Assembly (NCBI RefSeq): GCF_000711245.1
Contig: NZ_JOMH01000001.1
Coordinates: forward strand, 3,342,830 to 3,406,829
Direction of reading: 5' to 3'
DNA length: 64,000 nucleotides
DNA from: Polycyclovorans algicola TG408
GTDB taxonomy: Bacteria > Pseudomonadota > Gammaproteobacteria > Nevskiales > Nevskiaceae
Shown: positions 1-64,000 of the stretch, one piece after another
Numbering within the stretch: position 1 is the first letter of the stretch
Layout of the letters: the number at the start of each line of letters is the position of its first letter
Notes under the pieces: generated by a model
Databases searched by the model: none
The model's input: only the letters and a program-made list of their open reading frames with translations
Told to the model about the DNA's origin: nothing
Translations under genes and position numbers: made by a program

Positions 1-65
1 TCGGCAATATCACGCTGACCCCCGATCAGCACGGTTTCTACGCGTCATTCCAAGCGTCCTTCTAA
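1..65 (+). CDS. C-terminal end of an outer-membrane beta-barrel protein (probable TonB-dependent receptor), partial
   Basis: Only the last 20 codons lie in the window, read from base 3 and closed by TAA at 63-65. The tail reads YASFQASF and ends in phenylalanine with alternating aromatic and small residues, which is the C-terminal beta-strand signature recognised by the BAM complex. The assignment to TonB receptors is an inference from this signature and from the exported redox genes that follow; any other outer-membrane barrel would look the same here. Confidence 0.5.
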   Translation, partial: GNITLTPDQHGFYASFQASF

Positions 66-75
66 GCGTCACCTC

Positions 76-127
76 GTGAGTATCGGCATTCGCACCTCAC
101 CCCCTCGGTGCCGACGCTCACATTTTT
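76..127 (+). terminator. Probable intrinsic terminator after the barrel gene
   Basis: GTGAG...TCGGCA (76-88) pairs with TGCCGA..CTCAC (109-121), with a two-base mismatch in the stem, and is followed by ATTTTT. The loop is about 20 nt long, so termination may be partial, leaving read-through into the globin gene. Confidence 0.45.
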
Positions 128-163
128 AACTTCGCCATTCCCATGGCATTCAGGAGAAGCTTC

Positions 164-661
164 ATGAACATCAAGTCTGCATTTAAAGTCACCGCCACCA
201 CAGCCGCCTTGGCGTTTGCCGTTGCAGGGACCCAGCCCGCCTTCGCCCAAGACGGACCGGCATTTGATGCCAGCGGCAAGGCCAAGGCTTTCCCAGGCAT
301 TCCCAGTGGCACGGTCGAAGCCATGGGCGGCGAAGCCGGTATCAACCTTTGGGTCAAGCAACTGTTTCACTATATTTTGCTTGATTACCGCATTGCGCCG
401 ATTTTTATCGAGCACGGCAACATTGAGCGGCAAATTGCACTCAATACCCAGCTCGTCCAGCGCGTTCTGGGTAATGGCGAAGAGTATATGGGCGCCAGCA
501 TGACGGCGGCCCACGGCGACTTGGGCATTACTATGGAAGAGTTCAACGCGGTGGTTGAAGCAGCCTACAACGCCTGCGACGCGGTGAGCTATCACTACTA
601 CCAGTGCAACCAGATTATTGCCGGCCTGGCGCCGTTTACCTTTGACATTGTCACGCAGTAA
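164..661 (+). CDS. Exported truncated haemoglobin (group 1-like)
   Basis: A 165-residue protein with an N-terminal signal peptide (MNIKSAFKV..., cleavage near AFA-QD, residues 1-26) followed by a group 1 truncated-globin fold: MGGEAGI at the A helix, LFHYILLDYRIAPIF over the B/C helices with the CD1 Phe, and AAHGDLGI carrying the proximal F8 histidine. The start at 164 is chosen over the upstream ATG at 143 because AGGAGA lies just before it and it opens directly with the signal peptide. Truncated globins are normally cytosolic, so export is the unusual part; it would place haem-bound O2/NO chemistry in the periplasm. The position expected to be TyrB10 appears to be His. Two cysteines near the C terminus could form a disulfide. 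It is followed by FMN-binding and PepSY proteins, suggesting a redox unit. Confidence 0.75.
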   Translation: MNIKSAFKVTATTAALAFAVAGTQPAFAQDGPAFDASGKAKAFPGIPSGTVEAMGGEAGINLWVKQLFHYILLDYRIAPIFIEHGNIERQIALNTQLVQRVLGNGEEYMGASMTAAHGDLGITMEEFNAVVEAAYNACDAVSYHYYQCNQIIAGLAPFTFDIVTQ

Positions 662-709
662 TCAATGTTGGTTGTGATGTCTGCAGCCCTCATTCAATTG
701 GGCCTAAAA

Positions 710-746
710 CCGGTTGACTCATGGCCTACAGCTTTGAGTCAACCGG
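710..746. repeat. Perfect 12-bp inverted repeat between globin and FMN-binding genes
   Basis: CCGGTTGACTCA (710-721) is repeated in reverse complement as TGAGTCAACCGG (735-746) around a 13-nt loop. No T-run follows, so it is not a standard terminator. It may be an mRNA-processing hairpin that sets different globin and FMN-protein levels, or an operator. Confidence 0.5.
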
Positions 747-797
747 CATTGTCGGTTATGAGAACCGCACTTTCTAGTAACTCGTGGAATTCAATCA

Positions 798-1409
798 ATG
801 ATCAAACTTATTAATACATTTCGTTTGAAGGCCACTCGGCAGGGTTCAACCCAATACGGCGCCACATTCTGGTTGCGCGCATCAGCGCTGTCGGTCGCCG
901 CCGCCGTGACAGTGGCCGGCGCGGCGTGGGCCAAAGAAGCACGCTTTGAATTTTATTTTTACTTTCAGGAGCCGGAAGAATTTTTGTCCGAACACTTTGG
1001 CGCAACGCCGCCATCGCCTTCCGTCTTGGCCATTGAAGGTGACAAGAAGGAGGCCGTTCGCGACGTTTTCGAACGCTATTACCCCGATCCGCGCATGCGC
1101 TATTGGAGCGCCGATGGCTACACCGCGTGGATCTTCGACGACCTTGGAAAGAAGGGCTATCAGCCGACCACCAGCGCGTTTCTGGTCAAGGATGGCGAAA
1201 TCATCGACGCCCAGGTGCTGGTTTATCGCGAGTCACGCGGTCAGGAAGTTGGCGAAGAGTTCTTCCTTGAACAGCTCAAGGGCGCCAAGGCCGACGGTAA
1301 GGGCCTGACCGTCGAAGTGGACGCCATCACCGGCGCCACGGAGTCGGTTTACATGATGCAGCGCATGGCGCGCACCGCCATCACGCTCGATGCCTTGGTC
1401 AAGGAGTGA
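798..1409 (+). CDS. Exported FMN-binding domain protein (ApbE flavinylation substrate)
   Basis: A 203-residue protein with a signal peptide or anchor (hydrophobic residues about 25-44, ending GAAWAKE) and a C-terminal FMN-binding domain of the RnfG/NqrC type. The signature DAITGATES near residue 180 fits the D-x-x-(S/T)-G-A-T motif whose threonine receives FMN by phosphodiester linkage from ApbE. The expected role is one-electron transfer on the periplasmic side. Its stop is followed 4 bp later by the PepSY-type membrane gene, with the SD (AAGGAG) inside its last codons, so the two are translationally linked. The final acceptor is unknown; the neighbouring globin and the receptor suggest haem, NO/O2 or ferric iron. 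Confidence 0.75.
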   Translation: MIKLINTFRLKATRQGSTQYGATFWLRASALSVAAAVTVAGAAWAKEARFEFYFYFQEPEEFLSEHFGATPPSPSVLAIEGDKKEAVRDVFERYYPDPRMRYWSADGYTAWIFDDLGKKGYQPTTSAFLVKDGEIIDAQVLVYRESRGQEVGEEFFLEQLKGAKADGKGLTVEVDAITGATESVYMMQRMARTAITLDALVKE

Positions 1410-1413
1410 GCCC

Positions 1414-2313
1414 ATGTCACCGAGCTCCGCTGGCAACGCGCAACCCAAACTCCCCGCCGAGTCGGGCTCGAAAGGCCGTTTCCGCGCGATGATGCCCCGA
1501 CGGCTTCGGCAGTGGCGGTCGCGCAAGGGCGTCAAGACTGCACCGGGTCGCAGCAATGTTGGGATGTTTTTGCGCCAGTGGCACAAACGCGCGGGCCTTG
1601 CCGCGTTCATCTTCATGATTTGGCTCGGCGCCAGCGGCTTTTTGATCAACCAGAGTTCTGCCTGGGGCTACGACACGGCCCGAATTGACTGGACCTGGAT
1701 TACCGGACTGTACGGACTCAGGGCATCACCGCCGAAAAAGGGCTTTGTCGGCGCCGACGGCTGGGTGGCCAAGTCTGGAGACGTGGTCGCACTCGACGGC
1801 GCAGCACTGCCGTTTGAGATGCCCACGCCGCTGGGCGTAGTGTCCAGCGACGCGGGCGGCGAGGTGCTGTTGTTTATTGCCACTCGCGAAGCGCTCTACG
1901 CCGTGAAGCCGACCGGTGAACTCTACGAGCGGATGAGCTCACCCATCATTCCGGTCCGCGAGTTGTTGCGTGTCGGTACGCAGGCCTCCACCGTGGTCAT
2001 CGACAGCCCGGAAGGGCGTTTCGCAAGCAACGACGGGGGTCTGAGTTGGACGCCGCAAGCCGACGACACCAACGTAACGTGGTCAGAGCCAACTGACCTC
2101 ACCGAGGACCAGCGCGAAATGCTGGCGCCCTTCTCGCGTCCCAGCATGTCGCTGGAACAAACCCTGCTCGACCTGCACAGCGGCCGCATCTTTGGCGACA
2201 CTGGCGTGTGGGTGGTCAATATCGTCGGCATCCTGGCGATCTGGCTGGGCATCAGCGGCGTATGGATGACCTGGCGCATCAGCCGGCAGATGAACAACCG
2301 TCGCGGTCCCTGA
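1414..2313 (+). CDS. PepSY-associated transmembrane protein
   Basis: A 299-residue inner-membrane protein. A basic N-terminal tail (about 50 residues) precedes TM1 (GLAAFIFMIWLGASGFLI). A periplasmic region of about 170 residues follows, then the LLDLHSGRIFG motif and a C-terminal TM helix (VVNIVGILAIWLGISGVWM) typical of PepSY-TM proteins. Such proteins are found with flavinylated FMN-binding proteins and siderophore-iron reductases, where they are thought to carry electrons across the membrane. Histidines in TM1 (QWHKR) and before the last TM (DLHSG) could be haem ligands; that is inference. ATG 1414 is chosen because AAGGAG lies 7 bp upstream. Confidence 0.7.
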   Translation: MSPSSAGNAQPKLPAESGSKGRFRAMMPRRLRQWRSRKGVKTAPGRSNVGMFLRQWHKRAGLAAFIFMIWLGASGFLINQSSAWGYDTARIDWTWITGLYGLRASPPKKGFVGADGWVAKSGDVVALDGAALPFEMPTPLGVVSSDAGGEVLLFIATREALYAVKPTGELYERMSSPIIPVRELLRVGTQASTVVIDSPEGRFASNDGGLSWTPQADDTNVTWSEPTDLTEDQREMLAPFSRPSMSLEQTLLDLHSGRIFGDTGVWVVNIVGILAIWLGISGVWMTWRISRQMNNRRGP

Positions 2314-2608
2314 CCCCCTCGAATCCAGGTCTTTGCGGCGTACCGCGCGGCGCCCACCGCGCCGGTGCGCCGCCCACGTGAGCCCGCGCTGACCTGACGC
2401 CGCCACCGCGTTGCCTTGAATGCTGACGCCGCCCCCCATGGCGATAGACCAAGGCAGGCCACTCCGAAGGCAACCCCCGGTTGTGCCCAGCTTTGCCGTG
2501 ACCGTCACCGAGCGGTCCACCCATGCCGCCCACACGGCGACACTCCCCAACGTCAAACGCCTCATCACGGTGCACTGACCCGTGGTGGGGCAGCGCTGCG
2601 CCCTGCAG
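2314..2608. other. Gene-free stretch upstream of the porin control region
   Basis: No frame on either strand has a credible start, ribosome site or protein pattern. The long reverse-strand frames across here are low-complexity Arg/Gly/Ala products of GC-rich DNA. A weak half-conserved dyad (GCACTGACCCGTGGT, 2571-2585) could be a further NtrC contact. Confidence 0.4.
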
Positions 2609-2640
2609 GCACCGTTGCCGTGCGCGCACCCCCGACGTGC
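2609..2640 (+). promoter_or_regulatory. Two tandem NtrC-like binding dyads
   Basis: GCACC-GTTGC-CGTGC (2609-2623) and GCACC-CCCGA-CGTGC (2626-2640) each match the NtrC consensus GCACY-N5-RGTGC at nine of ten half-site positions. They are 17 bp apart and lie roughly 80-100 bp upstream of the predicted sigma-54 start, the usual enhancer distance. Confidence 0.5.
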
Positions 2641-2687
2641 GTCTGAAAAGGGCGCGCGACCCCCTGCATGCACCATGCGGAAGCACT

Positions 2688-2703
2688 TGGCACGCGGGTT
2701 GCG
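2688..2703 (+). promoter_or_regulatory. Sigma-54 promoter of the porin leader
   Basis: TGGCAC-GCGGG-TTGCG matches the -24/-12 consensus TGGCAC-N5-TTGCW except for the last base. Transcription would start near 2714, about 40 nt before the double-hairpin leader. Confidence 0.7.
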
Positions 2704-2755
2704 ATAGCTGTCCCACGTGAGGCAGGACAGGCTGCCCGCTACCAACACAAACATC

Positions 2756-2832
2756 GTTCTGCGCCAAAGGCGGCCGGAACCCCAGGACAACGCCGTCCAT
2801 CGATGCCCCTGGGGTGTCGGTGGATTTTTTTT
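2756..2832 (+). promoter_or_regulatory. ANTAR (NasT)-target leader: two hexaloop hairpins plus intrinsic terminator
   Basis: Hairpin P1 (2756-2780) has loop AAAGGC and a bulged C three pairs below it. Hairpin P2 (2785-2798) is GGAC-AACGCC-GTCC. Both loops carry the A1 and G4 recognised by ANTAR proteins. The 3' arm of P2 (2795-2798) is also the 5' arm of a terminator stem (2796-2808 with 2812-2824, a few wobbles) followed by eight T. P2 and terminator are therefore mutually exclusive: bound NasT should hold P1-P2 and let polymerase pass. NasT and NasS are encoded at 19092-20695. Confidence 0.75.
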
Positions 2833-3110
2833 GGAACTCACCCATGCACAACCCCCTTGAACGCACGACGGCCTGCGCCCGAACGCGCCAAACATTGACC
2901 GGCCAGCCACGCGGGTCACCACCCCCTAGCGGCTGACCCACCGGGCCCGGCGCCACGCGCCCGGGGACCGGAGACACGCCCGCTGACCTGAGGGCGTCAT
3001 CAACCCGACGAACCCCCGTCGCCGCGACCCCGTATCGCGCCGCGCCGGTCCGGTCGTGGGCGATGGTCGCCTCAGGGCCGCGACATCTGCTGTACCGCCG
3101 TACACGGAAC
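2833..3110. other. Untranslated stretch between ANTAR leader and porin
   Basis: No convincing gene. A 30-codon frame starts at ATG 2844 but has no ribosome site and a Pro/Thr/Arg-rich composition. The stretch is read as a long 5' UTR; a second promoter for the porin was not found in it. Confidence 0.35.
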
Positions 3111-3163
3111 CCGAACGCCAGTGCCGGCGGGTCGGCCCCGTTGACCGAAGGGCAATGGCGCCC
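3111..3163 (+). promoter_or_regulatory. Second, degenerate ANTAR-like hairpin pair next to the porin start
   Basis: Hairpin 3111-3135 closes on loop AGTGCC with a 4-bp upper stem, an internal mismatch and a 4-bp lower stem. Hairpin 3150-3163 is GGGC-AATGGC-GCCC. Both loops keep A1 and G4. A GC hairpin (3169-3184) and a pyrimidine run (3196-3210) follow, but no clean terminator overlaps the second hairpin. It is a weaker candidate than the pair at 2756. Confidence 0.35.
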
Positions 3164-3226
3164 GTTGTCGGCCTGCACCGGCCGGAACACCGACCTTTCT
3201 TATCTCTTTTGCAGGAGTCCATAGAC

Positions 3227-4429
3227 GTGAAGCATCGTTTGGCAGTGGCAGTACTCGGCAGCACCCTGGCTTTCGGCAGTCTCCCCGGCGTCTCTGCAGC
3301 ACCCGCACCCGGTTCACGCTTAGAGGCGGCCCTTAGCGGCGGCACCGTGAACCTTGACCTGCGGCTGCGCTACGAAGGCGTCGCGCAGGACAACGCGCTG
3401 GAGGACGCCGACGCGCTCACCGTGCGCACGGTGTTGGGCTATACCACCCAGTCTTGGAACGGCCTGAGCGGCTTTGTCGAAATGGAAAACGTCAACGCGC
3501 TGGTCGATGACTATTCCGGCGTGCCCCCGCCCGCACAGCATTCGGTGGTGCCCGACCCCGAGGGCACCGAGGTCAACCAGTGGGGGTTTCGCTACACCGG
3601 CATCAAAAATCTGGTTGCCACCGTGGGGCGCAGCAAGCTCATCCTCGACAACGCCCGCTGGGTGGGCAACGTCGGCTGGCGGCAAAACGAACAGACCTAC
3701 GACGGCTACTTTTTGAAGGCCACGCCGCTGGCCGGAGTGACGCTCAACGGCGCGTTCATCACCAACATCAACAGCATTTTTTTCACCAACATTGACCTTG
3801 AAGGCGTCTTGCTCAACGCCCAGTGGGTGGCCGTGCCGGCCCTAACGCTGACCGCCTACGCCTACCTGCTGGACTACGAACTGATCACCGCCGCCACGCC
3901 CGACCCCGACACCGTCGGCCTGCGCGCCACCGGCGGCGTGCCGCTGACACCCGCAGTCAAGCTCAGCTATGTGGCCGAATTTGCGCGCCAGGACGGCACG
4001 CTGATGACCGGCGAATTCGACGCCGACTACCTGCTGGGCGAGCTGGCGCTGGGGTTCAAGGGCATCTCGCTGGCGCTGGGCTACGAGCTGCTTGGCAGCG
4101 ACGGCGGCAACTACGCGGTGCAAACCCCGCTGGCCACGCTGCACGCCCACAACGGCTGGAATGACCTGTTTCTGGTGACGCCGCTGACCGGCCTGCAAGA
4201 CACCTACATTCGCCTCAGCGGCAGCATCGGCAAGGTGGCGTGGATGGCCAAGTACCATGAGTTCAGCGCCGACGAAGGCAATGCCGACTACGGCCGTGAG
4301 TTCAACGTACAGGTCACCCGGCCGCTGGTTGGCAAGCTCAATGGCGGGCTGAAATACGGCACCTATTCAGCCGACAGCCTGGCGGTGGACACCGACAAGT
4401 TGTGGGCGTGGCTGGGCTATTCGTTCTGA
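3227..4429 (+). CDS. Outer-membrane porin, alginate-export-type barrel; probable nitrate-regulon porin
   Basis: A 400-residue protein starting at GTG 3227 with AGGAG nine bases upstream; this start opens directly with a signal peptide (KHRLAVAVLGSTLAF, cut near VSA-AP). The mature part is a run of amphipathic strands: VNLDLRLRYEG, a WGFRYTGIKNL segment, LILDNARWVGNVGWRQNEQTYDG, and a final WAWLGYSF ending in Phe. These features fit the alginate-export/OprD-like channel group found in many soil and water bacteria; actual substrate cannot be read from the family. The upstream DNA carries a sigma-54 promoter, NtrC-like sites and a NasT-type leader matching those of nrtA, so a role in passage of nitrate or nitrite through the outer membrane is inferred. 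Confidence 0.75.
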   Translation: MKHRLAVAVLGSTLAFGSLPGVSAAPAPGSRLEAALSGGTVNLDLRLRYEGVAQDNALEDADALTVRTVLGYTTQSWNGLSGFVEMENVNALVDDYSGVPPPAQHSVVPDPEGTEVNQWGFRYTGIKNLVATVGRSKLILDNARWVGNVGWRQNEQTYDGYFLKATPLAGVTLNGAFITNINSIFFTNIDLEGVLLNAQWVAVPALTLTAYAYLLDYELITAATPDPDTVGLRATGGVPLTPAVKLSYVAEFARQDGTLMTGEFDADYLLGELALGFKGISLALGYELLGSDGGNYAVQTPLATLHAHNGWNDLFLVTPLTGLQDTYIRLSGSIGKVAWMAKYHEFSADEGNADYGREFNVQVTRPLVGKLNGGLKYGTYSADSLAVDTDKLWAWLGYSF

Positions 4430-4455
4430 AGCAAGCTCAGTCCACACGGCAAGGT

Positions 4456-4521
4456 CGTCGGGCTGGGGCCCGACCTACGGAGCGGTTTCCACCGCTTCCG
4501 TAGGTCGGCATTCATGCCGAC
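4456..4521. repeat. Cluster of three hairpins between convergent genes
   Basis: GTCGGGC-TGGG-GCCCGAC (4457-4474), CCTACGGAGCGG paired with CCGCTTCCGTAGG (4475-4504) and GTCGGCA-TTCA-TGCCGAC (4504-4521) follow each other. The related ACCTACGG/CCGTAGGT ends suggest a REP-like element. It lies between the convergent porin and TonB-receptor genes and may stop transcription from both sides, though it lacks T-runs. Confidence 0.55.
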
Positions 4522-4530
4522 GAGCGCCGC

Positions 4531-6912
4531 TCAGAACTCCCAGCCAAACTTCACGCCATAAATGCGCGGCTGGCCGGCAAAGCCGACGATGGTGCTGCCC
4601 AGAGCATTCACCGTGCGGCGGTATTCCTCATCCAGCGCGTTGGTCATGAAGCCGGTGACGCGCCACTGGTCCTGCGCATAAACCACCCGCAAGTCGAGCA
4701 GGCCGTAGCTGCTTTCTTCCGACAGCGGAATGCCGGAGCCGAAGCGGTTGTCGCCCTGGCCAGGCTCAAAGTAGAAATCGCTGAGCCAGGCGTAGTCGGC
4801 GCGCATGGTCAGCTCGCCGCGACCCAGTTCGAAGTAGGTTTCGGCGCCCAGACTCAGGGTGTTGTCGGGCGCACGAACCAGGTCGGTGCCCGAGAAATTG
4901 AGGTCCTGTTCGGCACTGAACACGTAGTCCTCGTAGGTGGCATCCAGATGGCCGTAGCTGAGATTCAGATCGAGGTGCTGATTGACCCGCACCAGGAACT
5001 CCAGATCCAGACCCATGACTTCACTCGATGCGGCGTTGCTGATCAGACTGACCGGCGCGCCGCCGGCGTCGATGATGCGTGACACCTGCAGGTCTTCATA
5101 ATCGTAGGTGAACACTGCCATGTTCAGCTGCGCACGGCCGCCGAACAGGCGCGACTTGTAGCCGATCTCCCAGGCTTCGATTTCTTCGGGCTCGAACAGC
5201 ACGTTGGCCTGCGCCGCCGAGAACGGCACGTACTGGAAGCCGCCGCTCTTGAAGCCAGTGCTGTAGCTGGCGTAGACGCTCTGGTCAGGCGTGAGCTTGA
5301 AGTTGGCGACGACGCGCGGGTCCAGCGAATCGTAATCGGCCTTGTTGAACACCTGAAAATCGGTGGCGATGATCGGCGCCGCGTCGGTGGTGGTGCCGGT
5401 CTGGGTGGCCTCCTTGTCATCGCGGGTGTAGCGCAGGCCCAAGGTCAGGTCCAGCCGCTCGGTCAGGTGCGCGGTGACTTCAGAGAAGAGGGCGTAGCTG
5501 GTGATCTTGTAGTCCGAGCTGGCCACGTCCAGCGCCGGGGTGCCGGCGGCGGCCCGCACCGCGCTGTCGACGCCGATGAAGAACTGGTCTTCACGCGTAC
5601 TGCGGTCGTCGTAGTAGAAGCCGCCCACAATCCAGTCGAGAAAGCCGTTCATCGAGAAGGCGCCGTCGGCGTTGGACGCGATGCGGAGTTCCTGGGTGAA
5701 TTGGTCGGACTCTTCGGCACTGAACTGGTCGATGACCGACAGCGACGAACCTTCCAGGTCGCGTCCGTCCTCGATGTCCAGCGTGCGGAAAGCGCTCACC
5801 GAGGTCAGGGTGACGTCGCCCAGATCCCAGTTCACCCGTCCCACATAAGCGCGCGCGTCGCGATCCAGCGTGGGGTCGGTGTCGGCCGTGCCGCGGCGCA
5901 GATCAGGGTTGGCCACCGCCGCGGTGCCGGCAGGGGTGAAAAAGGTGGCAGTCGGGTTGGCCGGATCACCGGCCGCCGAGGGCCCGGTGCCCTGGTTGAA
6001 GCCACCAAACGCCGCTTCGTTGCCGTCGTGCAGCGTTTCCACACTCAGGTCGATGCGCAGCGCGTCGCTGGGCAGATAGGCCAACCGGAAGCGGCCACCC
6101 GTGTTGTCGACGCCCTGGAAGCTGTTGCCGGTGGCCAGGTTGGTCACGTAGCCATCACGATAGGCGTGCCAACCGGCGACCCGAAATTGCAGGTTGCCGG
6201 ATTCATTCAACGGCCCGCCGGCGGCGGCAAAAGCTTCGTTACCGCCGAAGTTGCTGATGCCGAATTCGCCCTCACCCTCAAACTCCGGCGTCGGGCCCTT
6301 GCTGACGATGTTGATTGCGCCGCCAATGGTGTTGCGGCCATACAGCGTGCCCTGCGGGCCGCGCAGCACTTCGATGCGTTCGATGTCCTTGAGCGCGCCG
6401 AATGAGCCGGTGGAGCGCCCCAGGTAAACCTCGTCGGCAAACACGCCGACCGAACTCTCAGAGCCGGGGTCGAACGAGCGGGTGCCGATGCCGCGAATGT
6501 ACAACTGCGGACGCGCGGCGCCGAAGCTGCCGAAGTAAACGCTGGGGACGCGCGGCGCGACGTTCTCGATGGACTCGATGCCCAAGCCGCGCACCTTGTC
6601 GTCGGTGAACGCTGACAGGGCAATGGGAATGTCCTGTGCCCGCTGCTCGCGCTTCTGCGCGGTGACCACGATCTCTTCAATGGCGTAGTCGTTGCGCGGC
6701 GCGGGGGCCGCCTCGGCCTCGGCCGGTTCAGGCGAGGTCGCCGGGGCCGCCTCGTCGGCACCCGTCGAGGACTCGAACTCGTCCCAGTCGATTTCACCCT
6801 CGCCGCCCTGGGCGTGAAGGCTGGGACCATAAAGTGAGGCCGCACACGCGGCGATCGACAACACGGTGACGCGACGAACAACCCGCTCGGCGGGTGAATG
6901 CTTCTTGGCCAT
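4531..6912 (-). CDS. TonB-dependent outer-membrane receptor
   Basis: A 793-residue receptor with signal sequence (residues about 1-35, ending LHAQGG), an acidic linker rich in Glu/Ala/Pro, the TonB box region EEIVVTAQKREQ, a plug domain with LYIRGIGTRS, IERIEVLRGPQGTLYGRNT and GGAINIVSK, and a 22-strand barrel ending GVKFGWEF. The start at 6912 follows a strong SD (GGGAGGAGAG) and begins MAKKHSP. The plug pattern is that of the CirA/iron-complex-type receptors common in Sphingomonadales and Nevskiales. The gene diverges from nrtA across 538 bp, so it may share regulators with nitrate genes, but no ANTAR leader or Fur box was seen on its side. Substrate unknown. Confidence 0.9.
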   Translation of the reverse strand: MAKKHSPAERVVRRVTVLSIAACAASLYGPSLHAQGGEGEIDWDEFESSTGADEAAPATSPEPAEAEAAPAPRNDYAIEEIVVTAQKREQRAQDIPIALSAFTDDKVRGLGIESIENVAPRVPSVYFGSFGAARPQLYIRGIGTRSFDPGSESSVGVFADEVYLGRSTGSFGALKDIERIEVLRGPQGTLYGRNTIGGAINIVSKGPTPEFEGEGEFGISNFGGNEAFAAAGGPLNESGNLQFRVAGWHAYRDGYVTNLATGNSFQGVDNTGGRFRLAYLPSDALRIDLSVETLHDGNEAAFGGFNQGTGPSAAGDPANPTATFFTPAGTAAVANPDLRRGTADTDPTLDRDARAYVGRVNWDLGDVTLTSVSAFRTLDIEDGRDLEGSSLSVIDQFSAEESDQFTQELRIASNADGAFSMNGFLDWIVGGFYYDDRSTREDQFFIGVDSAVRAAAGTPALDVASSDYKITSYALFSEVTAHLTERLDLTLGLRYTRDDKEATQTGTTTDAAPIIATDFQVFNKADYDSLDPRVVANFKLTPDQSVYASYSTGFKSGGFQYVPFSAAQANVLFEPEEIEAWEIGYKSRLFGGRAQLNMAVFTYDYEDLQVSRIIDAGGAPVSLISNAASSEVMGLDLEFLVRVNQHLDLNLSYGHLDATYEDYVFSAEQDLNFSGTDLVRAPDNTLSLGAETYFELGRGELTMRADYAWLSDFYFEPGQGDNRFGSGIPLSEESSYGLLDLRVVYAQDQWRVTGFMTNALDEEYRRTVNALGSTIVGFAGQPRIYGVKFGWEF

Positions 6913-7183
6913 GGTCTCTCCTCCCGGATATTTTTTAGGTCCGTCGCCGTGATCTGGCCGATCAGGCTCGGGGGTTACCGCTCTCGAAATCGCAGTCCGG
7001 TGGCATCGGGAGACGCCGCGCCGTTCAGCGCCGTGCAAGGTCGAATGTAGGGTGCCATACCATCTGGGTCAATGACCGCCGACCAGCGGTGCGAATCACC
7101 CCGACGGGCGCGCCCGGGGCGTGCGCGACTGGAGACCGTGGCGCAATGGCAAACGCGTACCGGCCCAAAAGGCGAACCGCTTT

Positions 7184-7209
7184 GGTGCATTGACGCACCG
7201 ATCCGGTGC
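7184..7209 (+). promoter_or_regulatory. NtrC-binding dyad upstream of nrtA
   Basis: GCACC-GATCC-GGTGC (7195-7209) is a perfect match to the NtrC consensus GCACY-N5-RGTGC and overlaps a second palindrome GGTGC-ATTGAC-GCACC (7184-7199). It is centred about 130 bp before the predicted sigma-54 start. A T-run follows, so it resembles a terminator, but its place ahead of the promoter favours an enhancer. Confidence 0.65.
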
Positions 7210-7305
7210 TTTTTTCGTCCGATGCGGCAGCGTGCCTCGTTTTGGAACAGGTGCGCCTCAATTTCAGGCACGTCGACACGCCCGCCCATCAAGGCCAATG
7301 ATGGT

Positions 7306-7321
7306 TGGCACGAAGCCTGCT
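7306..7321 (+). promoter_or_regulatory. Sigma-54 promoter of the nrt-nir-nas operon
   Basis: TGGCAC-GAAGC-CTGCT differs from TGGCAC-N5-TTGCW at one base. The GC at 7319-7320 predicts a start near 7332, three bases before hairpin P1 of the leader, which is the compact layout expected for an ANTAR-controlled transcript. Confidence 0.7.
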
Positions 7322-7334
7322 TAGCTGTACCCGA

Positions 7335-7435
7335 CAGTGGCCAACGGCGGCGCTGACTCGCAACACCCTGCCGACGCAGGCCCCCAGGACAACGGCGTCC
7401 ATGCACGACTCTTCCGTGCATGGACGCTTTTTTTT
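7335..7435 (+). promoter_or_regulatory. ANTAR (NasT)-target leader of nrtA with overlapping terminator
   Basis: Hairpin P1 (7335-7355) and hairpin P2 (7387-7400, GGAC...GTCC) both expose the loop AACGGC, with A1 and G4. P1 has a bulged G three pairs below its loop, as in the porin leader. A small hairpin (7367-7380) sits in the 31-nt linker. The 3' arm of P2 forms part of a perfect 13-bp terminator stem (7395-7407 with 7415-7427) followed by eight T (7428-7435), only 15 bp before the nrtA start. NasT binding should therefore permit read-through when nitrate has freed it from NasS. Confidence 0.8.
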
Positions 7436-7450
7436 GCTCAGAGGATTTAC

Positions 7451-8866
7451 ATGACGCTCCATTTCTTGCGCATCACCCGACGCTTGGCCACTGCAGCCCT
7501 GCTGACAGCCACGATGGTCGGCTGCGGTGACAAGGCCGCCACCCCCGAGGCCGTCACACCCGCCACCGCAAGCACGCCGCTGGCGCTGGAAAAGTCAGAG
7601 ATCAAACTCGGCTTTATCAAGCTCACCGACATGGTGCCGCTGGCCATTGCCTACGAAAAAGGCTACTTCGAAGACGAAGGTCTGTTCGTCACGCTGGAAG
7701 CGCAGGCCAACTGGAAAGTGCTGCTCGACCGGGTGATTTCGGGCGAACTCGATGGTGCCCACATGCTGTCGGGCCAGCCACTGGGCGCGACCATCGGCTT
7801 CGGCACCAAAGCGGACATCATCACCGCCTTCGCGATGGACCTGAACGGCAACGCCATCACCGTGGCCAACACTGTTTGGGACGAGATGAAACCGAACGTG
7901 CCGATGGAAGACGGTAAGCCGGTGCACCCGATTCGTGCCGATGCCCTGAAACCGGTCATCGAGGCGCGCAAGGCCGAGGGTGAATCGTTCAAGATGGGCA
8001 TGGTATTTCCGGTGTCGACGCACAACTACGAGCTGCGTTACTGGTTGGCGGCGGCGGGCATTCACCCCGGCTTTTACGCACCACAGCGGGGGGATGTTTC
8101 CGGCCAATTGCTGGCCGACGTGCTGCTGTCGGTCACGCCACCGCCGCAAATGCCGGCGACCTTGGAGGCCGGCACCATTCTCGGTTACAGCGTTGGCGAA
8201 CCGTGGAACCAGCAGGCGGTGTTTCGCGGCATTGGCGTGCCGGTGATTGCCGACATCGATATCCGCAACAACGTCTCCGAGAAGGTGTTGGGCGTTAGCC
8301 AGGCGTGGGCCGACAAGAATCCCAAAACCCATATCGCCATGGTCAAGGCATTGATCCGCGCCGGCCACTGGCTCGACGCCAACGACAACGCCAACCGCGA
8401 GGAGGCGGCCCGCATCATCTCGGCCTCGACCTATGTCGGCGCCGACTACGAGGTCATTGCCAACAGCATGACCGGCGTCTTCGAGTACGAGAAAGGCGAT
8501 GTACGCCCGGCGCCGGACTTCAACGTCTTCTTCCGCTATCACGCCACCTACCCTTACACCTCTGATGCCGTCTGGTACCTCACGCAAATGCGCCGCTGGG
8601 GCCAGATCCCCGACGCGAAGCCGGACAGCTGGTATCTGGAAACCGCCAAGAAGGTGTTCCGTGCCGACATCTATCAGCAGGCGGCCGAGGCGCTGATTGC
8701 CGACGGCGTGATGCAGGCCAGCGACTTTCCCGACTTTGCCAGCGAGACCGGCTTTCGCCCGGTCACCCACACCACCTTCATCGACGGCCACGGCTACGAC
8801 GGCCGCCAACCCAACGCCTACCTCGAACAGTTCGACATTGGCCTGAAAGGAGACGACACGCCATGA
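7451..8866 (+). CDS. nrtA: Nitrate/nitrite ABC transporter substrate-binding lipoprotein (NrtA/NasF type)
   Basis: A 471-residue periplasmic binding protein. The N terminus has a lipoprotein signal with a TMVGC lipobox (Cys at about residue 25), then the NrtA/SsuA/ThiY-like fold: [63 protein letters not shown] and [12 protein letters not shown]. These are hallmark NrtA/NasF/CmpA blocks. It captures nitrate or nitrite and passes it to NrtB. The start at 7451 follows AGAGGA and lies just after the leader terminator. The stop overlaps the nrtB start by ATGA. A cyanate or bicarbonate ligand is possible in this family, but the neighbouring nir and nas genes fix nitrate as the likely one. Confidence 0.92.
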
Positions 8867-9867
8867 GCCTCGCCGCTTCGATTTCTTCGGCCACCGCCTC
8901 AGCGTTGCGACAGCGGCTGGCGGCCCTGCAAATGCCAGCCTTGGCGCCCTTGGCCAAGAGCGTTGCCTTGCCGGTGATGGGCCTGCTGGTGATGTTGCTG
9001 GTCTGGGAGCTGGGCGCGCGGCAGGTGCAGACCTCACTCGGCGCCCTGCCCGGTCCGGTCGCCGTCTGGGAGCAGGCCGGCAACCTGTGGGACGAGCATC
9101 GCGCCGAGCGTGACAAGGCAGACGCCTTTTACGCGCGACAGGACGTGCGCCACGCCGAGCAGCTGGCGGCCAACCCCGAGGCCGAGCTGCGCTTTCGCAG
9201 CTATCCCGGCAAGGCGACCTTTGTGGATCAGATTGGCACCAGTCTGTTCACGGTGATGAGTGGTTTCTTTCTGGCCTCACTGATCGCCATTCCCCTGGGC
9301 ATCGCCATCGGTCTTTCGCCGACGCTGTACGCCATGTGCAACCCGGTGACTCAGTTGCTGAAGCCGGTCTCGCCATTGGCATGGCTGCCCATCGTCACGC
9401 TGGTGGTGAGCGCGGTTTACGTGAGCGACGACCCGGCGGTGTCGAAGTCTTATCTGGTGTCGATGCTGTGCGTGATGCTGTGCTCCATCTGGCCGACCCT
9501 GGTCAACACGGCCGTTGGCGCCTCCACCGTGTCCAGTGACCTGGTGAGCGTCTCTCGCGTGCTGCGTCTGCACGCGCTCAGCCATGTTTGGCGCGTGGTG
9601 CTGCCCAGCGCCATTCCGATGATTTTCGCCGGCCTGCGCACCTCGCTGGGCGTCGCGTGGATGGTGCTCATCGCCTCCGAAATGCTCGCCCAAAACCCCG
9701 GCCTCGGCAAATTCGTCTGGGATGAATTCCAGAACGGTTCGTCGGCCTCGCTGGGCCGGATCATGGTCGCGGTCATCGCCATCGGCCTGATCGGTTTCGC
9801 CCTCGACCGGACCATGTTGTGGCTGCAACGCAACGTGAGCTGGGACAAAAACGCGGTACTGCGATGA
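8863..9867 (+). CDS. nrtB: Nitrate ABC transporter permease (NrtB/NasE type)
   Basis: A 334-residue inner-membrane permease. TM1 is near residues 35-55; a periplasmic/cytoplasmic insert rich in charged residues (about 75-120) follows, then five further TM helices. The EAA loop that contacts the ATPase is seen as [34 protein letters not shown]. The family usually has about 270-340 residues, so length is normal. It forms the channel through which nitrate delivered by NrtA enters the cytoplasm. It overlaps nrtA by 4 bp, so the two are translationally coupled; the ATPase gene follows after a 226-bp repeat-filled gap. Confidence 0.92.
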
Positions 9868-9910
9868 GGAGCTTGCTCGCCATGAACCAGCCTCTCGTCC
9901 GAAATCCAGG

Positions 9911-10093
9911 CGTTACCGCTTTCAACGCAAAGGCGCAAAGAGCAAAAGCAAGGACGCGAAGAAAAACTTTAAGAGGTGAAGCAAAAAACGTTTCGCTTAC
10001 TAATTTCCTCGTCTTCTTCCCGCTTTTCCTTTGCGTCCTTGCTTTTCACCTTCGCGCCTTTGCGTTGAACGCTTTTCCCGCCGGAGCCCGTCC
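9911..10093. repeat. Large inverted repeat, copy 1 (nrtB-nrtC gap)
   Basis: The left arm starts TTCAACGCAAAGGCGCAAAG (9921-9940) and continues AGCAAAAGCAAGGACGCGAAG. The right arm returns the reverse complement as CCTTTGCGTCCTTGCTTTT (10028-10046) and CGCGCCTTTGCGTTGAA (10053-10069). A second copy lies at 10959-11140. Both copies run on into GCCGGAG(C/T)CCG(T/C)CC immediately before an ATGAA start, so the element, or its junction, provides the SD of the following gene. Confidence 0.8.
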
Positions 10094-10951
10094 ATGAAAC
10101 CGCATCTCGAACTCTCCGACGTGTGCATGGATTTCCCGACGCCCAAGGGAACGTTCAACGCGCTAAGTCACATCAACCTCAAGGTCGCCAAGGGCGAGTT
10201 CATTTCGCTGATCGGCCACTCCGGCTGCGGCAAATCCACCGTGCTGAATATTGTCGCCGGCCTGCTCAAGGCCACCGAAGGCGGCGTGATCGTCAACGGC
10301 CATGAAGTCAGTACGCCGGGGCCAGATCGCGGCATGGTGTTTCAAAACCACTCGCTGCTGCCGTGGCTCACCGTCTACGGCAACGTGGCACTGGCCGTAC
10401 GCCAAGTGTTCGGCGGCAAGAAAACCCGCGCCGAGCAACGCGACTGGATCGAGCACAACCTCGAACTGGTGAACATGGCGCACGCCATGGACAAGCGCCC
10501 GCACGAGATCTCGGGCGGCATGAAGCAGCGCGTCGGCATTGCCCGGGCCTTGTCGATGCAGCCGCAGATTCTGCTGATGGACGAGCCCTTCGGCGCCCTC
10601 GACGCCCTCACCCGCGCCCAGCTTCAGGACTCGCTGATGGAGATCCAGACCCGCCTTGGCAGCACGGTGCTGATGGTCACCCACGACGTCGACGAAGCGG
10701 TGCTGCTGTCCGATCGCGTGGTGATGCTCAACGTCGGCCCCGGCGCGACCATCGGCAAGGTGCTGAACGTGGACCTGCCGCGCCCGCGTGAACGCCTGGC
10801 GCTGGCCGAAAGCGCTGACTACCACCACTGCCGCGCCGAGATTCTGCGATTCCTCTACGACGGCCACTCTGGCCACGATGCCCCGCCAAAAGCCGAAGCA
10901 CCGAAGAAGCCGATGCTGCGGGTGCTGGCAAAGAAGGTGGTGAATGGGTAA
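10094..10951 (+). CDS. nrtC: Nitrate ABC transporter ATP-binding protein (NrtC/NrtD/NasD type)
   Basis: A 285-residue cytoplasmic ATPase: Walker A GHSGCGKST (about residue 41), Q-loop MVFQNHSLLPWLTV, signature ISGGMKQRVGIARAL, Walker B ILLMDEPFGALDA and switch histidine THDVDEAVLLSD. It powers nitrate import through NrtB. It lacks the C-terminal NrtA-like sensor domain of cyanobacterial NrtC, so NrtD/NasD naming is equally apt. The last 35 residues are a Lys/Pro/Ala-rich extension. The start at 10094 has GGAG seven bases upstream, inside the repeat. Confidence 0.92.
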   Translation: MKPHLELSDVCMDFPTPKGTFNALSHINLKVAKGEFISLIGHSGCGKSTVLNIVAGLLKATEGGVIVNGHEVSTPGPDRGMVFQNHSLLPWLTVYGNVALAVRQVFGGKKTRAEQRDWIEHNLELVNMAHAMDKRPHEISGGMKQRVGIARALSMQPQILLMDEPFGALDALTRAQLQDSLMEIQTRLGSTVLMVTHDVDEAVLLSDRVVMLNVGPGATIGKVLNVDLPRPRERLALAESADYHHCRAEILRFLYDGHSGHDAPPKAEAPKKPMLRVLAKKVVNG

Positions 10952-10958
10952 GGCAACC

Positions 10959-11140
10959 GTAACGGCTCTTAACGCAAAGGCGCAAAGGGCAAAAACAAGG
11001 ACGCAAAGAGAAACGTTTAGAGATGAAGCGAGAAGCACTCTGGGCATGCCCCTTCAGGGCTTCTCCCCGCTTTTCCTTTGCGTCATTTCTTTTGATCTTC
11101 GCGCCTTTGCGTTGAACGCTTTTCTCGCCGGAGTCCGCCC
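10959..11140. repeat. Large inverted repeat, copy 2 (nrtC-nirB gap)
   Basis: The same element as copy 1: TTAACGCAAAGGCGCAAAGG begins at 10969 on the left, and TTTGCGTCATTTCTTTTGA and CGCGCCTTTGCGTTGAA close the right side before 11120. The outer arms are nearly identical between copies, while the middle (about 11000-11070) differs, as expected if the paired arms are what is conserved. It also ends at the ribosome site and ATG of the next gene. Confidence 0.8.
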
Positions 11141-13954
11141 ATGAAGCTCGTCCTCATCGGCCACGGCATGGTCGGCCAGAAACTGCTCGAAGAACTGCAC
11201 GCCCGGGCCTCCGGCCAGTTCGATGTGACCGTGCTCTGCGAAGAGCCACGCCCGGCCTATGACCGCGTGCATCTGTCAGCCTTTTTCAGCGGCACCACCG
11301 CCGAGGAACTGTCGCTGGTGCCGCCGGACTTCTTCGCCGAGTCGGGCTACCAACTGCATCTGAACGACCGCGCCGTGGCCATCGACCGCGACGCGCAGAC
11401 CGTCACCACCGCCAGCGGCGCCGTGCTGCCCTATGACCGGCTGGTGCTCGCCACCGGCTCCTTCCCGTTCGTGCCGCCGCTGCCGGGCAAAGACCGCAAA
11501 GATTGTTTCGTCTATCGGACCATCGAAGACCTGCTGGCCATGCAGGAATGCGGCGCCCGCTCGAAGACCGGCGTGGTGGTCGGCGGCGGTCTGCTGGGCC
11601 TGGAATGCGCCAAGGCGCTGCACGACATGGGCCTGCAAACCCATGTGGTCGAATTCGCACCGCGGCTGATGGCGGTGCAGGTCGATGACGGCGGCGGCCG
11701 CGTGCTGCGCAAAAAGATCGAATCACTGGGCGTGACCGTTCACACCCAGAAAAACACCACAGAGATCATCGACGGCGACACCGGCACGCACCGCATGGTG
11801 TTCGCCGACGACAGCCACCTCGACACCGACATGGTCGTATTCTCGGCCGGCATCCGGCCCCGTGACGAACTGGGGCGTTTGGCCGGCCTCACCATGGGCG
11901 AACGCGGCGGCATCCTCATTGATGACGCCTGCACCACCAGCGACGCGAACATCCTCGCCATCGGCGAATGTGCCCTGCACGGCGGGCGTATTTACGGTCT
12001 GGTGGCGCCCGGCTACGACATGGCGCGGGTGGCGGCTGCGCAGTTGGTGGATCGCCTACAGAGCGGCCTGGAAATGGAGTCCCCTCTCCCCCCGCCAGCG
12101 GGGGGAGAGGGCCAGGGAGAGGGGGGCGGTGGTCGTGGCAGCCAAACCGCGCCTGCGGCGCAGCCCTCTCCCCCAGCCCCTCTCCCGCTTGCGGGAGAGG
12201 GGAGTCAAATCGTGGCCATTGCCAGCAGTCATCGTAATTCAGACCGCGCGGCCCTCTCCCCACCATCGGCTCCGCCGATGGTCCCCCCCTCTCCCGCAGG
12301 GGGGAGAGGGGCAGTTGCGCCGCCGTCGGCGGCGGTCCTTTTCCGGGGCGCCGACATGAGTACCAAGCTCAAGCTCATGGGCGTGGATGTGGCCAGCCTC
12401 GGCGACGCCCACGGCATCACGCCGGGCAGTCTGTGCACCGTCTACGTGGATGAGCGCAAGGGCGTTTACAAAAAGCTCGTCACCTGCGGTGAAGGCAAAA
12501 CCCTGCTCGGCGGCGTACTGGTCGGCGATGCCGCCGAGTTCGGCACCTTGCTGCAGGTCATGCTCAATGGCATCGCCCTGCCCGCTGCGCCGGAAGCGCT
12601 GATTCTGCCCGCGAGCGACGGTGCGCCCAAAGCGGGCATTGGCGTCGATGCCCTGCCCGACAGCGCGCAGATCTGTTCCTGCAACAACGTCAGCAAGGGC
12701 GACATCTGCACGGCGGTAATTGACGGCGCGACCAGTGTCGGCGCACTGAAAACCTGCACCAAAGCGGGCACCTCTTGCGGCGGCTGCCTGCCGCTGGTGA
12801 CGCAGGTGCTCAAGGCAGAGCTCAAACGCCAGGGCGTGGCCGTCAACAACCATTTGTGCGAGCACTTTCCCTACTCGCGTCAGGAGCTTTATCACCTGGT
12901 GCGCGTCGGTCAGATCAAGACGTTTGACGCACTCATCACCCGTCACGGCAGCGGCCACGGCTGCGACATCTGTAAACCGGTCGCCGCCAGCATTCTGGCC
13001 TCCTGCTGGAACGAGTTCGTGCTGAAAAAGCCGCACGCCAAGCTGCAGGACACCAACGACTACTACCTCGCCAACATCCAGAAAAACGGCACCTATTCCG
13101 TCGTGCCACGCGTGCCCGGCGGCGAGATCACCCCCGACAAGCTGCTGGCCATCGGCAGCGTGGCCAAGAAGTACAACCTGTACACCAAGATCACCGGCGG
13201 TCAGCGCATCGACCTGTTCGGCGCCCAGGTGCACGAACTGCCGCTGATCTGGGAAGAACTCATCGCCGCCGGCTTCGAGTCTGGCCACGCGTATGGCAAG
13301 TCGCTGCGCACGGTTAAGTCCTGCGTCGGCAGCACCTGGTGCCGTTATGGCGTGCAGGACAGCGCCAAGATGGCGATCGATCTGGAGAACCGCTACAAGG
13401 GCCTGCGCTCGCCGCACAAACTCAAGTTCGCCGTGTCGGGTTGCACCCGCGAATGTGCCGAAGCACAGAGCAAGGACGTGGGCGTCATCGCCACCGAAAA
13501 CGGCTGGAATCTGTATGTCTGCGGCAACGGCGGCATGAAGCCGCGCCACGCCGAGCTGCTGGTGGGCGATCTCGACGATGAATCGCTGATCCGCTTTATC
13601 GACCGCTTCCTGATGTTCTACGTGCGCACCGCCGACCGGCTGCAACGCACCAGCGTCTGGCGCGACAACCTCGAAGGCGGGCTCGATTACCTCAAGGACG
13701 TGGTGCTCAACGATTCGCTCGGCATCGCCGACGAGCTCGAAAGCGAAATGGCCAGCGTGGTCGGCACCTACGCCTGCGAATGGAAGATCGCCGTCGAAGA
13801 CCCCGAAGTGCGCAAGCGTTTCAAGCACTTCGTCAACAGCGAGGCGGCCGACAGCAACGTGCAGTTCGTCAACGAACGCGGCCAGATACGCCCGGCGCGC
13901 GACGACGAAAAAACTGCGCTGGCGAACATCCCGGTCGTCACGGAGGTGGCCTGA
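11141..13954 (+). CDS. nirB: Assimilatory nitrite reductase [NAD(P)H], large subunit, with in-frame repeat insertion
   Basis: A 937-residue siroheme enzyme that reduces nitrite to ammonium in the cytoplasm with six electrons from NAD(P)H. Order of parts: FAD/NAD(P)-binding domain (about 1-310; IGHGMVGQKLL, ATGSFPFVPP, VVGGGLLGLECAKAL), a foreign low-complexity stretch (about 313-400), then FRGADMSTKLKLMGVDV, a BFD-like [2Fe-2S] domain (CSCNN...CGGCLP), and the nitrite/sulfite reductase core with the siroheme-4Fe4S cysteines in SCVGSTWCRYG and SGCTRECAE. Typical NirB is about 850 residues; the excess equals the insertion. All frames stay open through it. The stop overlaps the nirD start (TGATG). 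Confidence 0.93.
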   Translation: MKLVLIGHGMVGQKLLEELHARASGQFDVTVLCEEPRPAYDRVHLSAFFSGTTAEELSLVPPDFFAESGYQLHLNDRAVAIDRDAQTVTTASGAVLPYDRLVLATGSFPFVPPLPGKDRKDCFVYRTIEDLLAMQECGARSKTGVVVGGGLLGLECAKALHDMGLQTHVVEFAPRLMAVQVDDGGGRVLRKKIESLGVTVHTQKNTTEIIDGDTGTHRMVFADDSHLDTDMVVFSAGIRPRDELGRLAGLTMGERGGILIDDACTTSDANILAIGECALHGGRIYGLVAPGYDMARVAAAQLVDRLQSGLEMESPLPPPAGGEGQGEGGGGRGSQTAPAAQPSPPAPLPLAGEGSQIVAIASSHRNSDRAALSPPSAPPMVPPSPAGGRGAVAPPSAAVLFRGADMSTKLKLMGVDVASLGDAHGITPGSLCTVYVDERKGVYKKLVTCGEGKTLLGGVLVGDAAEFGTLLQVMLNGIALPAAPEALILPASDGAPKAGIGVDALPDSAQICSCNNVSKGDICTAVIDGATSVGALKTCTKAGTSCGGCLPLVTQVLKAELKRQGVAVNNHLCEHFPYSRQELYHLVRVGQIKTFDALITRHGSGHGCDICKPVAASILASCWNEFVLKKPHAKLQDTNDYYLANIQKNGTYSVVPRVPGGEITPDKLLAIGSVAKKYNLYTKITGGQRIDLFGAQVHELPLIWEELIAAGFESGHAYGKSLRTVKSCVGSTWCRYGVQDSAKMAIDLENRYKGLRSPHKLKFAVSGCTRECAEAQSKDVGVIATENGWNLYVCGNGGMKPRHAELLVGDLDDESLIRFIDRFLMFYVRTADRLQRTSVWRDNLEGGLDYLKDVVLNDSLGIADELESEMASVVGTYACEWKIAVEDPEVRKRFKHFVNSEAADSNVQFVNERGQIRPARDDEKTALANIPVVTEVA
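12079..12345. repeat. Palindromic repeat cluster inserted in frame in nirB
   Basis: Four hairpins follow one another: 12082-12095 with 12098-12111 (14 bp, CCCTCTCCCCCCGC arm), 12177-12188 with 12191-12202 (CCCCTCTCCCGC arm), CCATCGGC-TCC-GCCGATGG (12262-12280), and a CCCCTCTCCC/GGGGAGAGGGG arm pair around 12282-12310. The CCCTCTCCC...GGGAGAGGG unit is a widespread intergenic repeat type in proteobacteria. Here it is translated as Pro/Gly/Ser/Ala-rich residues between two NirB domains. Confidence 0.85.
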
Positions 13955-14307
13955 TGGGCGCCCCCCAGAAAGCCGAAGTGCCCACGTGGACCGAGGTCTG
14001 CGCGCTGGACGAGATTCTCCCCGACACCGGCGTCTGCGTGCTCGCCGGCGGCCAACAGGTGGCGGTATTCCGCATCGGCGATGGCGAGCAGGTTCACGCC
14101 ATCGACAACCGTGACCCGTTCAGTGGCGCCAACGTGCTGTCGCGCGGCCTGGTGTGCAGTCTGGCCGGACGGGTCTGCGTCGCCTCGCCCATCTACAAGC
14201 AGCATTTCGACCTGCAGACCGGCCTGTGCCTGGAGGACGAGACGCAATCGGTCCGCGCCCATGAGGCCTTTGTGGTTGAGGGGCGGGTTTGTGTGGTGGT
14301 GTCGTGA
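13954..14307 (+). CDS. nirD: Nitrite reductase small subunit (Rieske-like)
   Basis: A 117-residue NirD. It has the Rieske-fold pattern seen in NirD proteins: WTEVCALDEILPDTGVCVL, QVAVFRIGDGEQVHAIDNRDPFSGANVLSRGLV, and SPIYKQHFDLQTGLCLED. As in many NirD proteins, the two Rieske Cys-His pairs are not present, so it is probably a structural or modulating subunit and not an electron carrier. The start overlaps the nirB stop by one base. An 850-bp repeat-rich spacer follows. Confidence 0.92.
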   Translation: MGAPQKAEVPTWTEVCALDEILPDTGVCVLAGGQQVAVFRIGDGEQVHAIDNRDPFSGANVLSRGLVCSLAGRVCVASPIYKQHFDLQTGLCLEDETQSVRAHEAFVVEGRVCVVVS

Positions 14308-15157
14308 TCGGCGAAGAGGGGCTCAGCACTGAGGCGCTGAACCTCGTACAACCTCGTCATGCCGGACTTGATCCGGCATCCAGGGTTCTGGTGATGCGCA
14401 TGGGCGTTTCAAGTGGCTTTGACGCTCGTTCTGCAAGCTTGCCTTTCGCCTTGCGGGGCGAGTCACTTTTCTTTGCTTGCCCAAAGAAAAGGCCACCGCG
14501 ACACGGTGCGTGCGAAAGCACGACGGTGCGGGATCGGGGGCATGGCGGCGTGAGGCGGCCTCTGCGATTGCGGTGGCATGCGCGGCTAATCCCGCACCCA
14601 CGCTGCGCGGCACCGTGGAGTAGCCGCCAAAAGAAAGGGCACCCCACTTCAGGTGCCGGCTGCGCCGGTTCCCGAGCCTGCCGCTGTGCTCGGGGTCGGG
14701 CCGATGCGACGTCCTGTCGCACGGCCCTAAGCGGGCCATCCACGGCCCGCTTACCCCTGCGCGCAGCGACAGGCTCGGCACCTTCAGACGGGGCCCAAAG
14801 TCAAAGGCGGCTGCAAATTTCGTCGCGCACGTGCTTTTCGGGTCCCCTTCGAGACGGAGCGGTGGGCGCAGCGCGCGCAATGGGGCAGCCGGACAGGGAC
14901 GTCCGGCTGAGCCGCAGTCACGACAGGATGTCGTGTTGCGGCGACCCCAAGCACGCGAGCACCAGCGCGTGCCCGCGCAGCGGGACCGTAACGAGGGGCG
15001 TGCTTTCTTTTGCTTACTTTTCTTTGCACGAGCAAAGAAAAGTAAGGCGCCCCACAGGGCGAAAAGGGCACCCTCAAAACGAGCGCCCAGGCTCCTTGAA
15101 ACCCCCGCGAGGACAGCGCCTGGAAAACAAAACCGCGCTTGCGGCGAAGTGCCCTCC
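14308..15157. repeat. 850-bp repeat-rich spacer inside the nitrate locus
   Basis: No gene is supported here; open frames on both strands are Arg/Gly/Ala-rich and lack ribosome sites. The DNA holds a small palindrome ATGCCGGA-CTTGA-TCCGGCAT (14359-14379), a hairpin CTTTTCTTTG/CAAAGAAAAG (14466-14491) and a perfect 15-bp hairpin CTTACTTTTCTTTGC with its complement (15013-15046). Between the two AT-rich hairpins are about 520 bp of dense GC inverted repeats, such as AGCGGGCC/GGCCCGCT (14731-14752). The layout resembles the spacer at 46987-47806. A promoter for the downstream nas genes might lie in it but was not recognised. Confidence 0.6.
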
Positions 15158-16354
15158 ATGAAGCCCCGCCTGGTCGTCATCGGCAACGGCATGGCCGCGC
15201 ATCGCGCGCTTGAGCGCCTGCAAACCTACGCGCCAGATCACTACGCCGTTACGGTGTTCGGCGCAGAGCCGCACGCGGCCTACAACCGCATTCTGCTGTC
15301 GCCGGTGCTGTCGGGCGAAAAGGCCGCCGGGGCGATCCGGCTTGCCGCCCAGCCCGGCATCATGGTGCACCTCGACGACCCAGTAACGCGCATTGACCGC
15401 GTGCGCCGTGAAGTCCATAGCCGCAGCGGTCGCGTCGTCGGGTACGAGCGCCTGCTGCTGGCCACCGGTTCGCAGCCGGTGCGGCTGCCGCTGCCGGGCG
15501 CCGATTTAACCGGCGTCATGGGGTTTCGCGACCTGGACGACATCGATGCCATGCTGGCGTGCGCCGCCGGGGGGGGGCGTGCCGTGGTGATTGGCGGCGG
15601 GCTGCTCGGCATCGAGGCGGCCGACGGCCTGCGCCAACGCGGCATGGCGGTCACTCTGCTGCACCGTGGCGACGCACTGCTCAACCAACAGCTCGACGCC
15701 GGCGGCGCGGTGGTCCTGCTCAAACGGCTGCAGGCACGCGGCATTGATGTGCAACTGAATGCCGACACCGCCGCGCTGCAAGGTGAAACGCTGGTGCAGG
15801 CGGTGGTCCTGGCCGATGGCCGCCGACTGCCGGCCGACCTGGTGGTCATGGCGGTGGGCATTCGCCCCGAGATCTCGCTGGCGCGCGCCGCCGGTCTGCA
15901 ATGCGGCCGGGGGGTGCGCGTCGACGACACGATGCAGACGTTCGACCCACGCATTTACGCCATTGGCGAATGCGCCGAGCACCGCAGCCAGACCGTCGGT
16001 CTGGTGGCGCCGGCATGGCAGCAGGCAGAGGTCTGTGCCGCGCATCTGGCGGAATGGGGCCACCGGCGCTACCGGCTGACCCCGGTCGCGACGCGCCTCA
16101 AGGTCAGCGGCATCGACGTGTTTTCTGCCGGCCCGGTGACACCGGCCCCCGGTGATGAGGCGCTGGTCTATCGCGATCCACCGCTGGGCCATTACCGACG
16201 TCTGCTGATCCGTGACCGGCGCATCGTATCGGTGGTGATGATCGGCGACATTGCCGCCGGCCCCTGGTATTTCGAGCAGTTGCAGGCAGGCGCCGACATC
16301 AGCGCCATTCGCGACTCGCTGCTGTTCGGTCAGCCTTACTGCCAGGCGGCATGA
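15158..16354 (+). CDS. FAD-dependent NAD(P)H oxidoreductase, electron-transfer subunit for nitrate reductase (NasB-like)
   Basis: A 398-residue pyridine nucleotide-disulfide family flavoprotein: FAD motif LVVIGNGMAAHRALERL, ATGSQPVRLPLPG, NAD(P) motif AVVIGGGLLGIEAADGL, and FAD-binding YAIGECAEHRSQTVGLVAPA. It resembles the N-terminal third of NirB and rubredoxin/nitrate reductase partner flavoproteins, and lacks iron-sulfur cysteines. It most likely passes NAD(P)H electrons to the BFD-like [2Fe-2S] domain at the NasA C terminus. Its stop overlaps the nasA start by ATGA, which supports a complex. The C-terminal 80 residues match the NasB/NirB-type dimerisation region. Confidence 0.85.
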   Translation: MKPRLVVIGNGMAAHRALERLQTYAPDHYAVTVFGAEPHAAYNRILLSPVLSGEKAAGAIRLAAQPGIMVHLDDPVTRIDRVRREVHSRSGRVVGYERLLLATGSQPVRLPLPGADLTGVMGFRDLDDIDAMLACAAGGGRAVVIGGGLLGIEAADGLRQRGMAVTLLHRGDALLNQQLDAGGAVVLLKRLQARGIDVQLNADTAALQGETLVQAVVLADGRRLPADLVVMAVGIRPEISLARAAGLQCGRGVRVDDTMQTFDPRIYAIGECAEHRSQTVGLVAPAWQQAEVCAAHLAEWGHRRYRLTPVATRLKVSGIDVFSAGPVTPAPGDEALVYRDPPLGHYRRLLIRDRRIVSVVMIGDIAAGPWYFEQLQAGADISAIRDSLLFGQPYCQAA

Positions 16355-19005
16355 GCGACGCGGTCCAGACCACTTGCCCCTACTGCGGCGTCGGCTGCGG
16401 GGTGCTGGCACGGCCCAACGCCGACGGCAGTGCGGCGGTGCTGGGTGATCCCGATCATCCGGCCAACCGCGGCAAGCTCTGCGTCAAAGGCGCAGCGCTG
16501 GGCGAAACCCTGGGCTTGCACGGCCGCCTGCTGCACCCCGAAATCAACGGTCAGCGGCAGAGCTGGGCGCATGCGCTGAATCACGTCGCCGCCGGCTTTC
16601 GCCAGGTCATCGACCGGCATGGTCCCGACGCGGTCGCGTTTTACGTTTCGGGGCAGTTGCTGACCGAGGACTATTACGTCGCCAACAAGCTGATGAAGGG
16701 CTATCTCGGCAGCGCCAACATCGACACCAATTCGCGACTGTGCATGAGCAGCGCGGTGGCCGGCCACAAGCGGGCGTTCGGTGAAGACCTGGTGCCCTGC
16801 ACCTACGACGACCTGGAAACGGCCGACCTGGTGGTGCTGGTCGGCTCGAATACCGCGTGGTGTCATCCCATTCTCTATCAGCGGCTGATGGCCGCCCGCG
16901 CCGCCCGACCGGGCATGCAGGTGGTGGTGATCGACCCGCGCCGTACCGCCACCTGCGAAGACGCCGACCTGCACCTGCAGCTCACGCCTGGCACCGATGT
17001 GTGGCTGTTCAACGGACTTCTGCAATACCTCGCCGCCCACGGCCGCACCGACCGCAGCTTTGTCGCGGCGCGGACCACCGGGCTGGGCGAAGCCTTGAGT
17101 GCCAGCGCAGCGCAGTCCGATCCCGACGCGGTCGCACGGCGCTGCGGTCTGGACCCCGCGCTGCTGCGCGGCTTTTACGCCCTGTTCGCCGCCACACCCA
17201 AGGTGGTCACGGCGTTTTCGCAGGGCGTCAATCAGTCATCAGCGGGCACCGACAAGGTCAATGCCATCATCAACTGCCACCTGCTGACCGGGCGCATCGG
17301 CACGCCGGGCACAGGGCCGTTTTCGATCACCGGCCAGCCCAACGCCATGGGCGGGCGCGAAGTGGGCGGGCTGGCCAACCAACTGGCTGCCCATCTTGAC
17401 CTTGCCGACCCCGCGCACCGCACGCTGGTGCAGGACTTCTGGGCCAGCCCCACCATCGCCGAGCGGCCGGGCCTGAAAGCTGTCGAACTGTTCGATGCCA
17501 TCGACGCCGGGCGGGTCAAGGCGGTGTGGATCATGGCGACCAACCCGGTCGTCAGCATGCCGGACGCCGACAAGGTGCGCCGTGCGCTGAAAAAGTGCGA
17601 GATGGTCGTGGTCAGCGATGTGATCCGCGACACGGATACCAACGCCTGCGCCACGGTGCTGCTGCCGGCGTTGGGCTGGGGTGAAAAAGACGGCACGGTG
17701 ACCAACACCGAACGCTGCATCACCCGCCAGCGCGCGTTTTTGCCGACACCCGGCGAGGCCAAAGCCGACTGGTGGATCATTTGCCAGCTCGCCCAGCGCA
17801 TGGGCTTTGCCGACGGTTTCAACTTCGACAATGCGGCGGCGATTTTCGATGAACACGCGCGACTCACCGCCTGCCGCAATCCGCTGCCGGGCAGCACCGG
17901 CGCGTCGGTGACCGACATTCCGCGCGTGCTGCATTTGGGCGGGCTGACCGGCCTTGGCAACGCCGGTTACGACGCCATGGGGCCGCAGCGCTGGCCGGTG
18001 ACCGGCGTGCCGCCCGCACCGGGAGCGCCCGATTTCGTCCTGCCGCAAATGACCCTGGTGCCGACCCCGGTGCGCGCACCCGGCAACGCGGTGAGTGCGG
18101 CGTATCCACTGCGACTCAACACCGGCCGGCTGCGCGACCAGTGGCACACCATGACGCGCACCGCGCGCTCGGCGCGGCTGTCGGCGCACATTGACCAGCC
18201 GCAGCTAGCGGTGCATCCCGCCGATGCGGCCCGTCACCGGCTGCAGGATGGTGCGCTGGCGCGGGTGACCTCGCTGTGGGGCACGGCGGTGTTACGCGTG
18301 CAGGTCAGCACTGCGCAAACCCGGGGCGACGTGTTCGCGCCGATCCACTGGGGCAGCACCCACGCTTCGGCGGCGCGCATCGGCGCGGTGGTCAACCCGG
18401 TGGTGGATCCGTTGTCGGGCGAGCCGGAGTTCAAGCACACGCCGGTCACGGTGACGCCGTTTGCCGCGCGCTGGTACGGCTTCGCACTGATGCGCCACCC
18501 GCCCGAAACGCTGCCAGCGCTGGCGTGGTGGAGCCGTATACAGGGCGCTTTCCATACCCGGCTGGAATTCGCCGGCGACCGGCCGCTGACCGACATGACC
18601 CCCTGGCTGCGACGCTTCGCACCGGGATTGGACGGCGAGTGGATTGAGGCCAGCGACCCGGCCCGGCAGCGCTATCAGGGCGCGGCGGTGATCGACGAGC
18701 GGCTGGAGGCGGTGGTGTTTGTCGCGCCAACCCCAACGCTGCCGTCGCGCCAGTGGCTGGCCGGCCTGTTCGCGCTGGACCGCCTTGAACGCCACGATCG
18801 CACCGCGCTGCTCGCCGGCCGGCCGGCCGACCCCGGCGTCGATCAGGGCCCGGCGGTCTGTGCCTGCTTCGGAGTCGGTCGCAACTGCATCATCGAGGCC
18901 ATCCGGGCCCACCAACTGACCACTGCTGCAGCCGTGGGGCAGCACCTCAAAGCCGGCACCAACTGTGGTTCGTGCGTGCCCGAGATCTCCGCCCTGCTCC
19001 GCTGA
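16351..19005 (+). CDS. nasA: Assimilatory nitrate reductase, molybdopterin catalytic subunit with C-terminal [2Fe-2S] domain
   Basis: An 884-residue cytoplasmic enzyme that reduces nitrate to nitrite. The N-terminal [4Fe-4S] ligands are Cys9, Cys12, Cys16 and Cys44 (CPYCGVGC, GKLCVKG). The Mo-bis-MGD fold follows, with the presumed Mo ligand Cys in TNSRLCMSSAVAGHKRAFG, plus SITGQPNAMGGREVG, and the C-terminal dinucleotide-binding block LNTGRLRDQWHTMTRT and HTPVTVTP. A BFD-like [2Fe-2S] module closes it (VCACFGVGRN and GTNCGSCVPE), as in Klebsiella-type NasA. No Tat signal, consistent with cytosolic action. Overlaps the NasB-like gene, so electrons likely flow NAD(P)H to FAD to [2Fe-2S] to [4Fe-4S] to Mo. 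Confidence 0.95.
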   Translation: MSDAVQTTCPYCGVGCGVLARPNADGSAAVLGDPDHPANRGKLCVKGAALGETLGLHGRLLHPEINGQRQSWAHALNHVAAGFRQVIDRHGPDAVAFYVSGQLLTEDYYVANKLMKGYLGSANIDTNSRLCMSSAVAGHKRAFGEDLVPCTYDDLETADLVVLVGSNTAWCHPILYQRLMAARAARPGMQVVVIDPRRTATCEDADLHLQLTPGTDVWLFNGLLQYLAAHGRTDRSFVAARTTGLGEALSASAAQSDPDAVARRCGLDPALLRGFYALFAATPKVVTAFSQGVNQSSAGTDKVNAIINCHLLTGRIGTPGTGPFSITGQPNAMGGREVGGLANQLAAHLDLADPAHRTLVQDFWASPTIAERPGLKAVELFDAIDAGRVKAVWIMATNPVVSMPDADKVRRALKKCEMVVVSDVIRDTDTNACATVLLPALGWGEKDGTVTNTERCITRQRAFLPTPGEAKADWWIICQLAQRMGFADGFNFDNAAAIFDEHARLTACRNPLPGSTGASVTDIPRVLHLGGLTGLGNAGYDAMGPQRWPVTGVPPAPGAPDFVLPQMTLVPTPVRAPGNAVSAAYPLRLNTGRLRDQWHTMTRTARSARLSAHIDQPQLAVHPADAARHRLQDGALARVTSLWGTAVLRVQVSTAQTRGDVFAPIHWGSTHASAARIGAVVNPVVDPLSGEPEFKHTPVTVTPFAARWYGFALMRHPPETLPALAWWSRIQGAFHTRLEFAGDRPLTDMTPWLRRFAPGLDGEWIEASDPARQRYQGAAVIDERLEAVVFVAPTPTLPSRQWLAGLFALDRLERHDRTALLAGRPADPGVDQGPAVCACFGVGRNCIIEAIRAHQLTTAAAVGQHLKAGTNCGSCVPEISALLR

Positions 19006-19036
19006 GAGGCGTCGCACCGTCAGTCGCACCAATCAA

Positions 19037-19052
19037 GGGCACGGATTTTGCT
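19037..19052 (+). promoter_or_regulatory. Candidate sigma-54 promoter before nasT
   Basis: GGGCAC-GGATT-TTGCT differs from TGGCAC-N5-TTGCW only at the first base. The predicted start is near 19063, 29 bp before nasT. No NtrC dyad was recognised in the overlapping nasA end, so activation is less certain than for nrtA. Confidence 0.5.
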
Positions 19053-19091
19053 CCACGCTTGTATGACCCTCATTTCACTGCGGAGTCCGGC

Positions 19092-19661
19092 ATGCGCGTA
19101 ATGCTGGTCGACGACCATCCCGAACGGTTGGCCCTGCTCGAAGACGCCCTGACGGCGGCCGGGCATGTCGTGGCCGGCCACGTCAGCACCCGGGACCCGC
19201 TGGTCGCAGCGGTGCAACTGCACAAGCCCGACATCGTGCTGATTGACGTCGACGCGCCCAGCCGCGACACCCTGGAATCGCTGGTGCAGGTCAAACGGGA
19301 TCAGCCCTGCCCGGTGGTGATGTTTGCCGCACATTCCGACAACGACACCATTCGCCGCGCCATCCACGCCGGTGTGAGCGCCTACGTGGTTGACGGCCTG
19401 GCCACCAACCGTATCCAGTCGGTGATGGACGTGGCGATTGCCCGTTTCGCCGAGTTTCGCGCGCTGCAGCAAGAGCTGGATGACACCCGCCTGAAGTTGG
19501 CCGACCGCCGCGACGTCGATAAGGCCAAGGGCCTGCTGATGCAGCGTCGCGGCCTGGATGAAGCCGCCGCCTATGCCTTGCTCAGGCGCATGGCCATGAG
19601 CCGTAACCTGCGCCTCGGTGATGCCGCGCGCGCCCTGATTTCCGCCGCGGAGCTGCTCTGA
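19092..19661 (+). CDS. nasT: ANTAR-domain antitermination regulator NasT
   Basis: A 189-residue two-domain regulator. The N-terminal pseudo-receiver domain (MRVMLVDDHPERLALLEDAL, DIVLIDVDAPSRDTLE) matches NasT/AmiR; the C-terminal ANTAR domain begins near LADRRDVDKAKGLLMQRRGLDEAAAYALLRRMA and binds double-hexaloop RNA. NasT held by NasS is inactive; nitrate releases it and it stops termination in nitrate-assimilation leaders. Two matching leaders exist in this window (2756-2832 and 7335-7435). The start at 19092 follows CGGAG. Its stop overlaps the nasS start (TGATG), ensuring stoichiometric synthesis. Confidence 0.93.
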   Translation: MRVMLVDDHPERLALLEDALTAAGHVVAGHVSTRDPLVAAVQLHKPDIVLIDVDAPSRDTLESLVQVKRDQPCPVVMFAAHSDNDTIRRAIHAGVSAYVVDGLATNRIQSVMDVAIARFAEFRALQQELDDTRLKLADRRDVDKAKGLLMQRRGLDEAAAYALLRRMAMSRNLRLGDAARALISAAELL

Positions 19662-20695
19662 TGCACGAACCTGAAACAAGCCGTCTGCGGATGGGCCTTG
19701 TGCCACTGGTGGACTGCGCACCGGTCGTGGTGGCACGCGAACGTGGCTTCTTTGCGCGGCACGGTCTCGACGTGATCCTTTCAGTGGAAGGTTCGTGGGC
19801 CGGCATCCGCGACAAACTGGCCGCCGGCCTGCTCGATGCCGCGCAGGTGCTGGCGCCGATGCCGCTGGCGGCGCAACTGGGGCTCGACGGCTTCGGCGTG
19901 CCGCTGGTCTCGGCGCTGACGCTGAGCCGCAACGGCAACATGATCACCGTCTCCAACGCCCTGCACGCGGCGCTGGCCAGCGCCGGACCCGATGCCACCG
20001 CCAAGGGACAGGCGCTGCACGCACTGCTGGCCCAGGACCGCGCCGAAGGGCGGCGGCCTCGGGTGCTGGCGCACGTCTATCCGCATTCGTCGCATCACTT
20101 TTTGCTGCGAGAGTGGCTGGGCAACGCCGGTATCGATGCCGACCGCGATCTGCAGTTGACGAGTATTCCGCCGCCGCTGCTGGTGCATTGTCTGCGCACC
20201 GGACAAATCGACGGCTTTTGCGCCGGCGCGCCCTGGGGCATGGCGGCCGAAGCGGCGGGCGTGGGCCGCAACCTGCTCGCTACGTGCCGGGTACGGCCCG
20301 ACTGCGTCGAAAAAGTGCTGGGCGTGCGCAGTGAGTGGGCCGAGCGCCATCCGCAAGCCCACCTTCATCTGATTGCCGCACTCATCGAAGCCGGCCAGTG
20401 GCTGGAACGCGACGGCCATCGCACAGAGGCCGCACGCATCCTTGCGGCGGGCGCCTATCTGGACGTGTCGCCCGAGATCCTGCAGGCGGCGCTCACCGAA
20501 GACCGCGACGGGCCGCTTAATCCGGGCTGCCGCTTCTCCAGTGACGATCTCGGGGCGCCCCGCGCCGACGACATGGCGTGGCTTGAAGACCAGTTGCAGG
20601 ACTGGGGCGGCGTGCCGGTGTCGCCGTCCACCGTCCTGAGCCGGTGTTACCGCGCCGACCTGCATCAGCAGGCCCTGGCGTATTGCACGCCCTAG
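19661..20695 (+). CDS. nasS: Cytosolic nitrate sensor NasS
   Basis: A 344-residue NrtA-like protein without a signal peptide: LRMGLVPLVDCAPVVVARERGFFARHGLDV, HVYPHSSHHFLLREWL, IDGFCAGAPWGM. The NrtA fold retained in the cytosol is the mark of NasS, which binds nitrate/nitrite and sequesters NasT in their absence. Compared with the NrtA at 7451 it is about 130 residues shorter, missing the signal and several insertions. Overlap with nasT supports the pair. It is the last gene of the nitrate locus; no clear terminator was seen in the 86 bp before the convergent gene. Confidence 0.92.
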   Translation: MHEPETSRLRMGLVPLVDCAPVVVARERGFFARHGLDVILSVEGSWAGIRDKLAAGLLDAAQVLAPMPLAAQLGLDGFGVPLVSALTLSRNGNMITVSNALHAALASAGPDATAKGQALHALLAQDRAEGRRPRVLAHVYPHSSHHFLLREWLGNAGIDADRDLQLTSIPPPLLVHCLRTGQIDGFCAGAPWGMAAEAAGVGRNLLATCRVRPDCVEKVLGVRSEWAERHPQAHLHLIAALIEAGQWLERDGHRTEAARILAAGAYLDVSPEILQAALTEDRDGPLNPGCRFSSDDLGAPRADDMAWLEDQLQDWGGVPVSPSTVLSRCYRADLHQQALAYCTP

Positions 20696-20781
20696 ATTGA
20701 TGCACGGGGATGGGACCGGGCGCGAGCCAGCAACCGCCGAGTCACTGTCCAGCCGATCACTACAGCGCGATCAGCGAGCCA

Positions 20782-21207
20782 TCAAGGGGTCTCGGCTGGC
20801 GCGGTGTCGAACAGCCACATCAGCACCGCGACGCCCAAGCCCCAGGCCCCGTTGAGCAGCGCGCCAATGACCCAGGTCAGGGGCGCCACCGGCAAGCCCT
20901 TCAGCGGAAACACCACCAGCAACGCCACGACCGTGGGCAGCACCGCGCCGAACAGCGCCGCGCCGATGAACTGCTGTTGACGACTGCGCGTGCGGAGTAG
21001 CGCCCACATCGGCAATGCCCAAAGTCCGCCGAAAAAGGCCAGCGACACCACCGAGGGGATGCCGAGCGGCGGCACCGGCGCGAGGTTGTAGGCGGGGTTG
21101 GGCACGATCGCTAGCGCGTGCAGCAGCGCATACAGACCCTGATGCGCCAGCAGCGTGGCGACATACCCCATCAAGAACACTTTGACCCACGGCAGAAAGG
21201 CTTTCAT
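20782..21207 (-). CDS. Four-helix integral membrane protein of unknown function
   Basis: A 141-residue protein, not recognised as a named family. Four hydrophobic segments are visible: about 8-30, 45-66 (PSVVSLAFFGGLWALPMWALL), 76-96 (IGAALFGAVLPTVVALLVVF) and 104-130 (WVIGALLNGAWGLGVAVLMWLF). The TTG three codons upstream is passed over for the ATG at 21207. It sits convergent to nasS and 40 bp downstream of a metal-dependent hydrolase gene on the same strand, with which it may be co-transcribed. Confidence 0.6.
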   Translation of the reverse strand: MKAFLPWVKVFLMGYVATLLAHQGLYALLHALAIVPNPAYNLAPVPPLGIPSVVSLAFFGGLWALPMWALLRTRSRQQQFIGAALFGAVLPTVVALLVVFPLKGLPVAPLTWVIGALLNGAWGLGVAVLMWLFDTAPAETP

Positions 21208-21247
21208 GGCATTCAAATCAAGAACGAGGCGCCATGATAAGCGGGGT

Positions 21248-22141
21248 TCAGGCAGCAGCGGCCAGCGCGGCGGGCGACCGGTTCAAGTAGGCCAGTGCCT
21301 CTTCGGTCGAGCCTTCGTTTTCGGGGTTGTACCAGGGGTCGAAAAACGACAGCTCCTTGGTGATCAGCCACAGCGGTGACGGCAGCCAGCCATCGCGCGC
21401 ATGTTTGAACCATTGCCCCCACATCCAAGGCCGGAACACGCTGGGCTTTTTGTCGGCAAAGCGCGGATCTTGCTTCATCAGGTGCGCGGCGCCGTGCACC
21501 CAGAGTCCAAAGATAATCGGCATGACGATACTGGCAAGGTAGTAGCGCGACGGGTAGCCGCCACCCAGATGCCGATAGAGGTCAAACGCCACGCAGCGGT
21601 GCTCGACCTCTTCAGCCCCGTGCCAGCGCAGCAGGTCGAGCAGCGTCGGGTCGGCACCCGCTTCATCCCATTGACGATTACGGATGATGTAATTACCCAG
21701 CACACAGGTCATGTGCTCGATGGCGGCGATGATGCCAACCCGGAACACCAGCCATTGGCGCGCCGGCCGCCCCTTGAGCGTGAAGCCCATCGGCTGATCG
21801 CCCAGCAGCTTTTCGAACAACTGGTCTTCAAGGCGCGTGTTGCTTTCGGTCTCGATGCCGTGCGCATGCAGGTAGGACTCGGTTGCGCCGGCGTGCGCCC
21901 GCGCGTGCATCGACTCCTGCCGCATGAAGGCCTTGACCTCGCTGCGCAGGGCGTCGTCGGTAATCAACGGCAGCGCCTGGTTGAAGACACGGCAAAACCA
22001 GAATTCCCCAGCCGGCAGCAGCAGGTTGATCTCGTTGATGAAGTGGCTGGCGAACGGCTGTCCGGGAATCCATTCCAGCGGCGTATCCGACCAGTCGAAA
22101 GCCACTTTGCGCGGCACCAGCGGCGGTAGGAATCGAGACAT
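21248..22141 (-). CDS. Predicted metal-dependent hydrolase, ferritin-like (PF10118 family)
   Basis: A 297-residue protein with the family pattern: NEINLLLPAGEFWFCRVFNQALP, EVKAFMRQESMHARAHAG, TCVLGNYII, and LRWHGAEEVEHRCVAFDLYR. The E...ExxH and EExEHR motifs are those of a four-helix diiron-type centre. Members are frequent in hydrocarbon- and steroid-degrading gammaproteobacteria, but no reaction is established. The start at 22141 (MSRFLPPLVP) has GGAG seven bases upstream; the longer frame upstream is not credible. It is divergent from the CrbS-like gene across 203 bp, which contains a small palindrome GCCATT-GATT-AATGGC (22198-22213). Confidence 0.85.
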   Translation of the reverse strand: MSRFLPPLVPRKVAFDWSDTPLEWIPGQPFASHFINEINLLLPAGEFWFCRVFNQALPLITDDALRSEVKAFMRQESMHARAHAGATESYLHAHGIETESNTRLEDQLFEKLLGDQPMGFTLKGRPARQWLVFRVGIIAAIEHMTCVLGNYIIRNRQWDEAGADPTLLDLLRWHGAEEVEHRCVAFDLYRHLGGGYPSRYYLASIVMPIIFGLWVHGAAHLMKQDPRFADKKPSVFRPWMWGQWFKHARDGWLPSPLWLITKELSFFDPWYNPENEGSTEEALAYLNRSPAALAAAA

Positions 22142-22344
22142 GGGGGCGCTCCGGTTGCGGACCAAAGCTGAATAATGACACAGATATGCGTAACACTGCC
22201 ATTGATTAATGGCGTTATGTAGCGCGCCGGTTGTCACCCCGGCTTCCGGTCTGCTGCGGGGTGCTCTACATTCGACGCTCGAACGAAGCGGGCGCAGACC
22301 CGGTGGGGCCACAGCGGCGTCGCGCTGGCCAGCGGGAGAAACCG

Positions 22345-25300
22345 ATGTTCACGTCTTGGCAGCTACTCAGCGTTGCCAGTGCCTACATGGCGCTGCTCTT
22401 CGCCGTGGCCTGGACCGCCGACCGTCGCGCACTGCGCAAGCCGCAACTTCAGCCGAGGCCATGGACTTATGCCCTGGCGCTGGCCGTGTACTGCACCGCC
22501 TGGACGTTTTACGGTGCGGTGGGGCGCGTCGCCGACGACGGCTGGAGCTATCTGCCGATCTATCTCGGCCCGATTCTGGTGTTTGTGTTCGGCGCCCCGT
22601 TTTTGCAGCGGCTGATCGCGTTGTGCAAGTCGGGGCGCCTGACCTCGGTGGCCGATTTCATCGGCGCCCGCTACGGCAACAGCGCCACCCTGGCGGTGGC
22701 GGCGACCGGTGTCGCGCTGTTGGCCGGCGTGCCGTACCTGGCCCTTCAGTTGCGCGGCGTGTCCTTGGGTTTCGACGTGCTGACCATCGACAGCGGCGTG
22801 ATGATCGAAGACATCCAGACCGTAACCATCGTCACCGTGCTGCTGGCGGTGTTCGCCATGTTGTTCGGCACGCGGCACATCGCCAGTACCGAAAGCCACC
22901 AGGGCATGGTGCTGGCCGTGGCGTTCGAATCATTGGTGAAGCTGCTGGCCTTCGTCGCCGTAGGGGTCTTTGCCATGATCCTGCTCGGCGGCATCGCCCC
23001 CAGCATCGACGCGGTGCGCACCATGCCGCAGCTCGCACCCGAACAATTGTTGACGGTGCCGTTCTGGATGCAGACCGCGCTGGCCGGCGCAGCCGTCATT
23101 GTCCTGCCACGACAGTTTCACCTCATGGTGGTGGAAAACATCGGACCGCAGGAGCTGCGTACCGCGCGCTGGGTGTTCCCGATGTATCTGGGCATTTTTG
23201 CGCTCATGGTGCTGCCGCTCGCCGCCGCCGGGGCGCTGTATGTCGGCGGCGGCGCGGCTGATCGTCACGTGCTGGCGCTGCCGCTGACGCAAGGGCAAAG
23301 CGGCCTGGCGATGCTGGCATTTCTGGGCGGTTTTTCAGCCGCCACCGGCATGGTCATCGTCTCGGCGGTGGCGCTGGCGACCATGCTCAGCAACGAAGTC
23401 ATTCTGCCGCTGATGCTGCGCGGCCGCGGCTACCAACGGGCCTCGAATGACCTTGGTGCGCTGCTGCGCCGGGTGCGGCGCATCACCATCGCCGGCCTGC
23501 TGTTTGCCGCCTGGCTGATCGATCGAACGCTGTACACGCAACTGCCGCTGGCGGTGATTGGCCTGATCAGCTTCAGCGCCATCGCGCACCTGGCGCCGCC
23601 GGTCATCGCCGGCGTGCTGTGGCCGCGGGCCAACCGCGCCGGGGCCACTGGGGGGCTGGCCGGCGGCATGGCCGCTTGGGCCATGAGCGTGCTGCTGCCA
23701 TCGCTGTTTCCCGACCTGATCAGCTTTGCCGATCCGCAGCATTACGTCATCCAAGGCGCAGCGCTGAGTCTTGGCGTCCACATTGCGCTGCTGGCGGCGA
23801 TCTCGATTGCCAGTTCGCCATCGCTCAGCGAACAGGTGCAGAGCGCGCGGCTGCTGGGCACACGGCAAACCCCGGATGACCGTCGTGGCTCCGGCGCGCG
23901 CGTCATCGATCTGCTGGTGTTGCTGGAGCGCTTTTTCGGTGCCGACCGCACGCAAGCCTTCACCAACGAATACGCCGCCCTGAAAGGTAAGGCGCCGGAA
24001 GCGCGGGCGGTGGCCGACGCCGAGTTCATCGACTTCTGCCAGAGCCGTTTGTCGAGCGCGCTGGGCGGTGCTTCGGCACGCACGATGATCGACCGGGCAC
24101 TGCGGCCCGCCGGCGGTGATGTTGCCGAAATCATCGAGCAGACCTCACGCGCGGTGCGCTTCAATCGCGAATTGCTGCACTCCACCCTCGACCACATGGC
24201 GCAGGGCGTCAGCGTCATCGATGCCGAGCTACGGCTGATCGCCTGGAACGCCGCCTACCAGCGGCTGTTCGACTACCCCGATGAACTGATGCGGGTCGGC
24301 ACGCCGGTCAGCGAGCTGATTCGCTTCAATGTCGAGCGCGGCCTGCTCGACAGCGCCGACATCGAAGACCTGGTCAGTAAACGCGTCGGTCACCTGCAGG
24401 CGGGCACGGCCTACCGGCACGAGCGGGCAATGCCGGGCGGCGAGGTGGTCGAGATCACCGGCAACCCGATGCCCGGCGGCGGCTTCGTCTCGACCTTTTC
24501 CGATGTCACCGACTACAAGCGCGCCGAGGCGATGTTGCAGTCGGTCAACGAAGAGTTGGAGGCCCGCGTCACCTCGCGCACTCAGGCGCTGGCCGAAACC
24601 GAGCAGCGCGCCCAGCAGGCGCGCGCCGACGCCGAACAAGCCAGCCGCTCCAAGAGCCGCTTTCTGGCCGCCACCACGCACGATCTGGCGCAGCCGCTGA
24701 ATGCCGCGCGGCTATTCGCCCACGCGCTGGAAGACAGCCGCGAGCCGCAGGTGCAACAGGGCGTTCGCAACCTGCTGCGCTCGCTGGGGGCGATGGAGTC
24801 CTTGCTGGGCGGCTTGTCGGAATACTCACGCCTCGACGCCGGCGCACAGCCGGTCAACCGCAAGGCCTTCGCGGTGCAGGACCTGTTCGATGCGCTGGGC
24901 TCAGAGTTCACCGCCATGGCCGAGGCGCGCGGGCTGGGTTTTCACGTGCGCCCCTGCCGCCTGTGGATTGACTCCGACCCGGTGCTGTTGCGGCGCATCG
25001 TCCAGAACCTGCTGGCCAATGCGGTGCGTTACACCCGCCACGGCCGCGTGGTGCTCGGCTGCCGGCGGGTCGGCGACGCGGTGCGGATCGAAGTGCACGA
25101 CACCGGGCCGGGCATTCCGCAGGAGCGGCAACGCGCGATCTTCGAGGAGTTCAGGCGCTTCGAGACCGCCGACAGTCACGGCGGCGAACAGGGGTTGGGC
25201 CTGGGGCTGGCGATCAGTGAGCGCATGGCCCGACTGCTGCGGCACCCGATGCGGTTGCGGTCGCAGATCGGGCGCGGCTCGGTGTTCAGCGTGACGGTCG

Positions 25301-25770
25301 CCACCACCGACGCCGCAACGACACCGCCGTCGACCCTGCCCACGCGGCCAGCGCCACAGCGCCTTGAAGGACTGCGGCTGTTGGTGCTCGACAACGATGC
25401 CGACACGCTGCAGGCGACCGCCGGGCTGTTGCGCCGCTGGGGCTGTCTACCGTTGCCGGCGCTCAACGAGGCCGAGGCACGGGCCCAGACCCTCGACGCA
25501 CCGCCCGACGCCGCGTTGATCGACTACCAACTCGACCACGGTGAGAACGGCATCAAGGCGCTGATCCGCCTGCGCCGAGTCTGGGGGCTGGCAGTGCCGG
25601 GCATTCTGATCACCGGCGATGCCACGCCAGAGGTCCGCGAGCGGGCGCGTCAGTTAGGGCTGGCGTTTCTCGCCAAGCCGGTCAAGCCGGCGGCGCTGAG
25701 GGCGTTGCTGCAACAGCAACGGGTGACGCCGCAAGCTGCGGCGCATGCGCCTGAAGACGTTCAACGATAA
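22345..25770 (+). CDS. crbS: Hybrid sensor histidine kinase with sodium/solute symporter domain (CrbS-like)
   Basis: A 1141-residue membrane kinase. An SSSF transporter-like sensor of about 13 TM helices fills residues 1-510. A PAS domain (LLHSTLDHMAQGVSVIDAEL) lies near 610-720, a coiled coil after it, then HisKA with phospho-acceptor His779 (THDLAQPL), HATPase (NLLANAVRYTRHG, DTGPGIP, GLGLGLAIS) and a receiver with Asp1060 (ALIDYQLDHG). This is the CrbS/CbrA architecture. CrbS signals to CrbR to turn on acs for acetate use; acs and a CrbR-like gene are next door. ATG 22345 has GGGAGAA upstream. Its 3' end overlaps the convergent regulator gene by 89 bp. Confidence 0.9.
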   Translation: MFTSWQLLSVASAYMALLFAVAWTADRRALRKPQLQPRPWTYALALAVYCTAWTFYGAVGRVADDGWSYLPIYLGPILVFVFGAPFLQRLIALCKSGRLTSVADFIGARYGNSATLAVAATGVALLAGVPYLALQLRGVSLGFDVLTIDSGVMIEDIQTVTIVTVLLAVFAMLFGTRHIASTESHQGMVLAVAFESLVKLLAFVAVGVFAMILLGGIAPSIDAVRTMPQLAPEQLLTVPFWMQTALAGAAVIVLPRQFHLMVVENIGPQELRTARWVFPMYLGIFALMVLPLAAAGALYVGGGAADRHVLALPLTQGQSGLAMLAFLGGFSAATGMVIVSAVALATMLSNEVILPLMLRGRGYQRASNDLGALLRRVRRITIAGLLFAAWLIDRTLYTQLPLAVIGLISFSAIAHLAPPVIAGVLWPRANRAGATGGLAGGMAAWAMSVLLPSLFPDLISFADPQHYVIQGAALSLGVHIALLAAISIASSPSLSEQVQSARLLGTRQTPDDRRGSGARVIDLLVLLERFFGADRTQAFTNEYAALKGKAPEARAVADAEFIDFCQSRLSSALGGASARTMIDRALRPAGGDVAEIIEQTSRAVRFNRELLHSTLDHMAQGVSVIDAELRLIAWNAAYQRLFDYPDELMRVGTPVSELIRFNVERGLLDSADIEDLVSKRVGHLQAGTAYRHERAMPGGEVVEITGNPMPGGGFVSTFSDVTDYKRAEAMLQSVNEELEARVTSRTQALAETEQRAQQARADAEQASRSKSRFLAATTHDLAQPLNAARLFAHALEDSREPQVQQGVRNLLRSLGAMESLLGGLSEYSRLDAGAQPVNRKAFAVQDLFDALGSEFTAMAEARGLGFHVRPCRLWIDSDPVLLRRIVQNLLANAVRYTRHGRVVLGCRRVGDAVRIEVHDTGPGIPQERQRAIFEEFRRFETADSHGGEQGLGLGLAISERMARLLRHPMRLRSQIGRGSVFSVTVATTDAATTPPSTLPTRPAPQRLEGLRLLVLDNDADTLQATAGLLRRWGCLPLPALNEAEARAQTLDAPPDAALIDYQLDHGENGIKALIRLRRVWGLAVPGILITGDATPEVRERARQLGLAFLAKPVKPAALRALLQQQRVTPQAAAHAPEDVQR

Positions 25771-26374
25771 CCGCCGCCTGGGTGCGGCTGTACAAGCCCA
25801 GTTTGCGCAGTATCGCGGTGACATGGGCCTTGACCGTGGCCTCCGAGATGGCCAGCGTAAAAGCGATCTGTTTGTTGAGCAGACCGTCGGCAATCATCAT
25901 CAGCACGCGTTGCTGCTGGGGCGTCAGGCTGGCGAGTTTGCTGACCAGGTCGACATCATCGGGCGCGCTGGGCATGGACTCGACGTCTTGACTGAACCAC
26001 AGGCCGCCATCAAGCACGGTGCGAATGGCCTCGCCAATGGTGTCCAGCGGCGCCGACTTGGGAATGAACCCGGCCGCGCCAAAATCCATCGCGCGGCGGA
26101 TCACCGATTGCCCCTCGACGCCGGACACCACCATCACCGCGGTGCCCGGCGACTGGTTGCGCAGAAACAGCAGCGACGAGAACCCGTGCGCGCCGGGCAT
26201 GTGCAGATCCAGCAATACCAGATCGGCCTCGGGGTGCAGGCCCACCGCACGCTCGAGGCTGGCCATGTCTTCGGCTTCGATCACCCGGGCGTCCGGAAAC
26301 AGCCGCTGCACCGTCTGGTGCAGCGCCGCCCGGAACAGCGGGTGATCGTCGGCGATGATCAGTTGGGTGGGCAC
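25682..26374 (-). CDS. crbR: LuxR-family response regulator (CrbR-like)
   Basis: A 230-residue regulator: receiver domain with acidic pair (IIADDHP), Asp56 (LVLLDLHMPG) and Lys (IPKSAPL), then a LuxR/NarL HTH (LTPQQQRVLMMIADGLLNKQIAFTLAISEATVKAHV). The last 20 residues are an Ala/Pro tail. It starts with GTG at 26374, 15 bp after the acs stop, so it is likely co-transcribed with acs. Known CrbR activates acs when phosphorylated by CrbS; the convergent neighbour is the likely partner. Name by homology and context. Confidence 0.88.
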   Translation of the reverse strand: MPTQLIIADDHPLFRAALHQTVQRLFPDARVIEAEDMASLERAVGLHPEADLVLLDLHMPGAHGFSSLLFLRNQSPGTAVMVVSGVEGQSVIRRAMDFGAAGFIPKSAPLDTIGEAIRTVLDGGLWFSQDVESMPSAPDDVDLVSKLASLTPQQQRVLMMIADGLLNKQIAFTLAISEATVKAHVTAILRKLGLYSRTQAAVIVERLQAHAPQLAASPVAVAATPSAPPA

Positions 26375-26389
26375 GTGTGCGGCCTCGGC

Positions 26390-28339
26390 TCAGCCCTTGC
26401 GGGCCTTGGCCTCGGCCACCAGGGTGTCAACCACACCGGGGTCGGCCAGGGTTGAGGTGTCGCCCAGCGCGGCATATTCACCCTCGGCGATCTTGCGCAG
26501 GATGCGGCGCATGATCTTGCCGGACCGGGTTTTCGGCAGGCCCGGCGCAATGTGCAGCACGTCGGGCTGGGCAATGGGACCGATCTCGTTCCGCACCCAT
26601 TGCTTGAGCTCTTTTTCGAGCGCTTCGGAGCCTTCCTCGCCGGCGTTGAGATTGACGTAGGCATAGATGCCCTGCCCCTTGACGTCGTGGGGGTAGCCGA
26701 CCACCGCCGCCTCGGCGACCTTGGCGTGGGCGACCAGTGCCGATTCAACCTCGGCGGTGCCCATGCGGTGGCCCGAAACGTTGATCACGTCATCGACGCG
26801 ACCGGTGATCCAGTAATAGCCGTCGGCATCGCGACGCGCGCCGTCGCCGGTGAAATAGGTGCCCGGATAGGTCGAAAAGTAGGTCTCGATGAACCGTTTG
26901 TGATCACCATAAACGGTGCGCATCTGCCCCGGCCACGAGTCGAGAATCACCAGATTGCCATCGGCCGCGCCTTCAAGCGGCTTGCCTTCGGCGTCCACCA
27001 GCGCGGGTTTGATACCGAATAAGGGCCGCGTCGCCGAGCCGGGTTTCAGGTCGGTGGCACCCGGCAGCGGCGAGATGAGAATGCCGCCGGTTTCGGTCTG
27101 CCACCAGGTGTCAACAATCGGGCAGCGTTCGTCGCCCACCACCTTGTAGTACCACGACCAGGCTTCGGGATTGATCGGCTCACCGACGCTGCCCAGCACC
27201 CGCAGGCTCGACCGTGAGGTCTTCTTGACCGGGCCTTCGCCTTCGCGCATCAGGGCGCGGATGGCGGTCGGCGCGGTGTAGAAAATGTTGACCTGATGCT
27301 TGTCGCAAACCTGCCAGAAGCGGCTCACGTCGGGGTAGTTGGGCACGCCTTCGAACATCAGCGTGGTGGCGCCGTTGGCCAGCGGCCCGTAAACAATGTA
27401 GCTGTGGCCGGTGACCCAGCCGACGTCGGCGGTACACCAGTACACCTCGCCATCGCGGTAATCGAAGACGTATTCGTGGGTCAGGCTCGCATAGAGCAGA
27501 TAGCCGCCCGTGGTGTGCAGCACGCCCTTGGGTTTGCCGGTGGAGCCCGAGGTGTAAAGGATGAACAGCGGGTCTTCGGCGTTCATCTCTTCAGCCGGGC
27601 AGTCGCTGGAGGCCTCGGCGGTGATGGCCTCATACCAAACGTCGCGACCTTCGGTCCACGCCACATCGGCGCCGGTTCGCTTGACCACCACCACTTTCTT
27701 GACGCTGGCCGCGCCGGGCTTTTCCAGCGCCTTGTCGACATTGACCTTGAGTGGCACGACCTTGCCGCCGCGCAAACCTTCGTCAGCGGTGATGACGTAC
27801 TTCGATTCGCAGCCTTCGATGCGCCCCGCCAGCGCATCCGGCGAGAAGCCGCCAAAGACGATGGAGTGCACCGCGCCGATGCGCGCGCAGGCCAGCATCG
27901 CCACCGCCGCTTCGGGAATCATCGGCATGTACAGGGTGACGACATCACCCTTGACCACGCCCTGCGCCTTCAGCGCGTTGGCCAGCTTGCCGACCATGCC
28001 GTGCAGTTGCCGATAGGTGATGCGCGCATCCTCGGCAGGGTTGTCACCTTCCCAGATGATGGCGACCTGATCACCCCGGCTGGCGAGGTGGCGATCCAGA
28101 CAGTTGGCCGCCACGTTGAGCGTGCCGTCATGGAACCAGCGGATGTGCAGGTCTTCGGCGGCGTAACTGACATCTTTCACCTGGCTATAGGGCTTGATCC
28201 AATCGAGTCGCTTGCCCTGCTCGGCCCAGAAGGCTTCGGGGTTGTCAATGGAGGCTTGGTACAGCGCCTGATAACCGGCGTCGTCAATTTTTGCGCCCTG
28301 CAACCAGGCGGGTTTGACCGGGTAAACCGATTCGCTCAT
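26390..28339 (-). CDS. acs: Acetyl-CoA synthetase
   Basis: A 649-residue AMP-forming ligase that activates acetate to acetyl-CoA. Visible: P-loop-like [53 protein letters not shown] and the C-terminal acetylation site motif [11 protein letters not shown] with the regulatory lysine. Full length for Acs. Start at 28339 (MSESVYPVK) with AGGAGAA upstream. It diverges from the DcaP porin across 169 bp where the shared promoters must lie. A lysine acetylase/deacetylase system may control it. Confidence 0.96.
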
Positions 28340-28508
28340 GCGGATTCTCCTGTTCGTTTCATAAGACGTTTGCGCACGTTTATACGTTGAAGCCGGTGCC
28401 GGTGCCATCCGACCTTGGTCGTCTTCGGATATCGACCAATGGCTAATGGCGGCTTTGTGACAGGGGGCGCACTGTCGACGCTGTTATTGCACCAAGGAGG
28501 AGTCACCC

Positions 28509-29660
28509 ATGATTAAAAAACACGCAATCGCAGTTGGGGCGGCCGCATTCATGGCCCTCGCCGCATCCCCGGCGCAGGCCTTCAAAACCACGATTGGCAA
28601 CACCGAGGTCACGCTCGGGGGCTTCGTCAAGCTCGACTTCATTTATTCGCAGAATGATCCCGGCTCGAATGCAGACCTGGGCCGTGATTTCTATGTACCG
28701 GGTCTGATCCCGGTGGGTAACGCTCAAAGCAGCAGCCGTTTCGACGCCCACGCCAAGGAAACCCGACTGATCTTCGCCACCAACACCGACTTCAACGGCT
28801 ACAAGGTGGGCAGTTACATCGAGGCCGACTTCATCGTCAATCAGGGCACCCCTGGCGCCGACGAGCGCATCACCAACGCCTACAACCCCGGCCTGCGGCG
28901 CGCCTTCGTGACCTTCGGCGGCTTCCTGGCCGGGCAGGACTGGTCCACCTTTCAAAACCTGGTGGCGCTGCCCGAAACGCTGGACTTCGTCGCCTGGCCG
29001 TCAGATGGCACGCCCTTCATGCGCCAGGCCTTGCTGCGTTACACCACCGGCGGGCTCGACCTTTCACTGGAAAACCCGCAAACCACGGTTACCGACGGCA
29101 TGGGGGCGCGCATCTCAGAAGATGAAAACACCCTGCCCGATCTTCATGCCCGTTACCGATTCTCGGTGGGCAGCGCCCAAATGTCGGTTGCCGCATTGGC
29201 CCGCCAGCTGAAAACCGATGGCAATGGCGCTGAAACCGGCTATGCGGTGAGCGTCGCCGGGAAGATTCCGCTGGGTAAAAACGACATTCGTTTCACCATC
29301 AGCCAGGGTGACGGCGCGGGTCGTTACCTTGCCCTCAACACCGTCAACGACGCGCAGATTGCGGCCAACGGTGACCTTGAAGCCATCGAGGTCATCAATG
29401 GCTTCATCGCCTACCGTCAGGTCTGGACTGAAAAATGGCGCAGCACCCTGGCACTGTCGGCCTTCAGCGCTGACCACGACACCGCCCTCACCGGCACCGG
29501 CGTCACCAAGTCGGTACAGAGCGCATCCGTGAACCTCCTGTATTCACCGGTGCCGCCGCTGACCGTGGGGGGCGAACTGCGCTACGCGGAACGTGAAGTC
29601 GAAAACGGCGACGAAGGTGATCTGACGCGCTTTCAGTTCTCGGTGAAATACAGCTTCTGA
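28509..29660 (+). CDS. DcaP-like outer-membrane porin
   Basis: A 383-residue porin with signal peptide (AFMALAASPAQA-F) and the DcaP-type pattern: TLGGFVKLDFIYSQND, ETRLIFATNTDFNGYKVGSYIEADF, LRRAFVTFGGFLAGQDWSTFQNL, and a closing FQFSVKYSF. DcaP channels are trimeric and prefer dicarboxylic or other negatively charged small molecules. Divergent from acs, so it may supply short-chain acids to the same pathway. Strong SD (AAGGAGGAG) and a clean intrinsic terminator after it make it a single-gene unit. Confidence 0.9.
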   Translation: MIKKHAIAVGAAAFMALAASPAQAFKTTIGNTEVTLGGFVKLDFIYSQNDPGSNADLGRDFYVPGLIPVGNAQSSSRFDAHAKETRLIFATNTDFNGYKVGSYIEADFIVNQGTPGADERITNAYNPGLRRAFVTFGGFLAGQDWSTFQNLVALPETLDFVAWPSDGTPFMRQALLRYTTGGLDLSLENPQTTVTDGMGARISEDENTLPDLHARYRFSVGSAQMSVAALARQLKTDGNGAETGYAVSVAGKIPLGKNDIRFTISQGDGAGRYLALNTVNDAQIAANGDLEAIEVINGFIAYRQVWTEKWRSTLALSAFSADHDTALTGTGVTKSVQSASVNLLYSPVPPLTVGGELRYAEREVENGDEGDLTRFQFSVKYSF

Positions 29661-29682
29661 CGCCGGCATGGCCGGAAACCTC

Positions 29683-29706
29683 CCCCGCTCCGGCGGGGTT
29701 TTTTTT
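29683..29706 (+). terminator. Intrinsic terminator of the DcaP porin gene
   Basis: CCCCGC-TCCG-GCGGGG followed by eight T, 22 bp after the stop codon. Confidence 0.9.
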
Positions 29707-29745
29707 GGGCGGCACGCCAGCCAGGGACGAACCTCACAATTATTT

Positions 29746-29771
29746 AATGATAATGATTCTTATTATTGATA
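29746..29771 (+). promoter_or_regulatory. Fur box
   Basis: AATGATAATGATTCTTATTA continues to TTGATA, matching the overlapping TGATAAT-n-ATTATCA heptamer pattern of Fur. It stands out as an AT island in GC-rich DNA and lies 40-60 bp before a small gene with a good SD. Confidence 0.85.
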
Positions 29772-29808
29772 GAGTTTGGCTTTCGCCCCCTTCAGGAGAC
29801 AGATCGCC

Positions 29809-29988
29809 ATGGCCACATTCGGACTCAAGACTCGCGACATGTTGCGACGGCGCTACGGTTTGATGCTGCCCGCTGCTGACGGCGGTAGACGGACCGAGAC
29901 GTCGAGTGCGGCACCTGCACGCGACTCATCGGCCCGGCCGCGCGCACCCGGCGCCGCAACGGCCGACGACACGCGCCGTGGTCGCTGA
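29809..29988 (+). CDS. Small basic protein of unknown function behind a Fur box
   Basis: A 59-residue product (MATFGLKTRDMLRRRYGLML..., then an Arg/Ala/Ser/Pro-rich tail). AGGAGA lies 9-14 bp before the ATG. The hydrophobic stretch is too short for a TM helix. Not recognised. The Fur box predicts expression under iron limitation. Its end overlaps the next gene's probable GTG start, so it may serve as a translational leader for that gene. Confidence 0.5.
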   Translation: MATFGLKTRDMLRRRYGLMLPAADGGRRTETSSAAPARDSSARPRAPGAATADDTRRGR

Positions 29989-30319
29989 CATTTGCGCAAG
30001 CCTGCAGATGGTGTGCGCCACGCTGTTGTGGAGCCTCACCCGCTGGCGGCATGACGACGGCGACATCCTGTTCGACTGCGCCGGGGCCTGCGTTCTGGCC
30101 AATGCCGCAGCATTAATGCTGTGGCTCTCGGGCAGCCATCCGCAATGGGCCCTGCAGATATGGGGCCTGCATGCGGCCGGCGCCGCAGTCATCCACGGCG
30201 CGGCGGCCTTGGCCCAACGGCGATCCGCTGCGGTGGTCGGTGGTGATCTCTGGTGGTCACCGGCCACTTATCTGATTGCGGCCTTGGTGACCGGTTGGAT
30301 GGCAGGTCCGCCGGTCTGA
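29978..30319 (+). CDS. Small membrane protein, probable iron-regulated operon member
   Basis: A 113-residue protein if begun at GTG 29978, overlapping the preceding small gene by 11 bp; an earlier start at 29906 would add only low-complexity residues. Three hydrophobic segments are visible, about residues 29-50 (FDCAGACVLANAAALMLWL), 56-78 and 93-111 (WWSPATYLIAALVTGWMAG). No family recognised. Its position behind the Fur box suggests an iron-limitation role. Confidence 0.5.
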   Translation: MVADICASLQMVCATLLWSLTRWRHDDGDILFDCAGACVLANAAALMLWLSGSHPQWALQIWGLHAAGAAVIHGAAALAQRRSAAVVGGDLWWSPATYLIAALVTGWMAGPPV

Positions 30320-30452
30320 GCCTCCGCCATGACCGGTCAAGCGGCAACCGGCATTTGATCTCACCTCGGCGGTCGATCCGGACTTAGAGCCGGCAGCCGC
30401 GCGCTCAAGAGGGGTAGCCTGAAGGCTCAGCTTTGAGCGGGAGCAATTGCCC

Positions 30453-31685
30453 ATGAAGCCGATCCGCCTACTGTGGGGCATGGCGTTGGGGTGGTCATCA
30501 GTTCCAGCAACCGCCGACATTTGGACCGAGCCCAACCCGGTGCGACGCGAAGCGCTGGTTGAGGGTCGCCGCTTCGACTACAACACTGAGTCGTTCTTGC
30601 ACCGCCTCAGCTTCGGCCAGTTGTCACGGACGCCTTACTCCGATGAGGACGGTCTCAGCGGCACGGTGGGCAGCACGCGCAGCGACGAGTTCTACGTCGA
30701 CATGTTTCTGCACAAGCGCCTGGTTTCGGACGACGGACGCCACGTTGCGTTCATTCGTATGCAGCGCAGCGAGGATTTCGACGGTCGCTTTGACCGGCAG
30801 ATTGTCGGCTACGGGCACCATCTGGGGGACTGGCGACTGGCCATTGCCGGGGACGTGCGCGGCGACAAGGCCGAAATCGACGTGCAATACGAACTGCAGT
30901 GGCAACCCGACCCGCAGTCACGGGTCAGGCTGGCGCTGATTCAACCCGACGCGTTCTTCAACGACAAGGAGGGTGCCGACGGCGAATATACGAAAAGCCC
31001 GAACAGTTTTTTCGCGCACGCCCGGTTTGGCGACCCTGAGGGCTGGGCGCTGGAAAGCGCCCTGACCTACTCGCCGCCGTCGCAGTTCAATGACCAGGTT
31101 CTGGGCGTCGAGGCCCGGGGCGACCAAGTCCGCGCGATGCTGCAGGTGGACATGCCGGTTGTCGCCGGGCTGCGCCCGACGGCGCGGGTTGAAGTGGACA
31201 ACGCCAATCGCGAGTTCGCCTTTTCAGACCGTGTGGCCCCCGAGGCAGACACCTTTCAGCGGCGGATGCAAAGCCTGCGTCTGATGTTCGAGCACCGTCA
31301 GGCGCGGCTGCGCCCGGTTTGCGGCGTCCATCATTTGCGCCTGCGCGAACGGGGCTGGTTTGGCGATGCACGCGGCACGTCGGGGTTGGAGTCGCGTGAC
31401 GAACTCTTGGGATTCGCCGGCATTCGCCAGCGGCTCAGCGAGCGCTGGACCGTCGAGCCCACCGTGTATGCCGGTCGCGCCCGGGCGATCCAGGACCAGA
31501 TGCTGGCCGTGGGTGACGGCGATGTTCCACAGCGGGATGACAACGACCTCCACGGCAAACTGGCGCTGCCGTTCCGCTATGTGCTGGATGAGGCGCGCGG
31601 CGGCGTGTTGACGCTTAACCCCACGCTGCGCCTGCACCGCGCCGCGTTCGGTGGCGGCAACGTGCAGGTTCACTGGCCGTTCTGA
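30453..31685 (+). CDS. Putative outer-membrane protein of unknown function
   Basis: A 410-residue protein with a signal peptide (IRLLWGMALGWSSVPATA-DI) and beta-rich alternating sequence ending GGNVQVHWPF, consistent with an outer-membrane barrel. Patterns such as FYVDMFLHKRLVSDDGRHVAF and VRLALIQPDAFFNDKEGAD are not from a family I recognise. GAGCGGGAG lies upstream of ATG 30453. It follows the Fur-box genes by 133 bp and could be part of the same unit. Confidence 0.65.
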   Translation: MKPIRLLWGMALGWSSVPATADIWTEPNPVRREALVEGRRFDYNTESFLHRLSFGQLSRTPYSDEDGLSGTVGSTRSDEFYVDMFLHKRLVSDDGRHVAFIRMQRSEDFDGRFDRQIVGYGHHLGDWRLAIAGDVRGDKAEIDVQYELQWQPDPQSRVRLALIQPDAFFNDKEGADGEYTKSPNSFFAHARFGDPEGWALESALTYSPPSQFNDQVLGVEARGDQVRAMLQVDMPVVAGLRPTARVEVDNANREFAFSDRVAPEADTFQRRMQSLRLMFEHRQARLRPVCGVHHLRLRERGWFGDARGTSGLESRDELLGFAGIRQRLSERWTVEPTVYAGRARAIQDQMLAVGDGDVPQRDDNDLHGKLALPFRYVLDEARGGVLTLNPTLRLHRAAFGGGNVQVHWPF

Positions 31686-31702
31686 CCCGAGGGCGGTTCA
31701 CG

Positions 31703-31731
31703 AAAAAGGCCCGCCGGATCGCCGGCGGGCC
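31703..31731 (-). terminator. Intrinsic terminator of the symporter operon
   Basis: On the minus strand GGCCCGCCGG-CGAT-CCGGCGGGCC is followed by five T. It lies 29 bp beyond the symporter stop. Confidence 0.85.
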
Positions 31732-31759
31732 CAGGGTTCACCAACCGCACGCGTCAGTC

Positions 31760-33541
31760 TTAATGATCGACAGCGCCGACTGCCCCGCGGGGAATGCGGA
31801 CGTCCTCAACCAGTTGCTGAATGTGTGCCGGCGGTGGTGGCGTCATCCGTGACACCGTGAACGCCACCGCGAAGTTGATGAGGGCGCCGATGGTGCCAAA
31901 ACTCTGCGGCTGGATGCCGAACAGCCAGCCCTCGGCACTGTCGACCAGCATCGCGGTGCCCGGGAAGAAGAACCAGCCCTTGTACAAGAAGATGTACAGC
32001 AGGGTTGTGCCCAGACCGGCGAGCATGCCGGCGATGGCGCCTTCCTTGTTCATCCGCGTGCTGAAGATGCCCATCACCAGCACCGGGAACAGCGACGACG
32101 CCGCGAGCCCGAAGGCCAGCGCGACAACCTGCGCCGCAAAGCCCGGTGGATTCAAGCCCAGGTAGCCGGCGACCAGAATGGCCACGCCCATGCTGATGCG
32201 GCCCGCCAGCAGCTCCTTCTTGTCGGTCATGTCCTTGAACATGATGCTTTTCATCAAGTCATGGGAGATGGCCGACGAGATGGCCAACAACAACCCGGCA
32301 GCCGTGGACAACGCCGCCGCCAGACCACCGGCTGCGACCAAGGCAATCACCCAGCCCGGCAGCCCGGCAATCTCGGGATTGGCCAGCACCATGATGTCGT
32401 TGTCGAGCTTGACGACTTCGTTGCCCGCCCAGCCGAATTCCTCGGCCTGCGCGGCAAACTCGGGATTTTTCTCGTTGTAGTACTGAATGCGACCGTCGTC
32501 GTTCTTGTCCTCGAACGCCAACAGGCCGGTGGTTTCCCAGGTGCGCATCCACTCGGGACGTTCTTCGAGCACGAGGTTGCCTTCGGCCGCGCCCACCTCA
32601 CCCGGCTGAATGGTCTTGATCAGGTTGAACGCCGCCATCGCACCCACCGCCGGGGCCGTGGTGTACAAAATGGCGATGAACACCAGTGCCCAACCGGCCG
32701 ATTTGCGCGCGTCACGCACTTTCGGCACGGTAAAGAAGCGGATGATCACGTGCGGCAAACCGGCGGTGCCAATCATCAGCGACATGGTCAACAGCATCAT
32801 GTTGGTGGTGTCGATGGTGCCGTTGGTGGTGAATGCGGTGAAGCCGATGTCGACCAGAATCTGGTCAAGCTTGGCGAGCATGTACACGCCCTCGCCGTTC
32901 ACCGTGCTGCCCAGCCCCAGTTGCGGCAACACCACGCCGGTGAGCTGCAACGAGATGAACACCGCCGGCACCGTGTAGGCGAAGATCAGCACCACGTATT
33001 GCGCGATCTGCGTATAGGTGATGCCCTTCATGCCGCCGAGCACGGCGTAGGTGAACACCACGCCCATGCCGATGTAGAGACCGGTGGAAATGTCGACTTC
33101 GAGAAAGCGCGAGAACGCGATCCCGGCGCCGCGCATCTGACCGATCACGTAGGTCAGCGACATCACCAACAGGCACAGCACCGCGACCACGCGCGCCGTC
33201 TGCGAGTAAAACCGGTCGCCGATGAACTCGGGCACGGTGAACTTGCCGAACTTGCGCAGATAAGGTGCGAGCAGCAGGGCCATGAGCACGTAACCGCCGG
33301 TCCAGCCCATCAGATAAACCGAGCCGCTGTAGCCGAGGAAGGCGATCAGGCCGGCCATGGAGATGAACGACGCCGCGCTCATCCAGTCGGCGGCAGTGGC
33401 CATGCCGTTGAGCACCGGGTTGACCCCCTTGCTCGCCACGTAGTACTCGCTGGTCGTGCCGGCACGGGCCCACAGCGCAATGCCGATGTAGAGCGCGAAG
33501 GTGCCGAACACCATGATGTAAATCCAGGTTTGGGTGTCCAT
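31760..33541 (-). CDS. Sodium:solute symporter, VC_2705 subfamily (acetate/short-chain acid uptake)
   Basis: A 593-residue SSSF symporter with 13 or so TM helices: YYVASKGVNPVLNGMATAADWMSAASFISM (sodium-site helix), GQMRGAGIAFSRFLEVD, and GGLAAALSTAAGLLLAISSAISHD. It is related to ActP but has the DUF4212 partner typical of the VC_2705 group. A loop at residues 345-356 (DKNDDGRIQYYN) looks like an EF-hand calcium site. The gene sits 6 bp after the small-subunit gene. Co-location with crbS/crbR and acs points to acetate, propionate or pyruvate as substrate; inference. Confidence 0.9.
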   Translation of the reverse strand: MDTQTWIYIMVFGTFALYIGIALWARAGTTSEYYVASKGVNPVLNGMATAADWMSAASFISMAGLIAFLGYSGSVYLMGWTGGYVLMALLLAPYLRKFGKFTVPEFIGDRFYSQTARVVAVLCLLVMSLTYVIGQMRGAGIAFSRFLEVDISTGLYIGMGVVFTYAVLGGMKGITYTQIAQYVVLIFAYTVPAVFISLQLTGVVLPQLGLGSTVNGEGVYMLAKLDQILVDIGFTAFTTNGTIDTTNMMLLTMSLMIGTAGLPHVIIRFFTVPKVRDARKSAGWALVFIAILYTTAPAVGAMAAFNLIKTIQPGEVGAAEGNLVLEERPEWMRTWETTGLLAFEDKNDDGRIQYYNEKNPEFAAQAEEFGWAGNEVVKLDNDIMVLANPEIAGLPGWVIALVAAGGLAAALSTAAGLLLAISSAISHDLMKSIMFKDMTDKKELLAGRISMGVAILVAGYLGLNPPGFAAQVVALAFGLAASSLFPVLVMGIFSTRMNKEGAIAGMLAGLGTTLLYIFLYKGWFFFPGTAMLVDSAEGWLFGIQPQSFGTIGALINFAVAFTVSRMTPPPPAHIQQLVEDVRIPRGAVGAVDH

Positions 33542-33547
33542 GGCGGC

Positions 33548-33814
33548 TCAGTCCTCGTGCACGTCGAACTTGCGGTCGAGCTGATTCATCTTCGCCATGT
33601 AGACGAAGATCAGCACGATGAAGGTGTAAATCGACCCCTGCGTGGCAAACCAGAACCCCAGCGGGTATCCGCCGATCTGGATGTTGTTGAGCACATCGAC
33701 CAGCAGAATGCCGGCCCCGAACGACACCGCGAACCAGATCACCAGCAGCGTTATCAGCAAACGCAGGTTGGCTTTCCAGTACGCGACGGCTGCGTCACGT
33801 TTTTCTTCTGTCAT
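33548..33814 (-). CDS. DUF4212 small subunit of the sodium:solute symporter
   Basis: An 88-residue protein with two TM helices (LRLLITLLVIWFAVSFGAGI and FWFATQGSIYTFIVLIFVYM) and the family blocks YWKANLRLL and MNQLDRKFDV. DUF4212 proteins are always found directly upstream of VC_2705-type symporters, as here. It plays the part YjcH does for ActP, though the sequences differ. Confidence 0.9.
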   Translation of the reverse strand: MTEEKRDAAVAYWKANLRLLITLLVIWFAVSFGAGILLVDVLNNIQIGGYPLGFWFATQGSIYTFIVLIFVYMAKMNQLDRKFDVHED

Positions 33815-33949
33815 GAGGACTCTCCTTGCAAGCGCACGCCCGAAACTTCCGGGACCGTGGCCAATTTACAAGGGCGCCCTGCAATGCGACACGCGACTTT
33901 GGTCGGATGGCATGGCTCGCGGACCCGCGCCACTCGCTCACTTCAACGC

Positions 33950-33980
33950 AAAAATCCCCGCCGGACGACCCGGCAGGGAT
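33950..33980 (-). terminator. Intrinsic terminator of the rpsP-rimM-trmD-rplS operon
   Basis: On the minus strand ATCCCTGCCGG-GTCGT-CCGGCGGGGAT (one mismatch) is followed by five T. It is about 100 bp beyond the rplS stop. Confidence 0.75.
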
Positions 33981-34081
33981 TGGACGCTTCCAGACCTCGG
34001 ACCTCTGACGCGAAACGTCAGCGAACGCTTGCGAATCGTCCGCAGCGCGTGAGCGCCGCGGAAAGATTCGCGCCCTGAGTC

Positions 34082-34435
34082 TTAGCCCAGCTTCTCTTTG
34101 ATGCGCGCGGCCTTACCGGCGAGGTTGCGCAGGTAGTACAGCTTGGCGCGGGCCACCAGGCCACGACGCTTGACGATAATCTCGGCAACGTTGGGGCTGT
34201 AGGACTGAAACACGCGTTCCACGCCTTCGCCGTTGGAGATTTTGCGCACCGTGAAGGCGGAGTTCATGCCGCGGTTGCGGCGCGCAATCACCAACCCTTC
34301 AAACGCCTGAAGACGCTCGCGGTCGCCTTCCTTGACCTTGACCTTGACTTCGACCGTGTCGCCTTCGCGAAAGTCGGGAATGACCTTGGTCATCTGTTCC
34401 GCTTCAAGCGCGGCAATAATTTTGTTGCTACCCAT
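34082..34435 (-). CDS. rplS: Ribosomal protein bL19
   Basis: A 117-residue L19: [50 protein letters not shown] and the C-terminal [16 protein letters not shown]. It sits at the 30S-50S interface. Last gene of the canonical four-gene operon, 5 bp after trmD. Confidence 0.98.
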
Positions 34436-34440
34436 GGTTC

Positions 34441-35202
34441 CTACCTCTTGGCATCAATCGCGTGCTGCGCAATATAGGCGCGCAGCCATTCCTGTTCATC
34501 GGGACTCAATGTGAGCCCATCCAACAAATCCGGGCGCCGCTCCCAGGTTCGGGCCAGCGCCTGTTGCCGTCGCCAGCGGCGTATCGCCGCATGGTCACCC
34601 GACATCAATACTTCGGGAACCGTCTGCCCCCGCCACTCCGGCGGGCGGGCGTAATGCGGATGATCGAGTACGCCACTGCTGAACGAGTCCTCCATCGCGG
34701 AGTTTTCATCGCCCAGCACACCGGGAAGCAATCTTGCGCAGGCATCAATCACCATCATTGCGCCCAGCTCGCCACCCGACAGCACCACATCACCCACCGA
34801 CAGCTCCACATCAATCTGCCCGTCGGACGCTGATCCCGCTTCCAGACGCGCATCCCACCCTTCATAACGACCACACAACAACGTCATGCCTCCGCCGGCG
34901 ACGAAGCGCTCGGCCCAAGCCTGGGTAAACCGCTCACCCTGGGGCGTCAATGCCACCACGGGCCCTGCGTTCCCCTCCCGAGACGCGGCAATGGCGCGCG
35001 CCAAGGGTTCAGCTTCCATCACCATGCCCGGCCCACCACCGTAAGGCCGACGATCAATCCGTCGCCACGCGTTTTCAGCAAAGTCCCGTGGATTCACCAG
35101 CTTCAGCGAGAGCGCTGCCTGCTCCACCGCCACCCTGGGCATTCCAAACTTCGTGACCTGCTCCACCCATTCGGGAAACAGCGTGATCACCGAGACCTGC
35201 AT
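34441..35202 (-). CDS. trmD: tRNA (guanine-37-N1) methyltransferase
   Basis: A 253-residue SPOUT enzyme that makes m1G37 and prevents frameshifting. Trefoil-knot residues are visible in [43 protein letters not shown], and the substrate-binding [19 protein letters not shown]. The start [12 protein letters not shown] at 35202 overlaps the rimM stop (TGATG). Confidence 0.97.
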
Positions 35203-35714
35203 CACCACTCGCGGGACCACCGACAGACAATCTGCCGATCTGCCATCGATACCGACACCACAATCGGGCCGACGACGAAGGGGATCAAATGCGTCTTGTC
35301 CTCACCGCTGACCGTCAACACATCCTGGGCGCCGTTACTGAACACGTCAGTGACCACCCCCAGCGGTTCCAAGGCCTCGTCCAGCACCTTCAAACCCAGC
35401 AAATCCACCCAGTAATACTCGCCTTCAGCCAGCGGCGGCATCTCTGAGCGCAGAACGGAAATCGACTTGCCGATCATCGTCTGCGCAATGGCGCGGTCGG
35501 TGATCGGCTCTTCGTCCCGCCCCAGCAACTCCACAACCAGTCCGTTGCCCTGCATCCGGTGGCTGACGACGCGGCTCATGAAGCCCTGTTCGTCACCAAT
35601 CCACCAGCGCCGGTATTCAAGAATTCGCTCCGCCGGCCGCGTTTGCGGCGTGATGCGCAGCCAACCCTTGATGCCATACACGCCGGACACGTGCCCGAGC
35701 GTGATGCGCTCCAT
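35202..35714 (-). CDS. rimM: 16S rRNA processing protein RimM
   Basis: A 170-residue RimM: N-terminal LGHVSGVYGIKGWLRI beta-barrel domain and a PRC-barrel C-terminal domain (EGEYYWVDLLGLKVLDE...LGVVTDVFSNGAQDVLTV, IPFVVGPIV). It assists maturation of the 30S head with S19. It is 3 bp from rpsP and overlaps trmD. Confidence 0.97.
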   Translation of the reverse strand: MERITLGHVSGVYGIKGWLRITPQTRPAERILEYRRWWIGDEQGFMSRVVSHRMQGNGLVVELLGRDEEPITDRAIAQTMIGKSISVLRSEMPPLAEGEYYWVDLLGLKVLDEALEPLGVVTDVFSNGAQDVLTVSGEDKTHLIPFVVGPIVVSVSMADRQIVCRWSREW

Positions 35715-35717
35715 GGC

Positions 35718-35972
35718 TTAGGCCTGAGCTGCCTTGGCGTTGCTCTTGACCAAGAAGGCCACCCGCTCGCTCATCTGCGCGCCGTGGCTCTGCCAATGCG
35801 TCACACGCTCGGTGTTGAGGACCAGCGAGGGCTCCTGACCGCGGGCCATCGGGTTGTAGAAGCCCAGACGCTCGATGAAACGACCGTCACGACGGCTGCT
35901 CTTTTCAGTGGCAACCACGTGATAGAAGGGGCGCTTCTTGGCGCCAGCACGAGCCAAACGAATCGTAACCAT
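35718..35972 (-). CDS. rpsP: Ribosomal protein bS16
   Basis: An 84-residue S16 ([35 protein letters not shown]). First gene of the rpsP-rimM-trmD-rplS operon; a perfect -10 box lies upstream on the minus strand. Confidence 0.98.
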
Positions 35973-36026
35973 TGATCTTTAATCCAAATAACGCTGGCGG
36001 CCGGAGGGCGCCAAAAAAGGCCGCGT

Positions 36027-36032
36027 ATTGTA
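36027..36032 (-). promoter_or_regulatory. -10 element of the rpsP operon promoter
   Basis: TACAAT on the minus strand, 55 bp before the rpsP start. The -35 region 17 bp upstream (TAGCAA) is weak. Confidence 0.5.
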
Positions 36033-36191
36033 GCGACTTGGCTGGGAATTGCTACTGCCCACTGCTGCCAATGACGCCTGCACTTGCCGGTATTGCACGA
36101 TTCGAACAGGCGCTGGGTCAACAGCGGGCAACCAGCCCCGAAAAGTACGCCAAAAAAGGCGTGGCTGGAACTCGCGCAGCGCGCAGCAACA

Positions 36192-37067
36192 CTAGCCACC
36201 CACTCTGCGCAACACCCCCCGCGCGCGACTGATCACCGGGGCGTCGACCATCAGGCCGCGAAATTCGAAAGCGCCGCGCCCTTCGGCCTCGGCAAGGGCC
36301 GCCGCTGCCAGCAGTTGGCGGGCGGCCTCAACCTCATCGTCCGAGGGTCGAAACCCTTCGTTCATCACCGTGACCTGATCCGGGTGAATGGCATAAGCGC
36401 CGACAAAGCCCATCTGTCGCGCCAATTGAATGGTGTCGCGAAAGGCGGGCAGGTCCCGAAACACCGAGATCGAGCCCGGAAAGCCAAACGGCAGAATGCC
36501 GGCGCGACGGCAGGCGAACACCAGTTGCTGGTTGGGTGCCATCAGAGTGGCGGTGACCGGCGCCATGCCCGCCGACAGCGAAAAATCCTCCGAGCCAAGA
36601 ATCATCCCCATCAGGCGCGGCGTGGCCGATGCAATCTCGTCGATGCGCGCCAGGGCATGCACATCTTCGATCTGCGCAATCAGGCGGATCTGGCCCGCCA
36701 CCAAGCCGCGTTCGGCTTCCCGCGCGGCCACCGCAAGCGCAATGGTCCGCAAGGTTTCGGCGGTGTCGACTTTGGGAATCATCAACGCCGCAACGCCGGC
36801 CTGCACGGCAGCATCAAGATCGGCGACCCGATGCGCAACATCGGCATTGATGCGCACCAGCGCCGCAGCCCCGGATTGACGCACCGCCGGCACCGCCGCC
36901 GCCAGCTTGGTCCGGGCCACCTGCTTGAGCGCCATCGGCACGCTGTCTTCCAAGTCGAGGATATAAGCGTCTGCGCCCCGACGATGGGCTGCGTTCACGT
37001 ACTTGTCGACATGACAGGGCACGAACAGCATCGACCGCCAGATCGGCAGGGGCGCAACATCCCTCAT
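36192..37067 (-). CDS. HpcH/HpaI aldolase-fold, CitE-like lyase
   Basis: A 291-residue TIM-barrel CoA lyase relative: RSMLFVPCHVDKYVNAAHRRGADAYILDLEDSV carries the catalytic Asp/Glu pair, ALVRIN the substrate Arg, and LIAQIEDVHALARIDEIA plus GSEDFS the metal-binding Glu and Asp. This suggests a Mg-dependent malyl-CoA/citramalyl-CoA/citryl-CoA type lyase or thioesterase. No citrate lyase alpha or gamma subunit is nearby, so it is a stand-alone CitE-like enzyme. The ATG at 37067 is preferred to the TTG seven codons earlier. Confidence 0.8.
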   Translation of the reverse strand: MRDVAPLPIWRSMLFVPCHVDKYVNAAHRRGADAYILDLEDSVPMALKQVARTKLAAAVPAVRQSGAAALVRINADVAHRVADLDAAVQAGVAALMIPKVDTAETLRTIALAVAAREAERGLVAGQIRLIAQIEDVHALARIDEIASATPRLMGMILGSEDFSLSAGMAPVTATLMAPNQQLVFACRRAGILPFGFPGSISVFRDLPAFRDTIQLARQMGFVGAYAIHPDQVTVMNEGFRPSDDEVEAARQLLAAAALAEAEGRGAFEFRGLMVDAPVISRARGVLRRVGG

Positions 37068-37138
37068 GGGTGGTTCGGCCTCGTGCAATTCACAAATAAG
37101 GACCCCGCCGGCGCAGCGCCAGCGCTGCGTCGCAGGTC

Positions 37139-37633
37139 TCAGCCGGCCGACCCGAAGCGACGCGGAATCACCAGCGGCGCCAGTTCGCGCAGCGCCGAAC
37201 GGTACACATCGCGCTTAAACGCCACCACCTCGCTCAGCGGGTGCCAGTAATCCACCCAGCGCCAGCCGTCGAATTCAGGGTGACCGGCGGCATCAAAACG
37301 CACCAGCGACTCATCAGCCACCAGCTGCAGGGCAAACCAGCGTTGCTTCTGACCGATGCACGTGCGGCCGGGGCGGCGACGCACGAACTGGGCCGGCAGC
37401 CGATAACGCAGCCAGCGCTGCGTCACGCCGATGACGCGCACATGCTCGGGGTGCAACCCCAATTCCTCGTGCAGCTCGCGGTACATCGCCTGCTCGGCGG
37501 ATTCGCCCGCGTCGATGCCGCCCTGCGGAAACTGCCACGACTGCTGGCCAACGCGCTTCGCCCACAACAGATGACCTCGGCCATCACAGATAATGATGCC
37601 GACATTCGGGCGAAAGCCTTCAGCGTCGATCAC
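37139..37633 (-). CDS. rppH: RNA 5'-pyrophosphohydrolase (Nudix)
   Basis: A 164-residue Rpp[36 protein letters not shown], then the Nudix box [22 protein letters not shown] (first residues of the loop-helix with its REx2EE core), [12 protein letters not shown]. It removes pyrophosphate from primary transcripts to trigger RNase E decay. GTG start at 37633 gives the usual [11 protein letters not shown] terminus; no obvious SD. Confidence 0.95.
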
Positions 37634-37721
37634 GGGCAGGAAAATCAGTTAATTCAATTGCCCCGATTCTTTCACAGCGCGGTCTGACGCGGCAATCCAT
37701 TCATCTGCCTCAAAGGCCCTC

Positions 37722-38381
37722 ATGCGCCTCGCCATCTTCGATCTTGACCACACCCTGCTCACCGCCGATTCCGATTTTCTCTGGGGCCAGTTTCTGTGCC
37801 AGCAGGGGGTGGTTGATGCCGACGCCTACGCCCGACAGAACCTGCGCTTCTATCAGGACTATCAGTCGGGCACCCTGGACATGGCCGCCTTCTGCGCGTT
37901 CAGCTTTAAACCCTTGACCGAGCACCCGCGCGCGTGGCTCGAGGCGTGGCGTGCGGCCTTCGTCGCCGACAAGATCGAACCGGTCATCGCCCCCGGCGCC
38001 GTGCCGCTGATCAACCAGCACAAGGCCGCTGGCGACTTCACCCTGATCATGACGGCCACCAACCGCTTCATCACCGCGCCCATCGCCGAACGGCTGGGTG
38101 TTGACGCGTTGATTGCCACCGATCCGGAAGAGGTGGACGGCCAGTTCACCGGGCGCCTGAGCGGCGTCGCCAATTTTCAGCACGGCAAGGTCATCCGCCT
38201 GGCCCAGTGGCGAGAGGACCATCCACAAACCTTCGACCACGTCACTTTTTACAGCGACTCGCGCAACGACCTGCCCCTGCTCGAGGCCGCCGATGTGGCG
38301 GTCGCCATCGACCCGGACCCGGTGCTCAAACTCGAAGCCGAGCAACGCGGCTGGCCGATCCGCTCGCTACGCGGCCACTGA
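37722..38381 (+). CDS. HAD superfamily IB phosphatase (SerB-like)
   Basis: A 219-residue cytosolic phosphatase: motif I FDLDHTLL, motif II MTATN, motif III K/DD as GKVIRLAQW and FYSDSRNDLPLLEAAD. The HAD-IB group acts on phosphoserine-like and lysophospholipid phosphates; members of this subtype often neighbour rppH in gammaproteobacteria. Substrate unknown. It diverges from rppH over 88 bp. Confidence 0.88.
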   Translation: MRLAIFDLDHTLLTADSDFLWGQFLCQQGVVDADAYARQNLRFYQDYQSGTLDMAAFCAFSFKPLTEHPRAWLEAWRAAFVADKIEPVIAPGAVPLINQHKAAGDFTLIMTATNRFITAPIAERLGVDALIATDPEEVDGQFTGRLSGVANFQHGKVIRLAQWREDHPQTFDHVTFYSDSRNDLPLLEAADVAVAIDPDPVLKLEAEQRGWPIRSLRGH

Positions 38382-38462
38382 AGACGCGATCAGTTGGCTG
38401 GCGCTCAGCCTGCGGGCGCATAGTAAGGACCAGTGTCTGCAAACCGAAACGAGGGCCAAGCC

Positions 38463-38825
38463 ATGAAATCCTGCCTGCTGATCTTGCTGGTCGCCGCGAC
38501 CGTCAGTGCCGCTGGCTGCGCGCGCAACCGGGTGATCGTCGATACGAAAAACACCAACATGGCGCAGTACGAACAGGACTATGCCGAGTGCGAAACCTAC
38601 GCCGGCCAGGTCTCGACCGGGGGCCAGGCCGCCAAAGGCGCGGGTTTCGGGGCAGCCGTCGGTGCAGCGCTGGGTGCGATCTTCGGCAACAGTAGTGACG
38701 TGGCCCGCGGTGCTGGCGCTGGCGGCGTGGTCGGCGGTGCGCGGGGCGCGGCCGGCGGCGAGCGCGAAAAAGACCAAGTGCTGCGCAACTGCCTTCGCGG
38801 ACGCGGTTACCGGGTGCTCAACTGA
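38463..38825 (+). CDS. Glycine-zipper lipoprotein
   Basis: A 120-residue lipoprotein: signal MKSCLLILLVAATVSAAGC with an AAGC lipobox, a conserved YEQDYAECETYA block, and a glycine zipper (GAGFGAAVGAALGAIFG, AGAGGVVGGARGAAGG) that likely inserts in or packs on the membrane. A Cys pair (ECETYA, RNCLRGRGYRVL) recurs in this family. Role unknown; envelope integrity is a reasonable guess. It is convergent with the diguanylate cyclase gene with no gap. Confidence 0.8.
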   Translation: MKSCLLILLVAATVSAAGCARNRVIVDTKNTNMAQYEQDYAECETYAGQVSTGGQAAKGAGFGAAVGAALGAIFGNSSDVARGAGAGGVVGGARGAAGGEREKDQVLRNCLRGRGYRVLN

Positions 38826-40478
38826 TCAGCCGGCCTCCTCGCCGGCATCCACCGCCATCCGGTCGCGGCCGGCTGCCTTGGCGCGATACAAAGCGGCATC
38901 GGCTTTGACCAGCACGTCGGCGACGTCGGGAAACCGTCGGGAGTCACTCACCCCACCGCTGAAGCTGACGCGAAACAGACCATCGACCCCCTGAAAGTCG
39001 AGCACCGAGAACTGCTCACGCAACCGGTCCAGCTTGTCCGCCGCCGCCGCCGCATCGATGTTGTTCATGACCACCAAAAACTCCTCGCCGCCATAGCGGC
39101 CGACGATATCGTCCTTGCGAAGGCTGTTCTTCAACAGGCTGGCGAGCGAACGAATGACCTTGTCGCCCACCGCATGGCCGTGGGTGTCGTTGATTCTTTT
39201 AAAATGATCAAGGTCAATCATGGCCACCGCGCAAGGCTGCCCGGAGCGCGTTGCACGCGACAGGGCCTGGGCGAGCTGCTCCTTGGCCGAGCCGTGTTTG
39301 AGCAGTCCGGTGAGGCTGTCGCGCGCCAGCGCATTGGCCAGCGCCCGCGAGCGCCGCGAACGTGACAGCACCGTGGCCACCAAAATGGCGTCATTGATCG
39401 GTTTGATCATGAACTCGTCGCCGCCGCGCACCATGGCGGCGGTCTGCAGCCCCAGGTCTGACTCGGCGGACACATAGATGATCGGCAGCCCGATCCAGCG
39501 CTCGTCGAAGCGCACCATCTGCGCCAGCTCCGCACCCGTGCAGCCAGGCATCTGCACATCCAGCAGCAAGAGATCGGGGACCACCGAGTTGAGCGTCTCG
39601 TGCAGTTGCTCCGGGTCGGATACCGGGTACACGCCGACGCCGGCGCGCCCCAGCACCAGTTGGTAGCGCGCCAGCAACATCGGGTCGTCGTCAACGGCCA
39701 CGACCCGGAACGGCTCGCCGCGGTAATCGTCGAAGCAAAGCTCCAGCCGGTTCTCGAGCTGGGGAAGATCAACCGGCTTGCTGAAAAACCCCACCGCGCC
39801 CGCCCGAACTGCCCGCAGGCGATGGGCAAAGTCATCGCGCGTGGTGATGACCAGGGTCGGAATCGGCGGGTATCGCTGGTCCTGCAGCGACTCCAGCAGC
39901 GCCAATCCATTACCACCAGCCCCGAGGTGCACGTCGACAATCATCGCGTCCGGGCGCCGCTGTGACAGCGATGCTTCCAGCGCTTCGACGCTGGAATGGC
40001 CCTCCACGACATAGCCGAAGCTGCGCAGCGCACTGGTCAGGATGCTCAGAATCGACGGGTCATCTTCGAGCACATCGACGCGCCGAACCTCACGATTTCC
40101 GACCCCCGGCATGACCGTGGCCGCCTGTGGATCGCGACCGGCACGCAGCCGCGCCAACCCGTGCACGGACTCGACCAGCGCCGCGCGGTCGTCGACGGTC
40201 CACGGTCGGTCGTCGCGCTGCCGGCTGCGCAGCAGGTGCTCAATCTGACGGGCACCGTCACTCAGAGACGCTTCGCCGAAGGTGCCCGCCGAGCCGATCA
40301 GCTGATGCAAGGCGGGCAGCAACGTGGCGTAAGGCACGTCGATTTGGTGGGCGCCTGGCTCGACCAGGGATGCCACCTGGGCCTGCAACGCCAGCAGGTC
40401 GTCCGTCAGCCGCGCCTGATAGGCGAGGTTAAGCGCCGCCAACTCGGCATGTATCTGTGCTGCGGTATCAGGGGTCAT
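38826..40478 (-). CDS. Hpt-REC-REC-GGDEF diguanylate cyclase
   Basis: A 550-residue response regulator. An N-terminal Hpt domain (LHQLIGSAGTFGEASLSDGARQIEHLL, His near 62) is followed by two receivers (EDDPSIL...VDVHLGAGG; VDDDPML...LLLDVQMPGCTG) and a GGDEF domain with the active loop RYGGEEFLVV and DLDHFKRINDTHGH. It should make cyclic di-GMP under phosphorelay control. The start ATG overlaps the stop of the upstream single-receiver gene (ATGA), so the three genes 43056-38826 are one operon. Confidence 0.9.
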   Translation of the reverse strand: MTPDTAAQIHAELAALNLAYQARLTDDLLALQAQVASLVEPGAHQIDVPYATLLPALHQLIGSAGTFGEASLSDGARQIEHLLRSRQRDDRPWTVDDRAALVESVHGLARLRAGRDPQAATVMPGVGNREVRRVDVLEDDPSILSILTSALRSFGYVVEGHSSVEALEASLSQRRPDAMIVDVHLGAGGNGLALLESLQDQRYPPIPTLVITTRDDFAHRLRAVRAGAVGFFSKPVDLPQLENRLELCFDDYRGEPFRVVAVDDDPMLLARYQLVLGRAGVGVYPVSDPEQLHETLNSVVPDLLLLDVQMPGCTGAELAQMVRFDERWIGLPIIYVSAESDLGLQTAAMVRGGDEFMIKPINDAILVATVLSRSRRSRALANALARDSLTGLLKHGSAKEQLAQALSRATRSGQPCAVAMIDLDHFKRINDTHGHAVGDKVIRSLASLLKNSLRKDDIVGRYGGEEFLVVMNNIDAAAAADKLDRLREQFSVLDFQGVDGLFRVSFSGGVSDSRRFPDVADVLVKADAALYRAKAAGRDRMAVDAGEEAG

Positions 40479-40861
40479 GACAGGGTCTCCCAATGCTGAC
40501 GCACCGTACTGGCCAACGTCATCGGATCAAACGGCTTCTCCAACACCGCCAGCGCGCCCAGGCCCTTGAGATGCGCCCGCTCATCTTCACGGCCTTTGGC
40601 GGTCATGAACATGACCGGCAGACCTGCTGTTGCGGCGCCGCTACGCAAACACGTCAACAGCATTGGTCCGTCGACAACCGGCATCATCACGTCCAGCAAG
40701 ATCAACTGTGGCTGCCATTCCGCAAGAACGGTGAGCGCCTCGTCCGCCGAGGCGGCGCTGCGCACCTCAAAGCCGCCGACGCGCCCCAGCGCCAAGGCCG
40801 CGATCCGGCGAATGGCGGGGTCGTCTTCGACATGCAAGATTCGCCGCAGGGTGTTGGCCAT
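40475..40861 (-). CDS. Single-domain CheY-like response regulator
   Basis: A 128-residue receiver: ILHVEDDPAIRRIAALAL, Asp near 56 (LILLDVMMPVVDGP), MFMTAKG and LEKPFDP. No output domain, so it most likely shuttles phosphate from the adjacent kinase to the Hpt domain of the next protein. It overlaps both neighbours by a few bases. Confidence 0.88.
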   Translation of the reverse strand: MANTLRRILHVEDDPAIRRIAALALGRVGGFEVRSAASADEALTVLAEWQPQLILLDVMMPVVDGPMLLTCLRSGAATAGLPVMFMTAKGREDERAHLKGLGALAVLEKPFDPMTLASTVRQHWETLS

Positions 40862-40866
40862 GGCCG

Positions 40867-43056
40867 TCAAACCTCTGCCGGCAGGGTGAACCAGAAGCGC
40901 GTGCCAACGCCGTCAACCGAATCAAAACCGATCTCACCGCCCATCAGCTCCACCAGCTCGCGTGCAATGGCCAACCCCAGACCACTGCCGTGGCTTTGGC
41001 GACGATCCGAACTGTCCGCCTGGGCAAAACGGTCGAACACCCTGGGCTGAAACAGCAGCGGAATGCCGGCCCCCTGGTCACGGACGCTGATGCGCACGGC
41101 CTGATCGAGACGCTCGGCCGAAATCAGCACCTCCGCACCGGCGGGCGAAAACTTGGCGGCATTGGAAATCAGGTTGGCCATGATCTGTTGAAAGCGTTGT
41201 GCATCGGCGCGAAACAGGGCATGCGCTGGCGGCTCGAGCCTCAGGGCCACCGAACAGGTGTCGGCATACGCGCGATTGAGGGTCAACGCTTCGTGTAGCG
41301 CCACCGACAGCGACAGCCGCTCGGGGCGCACGGCCAGTTTGCCCTGACTGAGCTGATCCAGATCAAGCAGATCGTTGACCAGCAGCGTCAAACGTTGCCC
41401 GTTCTGCTCGGCAAGGGCCAGCATCTCGGCCATCTCCTCAGACATTGGCCCCAGCGCGCCGCCGCTGACCAGTCCCAGGACGCCGTTGATGGCGGTCAGC
41501 GGCGTGCGCAACTCATGGCTCACGGTACTGACAAAGGCCTTCTGCGTGGCCTCACGCTGCAACCGCTCGGTGACCTCGACGGCCACCCAGAACACGCCCA
41601 CCACCTGCGTTTCGACGCGATGCGGCACGTAGCGGATCTCCAGCCAGCGTCCCGGTTTGGGGGCAATGACCTGCTCAAGCAGCTCACCGCGCATCGCGGC
41701 GGCCTGCGACGGTGCAAGCAGGGCCGCGACGTCGTCGCCCAACAGTTGGGCCTGGGTTTGCCCCAGCGCGGTACCGGGCGCAATGCCCCACCAACGCGCG
41801 TATTCACGATTGCAGAACACATGGCGGCCCTGCAAATCAAACTGACTGATCAACACCGGCGCATTGTCGGTGACCGTCTGCAGACGGGCCGCAGCGTCGC
41901 GCGCATCCTGCAGGGCCCGCGCCAGTTCCGACACATCGGTCATCACCCACAGGTAGGCCATGTCGGTGTCGACACTGCCTGGGCTGGCAATTCGGGTAAC
42001 CGTCACCCGGGCTGGAATCAGCCGCCCGTTGCGGTGGCGCAAGCGCCCTTCGAATCGTGTCGACTGCCCCTCCAGCAAGCCCCTGCCGGGCTGTGCGTCC
42101 ACCGCTTGCTGCTCGACGCCATCGAGGAAGTTGGCCGGCCGGGCAAAATCGACGACTTCATCGGCGACCCAGCCCAGTAGCGCCTCGGCAGAGCGACTGA
42201 AGCGGGTGATGCGTCCCTCGAGATCGGTGACCATGATGGCCGTGCCGGTGGTGCTGTCAATCAAGGCGTCGGTCTGCGCACGGGCGACCTGCACTTCGTC
42301 ATAGACCCGCGCCACATGCGCCTCAATGCCCTTGCGATGGGTAATGTCGACCGCCACGCCGTACCAAGCGTGCGTGCCGTCCGCGTGTTGCTGCGGCGTG
42401 GCCTCGGCTCTCAGCCACACCTCGCCGCGTGTCGGGTGCTGATACCGAAACTCGGATGCCCACACCGTGAGCTGCCGCATCGACGCCCGCAATTGCTCGG
42501 CGAGCAGCAACTGGTCATCCACGTGGACCCGTTCGGCGAGTGGATTCAATCCACCCAATAACACCCACGGCGGATCGCCCAAGACGTCCAGCGCCCCGGC
42601 GCTGACGTACGCCACGGTCAAGTCCTCACCTGCACGTTGTGTCAACTCGAACACCACACCCGGCACATGGCTGGTGAGGTTTTCCAGGCGTCGACGGGTG
42701 GACTCGCGTTGCCGCTGTTCAACCAGCAGGTCGGCCTCATGCCGCGACGACAGCCGCAACGTCGCCCGTCCCACCTGCTGCAGCGCGCCCAGAAACAGAA
42801 TCTGCGCGGCCAGATAGCCACCAAACCACAGGGACCACGACAGCTGGCGCTGCGCCTGGCGGGCGGGCAGCTCGGGACAGCGCGCAACCATGGCCGGAAG
42901 GCTGCCCGCAGCCTCGACACACAGGCGATGCTGCGCGTCCCACAATGCATCGCTACGCTGGGTCGACTGATGCGCCAGCCACGCAAATGCGCCCGCGAGG
43001 ATCAATGAACCGATCCAGGCGACCCCGCGTACCGACTCAATGCTTGGAATTTTCAA
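40867..43056 (-). CDS. Membrane-bound PAS sensor histidine kinase
   Basis: A kinase of about 730 residues with two N-terminal TM segments (VAWIGSLILAGAFAWLAH; SWSLWFGGYLAAQILFLGAL) bracketing a short periplasmic loop, three PAS domains (about 120-250, 275-385, 400-510), HisKA with VSHELRTPLTA, and HATPase (NLISNAAKFSPAG, DQGAGIP, SGLGLAIA). The start is uncertain: TTG 43056 has GGGAG 7 bases upstream and opens straight into the first TM region; ATG 43092 and GTG 43131 lack an SD. First gene of the phosphorelay operon. Confidence 0.85.
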   Translation of the reverse strand: MKIPSIESVRGVAWIGSLILAGAFAWLAHQSTQRSDALWDAQHRLCVEAAGSLPAMVARCPELPARQAQRQLSWSLWFGGYLAAQILFLGALQQVGRATLRLSSRHEADLLVEQRQRESTRRRLENLTSHVPGVVFELTQRAGEDLTVAYVSAGALDVLGDPPWVLLGGLNPLAERVHVDDQLLLAEQLRASMRQLTVWASEFRYQHPTRGEVWLRAEATPQQHADGTHAWYGVAVDITHRKGIEAHVARVYDEVQVARAQTDALIDSTTGTAIMVTDLEGRITRFSRSAEALLGWVADEVVDFARPANFLDGVEQQAVDAQPGRGLLEGQSTRFEGRLRHRNGRLIPARVTVTRIASPGSVDTDMAYLWVMTDVSELARALQDARDAAARLQTVTDNAPVLISQFDLQGRHVFCNREYARWWGIAPGTALGQTQAQLLGDDVAALLAPSQAAAMRGELLEQVIAPKPGRWLEIRYVPHRVETQVVGVFWVAVEVTERLQREATQKAFVSTVSHELRTPLTAINGVLGLVSGGALGPMSEEMAEMLALAEQNGQRLTLLVNDLLDLDQLSQGKLAVRPERLSLSVALHEALTLNRAYADTCSVALRLEPPAHALFRADAQRFQQIMANLISNAAKFSPAGAEVLISAERLDQAVRISVRDQGAGIPLLFQPRVFDRFAQADSSDRRQSHGSGLGLAIARELVELMGGEIGFDSVDGVGTRFWFTLPAEV

Positions 43057-43165
43057 CCCGACTCCCGATGGCAGGCACCATCTGAACACCATGCACCAGG
43101 TTGCAGGGCGGCCCGCCGCATGAGCTGCCACGGTGGCCCGACCAGCGGGGAGCAGCGGGTGCCGC

Positions 43166-45058
43166 TCAGCCGCCGCGACGGCCTTCCAGCGACTCCCAGC
43201 GGCCGTATGCCTCGGCCAATTCGGCTTCGACGGCCTTGAGTCGCCGTTGCGCGGCCTCGATCTTGTCGGCGGGCTGGCTGAAGAACTCCGGTCGGCTCAT
43301 GGCCTCACCGAACTGCTGCTGCTCGGCTTCCAGCTTTTCGATGCGGCGCGGCAGCCGGTCCAGCTCGCGTTTCTCATCGCTGCTCAGACTGGCCACCGCG
43401 GGCTTGGCGGCAGCGGGGGCGGGCTTGACGACCACCACAGTGGCTGGCGCGGCGGCGACGGGACGCACCAAACGTGCCGTGCCGCCACGCTCGCGCTGCC
43501 AGTCCGCATAACCGCCGGCGACATCGACCACACGGCCCTCGGCCTCGAACACCAACGAGCGGGTGACCACGCGGTCGAGAAACTCACGGTCGTGGCTGAC
43601 AACAATCACGGTGCCCTCGAAATCGGTGACCCGCTCTTCGAGCAGCTCCAGGGTTTCCACGTCGAGATCGTTGGTCGGTTCGTCGAGCACCAGCAGGTTG
43701 GCCGGACGGGCGAACAGCCGCGCCAGCAACAGGCGGTTACGCTCACCACCCGACAGCGCGCGCACCGGCGAACGGGCGCGGTCCGGGGTGAACAGAAAAT
43801 CCTGCAGGTAGCTGATGACGTGGCGCTGCTTGCCATTCATCTCGACGAAGTCCTTGCCGTCGGCGATGTTGTCGATGACCGCGGAGTTGGGGTCGAGTTG
43901 GGCACGCAACTGGTCGAAGTAAGCAATTTCGAGTTTGGTGCCCAGCTTCACCGCACCTGAAGTGGGTGCCAAGGTGCCCAGCAGCAGGTGCAGCAGGGTC
44001 GTCTTGCCGGCTCCGTTGGCACCGATGATGCCGAGCTTGTCGCCGCGAATCAGGCTGGTGGTCAGGTTGCGGATCAGCGTTGCGCCGTCCCAGCCGAAGC
44101 TGACGTCGGTGAGCTCGGCCACCAGCTTGCCGCTGCGGTCCGCCTCCTGAATGTTCATCTTGGCAACGCCGGTCGCGTTGCGGCGTGCGGCAAACTGCTG
44201 ACGCATTTCCATCAGCCGCTTGACGCGCCCCATGTCTCGGGTGCGGCGCGCCTGCACCCCTTTGCGAATCCACACTTCTTCTTCGGCCATGCGCTTGTCG
44301 AAGCGGGCCCGGTCCTGCTCTTCGGCGTGCAGCCGTTCGGCCTTGCGGCGCAGAAAATTGTCGTAATCACCCGGCCAGCTGGTCAGCTCGCCGCGGTCGA
44401 GTTCGAGAATGCGCGTCGCGAGGGCGCGCAAGAAGGCGCGATCGTGCGTGATGAACAGAATCGCGCCGGCAAACTGCTTCAGAAAGCCTTCGAGCCACTG
44501 GATGCTGGGAATGTCGAGGTGGTTGGTCGGCTCATCGAGCATCAGCAGATCCGGCTCGCTGACCAGCGCGCGACCGAGCAGCACGCGGCGCTTCATGCCG
44601 CCCGACAGCGCGCCAAAGCTGGCATCGGCTGGCAGTTCCAGCTGCTCGACGACGCTGGTGACGCGGGCCTCGAGCAACCAGCCGTTCTCGGCATCCAGCC
44701 GCGACTGCAACTGGCCCATACGCTTCAGATCCGGGTCCGGGTCCAAGGTCAGATGGTGGTACTCGGCCAACACCGCGCCCAGGTCACCCAGCCCCTGGGC
44801 GACCATGTCGTAAACACTGATCACCTCGGCGCGCGGCACGTCCTGCTCCAGCCGCGCGATCTTCAGACCGGTCATGCGCACCACTTCGCCGTCTTCGGGC
44901 TTGACCTCACCGCTGGCGACGCGCATCAAGGTCGACTTGCCGGCGCCGTTGCGGCCGATCAGGCAGATCCGCTCGCCCGGCTCTATGGTCAGGTCAGCCG
45001 CGTCCAGCAACACCGTGCTGCCGAGGCGCAGCGACACTTCACGAAACGCCAGCAACAT
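43166..45058 (-). CDS. uup: ABC-F family ATPase Uup
   Basis: A 630-residue soluble protein with two ABC domains: Walker A GRNGAGKST and GANGAGKTT, signatures LSGGMKRRVLLGRAL and LSGGERNRLLLARLF, Walker B LLMLDEPTNHLD and LLVLDEPTNDLD, a P-site linker rich in Arg/Glu (about 240-300) and a C-terminal coiled coil (KRELDRLPRRIEKLEAEQQQF...) that binds DNA in Uup. ABC-F proteins act on ribosomes; Uup also suppresses transposon excision. ATG 45058 is preferred to GTG 45070. Confidence 0.93.
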   Translation of the reverse strand: MLLAFREVSLRLGSTVLLDAADLTIEPGERICLIGRNGAGKSTLMRVASGEVKPEDGEVVRMTGLKIARLEQDVPRAEVISVYDMVAQGLGDLGAVLAEYHHLTLDPDPDLKRMGQLQSRLDAENGWLLEARVTSVVEQLELPADASFGALSGGMKRRVLLGRALVSEPDLLMLDEPTNHLDIPSIQWLEGFLKQFAGAILFITHDRAFLRALATRILELDRGELTSWPGDYDNFLRRKAERLHAEEQDRARFDKRMAEEEVWIRKGVQARRTRDMGRVKRLMEMRQQFAARRNATGVAKMNIQEADRSGKLVAELTDVSFGWDGATLIRNLTTSLIRGDKLGIIGANGAGKTTLLHLLLGTLAPTSGAVKLGTKLEIAYFDQLRAQLDPNSAVIDNIADGKDFVEMNGKQRHVISYLQDFLFTPDRARSPVRALSGGERNRLLLARLFARPANLLVLDEPTNDLDVETLELLEERVTDFEGTVIVVSHDREFLDRVVTRSLVFEAEGRVVDVAGGYADWQRERGGTARLVRPVAAAPATVVVVKPAPAAAKPAVASLSSDEKRELDRLPRRIEKLEAEQQQFGEAMSRPEFFSQPADKIEAAQRRLKAVEAELAEAYGRWESLEGRRGG

Positions 45059-45252
45059 GCACGCACTCACAACTTGAAAGGGCGCGCAGTGTAATGGGCG
45101 GCGACGTCCCCTCGTCCATCAGCGGTACGGCATGCCCTTCGCCGGGCGGTCACCGCGTGGGCTGAACGGTACCGCCCCGGCTGTCGCGACGGCCAGTGTG
45201 GCGCGCGCCTGCGTCCCACTACACTGCGCCGCAACACCGCCGGAGCCGCCCA

Positions 45253-45774
45253 ATGACCGCCCACCCTGTTTCGCTGAGAGCCCAGCGCGCTTACGTGGCG
45301 TTGATGATGACGGTCATCAGCCGCGGGCTGTGCGCCGCCAGCATCAACGACGACGAAGTCCGCCGCGAGGTCGCGCGCTTTGCCCCCGGCTACCGCATCG
45401 TCATGACCGTGTTTCCGGACGGGCCGCGCTTTGCCCTCTCGGTGAGCGACGACCACCGATTTGTGCGCGGTGACTTCAGCGATGCCGAGGCCGATCTGGT
45501 GATCCGCTTCAAGCACATCAGCCACGCCTACCTGGTGTTCACCTTTCAGGAAGGGACGGCGCGCGCCTTTGCCAATGACCGCATGGTGGCCGACGGGGAT
45601 ATCTCGGACTCGATTCGCCTAGTGCGCTGCCTGAACCGTATGGAGGCGCTGATCCTGCCCGGCTTGGTCGCCCGGCGCGCCGTCAAGGAATACCGCCCAC
45701 TGCCGCTGACCCAAAAGCTGCGCACCGCCGGCGGCATCTACGCACGGGTTGCCGCCAGCTTCTTCGGCCGCTGA
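45253..45774 (+). CDS. SCP2-like lipid-binding domain protein
   Basis: A 173-residue cytosolic protein: an N-terminal helix (RAQRAYVALMMTVISRGLCAA), the strands FALSVSDDHRFVRGDFSDAEADLVIRFKHISHAYLVFTF, and the helical FANDRMVADGDISDSIRLVRCLNRMEALILPGLVARR. This is the pattern of SCP2/UbiJ-type lipid-binding proteins. It ends 24 bp before the alcohol dehydrogenase gene, with which it is probably co-transcribed. Ligand unknown. Confidence 0.65.
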   Translation: MTAHPVSLRAQRAYVALMMTVISRGLCAASINDDEVRREVARFAPGYRIVMTVFPDGPRFALSVSDDHRFVRGDFSDAEADLVIRFKHISHAYLVFTFQEGTARAFANDRMVADGDISDSIRLVRCLNRMEALILPGLVARRAVKEYRPLPLTQKLRTAGGIYARVAASFFGR

Positions 45775-45798
45775 TTTTCACTCTTGGAGGAGACTGCG

Positions 45799-46986
45799 AT
45801 GAGTAAGTCGTATTACGAATTTTTCTGCCCGGTCAAAATCATCGCCGGCCACAGCGCGCTGGAACACATTCCCTTCGAGCTGAGCACCCTGGGTGCCAAG
45901 CGACCGATGGTGCTCACCGACGCGGGCGTGCGCAAGGCAGGCCTGTTGGCGCCGGTGGAAGCCGCGCTGAACAGCGGCGGCATCGAGGTTGCAGCGGTGT
46001 TCGACGACGTACCGCCCGACTCCAGTCTGGCGACCGTCCGCGCCGCCGCCGCCCTGTATCGCGAGCACGACTGCGATGCCATTCTCGCCATCGGCGGTGG
46101 TTCGGTGATCGACACCAGCAAGGCGGTGAACATTCTCGTCTCGCTAGGCGGTGATGATCTGAAGGTCTATGCCGGCGCGCACAACCTGCCGCACCCGCTC
46201 AAGCCCCAGTTCGTGATTCCCACCACGTCAGGGACCGGCTCGGAGGTGACGCTGGCAGCGGTCATCAGCGACCCGGAGCGCTCAGTCAAACTGCCGTTTG
46301 CGTCGTACTACCTGATGCCCAACGCGACCATTCTTGACCCGCGGATGACGCTGACCCTGCCCGCCCACATCACCGCGATGACCGGCATGGACGCCATGAC
46401 CCACGCGGTCGAGGCCTACACCTGTCTGGCCGCCAACCCGATTAGTGATGCCTACGCCACCGCCGCCATCCAGAAGATCGCCAACAACCTACTCACCGCC
46501 ATCGACGAGCCGAAGAACGCCGACGCGCGGCTGGAGCTGGCGCAGGCCTCCACCATGGCCGGCATCGCCTTCTCGAACGCCATGGTCGGGCTGGTGCATT
46601 CGCTGGGCCACGCCACTGGTGCGGTTTGCCACCTGCCGCACGGCCTGTGCATGAGCCTCTACCTGCCCTACGCGCTGGAATTCAACAAGTCGGTCAACGG
46701 CGCGCGCATCGGCGAGCTGCTGTTGCCACTGGCAGGCGCCGAGGTCTATGCCAAAACCCCGCCGGCACAACGCGCGCAGGCCGCCATCGACTTCATTCGC
46801 CGACTGCGTGACCAACTCCACGCCAAGACCCAATTGCCGCGCACCCTGCAGGAGACCGGCAAGGTCAGGCGCGATCAACTGGGCGAAATTGCCGACCGGG
46901 CGCTCAATGACGGGTCGATTATTTTCAACCCCAAGGAAGCGGATCTTGGGCAGCTTGAGGCGATACTCGAGAAGGCTTGGGGGTGA
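45799..46986 (+). CDS. Iron-containing alcohol dehydrogenase
   Basis: A 395-residue group III alcohol dehydrogenase: NAD(P)-binding ILAIGGGSVIDTSKAVNI, PTTSGTGSEVT, and metal ligands in MDAMTHAVEAYTCLAANP and GLVHSLGHATGAVCHLPHG. Oxidises or makes short-chain alcohols; exact substrate unknown. TTGGAGGAG precedes ATG 45799. Together with the SCP2-like gene it forms a two-gene unit. Confidence 0.92.
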   Translation: MSKSYYEFFCPVKIIAGHSALEHIPFELSTLGAKRPMVLTDAGVRKAGLLAPVEAALNSGGIEVAAVFDDVPPDSSLATVRAAAALYREHDCDAILAIGGGSVIDTSKAVNILVSLGGDDLKVYAGAHNLPHPLKPQFVIPTTSGTGSEVTLAAVISDPERSVKLPFASYYLMPNATILDPRMTLTLPAHITAMTGMDAMTHAVEAYTCLAANPISDAYATAAIQKIANNLLTAIDEPKNADARLELAQASTMAGIAFSNAMVGLVHSLGHATGAVCHLPHGLCMSLYLPYALEFNKSVNGARIGELLLPLAGAEVYAKTPPAQRAQAAIDFIRRLRDQLHAKTQLPRTLQETGKVRRDQLGEIADRALNDGSIIFNPKEADLGQLEAILEKAWG

Positions 46987-47806
46987 GTAGTGATGCCGGC
47001 GCTTGCCGGTTTCGGCGCCCGCTCGGCCCGTCTTGATAAGCCCGCGATTGTGGGTTTAATGAACGACCCCGGCCGCTTGATGGCCCCACTGGTTGGTTTC
47101 AGACGTCTCAACGCTTGTTTTGAGGGCTCAGTGGCCGGGACTGCCCCAGGCGGGGCACTTACTTTTCTACTGCTAGAAAAGTAAGCAAAAGAGCCACCCC
47201 GTGTTTCGGCTTTGGGCTTGTAGCCCAAAGGCCCCTGCGCTTCTCGCGTCAGGCGGGCTTGCGCAAACTCGCTGCGCTCAGACAAGCGCAAGCCTTGATC
47301 GCCTGCCGCTGCGATGCTCGGCCGAAACAAAGGGGGAGAACGTCAAAGGCAAAAGCAAAAGCAGCGCGCCGGTGACGCTTTGGCTTTTGCTGTTCAACCC
47401 CCGTCTGACCGGGCCGAGCATCGCAGCAGGGGCGGGATCAGACTCGCGGTTGTCTGAGCGAAGCGAGTTCCGCGAGGCCCCGCCTCTGCGAGAAGCGCAG
47501 GGCACCCCGCGTTAGCGGGGCCCGGCAGTGGGGCACCTTCTTTTGGTTCCTTTTCTTGGTGCAAGAAAAGGAACTGCCCCGCCGGGGGCAGTCCCGGCCA
47601 ACTGCACCATCAATTCAGCGGTGAGGGTTTTGAAACCCTAAGTGACCTGGGCAGGCTCTGCATCGCGCCTCGCAGTTCGCGCCCGCTCGCATCCGTCGGT
47701 CGTTGTGCCGAACGAAGCGGCCGACCCGAGCCCGGACGAGGGGCCGGCGCAGCGGGATCGTCCGGATCAGCGAGTGGTCGCCAGCGGGCGATGATTGGGC
47801 GCGCCA
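46987..47806. repeat. 820-bp gene-free spacer dominated by a long imperfect palindrome
   Basis: A perfect hairpin CTTACTTTTCTA-CTGC with its complement (47158-47185) and a 13-bp hairpin GTTCCTTTTCTTG with its complement (47546-47574) frame a 360-bp core. In the core a left arm (about 47237-47360: CGCTTCTCGC, CTCGCTGCGCTCAGACAA, CGCTGCGATGCTCGGCC, GGCAAAAGCAAAAG) is mirrored on the right (47380-47505: CTTTTGCTG, GGCCGAGCATCGCAGCA, TTGTCTGAGCGAAGCGAG, CTGCGAGAAGCG). Frames over it are shadows. It may be a defective element or a structured intergenic repeat; it resembles the spacer at 14308-15157. Confidence 0.7.
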
Positions 47807-47810
47807 ACCC

Positions 47811-49025
<1,215 letters not shown>

Positions 49026-49094
49026 GGCAGATCAATTGCCTTCAGACGAGAAAAAGGGGCGCACAGTATAAGGCTGCCGCTACACTGCTCCGAC

Positions 49095-49760
49095 ATGGAG
49101 ACTCCAGAACCCAAGCCCAAAATCGGTCACCGCTTCCGCGGTTTCCTGCCCGTCGTCGTTGATGTCGAGACCGGCGGCTTCAACAGCCAGACCGACGCCC
49201 TCCTTGAGGTGGCCGCCGTCATTCTCGGGGTCGATGCCCACGGTCACCTCGCCCCCAGGGAAACCCTGTTTGCCGCCGTGACGCCGTTTGACGGCGCCAA
49301 CATCGAGAAGACGGCCATCGAGTTCAACGGCATCAAGGTTGACAACCCGCTGCGACTGGCGCTTGACGAGCGCGAGGCGCTGGAGAAAATCTTTCGCCCG
49401 ATCCGCCGTGCAGTGAGCGAGAACGGCTGCAAGCGCGCCATTCTGGTCGGCCACAACGCCCACTTTGATCTCGGCTTCATCAATGCCGCCGTGGCGCGCA
49501 CCGGCTACAAGCGCAATCCGTTCCATCCGTTCTCGGTGTTCGACACGGTCACACTTGCCGGTGCCGCGCTGGGACAGACGGTGCTGGGCCGTGCGCTGGT
49601 GGCCGCCGATCTCAGTTACGACACCAATGAGGCACACAGCGCGATCTATGACGCCGAGCAGACGGCGGCGCTGTTCTGCCAACTGGTCAATGCGCAGCAG
49701 CCGCTTTACGAGGCTGCCAAAGCGCGCATTGCGGCCGCCGCCGTGACGCCCGACGCGTAA
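49095..49760 (+). CDS. rnt: Ribonuclease T
   Basis: A 221-residue DEDDh exonuclease: motif [12 protein letters not shown], motif [19 protein letters not shown], motif [20 protein letters not shown] with the catalytic His and Asp. It trims 3' ends of tRNA and other stable RNAs. RNase T is essentially confined to gammaproteobacteria, which supports the assignment of the organism. Start at 49095 ([17 protein letters not shown]). Confidence 0.96.
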
Positions 49761-49765
49761 GCCCG

Positions 49766-50902
49766 ATGGCCTCGCCCCGCGTGCGCATGGTGATGGTTCG
49801 TATCGCGACCGGGTTTTTCGTGATCAGCCTGATCGTCATCACCGCCATCAAGGTGATTTATGGTGGCGGCGCACGCTTCCCCGAACCGCATCTGCCGCCC
49901 GCGCGCCTGGCGCTGGACGCCGCCGAGCGCGTCGCGCAGTTGCCGACCCCGGTGCTCGCCATTGCCGCGGCGCCCAGCGGACGGCTGTTTTTCGGCCTGC
50001 ACGTCCGCGGCACCCGCGTCCAACCACTGGTCGAATGGGTGGACGGCAGCGCCCAGCCCTACCCGCCGCTCGACAAGCGGGTCGAAGGCGACGCGCTGCA
50101 CACCGTGTCGGCCCTGGCGCTCGATGCCGAGTCGCGGCTGTGGGTGCTGGACCACGGCGAGCACGGCCTGTATCCGGCGCGACTGGTGGCTTTCAATCTG
50201 TCCAATGGCGCGCGGGTGCACGATTTCGAGTTGCCGCGGGCGCTGGCACCCCGTGGCAGTTACCTCAGCGACCTTGCTGTGACCCGCGACGGTCGCACCG
50301 TGGTGATGGCCGATGCCAGCTACGTTGCCCGCCAGCCGGCACTGGTGATTTACGACAGTCAGCGACGCGAGGCGCGGCGTCTGCTGGAGCGCGATGTCAG
50401 CGTCGTACCCGAGCGTTATACCCCAAGGGTCGGTCGGCGGCGTATGGAGCTGTTCGGTTTGATCAGCGTCAGGCCCGGGGTCGATGCGCTGGCCATCTCT
50501 GCGGACGAGCGCTGGCTCAGTTGGGCCGTGCCCAGCCAGACCGGCCTCGCCCGGGTGATGCTCAGCGACCTGCGCAACACCGCTCTGACCGCCGAGCAAC
50601 TGTCGCGGCGGGTCGACGTCAGCCCTGACAAACCGTTCAGTGAAGGCCTGGTCGCCCTGCCCGGCGGCGACTGGGTAACCGCTGCGCCGATCTCGCAAAA
50701 AATCGTTCGTCTGAACGTCCGGGGTCAGCGCGAAAGCTGGGTCGAGGGCGCGCTGGGCTGGCCCGGCGCCCTGGAACTCTCCGCCGACGGCCATCTGTAC
50801 TGGAGCGACAAGGCCATCGACCGCACCGCTGGCCGCCTGCCCTTGCAGGTCAGCGGGACCGGGCCTTACCCGGTCTACCGCATCCGCGCCGCACTGCCCT
50901 GA
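49766..50902 (+). CDS. Membrane-anchored SMP-30/major royal jelly-like beta-propeller protein
   Basis: A 378-residue protein with one N-terminal TM helix (IATGFFVISLIVITAIKVIY) and propeller repeats in the periplasm: LAIAAAPSGRLFFGLH, VSALALDAESRLWVLDHGEHG, YLSDLAVTRDGRTVVMADAS, DALAISADERWLSWAVP and ELSADGHLYWSDKAID. The DHG and aspartate pattern is like royal-jelly/gluconolactonase-type propellers. Function not known. Five bases separate it from rnt, so it is probably co-transcribed with it. Confidence 0.7.
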   Translation: MASPRVRMVMVRIATGFFVISLIVITAIKVIYGGGARFPEPHLPPARLALDAAERVAQLPTPVLAIAAAPSGRLFFGLHVRGTRVQPLVEWVDGSAQPYPPLDKRVEGDALHTVSALALDAESRLWVLDHGEHGLYPARLVAFNLSNGARVHDFELPRALAPRGSYLSDLAVTRDGRTVVMADASYVARQPALVIYDSQRREARRLLERDVSVVPERYTPRVGRRRMELFGLISVRPGVDALAISADERWLSWAVPSQTGLARVMLSDLRNTALTAEQLSRRVDVSPDKPFSEGLVALPGGDWVTAAPISQKIVRLNVRGQRESWVEGALGWPGALELSADGHLYWSDKAIDRTAGRLPLQVSGTGPYPVYRIRAALP

Positions 50903-50917
50903 GGGTTGCCGTCCACG

Positions 50918-50950
50918 CTGTCATCAAACCGTCTCGCAAGCGTCACAAAG
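50918..50950 (+). promoter_or_regulatory. Probable Pho box (PhoB site) before olsB
   Basis: Three 11-bp direct repeats: CTGTCAT-CAAA, CCGTCTC-GCAA, GCGTCAC-AAAG. The first heptamer is a perfect PhoB half-site and the others match at five of seven. A -10-like TACAGT lies at 50968-50973. It predicts induction of ornithine lipid synthesis by phosphate limitation. Confidence 0.65.
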
Positions 50951-51004
50951 CCACAACGGCGCAGAAATACAGTGCCGCTGTCCTTGTTGACCAGAGGTAC
51001 CGCG

Positions 51005-51796
51005 ATGACGCAACTGATCGAACTGCCGCGCCCGAACGTCGAGCCTGCAGCCCCGCGTTTCCGGCTGGGGTTTGCTGAAACCGCCGACGCCGTTCGCGCC
51101 ACCCAGGCGCTGCGCTACCAGATCTTCGCCGGTGAACTCGGCGCCCAGATCGACGGTGATGGCCTCGACATCGATCATTTCGATGCCTACTGCCAGCACC
51201 TCACCGTTCACGACAACGAGACCGGCCAACTGATCGCCTGCACCCGTCTGCTGACCAGCGAGCAGGCAGAACGCGCGGGCGGCTTCTACTCGGCTGGCGA
51301 ATTCGACCTGGCCATGATTGACAGCCTGCCCGGCAGGGTGATGGAAATCGGCCGCACCTGCGTGCATGCCGACTTCCGCAGCGGCGCCGCCATCGCCACC
51401 CTGTGGCAGGGCATTGCGGCGTACGTCATCGACCATCATTACGACTATCTGTTTGGCTGTGCCAGCATCGGCCTCGAAGACGGCGGCGGCAGCGCCCACG
51501 CCATCCTCGAACAGATTCGCGGTAAGTACATGGCGCCCGAGCGCCAACATGTGCGGCCCTTCCAGATGCTGCCGCTGGCCGACGCCCGCCCGGTTGACAA
51601 GCCACGTTTGCCGCCGCTGCTCAAGGCTTATGTGTCGCTCGGGGCCAAGGCCTGCGGCGAGCCTTACTGGGATCAGGACTTCAATTGCGCCGACGTGTTC
51701 ATGCTGCTTGATGTGTCGGAATTGAACCCGCGCTACGCCCGCCACTTTCTCGGCCGTGACGAGCGCCGCAGCACGACGCTGCCGGCCATCCTCTGA
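51005..51796 (+). CDS. olsB: Ornithine-acyl-ACP N-acyltransferase OlsB
   Basis: A 263-residue GNAT-fold acyltransferase: FRLGFAETADAVRATQALRYQIFAGELGA, DHFDAYCQHLTVHD, RVMEIGRTCVHADFRSGAAIATLWQGI, and YLFGCASIGLEDGG. These are OlsB/hemolysin-like acyltransferase blocks. It makes lyso-ornithine lipid from ornithine and a 3-hydroxyacyl-ACP. The start at 51005 (MTQLIELPRP) follows AGAGG. The acyltransferase gene olsA follows 2 bp later. Confidence 0.88.
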   Translation: MTQLIELPRPNVEPAAPRFRLGFAETADAVRATQALRYQIFAGELGAQIDGDGLDIDHFDAYCQHLTVHDNETGQLIACTRLLTSEQAERAGGFYSAGEFDLAMIDSLPGRVMEIGRTCVHADFRSGAAIATLWQGIAAYVIDHHYDYLFGCASIGLEDGGGSAHAILEQIRGKYMAPERQHVRPFQMLPLADARPVDKPRLPPLLKAYVSLGAKACGEPYWDQDFNCADVFMLLDVSELNPRYARHFLGRDERRSTTLPAIL

Positions 51797-51798
51797 GC

Positions 51799-52632
51799 GT
51801 GCCGCCCCGCCTCAACTGGGCAAGACGCAGCCTGCGTGTCCTGCAACTGCTGATCCACACCGTCTGCGGCGTGCTGCTGGCGGGTGCGGTCAAGCTCGAC
51901 CCGACCGCCCGGCTCGACCCGACCCGGCTGGGTCAGTGGTGGGCACAACGCCTGCTGACGATTCTGAACATTCGCCTGACCTGCCACGGCCAAGCTGCAG
52001 AGGGCGGCCGGGTCATTGTCGCCAACCACGTGTCATGGCTGGATATTTTTGTTCTGCTGGCTGCCGAACCGACACGCTTCGTGGCCAAGTCGGAGATTCG
52101 CGACTGGCCCATCGCCGGCGCGTTGGCGAATGCGCTGGGGACGTTTTACATTCGGCGCGGCAAGGGCGCGTCCGCGCCGCTGGTGGAACGCCTGGTGCCG
52201 CACCTGCAAAGCGGGGGCGTGGTGGTGATCTTCCCCGAGGGCACGACCTCCGACGGGCGTCAGGTCCTGCCCTTCCACCCACGGCTGTTTGCTGCGGCAG
52301 TGGAAAGTGGCGCGGTCGTTCAACCGGTTGCACTGCACTATGGCGCGACGGCCGACGGCCAACATCCCGCGCCATTCGTCGGCGATGACGACCTGCTCAG
52401 CCACCTGCGCCGTCTGTTGGCGGTGCCGTCACTGACGGCAGCCTTGCATTACTGCCCTCCGCTGCCGCCGGGCAGCCCGGGCGTCCGTGAGGACCTTGCG
52501 CGCAGCGCGCAGCAGTCCATCGAGCGCACCTTGGGACTGACGCCCAGCACTCGACGGCCCCGCCGAATCTCGAAGTGGTCCGATGCGTCTGAAACGCAGG
52601 TGGTTCGGCGCCAGGCGCAACGGCTGGCGTAA
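51799..52632 (+). CDS. olsA: Lyso-ornithine lipid O-acyltransferase OlsA
   Basis: A 277-residue PlsC-type acyltransferase starting at GTG 51799: one N-terminal TM ([15 protein letters not shown]), NHVSWLD (the HX4D motif), FYIRRGKG and FPEGTTSDG. It esterifies the 3-hydroxyl of lyso-ornithine lipid. Position directly after olsB decides against a general phosphatidic acid synthase. The C-terminal 40 residues are basic. Confidence 0.87.
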
Positions 52633-52663
52633 ACTTGTGCTCCGCTTCAACGGATGTCGCTTC

Positions 52664-53644
52664 ATGTCGCAGGCCACGACCCCCACCCGCCCGGCGCCAC
52701 TGATTGCCGGCGAAAAGCTCCGCGGCGCCGAAAAGATGGCGCGGATCCCGATCAAGATCGAACCCACCGTCCAGGCGCCCCGCAAGCCGGCATGGATTCG
52801 CGCCTCGCTGGGCAACGCCGCCGAGGTGCAACGGGTCAAGTCGGCGCTGCGCGACAACGCGCTGCACACGGTCTGCGAAGAAGCCGGCTGCCCCAACCTC
52901 GGCGAGTGTTTCAGCAAGGGCACCGCCACGTTCATGATCATGGGCGCCATCTGCACCCGACGCTGCCCGTTCTGCGATGTGGCCCATGGTCGCCCCAATG
53001 CGCTCGATGTCGACGAGCCGGTGAAGCTGGCGCAGACCATCCGCGACATGAAGCTGCGCTACGTGGTTATCACCAGCGTCGACCGCGACGACCTGCTCGA
53101 TGGCGGCGCCGCGCACTTTGCCGCCTGCATCCGCGAGTCGCGGGCGCTCAACCCTGCGCTCACCATTGAAGTGCTGGTACCTGACTTCCGCGGCCGCATG
53201 GATCCGGCGCTGACCATCTTCAACGACACCCCGCCCGACGTGTTCAACCACAACCTGGAAACCGTGCCGCGTCTGTACAAGCAGGCGCGTCCGGGCTCCG
53301 ACTACGACTGGAGCCTCGACCTGCTCGAGCGCTTCAAGGGCCTGCACCCCCGCGTGCCGACCAAGTCGGGGCTGATGCTGGGGCTCGGCGAAGAGATTGC
53401 CGAGATCGAACAGGTGATGCGCGATCTGCGCGACCACGGCGTCGACATGCTGACCCTGGGTCAGTACCTGCAGCCGAGCAAGCATCACCTGCCGGTCGCC
53501 CGTTTCGTGCACCCCGACGAGTTCAACCGGCTGCGTTACGTGGGTGAGGCGATGGGCTTCTCGCATGTGGCGAGCGGCCCGATGGTGCGCTCCAGCTACC
53601 ACGCCGACCAACAGGCCGACGGTGTGCTCAAGCCGGCCGCCTGA
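52664..53644 (+). CDS. lipA: Lipoyl synthase
   Basis: A 326-residue radical SAM enzyme. Auxiliary cluster ligands are in [12 protein letters not shown]; the SAM cluster in CTRRCPFC; the closing RSSYHA supplies the serine ligand. It inserts two sulfurs in octanoyl-protein. The start [10 protein letters not shown] at 52664 is preferred; the frame is open further upstream but overlaps olsA. Confidence 0.96.
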
Positions 53645-53647
53645 CCC

Positions 53648-54058
53648 ATGAACGACGTTCAGATCGAAGAGTCCCAAGTCCGCAAGTTCGCCGCGGTCTA
53701 CGCCGAGGCCGTGCTCACCTGGTTGGACAGTGGCGAAGCGCAGTGGCTGACCTGGGACGGCCATTCGCACCGCTTCGATTTCATCTCGGTCGAGCGCGAC
53801 CCGGACGATCAGGGCCAGCTCATCGTGCTGACCATCGCCGAACTCTGGCAGCGCCAGCTCGGTGAGTTGGACGAGATCACCGATCCCGAGCACGACCATT
53901 TCGACGCCGACGCGCTGCGCAACGCCGTCGAACACCGGCTCGTCGAAGAAGGCCTGGGCGAGCGGATACTGAAAGGCTACCTGGAGCAGGTGGCGCGCAT
54001 CACCGCACAGCTGGAAGCGCAGTTTGACGATGGCGACGACGGGCCGGACAACCAGTAA
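53648..54058 (+). CDS. Acidic protein of unknown function
   Basis: A 136-residue cytosolic protein (QIEESQVRKFAAVYAEAVLTWLDSGEAQWLTWDG..., acidic C-terminal tail FDDGDDGPDNQ). Three bases separate it from lipA, so it is expressed with it, and a bidirectional terminator follows. No family recognised. Confidence 0.65.
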   Translation: MNDVQIEESQVRKFAAVYAEAVLTWLDSGEAQWLTWDGHSHRFDFISVERDPDDQGQLIVLTIAELWQRQLGELDEITDPEHDHFDADALRNAVEHRLVEEGLGERILKGYLEQVARITAQLEAQFDDGDDGPDNQ

Positions 54059-54082
54059 GCCCTGACCAGAGCATCCGCCCAC

Positions 54083-54114
54083 AAAAAAGCCCGATCAATA
54101 ATCGGGCTTTTTTT
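54083..54114. terminator. Bidirectional intrinsic terminator between the lipA unit and rho
   Basis: GCCCGAT-CAATA-ATCGGGC (54089-54107) flanked by six A on the left and seven T on the right; the CCCAC/GTGGG ends extend the stem. It works for both the lipA unit and the convergent rho gene. Confidence 0.9.
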
Positions 54115-54179
54115 GTGGGCGGTGACGACCGGGCGAAATACTCCATCCAATCAGCACCCACGACGGGTGAGTCGGGCGA

Positions 54180-55628
54180 CTAGTTCCGCTTCATCGCGTC
54201 AAAGAATTGCGCGTTGGTCTTGTTGACTTTGATGCGGTCGATGAGCATTTCCATGGCGCCGATTTCATCCATGTCGTGGATGATCTTGCGCAGGATCCAC
54301 ATCTTGTTCAGGTCGCCCGGATCCAGCATCAACTCTTCGCGGCGGGTGCCGGAGCGGTTGATGTTGATGGCGGGAAACACACGCTTTTCTGCGATGCGGC
54401 GCTCAAGGTGCAATTCCATGTTGCCGGTGCCCTTGAACTCCTCGTAGATCACTTCGTCCATTTTCGAGCCGGTTTCGACCAGCGCGGTGGCGATGATGGT
54501 GAGGCTGCCGCCCTCTTCGATGTTGCGGGCCGCGCCGAAAAAGCGCTTGGGCTTCTGCAGGGCGTTGGCATCGACACCACCGGTCAGCACCTTGCCGGAG
54601 CTGGGCTGCACGGTGTTGTAGGCCCGCGCCAGGCGGGTGATGGAGTCGAGCATGATCACCACATCGCGCTTGTGCTCGACCAGGCGCTTGGCCTTTTCGA
54701 TGACCATCTCGGCCACCTGCACGTGACGCGTGGCGGGCTCGTCAAAGGTCGATGAAATGACCTCGGCGCGCACCGTGCGCTGCATGTCGGTGACTTCTTC
54801 CGGACGTTCATCGACCAGCAGAATGATGAGGTACACGTCCGGATAGTTGGCGGCAATCGACTGCGCCACGTTCTGCATGAGCATCGTCTTGCCGGCCTTG
54901 GGCGGGCTGACGATCAGGCCGCGCTGGCCTTTGCCGATGGGGGCGACCAGATCGACGATGCGGGTGGTGATGTCTTCCGTGCTGCCATTGCCGCGCTCGA
55001 GCTTGAACTGCTCGGTGGCGAACAGCGGCGTCAGGTTTTCGAAGTTGACCTTGCGACGTGAGACCTCGGGCAGCTCGAAATTGATCGTGTCGATCTTGAA
55101 CAGCGCGAAGTACTTTTCGTTTTCCTTGGGCTGGCGCACGCGGCCGGCAATCGAATCGCCGGTGCGCAGGCCGAAACGGCGAATCTGCGTTGGCGACAGG
55201 TAGACATCGTCGGGGCCGGCCGCGTAAGACGCGTCGGGACCGCGCAGAAAGCCGTAGCCATCCTGCATCAGTTCGAGCACGCCCTCGGCATAAATGTGCT
55301 CGCCGCGACGGGCCGCAGCGCGCAGGATTTGCACGATCAGGTCCTGCTTGCGCGCCCGGGCGATGCCTTCCAGCCCCTCTTTCTCGGCCAGCGCCAGCAG
55401 GCCGGCGGCAGTCATCTGCCGCAGGTCAAGCGCGCGAATGACTTTGGGCGGCGGGCGGTCGGCGACCGGAATCGGATTGCCATCGGCATCGAGAGGGACG
55501 AACTCGACCTCTTCTTCCTCGATGTCCTCCGGCAAGTTGGCGACGTCGACGTCTGCGACGTTGCCGGGTGAGCCCCCGTTACCGTTGGGGTTTTTGCGAC
55601 CGCGCGGGTGGCGACGGCGCTGCTTCAT
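54180..55628 (-). CDS. rho: Transcription termination factor Rho
   Basis: A 482-residue Rho. It carries a basic/Gly-Asn N-terminal extension and an acidic stretch (about 1-60), the Rho-N domain ([20 protein letters not shown]), the RNA-binding domain ([35 protein letters not shown]) and the ATPase with Walker [14 protein letters not shown]-loop [11 protein letters not shown] and R-loop. E. coli Rho is 419; the extra length is the N-terminal extension. ATG 55628 is used; TTG 55652 overlaps the trxA stop. Confidence 0.96.
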
Positions 55629-55644
55629 GCGGGGAGGCGGTTGA

Positions 55645-55980
55645 TTAGCCAACGTTGAGATGCGGGGTCACGAAACCAGTCAGCTGGGCCTTGGCAACGG
55701 CTCCAACCTGCGTGGCGGCGACTTTGCCGTCCTTGAAAAGTAGAAGGGTGGGAATGCCACGAATGGCAAATTTGTTGGGTGTTTCGGGATTTTCGTCGAC
55801 GTTGAGCTTGACGACCTTGAGCTTGCCAGCCTGTTCGGCGGCCACCTGGTCGACGATGGGACCCACCATGCGGCAGGGACCACACCATTCGGCCCAGAAG
55901 TCGACCAGCACCGGGACGTCTGATTTCAGGACTTCGCTTTCGAAGCTGGCATCGGTTACCGCGCTGACATTTTCGCTCAT
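55645..55980 (-). CDS. trxA: Thioredoxin 1
   Basis: A 111-residue thioredoxin with the WCGPCR active site (residue about 35), a cis-Pro loop IPTLLLFK and GAVAKAQL. Start at 55980 has AAAGGAAA upstream. It lies 16 bp before rho, the trxA-rho order of many gammaproteobacteria, and diverges from rhlB. Confidence 0.97.
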
Positions 55981-56254
55981 GGCAGGTTTCCTTTGATTCA
56001 GTGCTGGGGCACGCCAAACACGGCGCGTTGAGAGGCTTGAGTAAGGGGAGAGCACATCACTGGAACCCGGCCGTGAGGCGCCTGAGGGTGTAGAGTAACG
56101 GGTTATTAACCGAGTCCGGATTGCCGCGTTTTATGATTCTTGGCTTTCGCTGAGAAGCCACGCGGGTGCCGAGTTGATGGCTTTATTTGAGCCCAACTGC
56201 GCGCCAGATGCAAGCCGGTCATATCAGATCAATGACTTTTTACCGGCTGCCGGC

Positions 56255-57535
56255 ATGACACAACCTGACCATCTGTCCGATCTGCGTTTCGACGCACTCC
56301 CGCTGCACCCCACGCTGCTGAGCAGCATCGCCCAACTGGGCTTCACCCATTGCACGCCGATTCAGGCTGAAACCCTGCCGCGTGCATTGCGGGGTGAAGA
56401 CTTGGCGGGGCAGGCGCAGACTGGCACCGGCAAGTCGGCGGCATTTCTGCTGGCAACCCTGAATCACTTGATGAGCAAGCCGCGCAGCGACAGCACTGAC
56501 GGGACTTCGCCGCGCGCCATTGCGCTGGCGCCGACCCGTGAATTGGCCATCCAGATTCAGAAGGATGCCGCCGGACTGAGCGTCAATACCGGCGTGAAAA
56601 TCACCGTCTGCTACGGCGGCGCCGGGTACGACAGCCAGCGGCAGGAACTGACCGAGGGCGTGGACCTGTTGATCGGCACGCCCGGCCGCATCATCGACTT
56701 CTTCAAGCAGGGCGTGTTCACGCTCAAGGAAATCGAAGTGCTGGTGCTCGACGAGGCCGACCGCATGTTCGACCTCGGCTTCATCGACGACATTCGCTAT
56801 CTGCTGCGGCGCATGCCCAAGCCGGAGTTGCGCCGAAATTACCTGTTCTCGGCGACGCTGAGCCAGCGCGTGCTCGAGCTCGCCTACGAGCACATGAACA
56901 ACCCCGAGCGCGTCGAAATTGTCTCTGAGCAAGTCACTGCCGACCGGGTACAGCAAAAGCTGATTCACGTCGCCAACGACGAAAAGTTGCCGCTGCTGGT
57001 CGGCTGGCTGCGCGTCCACGAGCCGAATCGCACAATGGTATTCGTCAACACCAAGCGCGCCGGTGAAGAGATTGAGCGCACGCTGATTGCCAACGGCTTC
57101 AACGCGGCAATCCTGTCAGGTGACGTCGCGCAGACCAAGCGCATCAAACTGCTGGAGGCCTTCAAAGCCGGTGAGCTGCCGATTCTGGTCGCGACCGATG
57201 TCGCCGCGCGTGGCCTGCACATTCCTGACGTGTCGCATGTCATCAACTTCGACCTGCCGCAGGACGCCGCCGACTACGTCCACCGCATTGGCCGCACCGC
57301 GCGCGCCGGGCAAAGCGGGGACGCGTTGTCGTTCTGCTGCGAGAGCTGGGTCTATGGCCTGCCGGCGATCGAGAGCTACATCGAGCAGCGCATTCCCACC
57401 GAATCGCTCAACGAAGTCTGGTTGGCCACTGACCTGATACGCCCGCCGCGCCCGCCACGCCCGCCAAGTCGCGATGGGGGTCGCCGCGGCGGTGGAGGTG
57501 GAGGCGGCGGGCGCCGCCACAGCGGACGCCGCTAG
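56255..57535 (+). CDS. rhlB: DEAD-box RNA helicase RhlB
   Basis: A 426-residue helicase with motifs Q (FTHCTPIQAETLP), I (AQTGTGKS), Ia (PTRELA), II (VLDEADRMFDLG), III (SAT) and VI (HRIGRTARAG), and a Pro/Arg/Gly-rich tail (PPRPPRPP, GGGGGGGGRRHSGRR). The start MTQPDHLSDLRF at 56255 fits the E. coli RhlB N terminus; an ATG at 56177 would add 26 residues. The stop codon TAG is formed by the first bases of the MITE-like element. It diverges from trxA, as in E. coli. Confidence 0.93.
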   Translation: MTQPDHLSDLRFDALPLHPTLLSSIAQLGFTHCTPIQAETLPRALRGEDLAGQAQTGTGKSAAFLLATLNHLMSKPRSDSTDGTSPRAIALAPTRELAIQIQKDAAGLSVNTGVKITVCYGGAGYDSQRQELTEGVDLLIGTPGRIIDFFKQGVFTLKEIEVLVLDEADRMFDLGFIDDIRYLLRRMPKPELRRNYLFSATLSQRVLELAYEHMNNPERVEIVSEQVTADRVQQKLIHVANDEKLPLLVGWLRVHEPNRTMVFVNTKRAGEEIERTLIANGFNAAILSGDVAQTKRIKLLEAFKAGELPILVATDVAARGLHIPDVSHVINFDLPQDAADYVHRIGRTARAGQSGDALSFCCESWVYGLPAIESYIEQRIPTESLNEVWLATDLIRPPRPPRPPSRDGGRRGGGGGGGGRRHSGRR

Positions 57536-57695
57536 TGCAGCGCTTCTGACAAAGCGTTAGGAGCTGGCGAGTGTGATTGAGTGCAGATTGAGGCGCGAGG
57601 AGGAGTGATAGTGGGCACTATCGCGACGATGAGCAACGAAGAGATGTGCTCAAGCGCGCCGCCAGAACGAATGAATTGTTGGAAGCGCTGCACTA
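57533..57695. mobile_element. 163-bp MITE-like element between rhlB and the GNAT gene
   Basis: The ends are perfect 14-bp inverted repeats: TAGTGCAGCGCTTC (57533-57546) and GAAGCGCTGCACTA (57682-57695). The middle (57550-57680) has no coding frame. The left terminal TAG is the rhlB stop codon. The IS630-family element has entered the TA at its right end, so that TA now lies on both sides of the IS. No transposase of its own. Confidence 0.7.
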
Positions 57696-58872
57696 GTGTC
57701 CTTTAACAAAAGTTCATAGAACGATTATGAGTGACCGTTGTCCATCTTCCCTGACTTGAGGGAGGATGCGGAGATGACGGGACGCAAACCCATTGGGCTG
57801 GAGCTGACACCCACCGAGCAATCGGAGTTGGAGCAGTGGGCTCGTCGTCGCAAGACGCCGTCGGCGGACAAGCAGCGTGCGCAGATCATTCTGGGGTGCA
57901 GCCTTGGATTGTCGGGCCGCGAAGTGGGACAGCGCTGCGGGGTGACGACGCAAACCGTGTCGAAGTGGCGGCGGCGTTTTGAGCAGTACCGGATCGCGGG
58001 ATTGAGCGATGCGCCGCGCACGGGTCGACCGCGCACGATTAACGACGACAAAGTGTCGGAAGTCATTGAGAAGACTTTGCATAGCCGTCCAGCCAAGGCG
58101 ACGCACTGGTCGACGACTTTGATGGCCGAAGAGACTGCCCTCAATGCCATGGCAGTCAGCCGCATCTGGCGCGCCTTTGGGCTCAAGCCGCACCGGCTGG
58201 AAACCTTCAAGTTGTCGACCGATCCGCACTTTGTTGACAAAGTGCACGACATCGTCGGTCTGTATCTGAATCCGCCAGATCGTGCCTTGGTGTTGTGCGT
58301 TGATGAAAAAAGCCAGATTCAAGCCCTGAACCGTACCCAACCTGGCTTGCCGTTGCGTTTCGGGTCTGCCGAAACCACGACCCACGACTATGTGCGACAC
58401 GGCACGACGACCTTGTTCGCAGCGCTGGATATCGCCACCGGCGAAGTCATTGGTCGCTTGCACCGGCGGCATCGCAGTGCGGAGTTCCTGGCGTTCCTGC
58501 GCGCACTGGATCGTGAGGTGCCCAAGCACCTCGATATTCATCTCATTCTCGACAATTACGGCACGCACAAAACCGAAGCGGTCCGCGCTTGGTTTGCCGC
58601 CAGACCGCGCTATCACCTGCACTTCACCCCGACCTCAGCTTCCTGGCTCAATCTGGTAGAACGCTTTTTCTCGCTGTTGTCACAGCGGTGGATCAAACGT
58701 AACGCCCACACCAGTACCAACGACCTTGAGCGATCCATCCGCCACTACCTCAAAACCTACAACCAGGACCCCAAACCCTTCGTATGGCGCAAATCCGCCG
58801 ATGAAATCATCTCGGCTATCGCCCGCCTCTCTGATCGAATCAATAATAAAGTGAACTTTTGTTAAAGGACAC
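57696..58872 (+). mobile_element. IS630-family insertion sequence, intact
   Basis: A 1177-bp element with perfect 21-bp terminal inverted repeats (57696-57716 and 58852-58872, starting GTGTCCTTTAAC) and a TA duplication (57694-57695, 58873-58874), as IS630/Tc1-mariner elements make. One intact transposase gene fills it; its stop codon lies in the right terminal repeat. The perfect ends suggest recent insertion. Confidence 0.93.
57774..58865 (+). CDS. IS630-family transposase
   Basis: A 363-residue transposase: N-terminal HTH pair ([25 protein letters not shown] and a second HTH around 100-150), and a DDE catalytic domain with [26 protein letters not shown] and [16 protein letters not shown] carrying the three acids. 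It is uninterrupted. The start ATG 57774 follows GGAGGATGCGGAG. Codon use is like its host, so donor is unclear. Confidence 0.95.
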
Positions 58873-59327
58873 TAGACCGCCCGCCACTGCAGCTGCACGG
58901 CGGTCGCGCCGTCGTCGTAGTAGCCCGGTCGCAGACCTCGAAGCTCGAATCCCAATGTCGCGTACAGGGCGCGCGCCGCGACGTTGTCGTCGCGCACTTC
59001 GAGGCGCAGCCCGGCAGCGTCGGCCACCGTTGCGGCGTTCATGACCGCTTGTATGAGACGCCGCGCAAGGCCGCGACCGCGCGCTTCGGGGTGCACCACC
59101 ACCGAATAAACACGCCACCAATGCGTGTCGCAGCGGCTCAGGCACACGAGGTTGGCGCAGACCATGCCGGCATCGTTGTCGATCACCCAGACCCGTGCAC
59201 GCGGGTTGCGCAGCAGCGCACGCCAACTGCGGCGCGTCATGCGGTCACCCGGGAACAACGCCTCCATGTCCAGCAGCGCTGGCAGATCACGGTCGGTCGC
59301 GGGCCGACAGGTCGAAGTCACGCTCAT
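58872..59327 (-). CDS. GNAT-family N-acetyltransferase (RimI-like)
   Basis: A 151-residue acetyltransferase: DRDLPALLDMEALFPGDRMTRRSWRALL, RVYSVVVHPEARGRGLARRLI (acetyl-CoA loop), and RDDNVAARALYATLGFELRGLRPGYYDDG. The stop TAG uses the last IS base and the TA target repeat; before IS insertion the MITE end would have given TAG as well. The start overlaps the RimK-like stop by ATGA, so it is translated with it. Substrate likely a peptide or amino group modified by the neighbour. Confidence 0.85.
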   Translation of the reverse strand: MSVTSTCRPATDRDLPALLDMEALFPGDRMTRRSWRALLRNPRARVWVIDNDAGMVCANLVCLSRCDTHWWRVYSVVVHPEARGRGLARRLIQAVMNAATVADAAGLRLEVRDDNVAARALYATLGFELRGLRPGYYDDGATAVQLQWRAV

Positions 59328-60787
59328 CCGCTGCGCGTGCGCGCTTCAAGCCGCTTGATGAAGTAGCCCATCACCCGCTGGTACAGCGCGTCCTTGAGCA
59401 CCAAATCTTCGATGCCAAAGTCGATGTTGGGGTTGTCGTTGACCTCGATCACCGTCACCGCGTTGCCGAACTGTTTCAGATCGACCCCGTAGAGCCCCTG
59501 CCCGACCGTCTTCGCCGCCTGGATGGCGATGCTCAACACGTTGGCCGGCACATCTTCGACGGCGAGGGTCTCGTGGGCACCTTCATCTTTTTCGCCGGCG
59601 GCGTCGCGGCGAATGATCTGCCAATGGTCCTTGGCCATGAAGTAGCGGCAGGCATAGATGGCCACGCCGTCGAGCACGCCGATGCGCCAGTCGTACTCGG
59701 TCGGTGTGAAACGCTGGGCGATGATCAGGTCCGAGCGTTCGAGCATGGCGCGTGTTTGGCGCTTGAGTTCGGCCTCGCTCTCGACCTTGATCACACCTTT
59801 CGAGAACTGAGAGTCCGGCTGCTTGAGCACGCACGGAAAGCCCAGATCACGGGCAATTTGACTGACGTTGCCGCGATGGACGATCAACGTTTCAGGTTGC
59901 GGAATACGCTGCCGGGTCATCACCTGGGCGAGAAAGACCTTGTTGGCCGCGCGCAAAATCGACAGCGGATCGTCGAGCACCACCAACCCCTCGCGTGCTG
60001 CGCGGCGGGCAAATCGGTAGGTGTGGTGGTTCACCGCCGTGGTTTCGCGGATGAACAGGGCGTCGAACTCCGCCACGTGGCCATAGTCGCCCTTGTCGAG
60101 AAACTCCACGTCAAAGCCCAGATCGACCGCCGCCTTCTCGAAGCGCTTCAGTGCCTGCGCGTTGGAGGGCGGCTCGGCTTCGTTGGGGTTAACCAGAATG
60201 GCGATGTCATAGCGCGCCGACTCGCGCTTGATCCGCGGCGCGCGCTTGCGCAAAAAATAATCCGACGCCGCTTCAAGCAGAAATTCGTGGTGCCCCTCCG
60301 GCACCTCGCCGAGCGCCAACGCGGCCACGCCATCAACGCGCCAACGGTTGTCGCGCCAGAGAAAATCGACCTGCAGCAACGGCGCGGGAAACAGGTTGAA
60401 CAGCGCCCGCGCCAAACGCTCGTGGCGTTTGGCCATGCACCGCGAAAAGTAGATGTTGAGCGAGTAATGCTCCGAACCCAGCCGCGCCAGCGATTGATTG
60501 ATCAGGTCGTCAACTTCGTCATTGATGATGCGCGGGCTGTCGGCCAGCTTCAGGTCTTGGATGGTGGTGACATCCGGCAGCGCTGCGTGGCCACGCGCAC
60601 TGGCCAGCAGTGACACGTAATAGCCAATGCTCTGGTATGAAAACGAGCGACACAGGTTGTAAACCCGCGCACGGCGCGGCTTTACGAACGCCTCGTCATT
60701 GAGGTAGGTCCAGCCGGTCACGACCTCGACGCCCGGCACTTTGATCGGCCAGTCGGTCAGTCGATCGACCACCACCACGCCCATCAT
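59324..60787 (-). CDS. RimK-like ATP-grasp ligase with N-terminal RLAN domain
   Basis: A 487-residue ATP-grasp ligase. The N-terminal half (about 1-190; VTGWTYLNDEAFVKPRRARVYNLCRSFSYQSIGYYVSLLASARGH) is the RLAN (RimK-like ATPgrasp N-terminal) domain; the second half has IAILVNPNEAEPPSN, PCVLKQPDSQFSKGVIKV and VIEVNDNPNIDFGIED, with the metal-binding acids. It should form amide bonds on a peptide or protein; target unknown. ATG 60787 is used over the GTG 4 codons before. Pairs with a GNAT enzyme in one operon. Confidence 0.88.
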   Translation of the reverse strand: MMGVVVVDRLTDWPIKVPGVEVVTGWTYLNDEAFVKPRRARVYNLCRSFSYQSIGYYVSLLASARGHAALPDVTTIQDLKLADSPRIINDEVDDLINQSLARLGSEHYSLNIYFSRCMAKRHERLARALFNLFPAPLLQVDFLWRDNRWRVDGVAALALGEVPEGHHEFLLEAASDYFLRKRAPRIKRESARYDIAILVNPNEAEPPSNAQALKRFEKAAVDLGFDVEFLDKGDYGHVAEFDALFIRETTAVNHHTYRFARRAAREGLVVLDDPLSILRAANKVFLAQVMTRQRIPQPETLIVHRGNVSQIARDLGFPCVLKQPDSQFSKGVIKVESEAELKRQTRAMLERSDLIIAQRFTPTEYDWRIGVLDGVAIYACRYFMAKDHWQIIRRDAAGEKDEGAHETLAVEDVPANVLSIAIQAAKTVGQGLYGVDLKQFGNAVTVIEVNDNPNIDFGIEDLVLKDALYQRVMGYFIKRLEARTRSG

Positions 60788-60924
60788 GACTGGGTGCACT
60801 CCCCATTGGTCACGGGTCCGGACGGGCGGGCAACCAGGGGCGGCATGGGGACGTCAAACCTGCGCGATAAAAAGGGTGAAAATGCTATCACGCAGCGCTT
60901 GGAACGCCGCAGCATTTCGACGCC

Positions 60925-61785
60925 ATGACACCCCTTCTCGCGGTCATCATTCCGACCCTTAATGAAGCGCTGACCCTGCCAGCGCTGCTGGAGGACCTGC
61001 GCAGGCAGACCGGCGTGACCCTGGAGGTCTGGATCAGTGACGGCGGCTCGGACGACGCCACCGTCAGTCTTGCCCGTTCCGCCGGGGCGCAGGTGGTGAG
61101 CGGAGCGCCCGGCCGCGGCGCGCAGATGAACCGCGCCCACGCCCGGGCGCAGCCCTCGATGCGGCTTTTCCTCCATGCAGACTCGCGCCTCAGCCGCCCC
61201 GACCAACTGGCCCGCGCGCTGCAGGCGTGGCAAACGGCCGGGGGGCGCGGCATCGCGGGGCACTTTCCGTTGCGCTTTATCGATGCACCAGCGGCCCACC
61301 GGCGGCTTTTTGCGTTCATGGAAGCCAAGACCCGTAGCGGTCGCCCCGGCACCATTCATGGTGACCAGGGGCTGCTGATTCACCGCGACGATTTTGACGC
61401 ACTGGGTGGTTACCGAGAGGCCCGCCCCTACTTCGAAGACGTGCATCTGTCCGAGGCCGTGTTCGCCCGGGCCCGCTGGCGCCTGCTGCCGGATGCGCTG
61501 CACACCTCGACACGGCGCTTCGTCGCCGAGGGTGCCAGCCAGCGCTACGCGTTGATGGGCCTCATGATGGCCGCCCACGCGATGGGCGACGACGACTTCT
61601 TTGACACCAGTCGGGCGCTCTACCCTCCGCAAAGGAACGCGCAGGCACGGTCGGTGAAACCCTTTGCGTGGCTGCTGGTCAGACGCACATGTCGGGCGCC
61701 GAGGCGTTGGCCAAGGCTGCTCCGCTATGCAATACAGAACGCTTGGCAATTGCCCCTTGTGGTACGGCACTGGCGCAACCGATAG
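60925..61785 (+). CDS. Family 2 glycosyltransferase (TIGR04283-like)
   Basis: A 286-residue GT2: LLAVIIPTLNEALTLPALLEDL, VWISDGGSDDAT, LFLHADSRL (DxD-like), GIAGHFPLRF and HGDQGLLIHRDDFDALGGYREARPYFEDVHLSE. No TM helices except possibly near the end. This group often sits with phosphorylase/nucleotidyl transferase fusions or arsenosugar genes; nothing of that kind is here. Substrate unknown. Confidence 0.82.
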   Translation: MTPLLAVIIPTLNEALTLPALLEDLRRQTGVTLEVWISDGGSDDATVSLARSAGAQVVSGAPGRGAQMNRAHARAQPSMRLFLHADSRLSRPDQLARALQAWQTAGGRGIAGHFPLRFIDAPAAHRRLFAFMEAKTRSGRPGTIHGDQGLLIHRDDFDALGGYREARPYFEDVHLSEAVFARARWRLLPDALHTSTRRFVAEGASQRYALMGLMMAAHAMGDDDFFDTSRALYPPQRNAQARSVKPFAWLLVRRTCRAPRRWPRLLRYAIQNAWQLPLVVRHWRNR

Positions 61786-61878
61786 GTCAGCTTGGCCCTA
61801 CCCGCCCATCGCCTCGTCATGGTGGTGTCTCGGCGAACTGGTATTCTCACGATTCTTTCTTGTTTTCAGCAGGTTCAG

Positions 61879-63036
61879 ATGCCACAGACCCCCTCCACGC
61901 GCAGTTTTGAGCGCGCTGCGCTCAACTGGCCAGCGGTGATCATGTTTGTGCTCACGACCGTCCCGGCCGTGACCCTCTTCCCGTGGTACCTGATCACCGT
62001 GGGCTTCGACACGTTCGAGGTCATCAGCTTCGTGCTGCTGCTTGGCGCCACGGGCTTGTCGATCACCGCCGGCTACCATCGTCTGTGGGCCCATCGCGCC
62101 TACGAAGCACACCCCCTGATGAAGATTCCGCTGATGCTGTTCGGTGCCATGGCACTGCAAAACAGCATCCTCATCTGGGCGTCGATGCACCGTATCCACC
62201 ACAAGCATGTCGACGACGAGGATCACGATCCGTACTCGGCCAAACGCGGTCTATGGTTCTCACACATGGGCTGGATGCTGCGGAATTACCCGTCCAGCGA
62301 ACTCGACTACAAAAACGCGCGCGACCTCAAGGACGACCCTATCGTCATGTTTCAGCATCGCCATTATCTGGCGCTGGCGCTGGGCATGAATTTTGGTCTG
62401 CCGGCCCTGCTCGGCTGGATCAATGGCGACCTGTGGGGCAGCCTGCTGCTTGCGGGTGTGATGCGCTTGGTGATCAGCCAACACGTGACGTTCTTCATCA
62501 ACTCGCTGGCCCACTACTGGGGCCGCCAGCCGTACACCAGCGCCAACACCGCGCGCGACAACGACGTTCTCGCCCTGGTCACCTACGGCGAGGGTTATCA
62601 CAACTATCACCATCTTTTTCAGTGGGACTATCGCAACGGCATCCGCTGGTGGCATTTCGATCCCACAAAATGGCTGATCGCCGCATCAAGCTGGGTCGGG
62701 TTGGCGAGCGACCTCAAGCGTGTGCCGAACTTCGTGATCCAACGCGCGATCCTGCAACGTCAGTTCGAGATCGCCCGCGAGCGCATCAGCCATGCGGGGC
62801 GGGAAACCGATCCACGGCTGGCGCGCCTGCACGGCCTGCTGGAACAGGAATGGCAGCATTTCAGCCATACCCTGGCCGAATGGACGCAGCTACAGTCCGA
62901 GCGTTTTGACGCGGCCAAACAACAACTCGCCGATCAGTGGGAAAACAGCGACATGCGCAAGCGACTGCGCACGCTGGAAACCAATCTGCGGCAACAGAGT
63001 GCCCGCGTTCGGCTACTGCACCTGCAAGCCGCCTGA
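61879..63036 (+). CDS. Membrane fatty acid (acyl-CoA type) delta-9 desaturase
   Basis: A 385-residue desaturase. Histidine boxes are HRLWAH, HRIHHKHVDDEDHD and HNYHHLF, the pattern of acyl-CoA delta-9 desaturases; TM segments lie near 18-50 (VIMFVLTTVPAVTLFPWYLI, FVLLLGATGLSITAG) and 165-205. The C-terminal 90 residues form a long basic/acidic coiled coil (QFEIARERISHAGRET..., LEQEWQHFSHTLAEWTQLQ) not needed for catalysis. The start at 61879 follows GCAGG. Makes unsaturated fatty acids with O2 and electrons. Confidence 0.92.
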   Translation: MPQTPSTRSFERAALNWPAVIMFVLTTVPAVTLFPWYLITVGFDTFEVISFVLLLGATGLSITAGYHRLWAHRAYEAHPLMKIPLMLFGAMALQNSILIWASMHRIHHKHVDDEDHDPYSAKRGLWFSHMGWMLRNYPSSELDYKNARDLKDDPIVMFQHRHYLALALGMNFGLPALLGWINGDLWGSLLLAGVMRLVISQHVTFFINSLAHYWGRQPYTSANTARDNDVLALVTYGEGYHNYHHLFQWDYRNGIRWWHFDPTKWLIAASSWVGLASDLKRVPNFVIQRAILQRQFEIARERISHAGRETDPRLARLHGLLEQEWQHFSHTLAEWTQLQSERFDAAKQQLADQWENSDMRKRLRTLETNLRQQSARVRLLHLQAA

Positions 63037-63058
63037 GCCTCGACAGGCCAGACAACGA

Positions 63059-63083
63059 CCCCGGCCTGGTGCCGGGGTTTTTT
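63059..63083 (+). terminator. Intrinsic terminator of the desaturase gene
   Basis: CCCCGGC-CTGGT-GCCGGGG followed by six T, 22 bp after the stop. Confidence 0.9.
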
Positions 63084-63332
63084 ATGCCGGCTGACAGCCG
63101 GTCTTCGGTTAAGTGGAGGGCATTACTGTTGATGCGAGGCTCACGCCCATTAGCTTGCACCCATCACTTGACGCGCTCGGCGTTGATGACAGGCGCAACG
63201 GGTGCCGCATCAATCGTAAAATTAAGGTTGATCCTGTTCCCGAAACAATTTGCGCCACGCGCCAAACAGACGATCCCGGCCCAGAGACGCTAGGCTGCGC
63301 CGCCCACCATCAAATCTGCACCCACATTGGCC

Positions 63333-63653
63333 ATGCCCAAAATCACCTTCACTGAGCCCGACGGGACAACCCACATCGTCGACGCGGCGCCAGGCCAATC
63401 GGTGATGCAGATTGCGGTCGACAACCTGGTGCCGGGCATCTTTGGCGACTGCGGCGGTTGCTGCAGCTGCGCGACCTGTCACGCCCATATTGATTCGGCG
63501 TGGTTGGATCGACTGCCCGCGCCCAGCGAGGACGAAACGCTGATGTTGGAGGGGTCGGTGGAGGTGAACCCCAACAGCCGACTGTGCTGCCAATTGAACG
63601 TCAGCGACGCAATTGATGGCCTCGTGGTGCACTTGGTGCTTGACGGCGCGTGA
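63333..63653 (+). CDS. [2Fe-2S] ferredoxin, adrenodoxin/P450-partner type
   Basis: A 106-residue ferredoxin: DGTTHIVDAAPGQSVMQIAVDN, the iron ligands in GDCGGCCSCATCHAHI (C-x5-C-x2-C) and a fourth Cys in NSRLCCQL. The fold and cluster pattern are those of putidaredoxin/terpredoxin-like partners of cytochrome P450s. No P450 gene is in the window; one may lie beyond the end. ATG 63333 is preferred to a TTG two codons before. Confidence 0.92.
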   Translation: MPKITFTEPDGTTHIVDAAPGQSVMQIAVDNLVPGIFGDCGGCCSCATCHAHIDSAWLDRLPAPSEDETLMLEGSVEVNPNSRLCCQLNVSDAIDGLVVHLVLDGA

Positions 63654-63737
63654 GCCGCCAACGCCGCATGGTAGAAAAACAGTCCGCAACCCTAAGGGGC
63701 TGGCGGTAGCGAGCCTAACGGAGTTGACGGGCCGACC

Positions 63738-64000
63738 CTAGCGCGGCACGAGCATCTCGCCAACACTGTCGTTGAATCGCGACGAGCCCGTCAGGTTCTG
63801 GCCGCCATCGACGGTCAGCAGCGCACCATTGACATAGCTGCCCAACGGCGAGGCCAGTACCACGGCCATCTGCGCGATTTCGTCGGGCTGGCCCATGCGC
63901 CCCATCGGCACCATGTCGGTCCAGAAGTCGGGCTTGTCCTTGGGCGTCAGCCGTGCCATGCCTTCGGTGCCGGCAATCGGGCCGGGCACCAGACCGTTCA
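63738..64000 (-). CDS. Short-chain dehydrogenase/reductase, C-terminal part (runs off the window)
   Basis: The visible 87 residues contain the SDR end pattern: NGLVPGPIAGTEGM, MGRMGQPDEIAQMAVVLASPLGSYVNGALLTVDGGQNLTG. The catalytic YxxxK and cofactor loop lie beyond the window. NAD(P)-dependent oxidoreductase; substrate unknown. Confidence 0.85.
   Translation of the reverse strand, partial: NGLVPGPIAGTEGMARLTPKDKPDFWTDMVPMGRMGQPDEIAQMAVVLASPLGSYVNGALLTVDGGQNLTGSSRFNDSVGEMLVPR

Follow-up and report, generated by a model that had tools for sequence, protein, structure and literature searches.

The window analysed here is a 64-kb stretch (64,000 nucleotides) of the 3.65-Mb single-contig genome of Polycyclovorans algicola TG408 (G000:C1:3342830-3406829); positions refer to it unless another sequence is named. 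In order, it carries genes for a globin with a signal-peptide-like start, an FMN-binding protein, a PepSY protein and a porin, followed by a minus-strand gene that was named by eye as TonB-dependent-receptor-like and then by nrtA. The run that begins there continues with nrtB, nrtC, nirB, nasB-type and narB-type reductases, nasT and nasS, the labels of these nitrate genes being assigned from Pfam domains and gene order.

The porin gene (3227-4429, + strand) encodes 400 amino acids from a GTG start preceded by AGGAG, and the protein begins, as judged by eye, with a signal-peptide-like segment. The nrtA-type periplasmic binding protein (NMT1_2; 7451-8866, +) heads the nrtABC-nirB-nasB-narB-nasTS run. 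At its far end, nasT (19092-19661, +) carries the sole ANTAR domain detected genome-wide and overlaps by one base the gene for a nasS-type nitrate sensor (19661-20695, +), whose label comes from its position and from homologues that adjoin nasT, curated models matching it weakly. At the gathering threshold, Rfam gave a single match in the window, a TwoAYGGAY RNA away from the porin leader, in the interval that separates the nirBD genes from the nasB-type reductase (14882-14948, +; 51.1 bits, gathering 43). A PHROGs search returned no match.

Promoters and RNA leaders upstream of the porin and nrtA

An earlier note on this DNA had placed tandem NtrC-like dyads and a near-consensus sigma-54 promoter before the porin, and both are present. 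Two GCAC-N7-GTGC dyads (2609-2623 and 2626-2640, both +) lie 48-79 nt upstream of the sigma-54 promoter match, and a GCACC-N5-GGTGC dyad (7195-7209, +) precedes nrtA. The GCAC-N7-GTGC pattern is common in this GC-rich window and is not enriched across it (4 found versus 4.8 expected); three of the four occurrences are found just upstream of the porin and nrtA promoters. The putative sigma-54 promoter of the porin (about 2688-2703, +; TGGCACGCGGGTTGCG) has GG and GC elements at -24 and -12 with correct spacing and contains the TGGCACG-N4-YTGC match TGGCACGCGGGTTGC, and that of nrtA lies at 7306-7320 (+; TGGCACGAAGCCTGC). On both strands of the 64 kb there are exactly two TGGCACG-N4-YTGC matches, at 2688 before the porin and at 7306 before nrtA, where 0.26 would be expected and where two or more appeared in 1 of 100 shuffles.

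Downstream of the porin promoter lies the RNA element that the same note had likened to the one before nrtA, with a P1/P2 hexaloop pair, a shared bulge position and an overlapping terminator ending in eight T, and each of these parts was recovered. P1 (2756-2780, +) reads GTTCTG-C-GCC[AAAGGC]GGC-CGGAAC, with the hexaloop at 2766-2771 and one bulged base on the 5' side (C2762), three pairs below the loop. P2 (2785-2798, +) is GGAC[AACGCC]GTCC, with its hexaloop at 2789-2794. The intrinsic terminator (2795-2832, +) has a stem at about 2795-2825 and a T8 run at 2825-2832; its 5' arm includes the 3' arm of P2 (2795-2798), which makes P2 and terminator mutually exclusive. The nrtA leader (7306-7435) has a matching anatomy: P1 (7335-7355, +), with hexaloop AACGGC and the bulge placed as in the porin P1; P2 (7385-7403, +), also with hexaloop AACGGC; and a terminator with T8 (7394-7435, +), the 3' arm of P2 again forming part of its 5' arm. 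All four hexaloops have A in the first and G in the fourth position.

Passages of PMC3369931 describe ANTAR leaders as a pair of hairpins, each with an A1/G4 hexaloop, followed by an intrinsic terminator whose formation is blocked by antitermination, and passages of PMC5424462 cover both the anatomy of NasT leaders and the control of nasT by NtrC. Upstream of the porin we find tandem A1/G4 hexaloops and an exclusive terminator, with an ANTAR regulator encoded in the genome and the gene itself starting 394 nt further on; judged by anatomy, the porin RNA element is a canonical ANTAR leader of the NasT type.

A descriptor combining P1, P2 and an overlapping terminator, written after both leaders were known and applied to both strands, matched three sites in the window. 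These are nrtA (score 64), the porin (62) and a third site at 47.6 kb (57) in a non-nitrate stretch, which is probably due to chance. In 100 dinucleotide-preserving shuffles the mean was 0.05 matches, and none reached a score of 62. RNA folding of 2705-2850 shows P1 and the terminator; since the fold energy has a z of only -1.70 and 9 of 200 shuffles fold equally well, fold energy alone is no proof of a leader.

Genome-wide search for leaders and their regulators

Because the descriptor had been written after seeing both leaders, the genome was also searched with a covariance model, R2, that contains no sequence from this genome. R2 was built from six leaders originally found by the descriptor (three from genome G035, two from G001 and one from a Verrucomicrobiales contig), one row being imperfectly aligned in P1. 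When 150 of 1888 first-look candidates were scored, the porin leader (genome position 3345586, the match spanning 2757-2802 of the window) ranked third with an E-value of 0.0023, after sites at 3339119 (-) and 3339432 (+). The fourth match, elsewhere in the genome, had an E-value of 0.285, and the nrtA leader, which has a long linker, came fifth (E 0.31).

A further leader at genome position 3341714 is absent from this R2 ranking (16 bits; E 0.05 over 70 kb) and was found by the descriptor and by a second model, R1, that was trained on it; R1 includes four leaders of this genome, and its E-values for them hold by construction. With 3341714 included, the five leaders found in the genome all lie within about 11 kb, beside nitrate genes. 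A covariation count (alignment A2) was biased, its ten rows having been picked for possessing the stems, and is not counted as evidence.

The genome encodes exactly one ANTAR protein, NasT (ANTAR domain at genome positions 3362311-3362469), so that the reader of the porin leader, if it is an ANTAR protein, would be NasT. One NtrC scores above the curated cut-off, and two RpoN-type proteins or genes are present.

Other leaders in the genome

The neighbouring locus L136 (G000:C1:3337830-3343830) holds a NasT-type leader at 3885-3928, before a gene for a DUF3034 protein (4025-5065). Together with a sigma-54-like site, it heads the order DUF3034, globin, FMN_bind and PepSY, the last three being the genes at 143-2313 of the window. 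The same order is found with a leader (L055 11168) in the porin-free genome G001, and in G035 and G037 leaders precede DUF3034 homologues. The best model matches of the genome are two back-to-back leaders of L136 at 1290-1334 (-) and 1603-1646 (+). The minus-strand leader precedes a pair of TPR-like proteins, and the other an OmpA-cytochrome c fusion, after which comes a cupredoxin. Both sides have homologues in G001, G035 and G004, where one leader each was found, before the TPR side in G001 and G035 and before the OmpA-cytochrome side in G004. An envelope redox module of unexplained role (TPR, OmpA-cytochrome and cupredoxin) seems to belong to the NasT regulon, and at least four of the five leaders found in the genome head envelope or accessory genes.

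A second hexaloop pair in the gap before the porin

Between the T-run and the porin start lie 394 nt, a gap that the earlier note did not mention. It contains no other gene, and its sequence occurs once in the genome. Six-frame tblastn and blastn comparisons with the fetched loci gave nothing convincing as a decayed gene. Within the gap we found a second hexaloop pair (3116-3167, +), made up of CGCC[AGTGCC]GGCG (3116-3129) and GGGC[AATGGC]GCCC (core 3150-3163), with loops at 3120 and 3154 and a linker of 16 nt. It is the only A1/G4 pair with good stems in the gap, was equalled in 3 of 500 gap shuffles and scores 12 bits with R2. Its P2 core GGGCAATGGCGCC agrees letter for letter with the P2 of the porin leaders of two relatives (G008 and G027) and is located 73 nt upstream of the start codon, close to where P2 stands in relatives. 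No terminator was recognised in the gap, including with the second pair, and no strong sigma-54 match was found there.

The complete leader differs from those of relatives in position and linker. Its P2 is 438 nt from the start codon, whereas in the nine relatives where P2 was detected together with a terminator it stands 93-158 nt before the porin match. P1 and P2 are separated by 4 nt; the linker measures 4, 5 and 7 nt in the DUF3034, OmpA-cytochrome and TPR leaders of the same genome and 19-29 nt in the porin leaders of seven relatives. The second pair is probably the remnant of an older, decaying porin leader, and from these comparisons we infer that the complete short-linker leader may have been acquired upstream of it.

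Conservation of the leader, promoter and neighbourhood

The porin is present in 23 of the 61 genomes searched, P. algicola included, and its nearest named relative belongs to a Polycyclovorans metagenome-assembled genome (L056, the same as G002). In that genome a cyanate-type cluster (L056 6446-11749), comprising genes like nrtA, nrtB and nrtC together with a cynS homologue at 9340, lies directly upstream of the leader, the porin and nrtABC. Nitrate genes (nas, nrt, nir or nar) were found on the fetched stretch, within at most about 10 kb, in 21 of the 22 relatives, the remaining one (G028) being represented by a 5-kb contig. For a few relatives the link is slender: it consists solely of NasT homologues at a distance of about 6 kb in G037, of nasT on a short contig in G018 and of narK in G029, while G007 has narK with the respiratory narG. 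A frequent order is nasT-porin-nrtA-nrtB-nrtC-nirB.

In 17 of the 23 loci, the window being one of them, the 600 nt upstream of the porin contain a sigma-54 site with a score of 10 or more out of 12, versus 0.049 expected per locus from the remainder of the same loci; at a score of 11 or better, the count is 12 of 23 versus 0.022. By reading of the sequences, at least 3 of the 17 sites (G040, G018 and G029) fall inside the preceding gene. P2 with an overlapping terminator was found in the same 600 nt in 10 of the 23 loci, the window included, versus 0.014 expected per locus, and 8 of these 10 also have a P1 candidate. The leader, on whose recurrence before homologous porins the earlier note had staked its reading, is thus found in part of the relatives and not absent from all of them.

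In the other 13 loci the P2-terminator rule found nothing near the porin. By eye, loops accompanied by a terminator-like hairpin are visible upstream in G013 and G035, whereas G037 and G030 show loops whose terminator is not clear. R2 matches G013 and G030 weakly. Further weak R2 matches stand before narK in G034 and G029, where narK itself precedes the porin. The genome with the third-nearest porin (G026, L034) has a leader before nrtA and none before the porin, on a contig that begins 1.3 kb before it. G001, of the same genus, has nrtABC and NasT and lacks the porin, so that the pathway does not always require it.

A wider sample of the family comprised 80 named loci, the best 80 of at least 576. 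In this sample the strict descriptor placed a leader before the porin in five: L056 (G002), L064 (Chromatiaceae), L069 (Verrucomicrobiales), L072 (Halopseudomonas oceani) and L132 (Porticoccus). Over 2.78 Mb of strand sequence it made 13 matches, and several of these resemble chance hits. An ANTAR protein is encoded in 22 of the 23 genomes with the porin and in 23 of the 38 porin-free genomes (Fisher p 0.0024, kinship ignored).

The porin and its family

Pfam assigned the window porin to no family at E 0.001. Alginate_exp (PF13372) matches 21 of 21 aligned porins at E 0.1 or better (best 4e-11), the window porin itself scoring 17.2 bits, under the cut-off of 25.2. The Opr family models NF033922 and NF033923 match 18 and 13 of the 21 aligned porins at E 0.1 and give the window porin 17.4 and 14.2 bits, where the cut-offs are 150 and 100. 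A search of solved structures with the porin profile returned only VanP, not significantly (E 0.12).

A quick maximum-likelihood tree of 98 porins places the window porin in a set of 22 (SH-aLRT 97), 21 of which are labelled nitrate-linked, a few only through a NasT homologue or narK. The remaining member, that of G007, lies between narK and narG. The label ('nas' in the tree) was set by hand from neighbourhood matches; over the whole tree it requires 17 changes versus 33 in shuffles, and on this tree it is clustered, yet appears to have been gained or lost several times. The tree left out L056, L077 and L078, which come from the same genomes as relatives, and the alignment lacked the porins of G036 (L018) and G028 (L023/L024).

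Outside this clade, nrtABC is found on either side of the porin, narG near it in L068, L090 and L118, and napA, for the periplasmic nitrate reductase, in L092, L097 and L105. In L097, napA was identified by a curated model, and the porin lies about 0.5 kb downstream of it. Genes for cynS and a formate/nitrite transporter stand beside the porin in L122, with homologues about 5 kb away in L082. By loose, hand-set thresholds, 41 of the 80 stretches have a nitrogen-oxyanion gene; in the other 39, many of them on short contigs, no such gene was recognised. About half of the wider family, in these best 80 of at least 576 loci, thus occurs in other contexts.

A proposed role for the porin in nitrate uptake

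The earlier note had assigned the porin to the regulon of nrtA. The rank of its leader with R2, the single ANTAR protein, the presence of NtrC and RpoN, the leaders and sigma-54 sites of relatives and the nitrate neighbours in 21 of 22 of them all bear this out, and as a prediction from genomes the same-regulon reading is supported. Its extension to function, that the porin is a member of an NtrC/sigma-54/NasS-NasT regulon and also the outer-membrane entry for nitrate and/or nitrite, is in our judgement likely. That nitrate or nitrite passes through the barrel is what the gene neighbourhood suggests.

Under nitrogen limitation, phosphorylated NtrC bound at 2609-2640 would activate RpoN polymerase at 2688-2703, and the transcript would begin about 43 nt before P1. 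By default the terminator would stop it at 2832. In the presence of nitrate or nitrite, NasS would release NasT, whose ANTAR domain would grip both A1/G4 hexaloops; P2 would then form at the expense of the terminator, and the polymerase would read through into the porin. These steps of NtrC-P activation, default termination, NasT release by nitrate or nitrite and read-through follow NasT biology as given in the accessible portions of PMC5424462 and PMC6759348. The anion arriving in the periplasm would then be imported by NrtABC, the first gene of which, nrtA, carries the same kind of leader as the porin.

The leader could also act on a porin with another task. The protein might be a general channel, or one for organic acids, oligosaccharides, cyanate or other solutes, that is induced on nitrate for permeability balance or nitrite exit, for example. 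The weak similarity to Alginate_exp and Opr family porins, families of varied substrates, would suit such a channel, as would family members beside cynS and the formate/nitrite transporter (L122; L082) or beside nrdD (L106) and members for which the queries recognised no nitrate gene at all. Against it stand the porin's own clade, with its nitrate link in 21 of 22 and G007 between narK and narG, and the way in which assimilatory, respiratory (narG) and periplasmic (napA) nitrate genes recur as neighbours across the family, and we consider it unlikely.

Doubt may also be directed at the leader itself. If 2756-2832 were the relic of a lost gene or served a small RNA, the porin having its own promoter, the unusual length of the 394-nt gap would be accounted for, as would a 4-nt linker nearer to the DUF3034, OmpA-cytochrome and TPR leaders (4, 5 and 7) than to the porin leaders of relatives (19-29), and the second hexaloop pair, nearer the porin, could be the true control element. 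However, the gap holds no remnant of the genes compared, no other gene, no recognised terminator and no strong sigma-54 match, and a relic seems very unlikely. Moreover, the second pair is itself of the NasT type, so that NasT would control the porin in both cases. That the hairpins arose by chance or artefact in a GC-rich intergenic stretch can draw on the mildly low fold energy (z -1.70) and on an NtrC pattern that is not enriched window-wide. We regard this as barely conceivable: none of 100 shuffles reaches the score, the R2 E-value is 0.002 genome-wide (150 of 1888 candidates scored), the only two sigma-54 sites in 64 kb lie at the porin and nrtA leaders, and these elements are conserved in relatives. 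Chance hairpins were rejected on the shuffles and on R2, a model free of the genome's own sequence.

If the porin is indeed the outer-membrane entry for nitrate and/or nitrite, it would extend ANTAR antitermination to the outer membrane. The crossing of this membrane by nitrate at low concentration is usually ascribed to general porins; a porin that shares its type of nitrate-responsive leader with the ABC transporter is a named candidate for a dedicated outer gate, and the finding would suggest a function for porins whose family models say nothing on nitrate. More tentatively, and with somewhat less confidence than doubt, we propose a widespread family of dedicated nitrogen-oxyanion porins in Gram-negative bacteria, with barrels near Alginate_exp. 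Its members would lie beside assimilatory (nrtABC, narK, nirB), respiratory (narGK), periplasmic (napA) and cyanate (cynS) genes in Gammaproteobacteria, Betaproteobacteria and Verrucomicrobiota, and in several lineages would be under NasT antitermination, nitrate sensing gating nitrate's own entry across the outer membrane.

Comparison with known systems

Antitermination of this kind is known for NasT, NasR and EutV leaders. A. vinelandii nas reportedly has a NasT-type ANTAR leader, with two A1/G4 hexaloop hairpins before a terminator, and the NasT and NasR leaders of K. oxytoca nasF, P. denitrificans nasA and A. vinelandii nas show the same A1/G4 hairpins and terminator as the porin leader. 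Whereas their targets are reductases or inner-membrane transporters, the target here is an outer-membrane porin. Among protein families, Alginate_exp (PF13372; AlgE) is one to which the porin comes near. AlgE has an 18-strand barrel fold; the window porin falls under the cut-off of the model, and its neighbourhood is one of nitrate uptake.

The earlier note had held that no porin is well described as a NasT target. This agrees with the best-ranked papers of the open-access literature, in which we found no porin under NasT control and no match to 'nitrate porin', and with passages of PMC6759348 and PMC5424462. For B. diazoefficiens, the NasT regulon as presented in those passages of PMC6759348 includes no 'porin' and one outer membrane protein, which is up in the nasT mutant. 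In P. putida, as reported in excerpts of PMC3325844, OprF (PP2089) increases when nitrogen is limiting, and a nitrate transporter and a nitrate-binding protein (PP2092 and PP2094) have locus tags close to that of OprF, which is possibly another porin in a nitrate neighbourhood.

What is new therefore seems to be the target class of the NasT leader, an outer-membrane porin. A nitrate-regulated porin as such is already known: OpdQ of Pseudomonas aeruginosa, according to the consulted text of PMC4694141, is an outer-membrane porin whose transcription rises with nitrate via NarXL at low oxygen. The two are alike in being outer-membrane porins responsive to nitrate, in the present case by prediction. 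In contrast to OpdQ, as characterised there, which belongs to the OprD family and responds through NarXL under low oxygen, the porin described here would be controlled by NtrC and RNA antitermination, in the service of assimilation.
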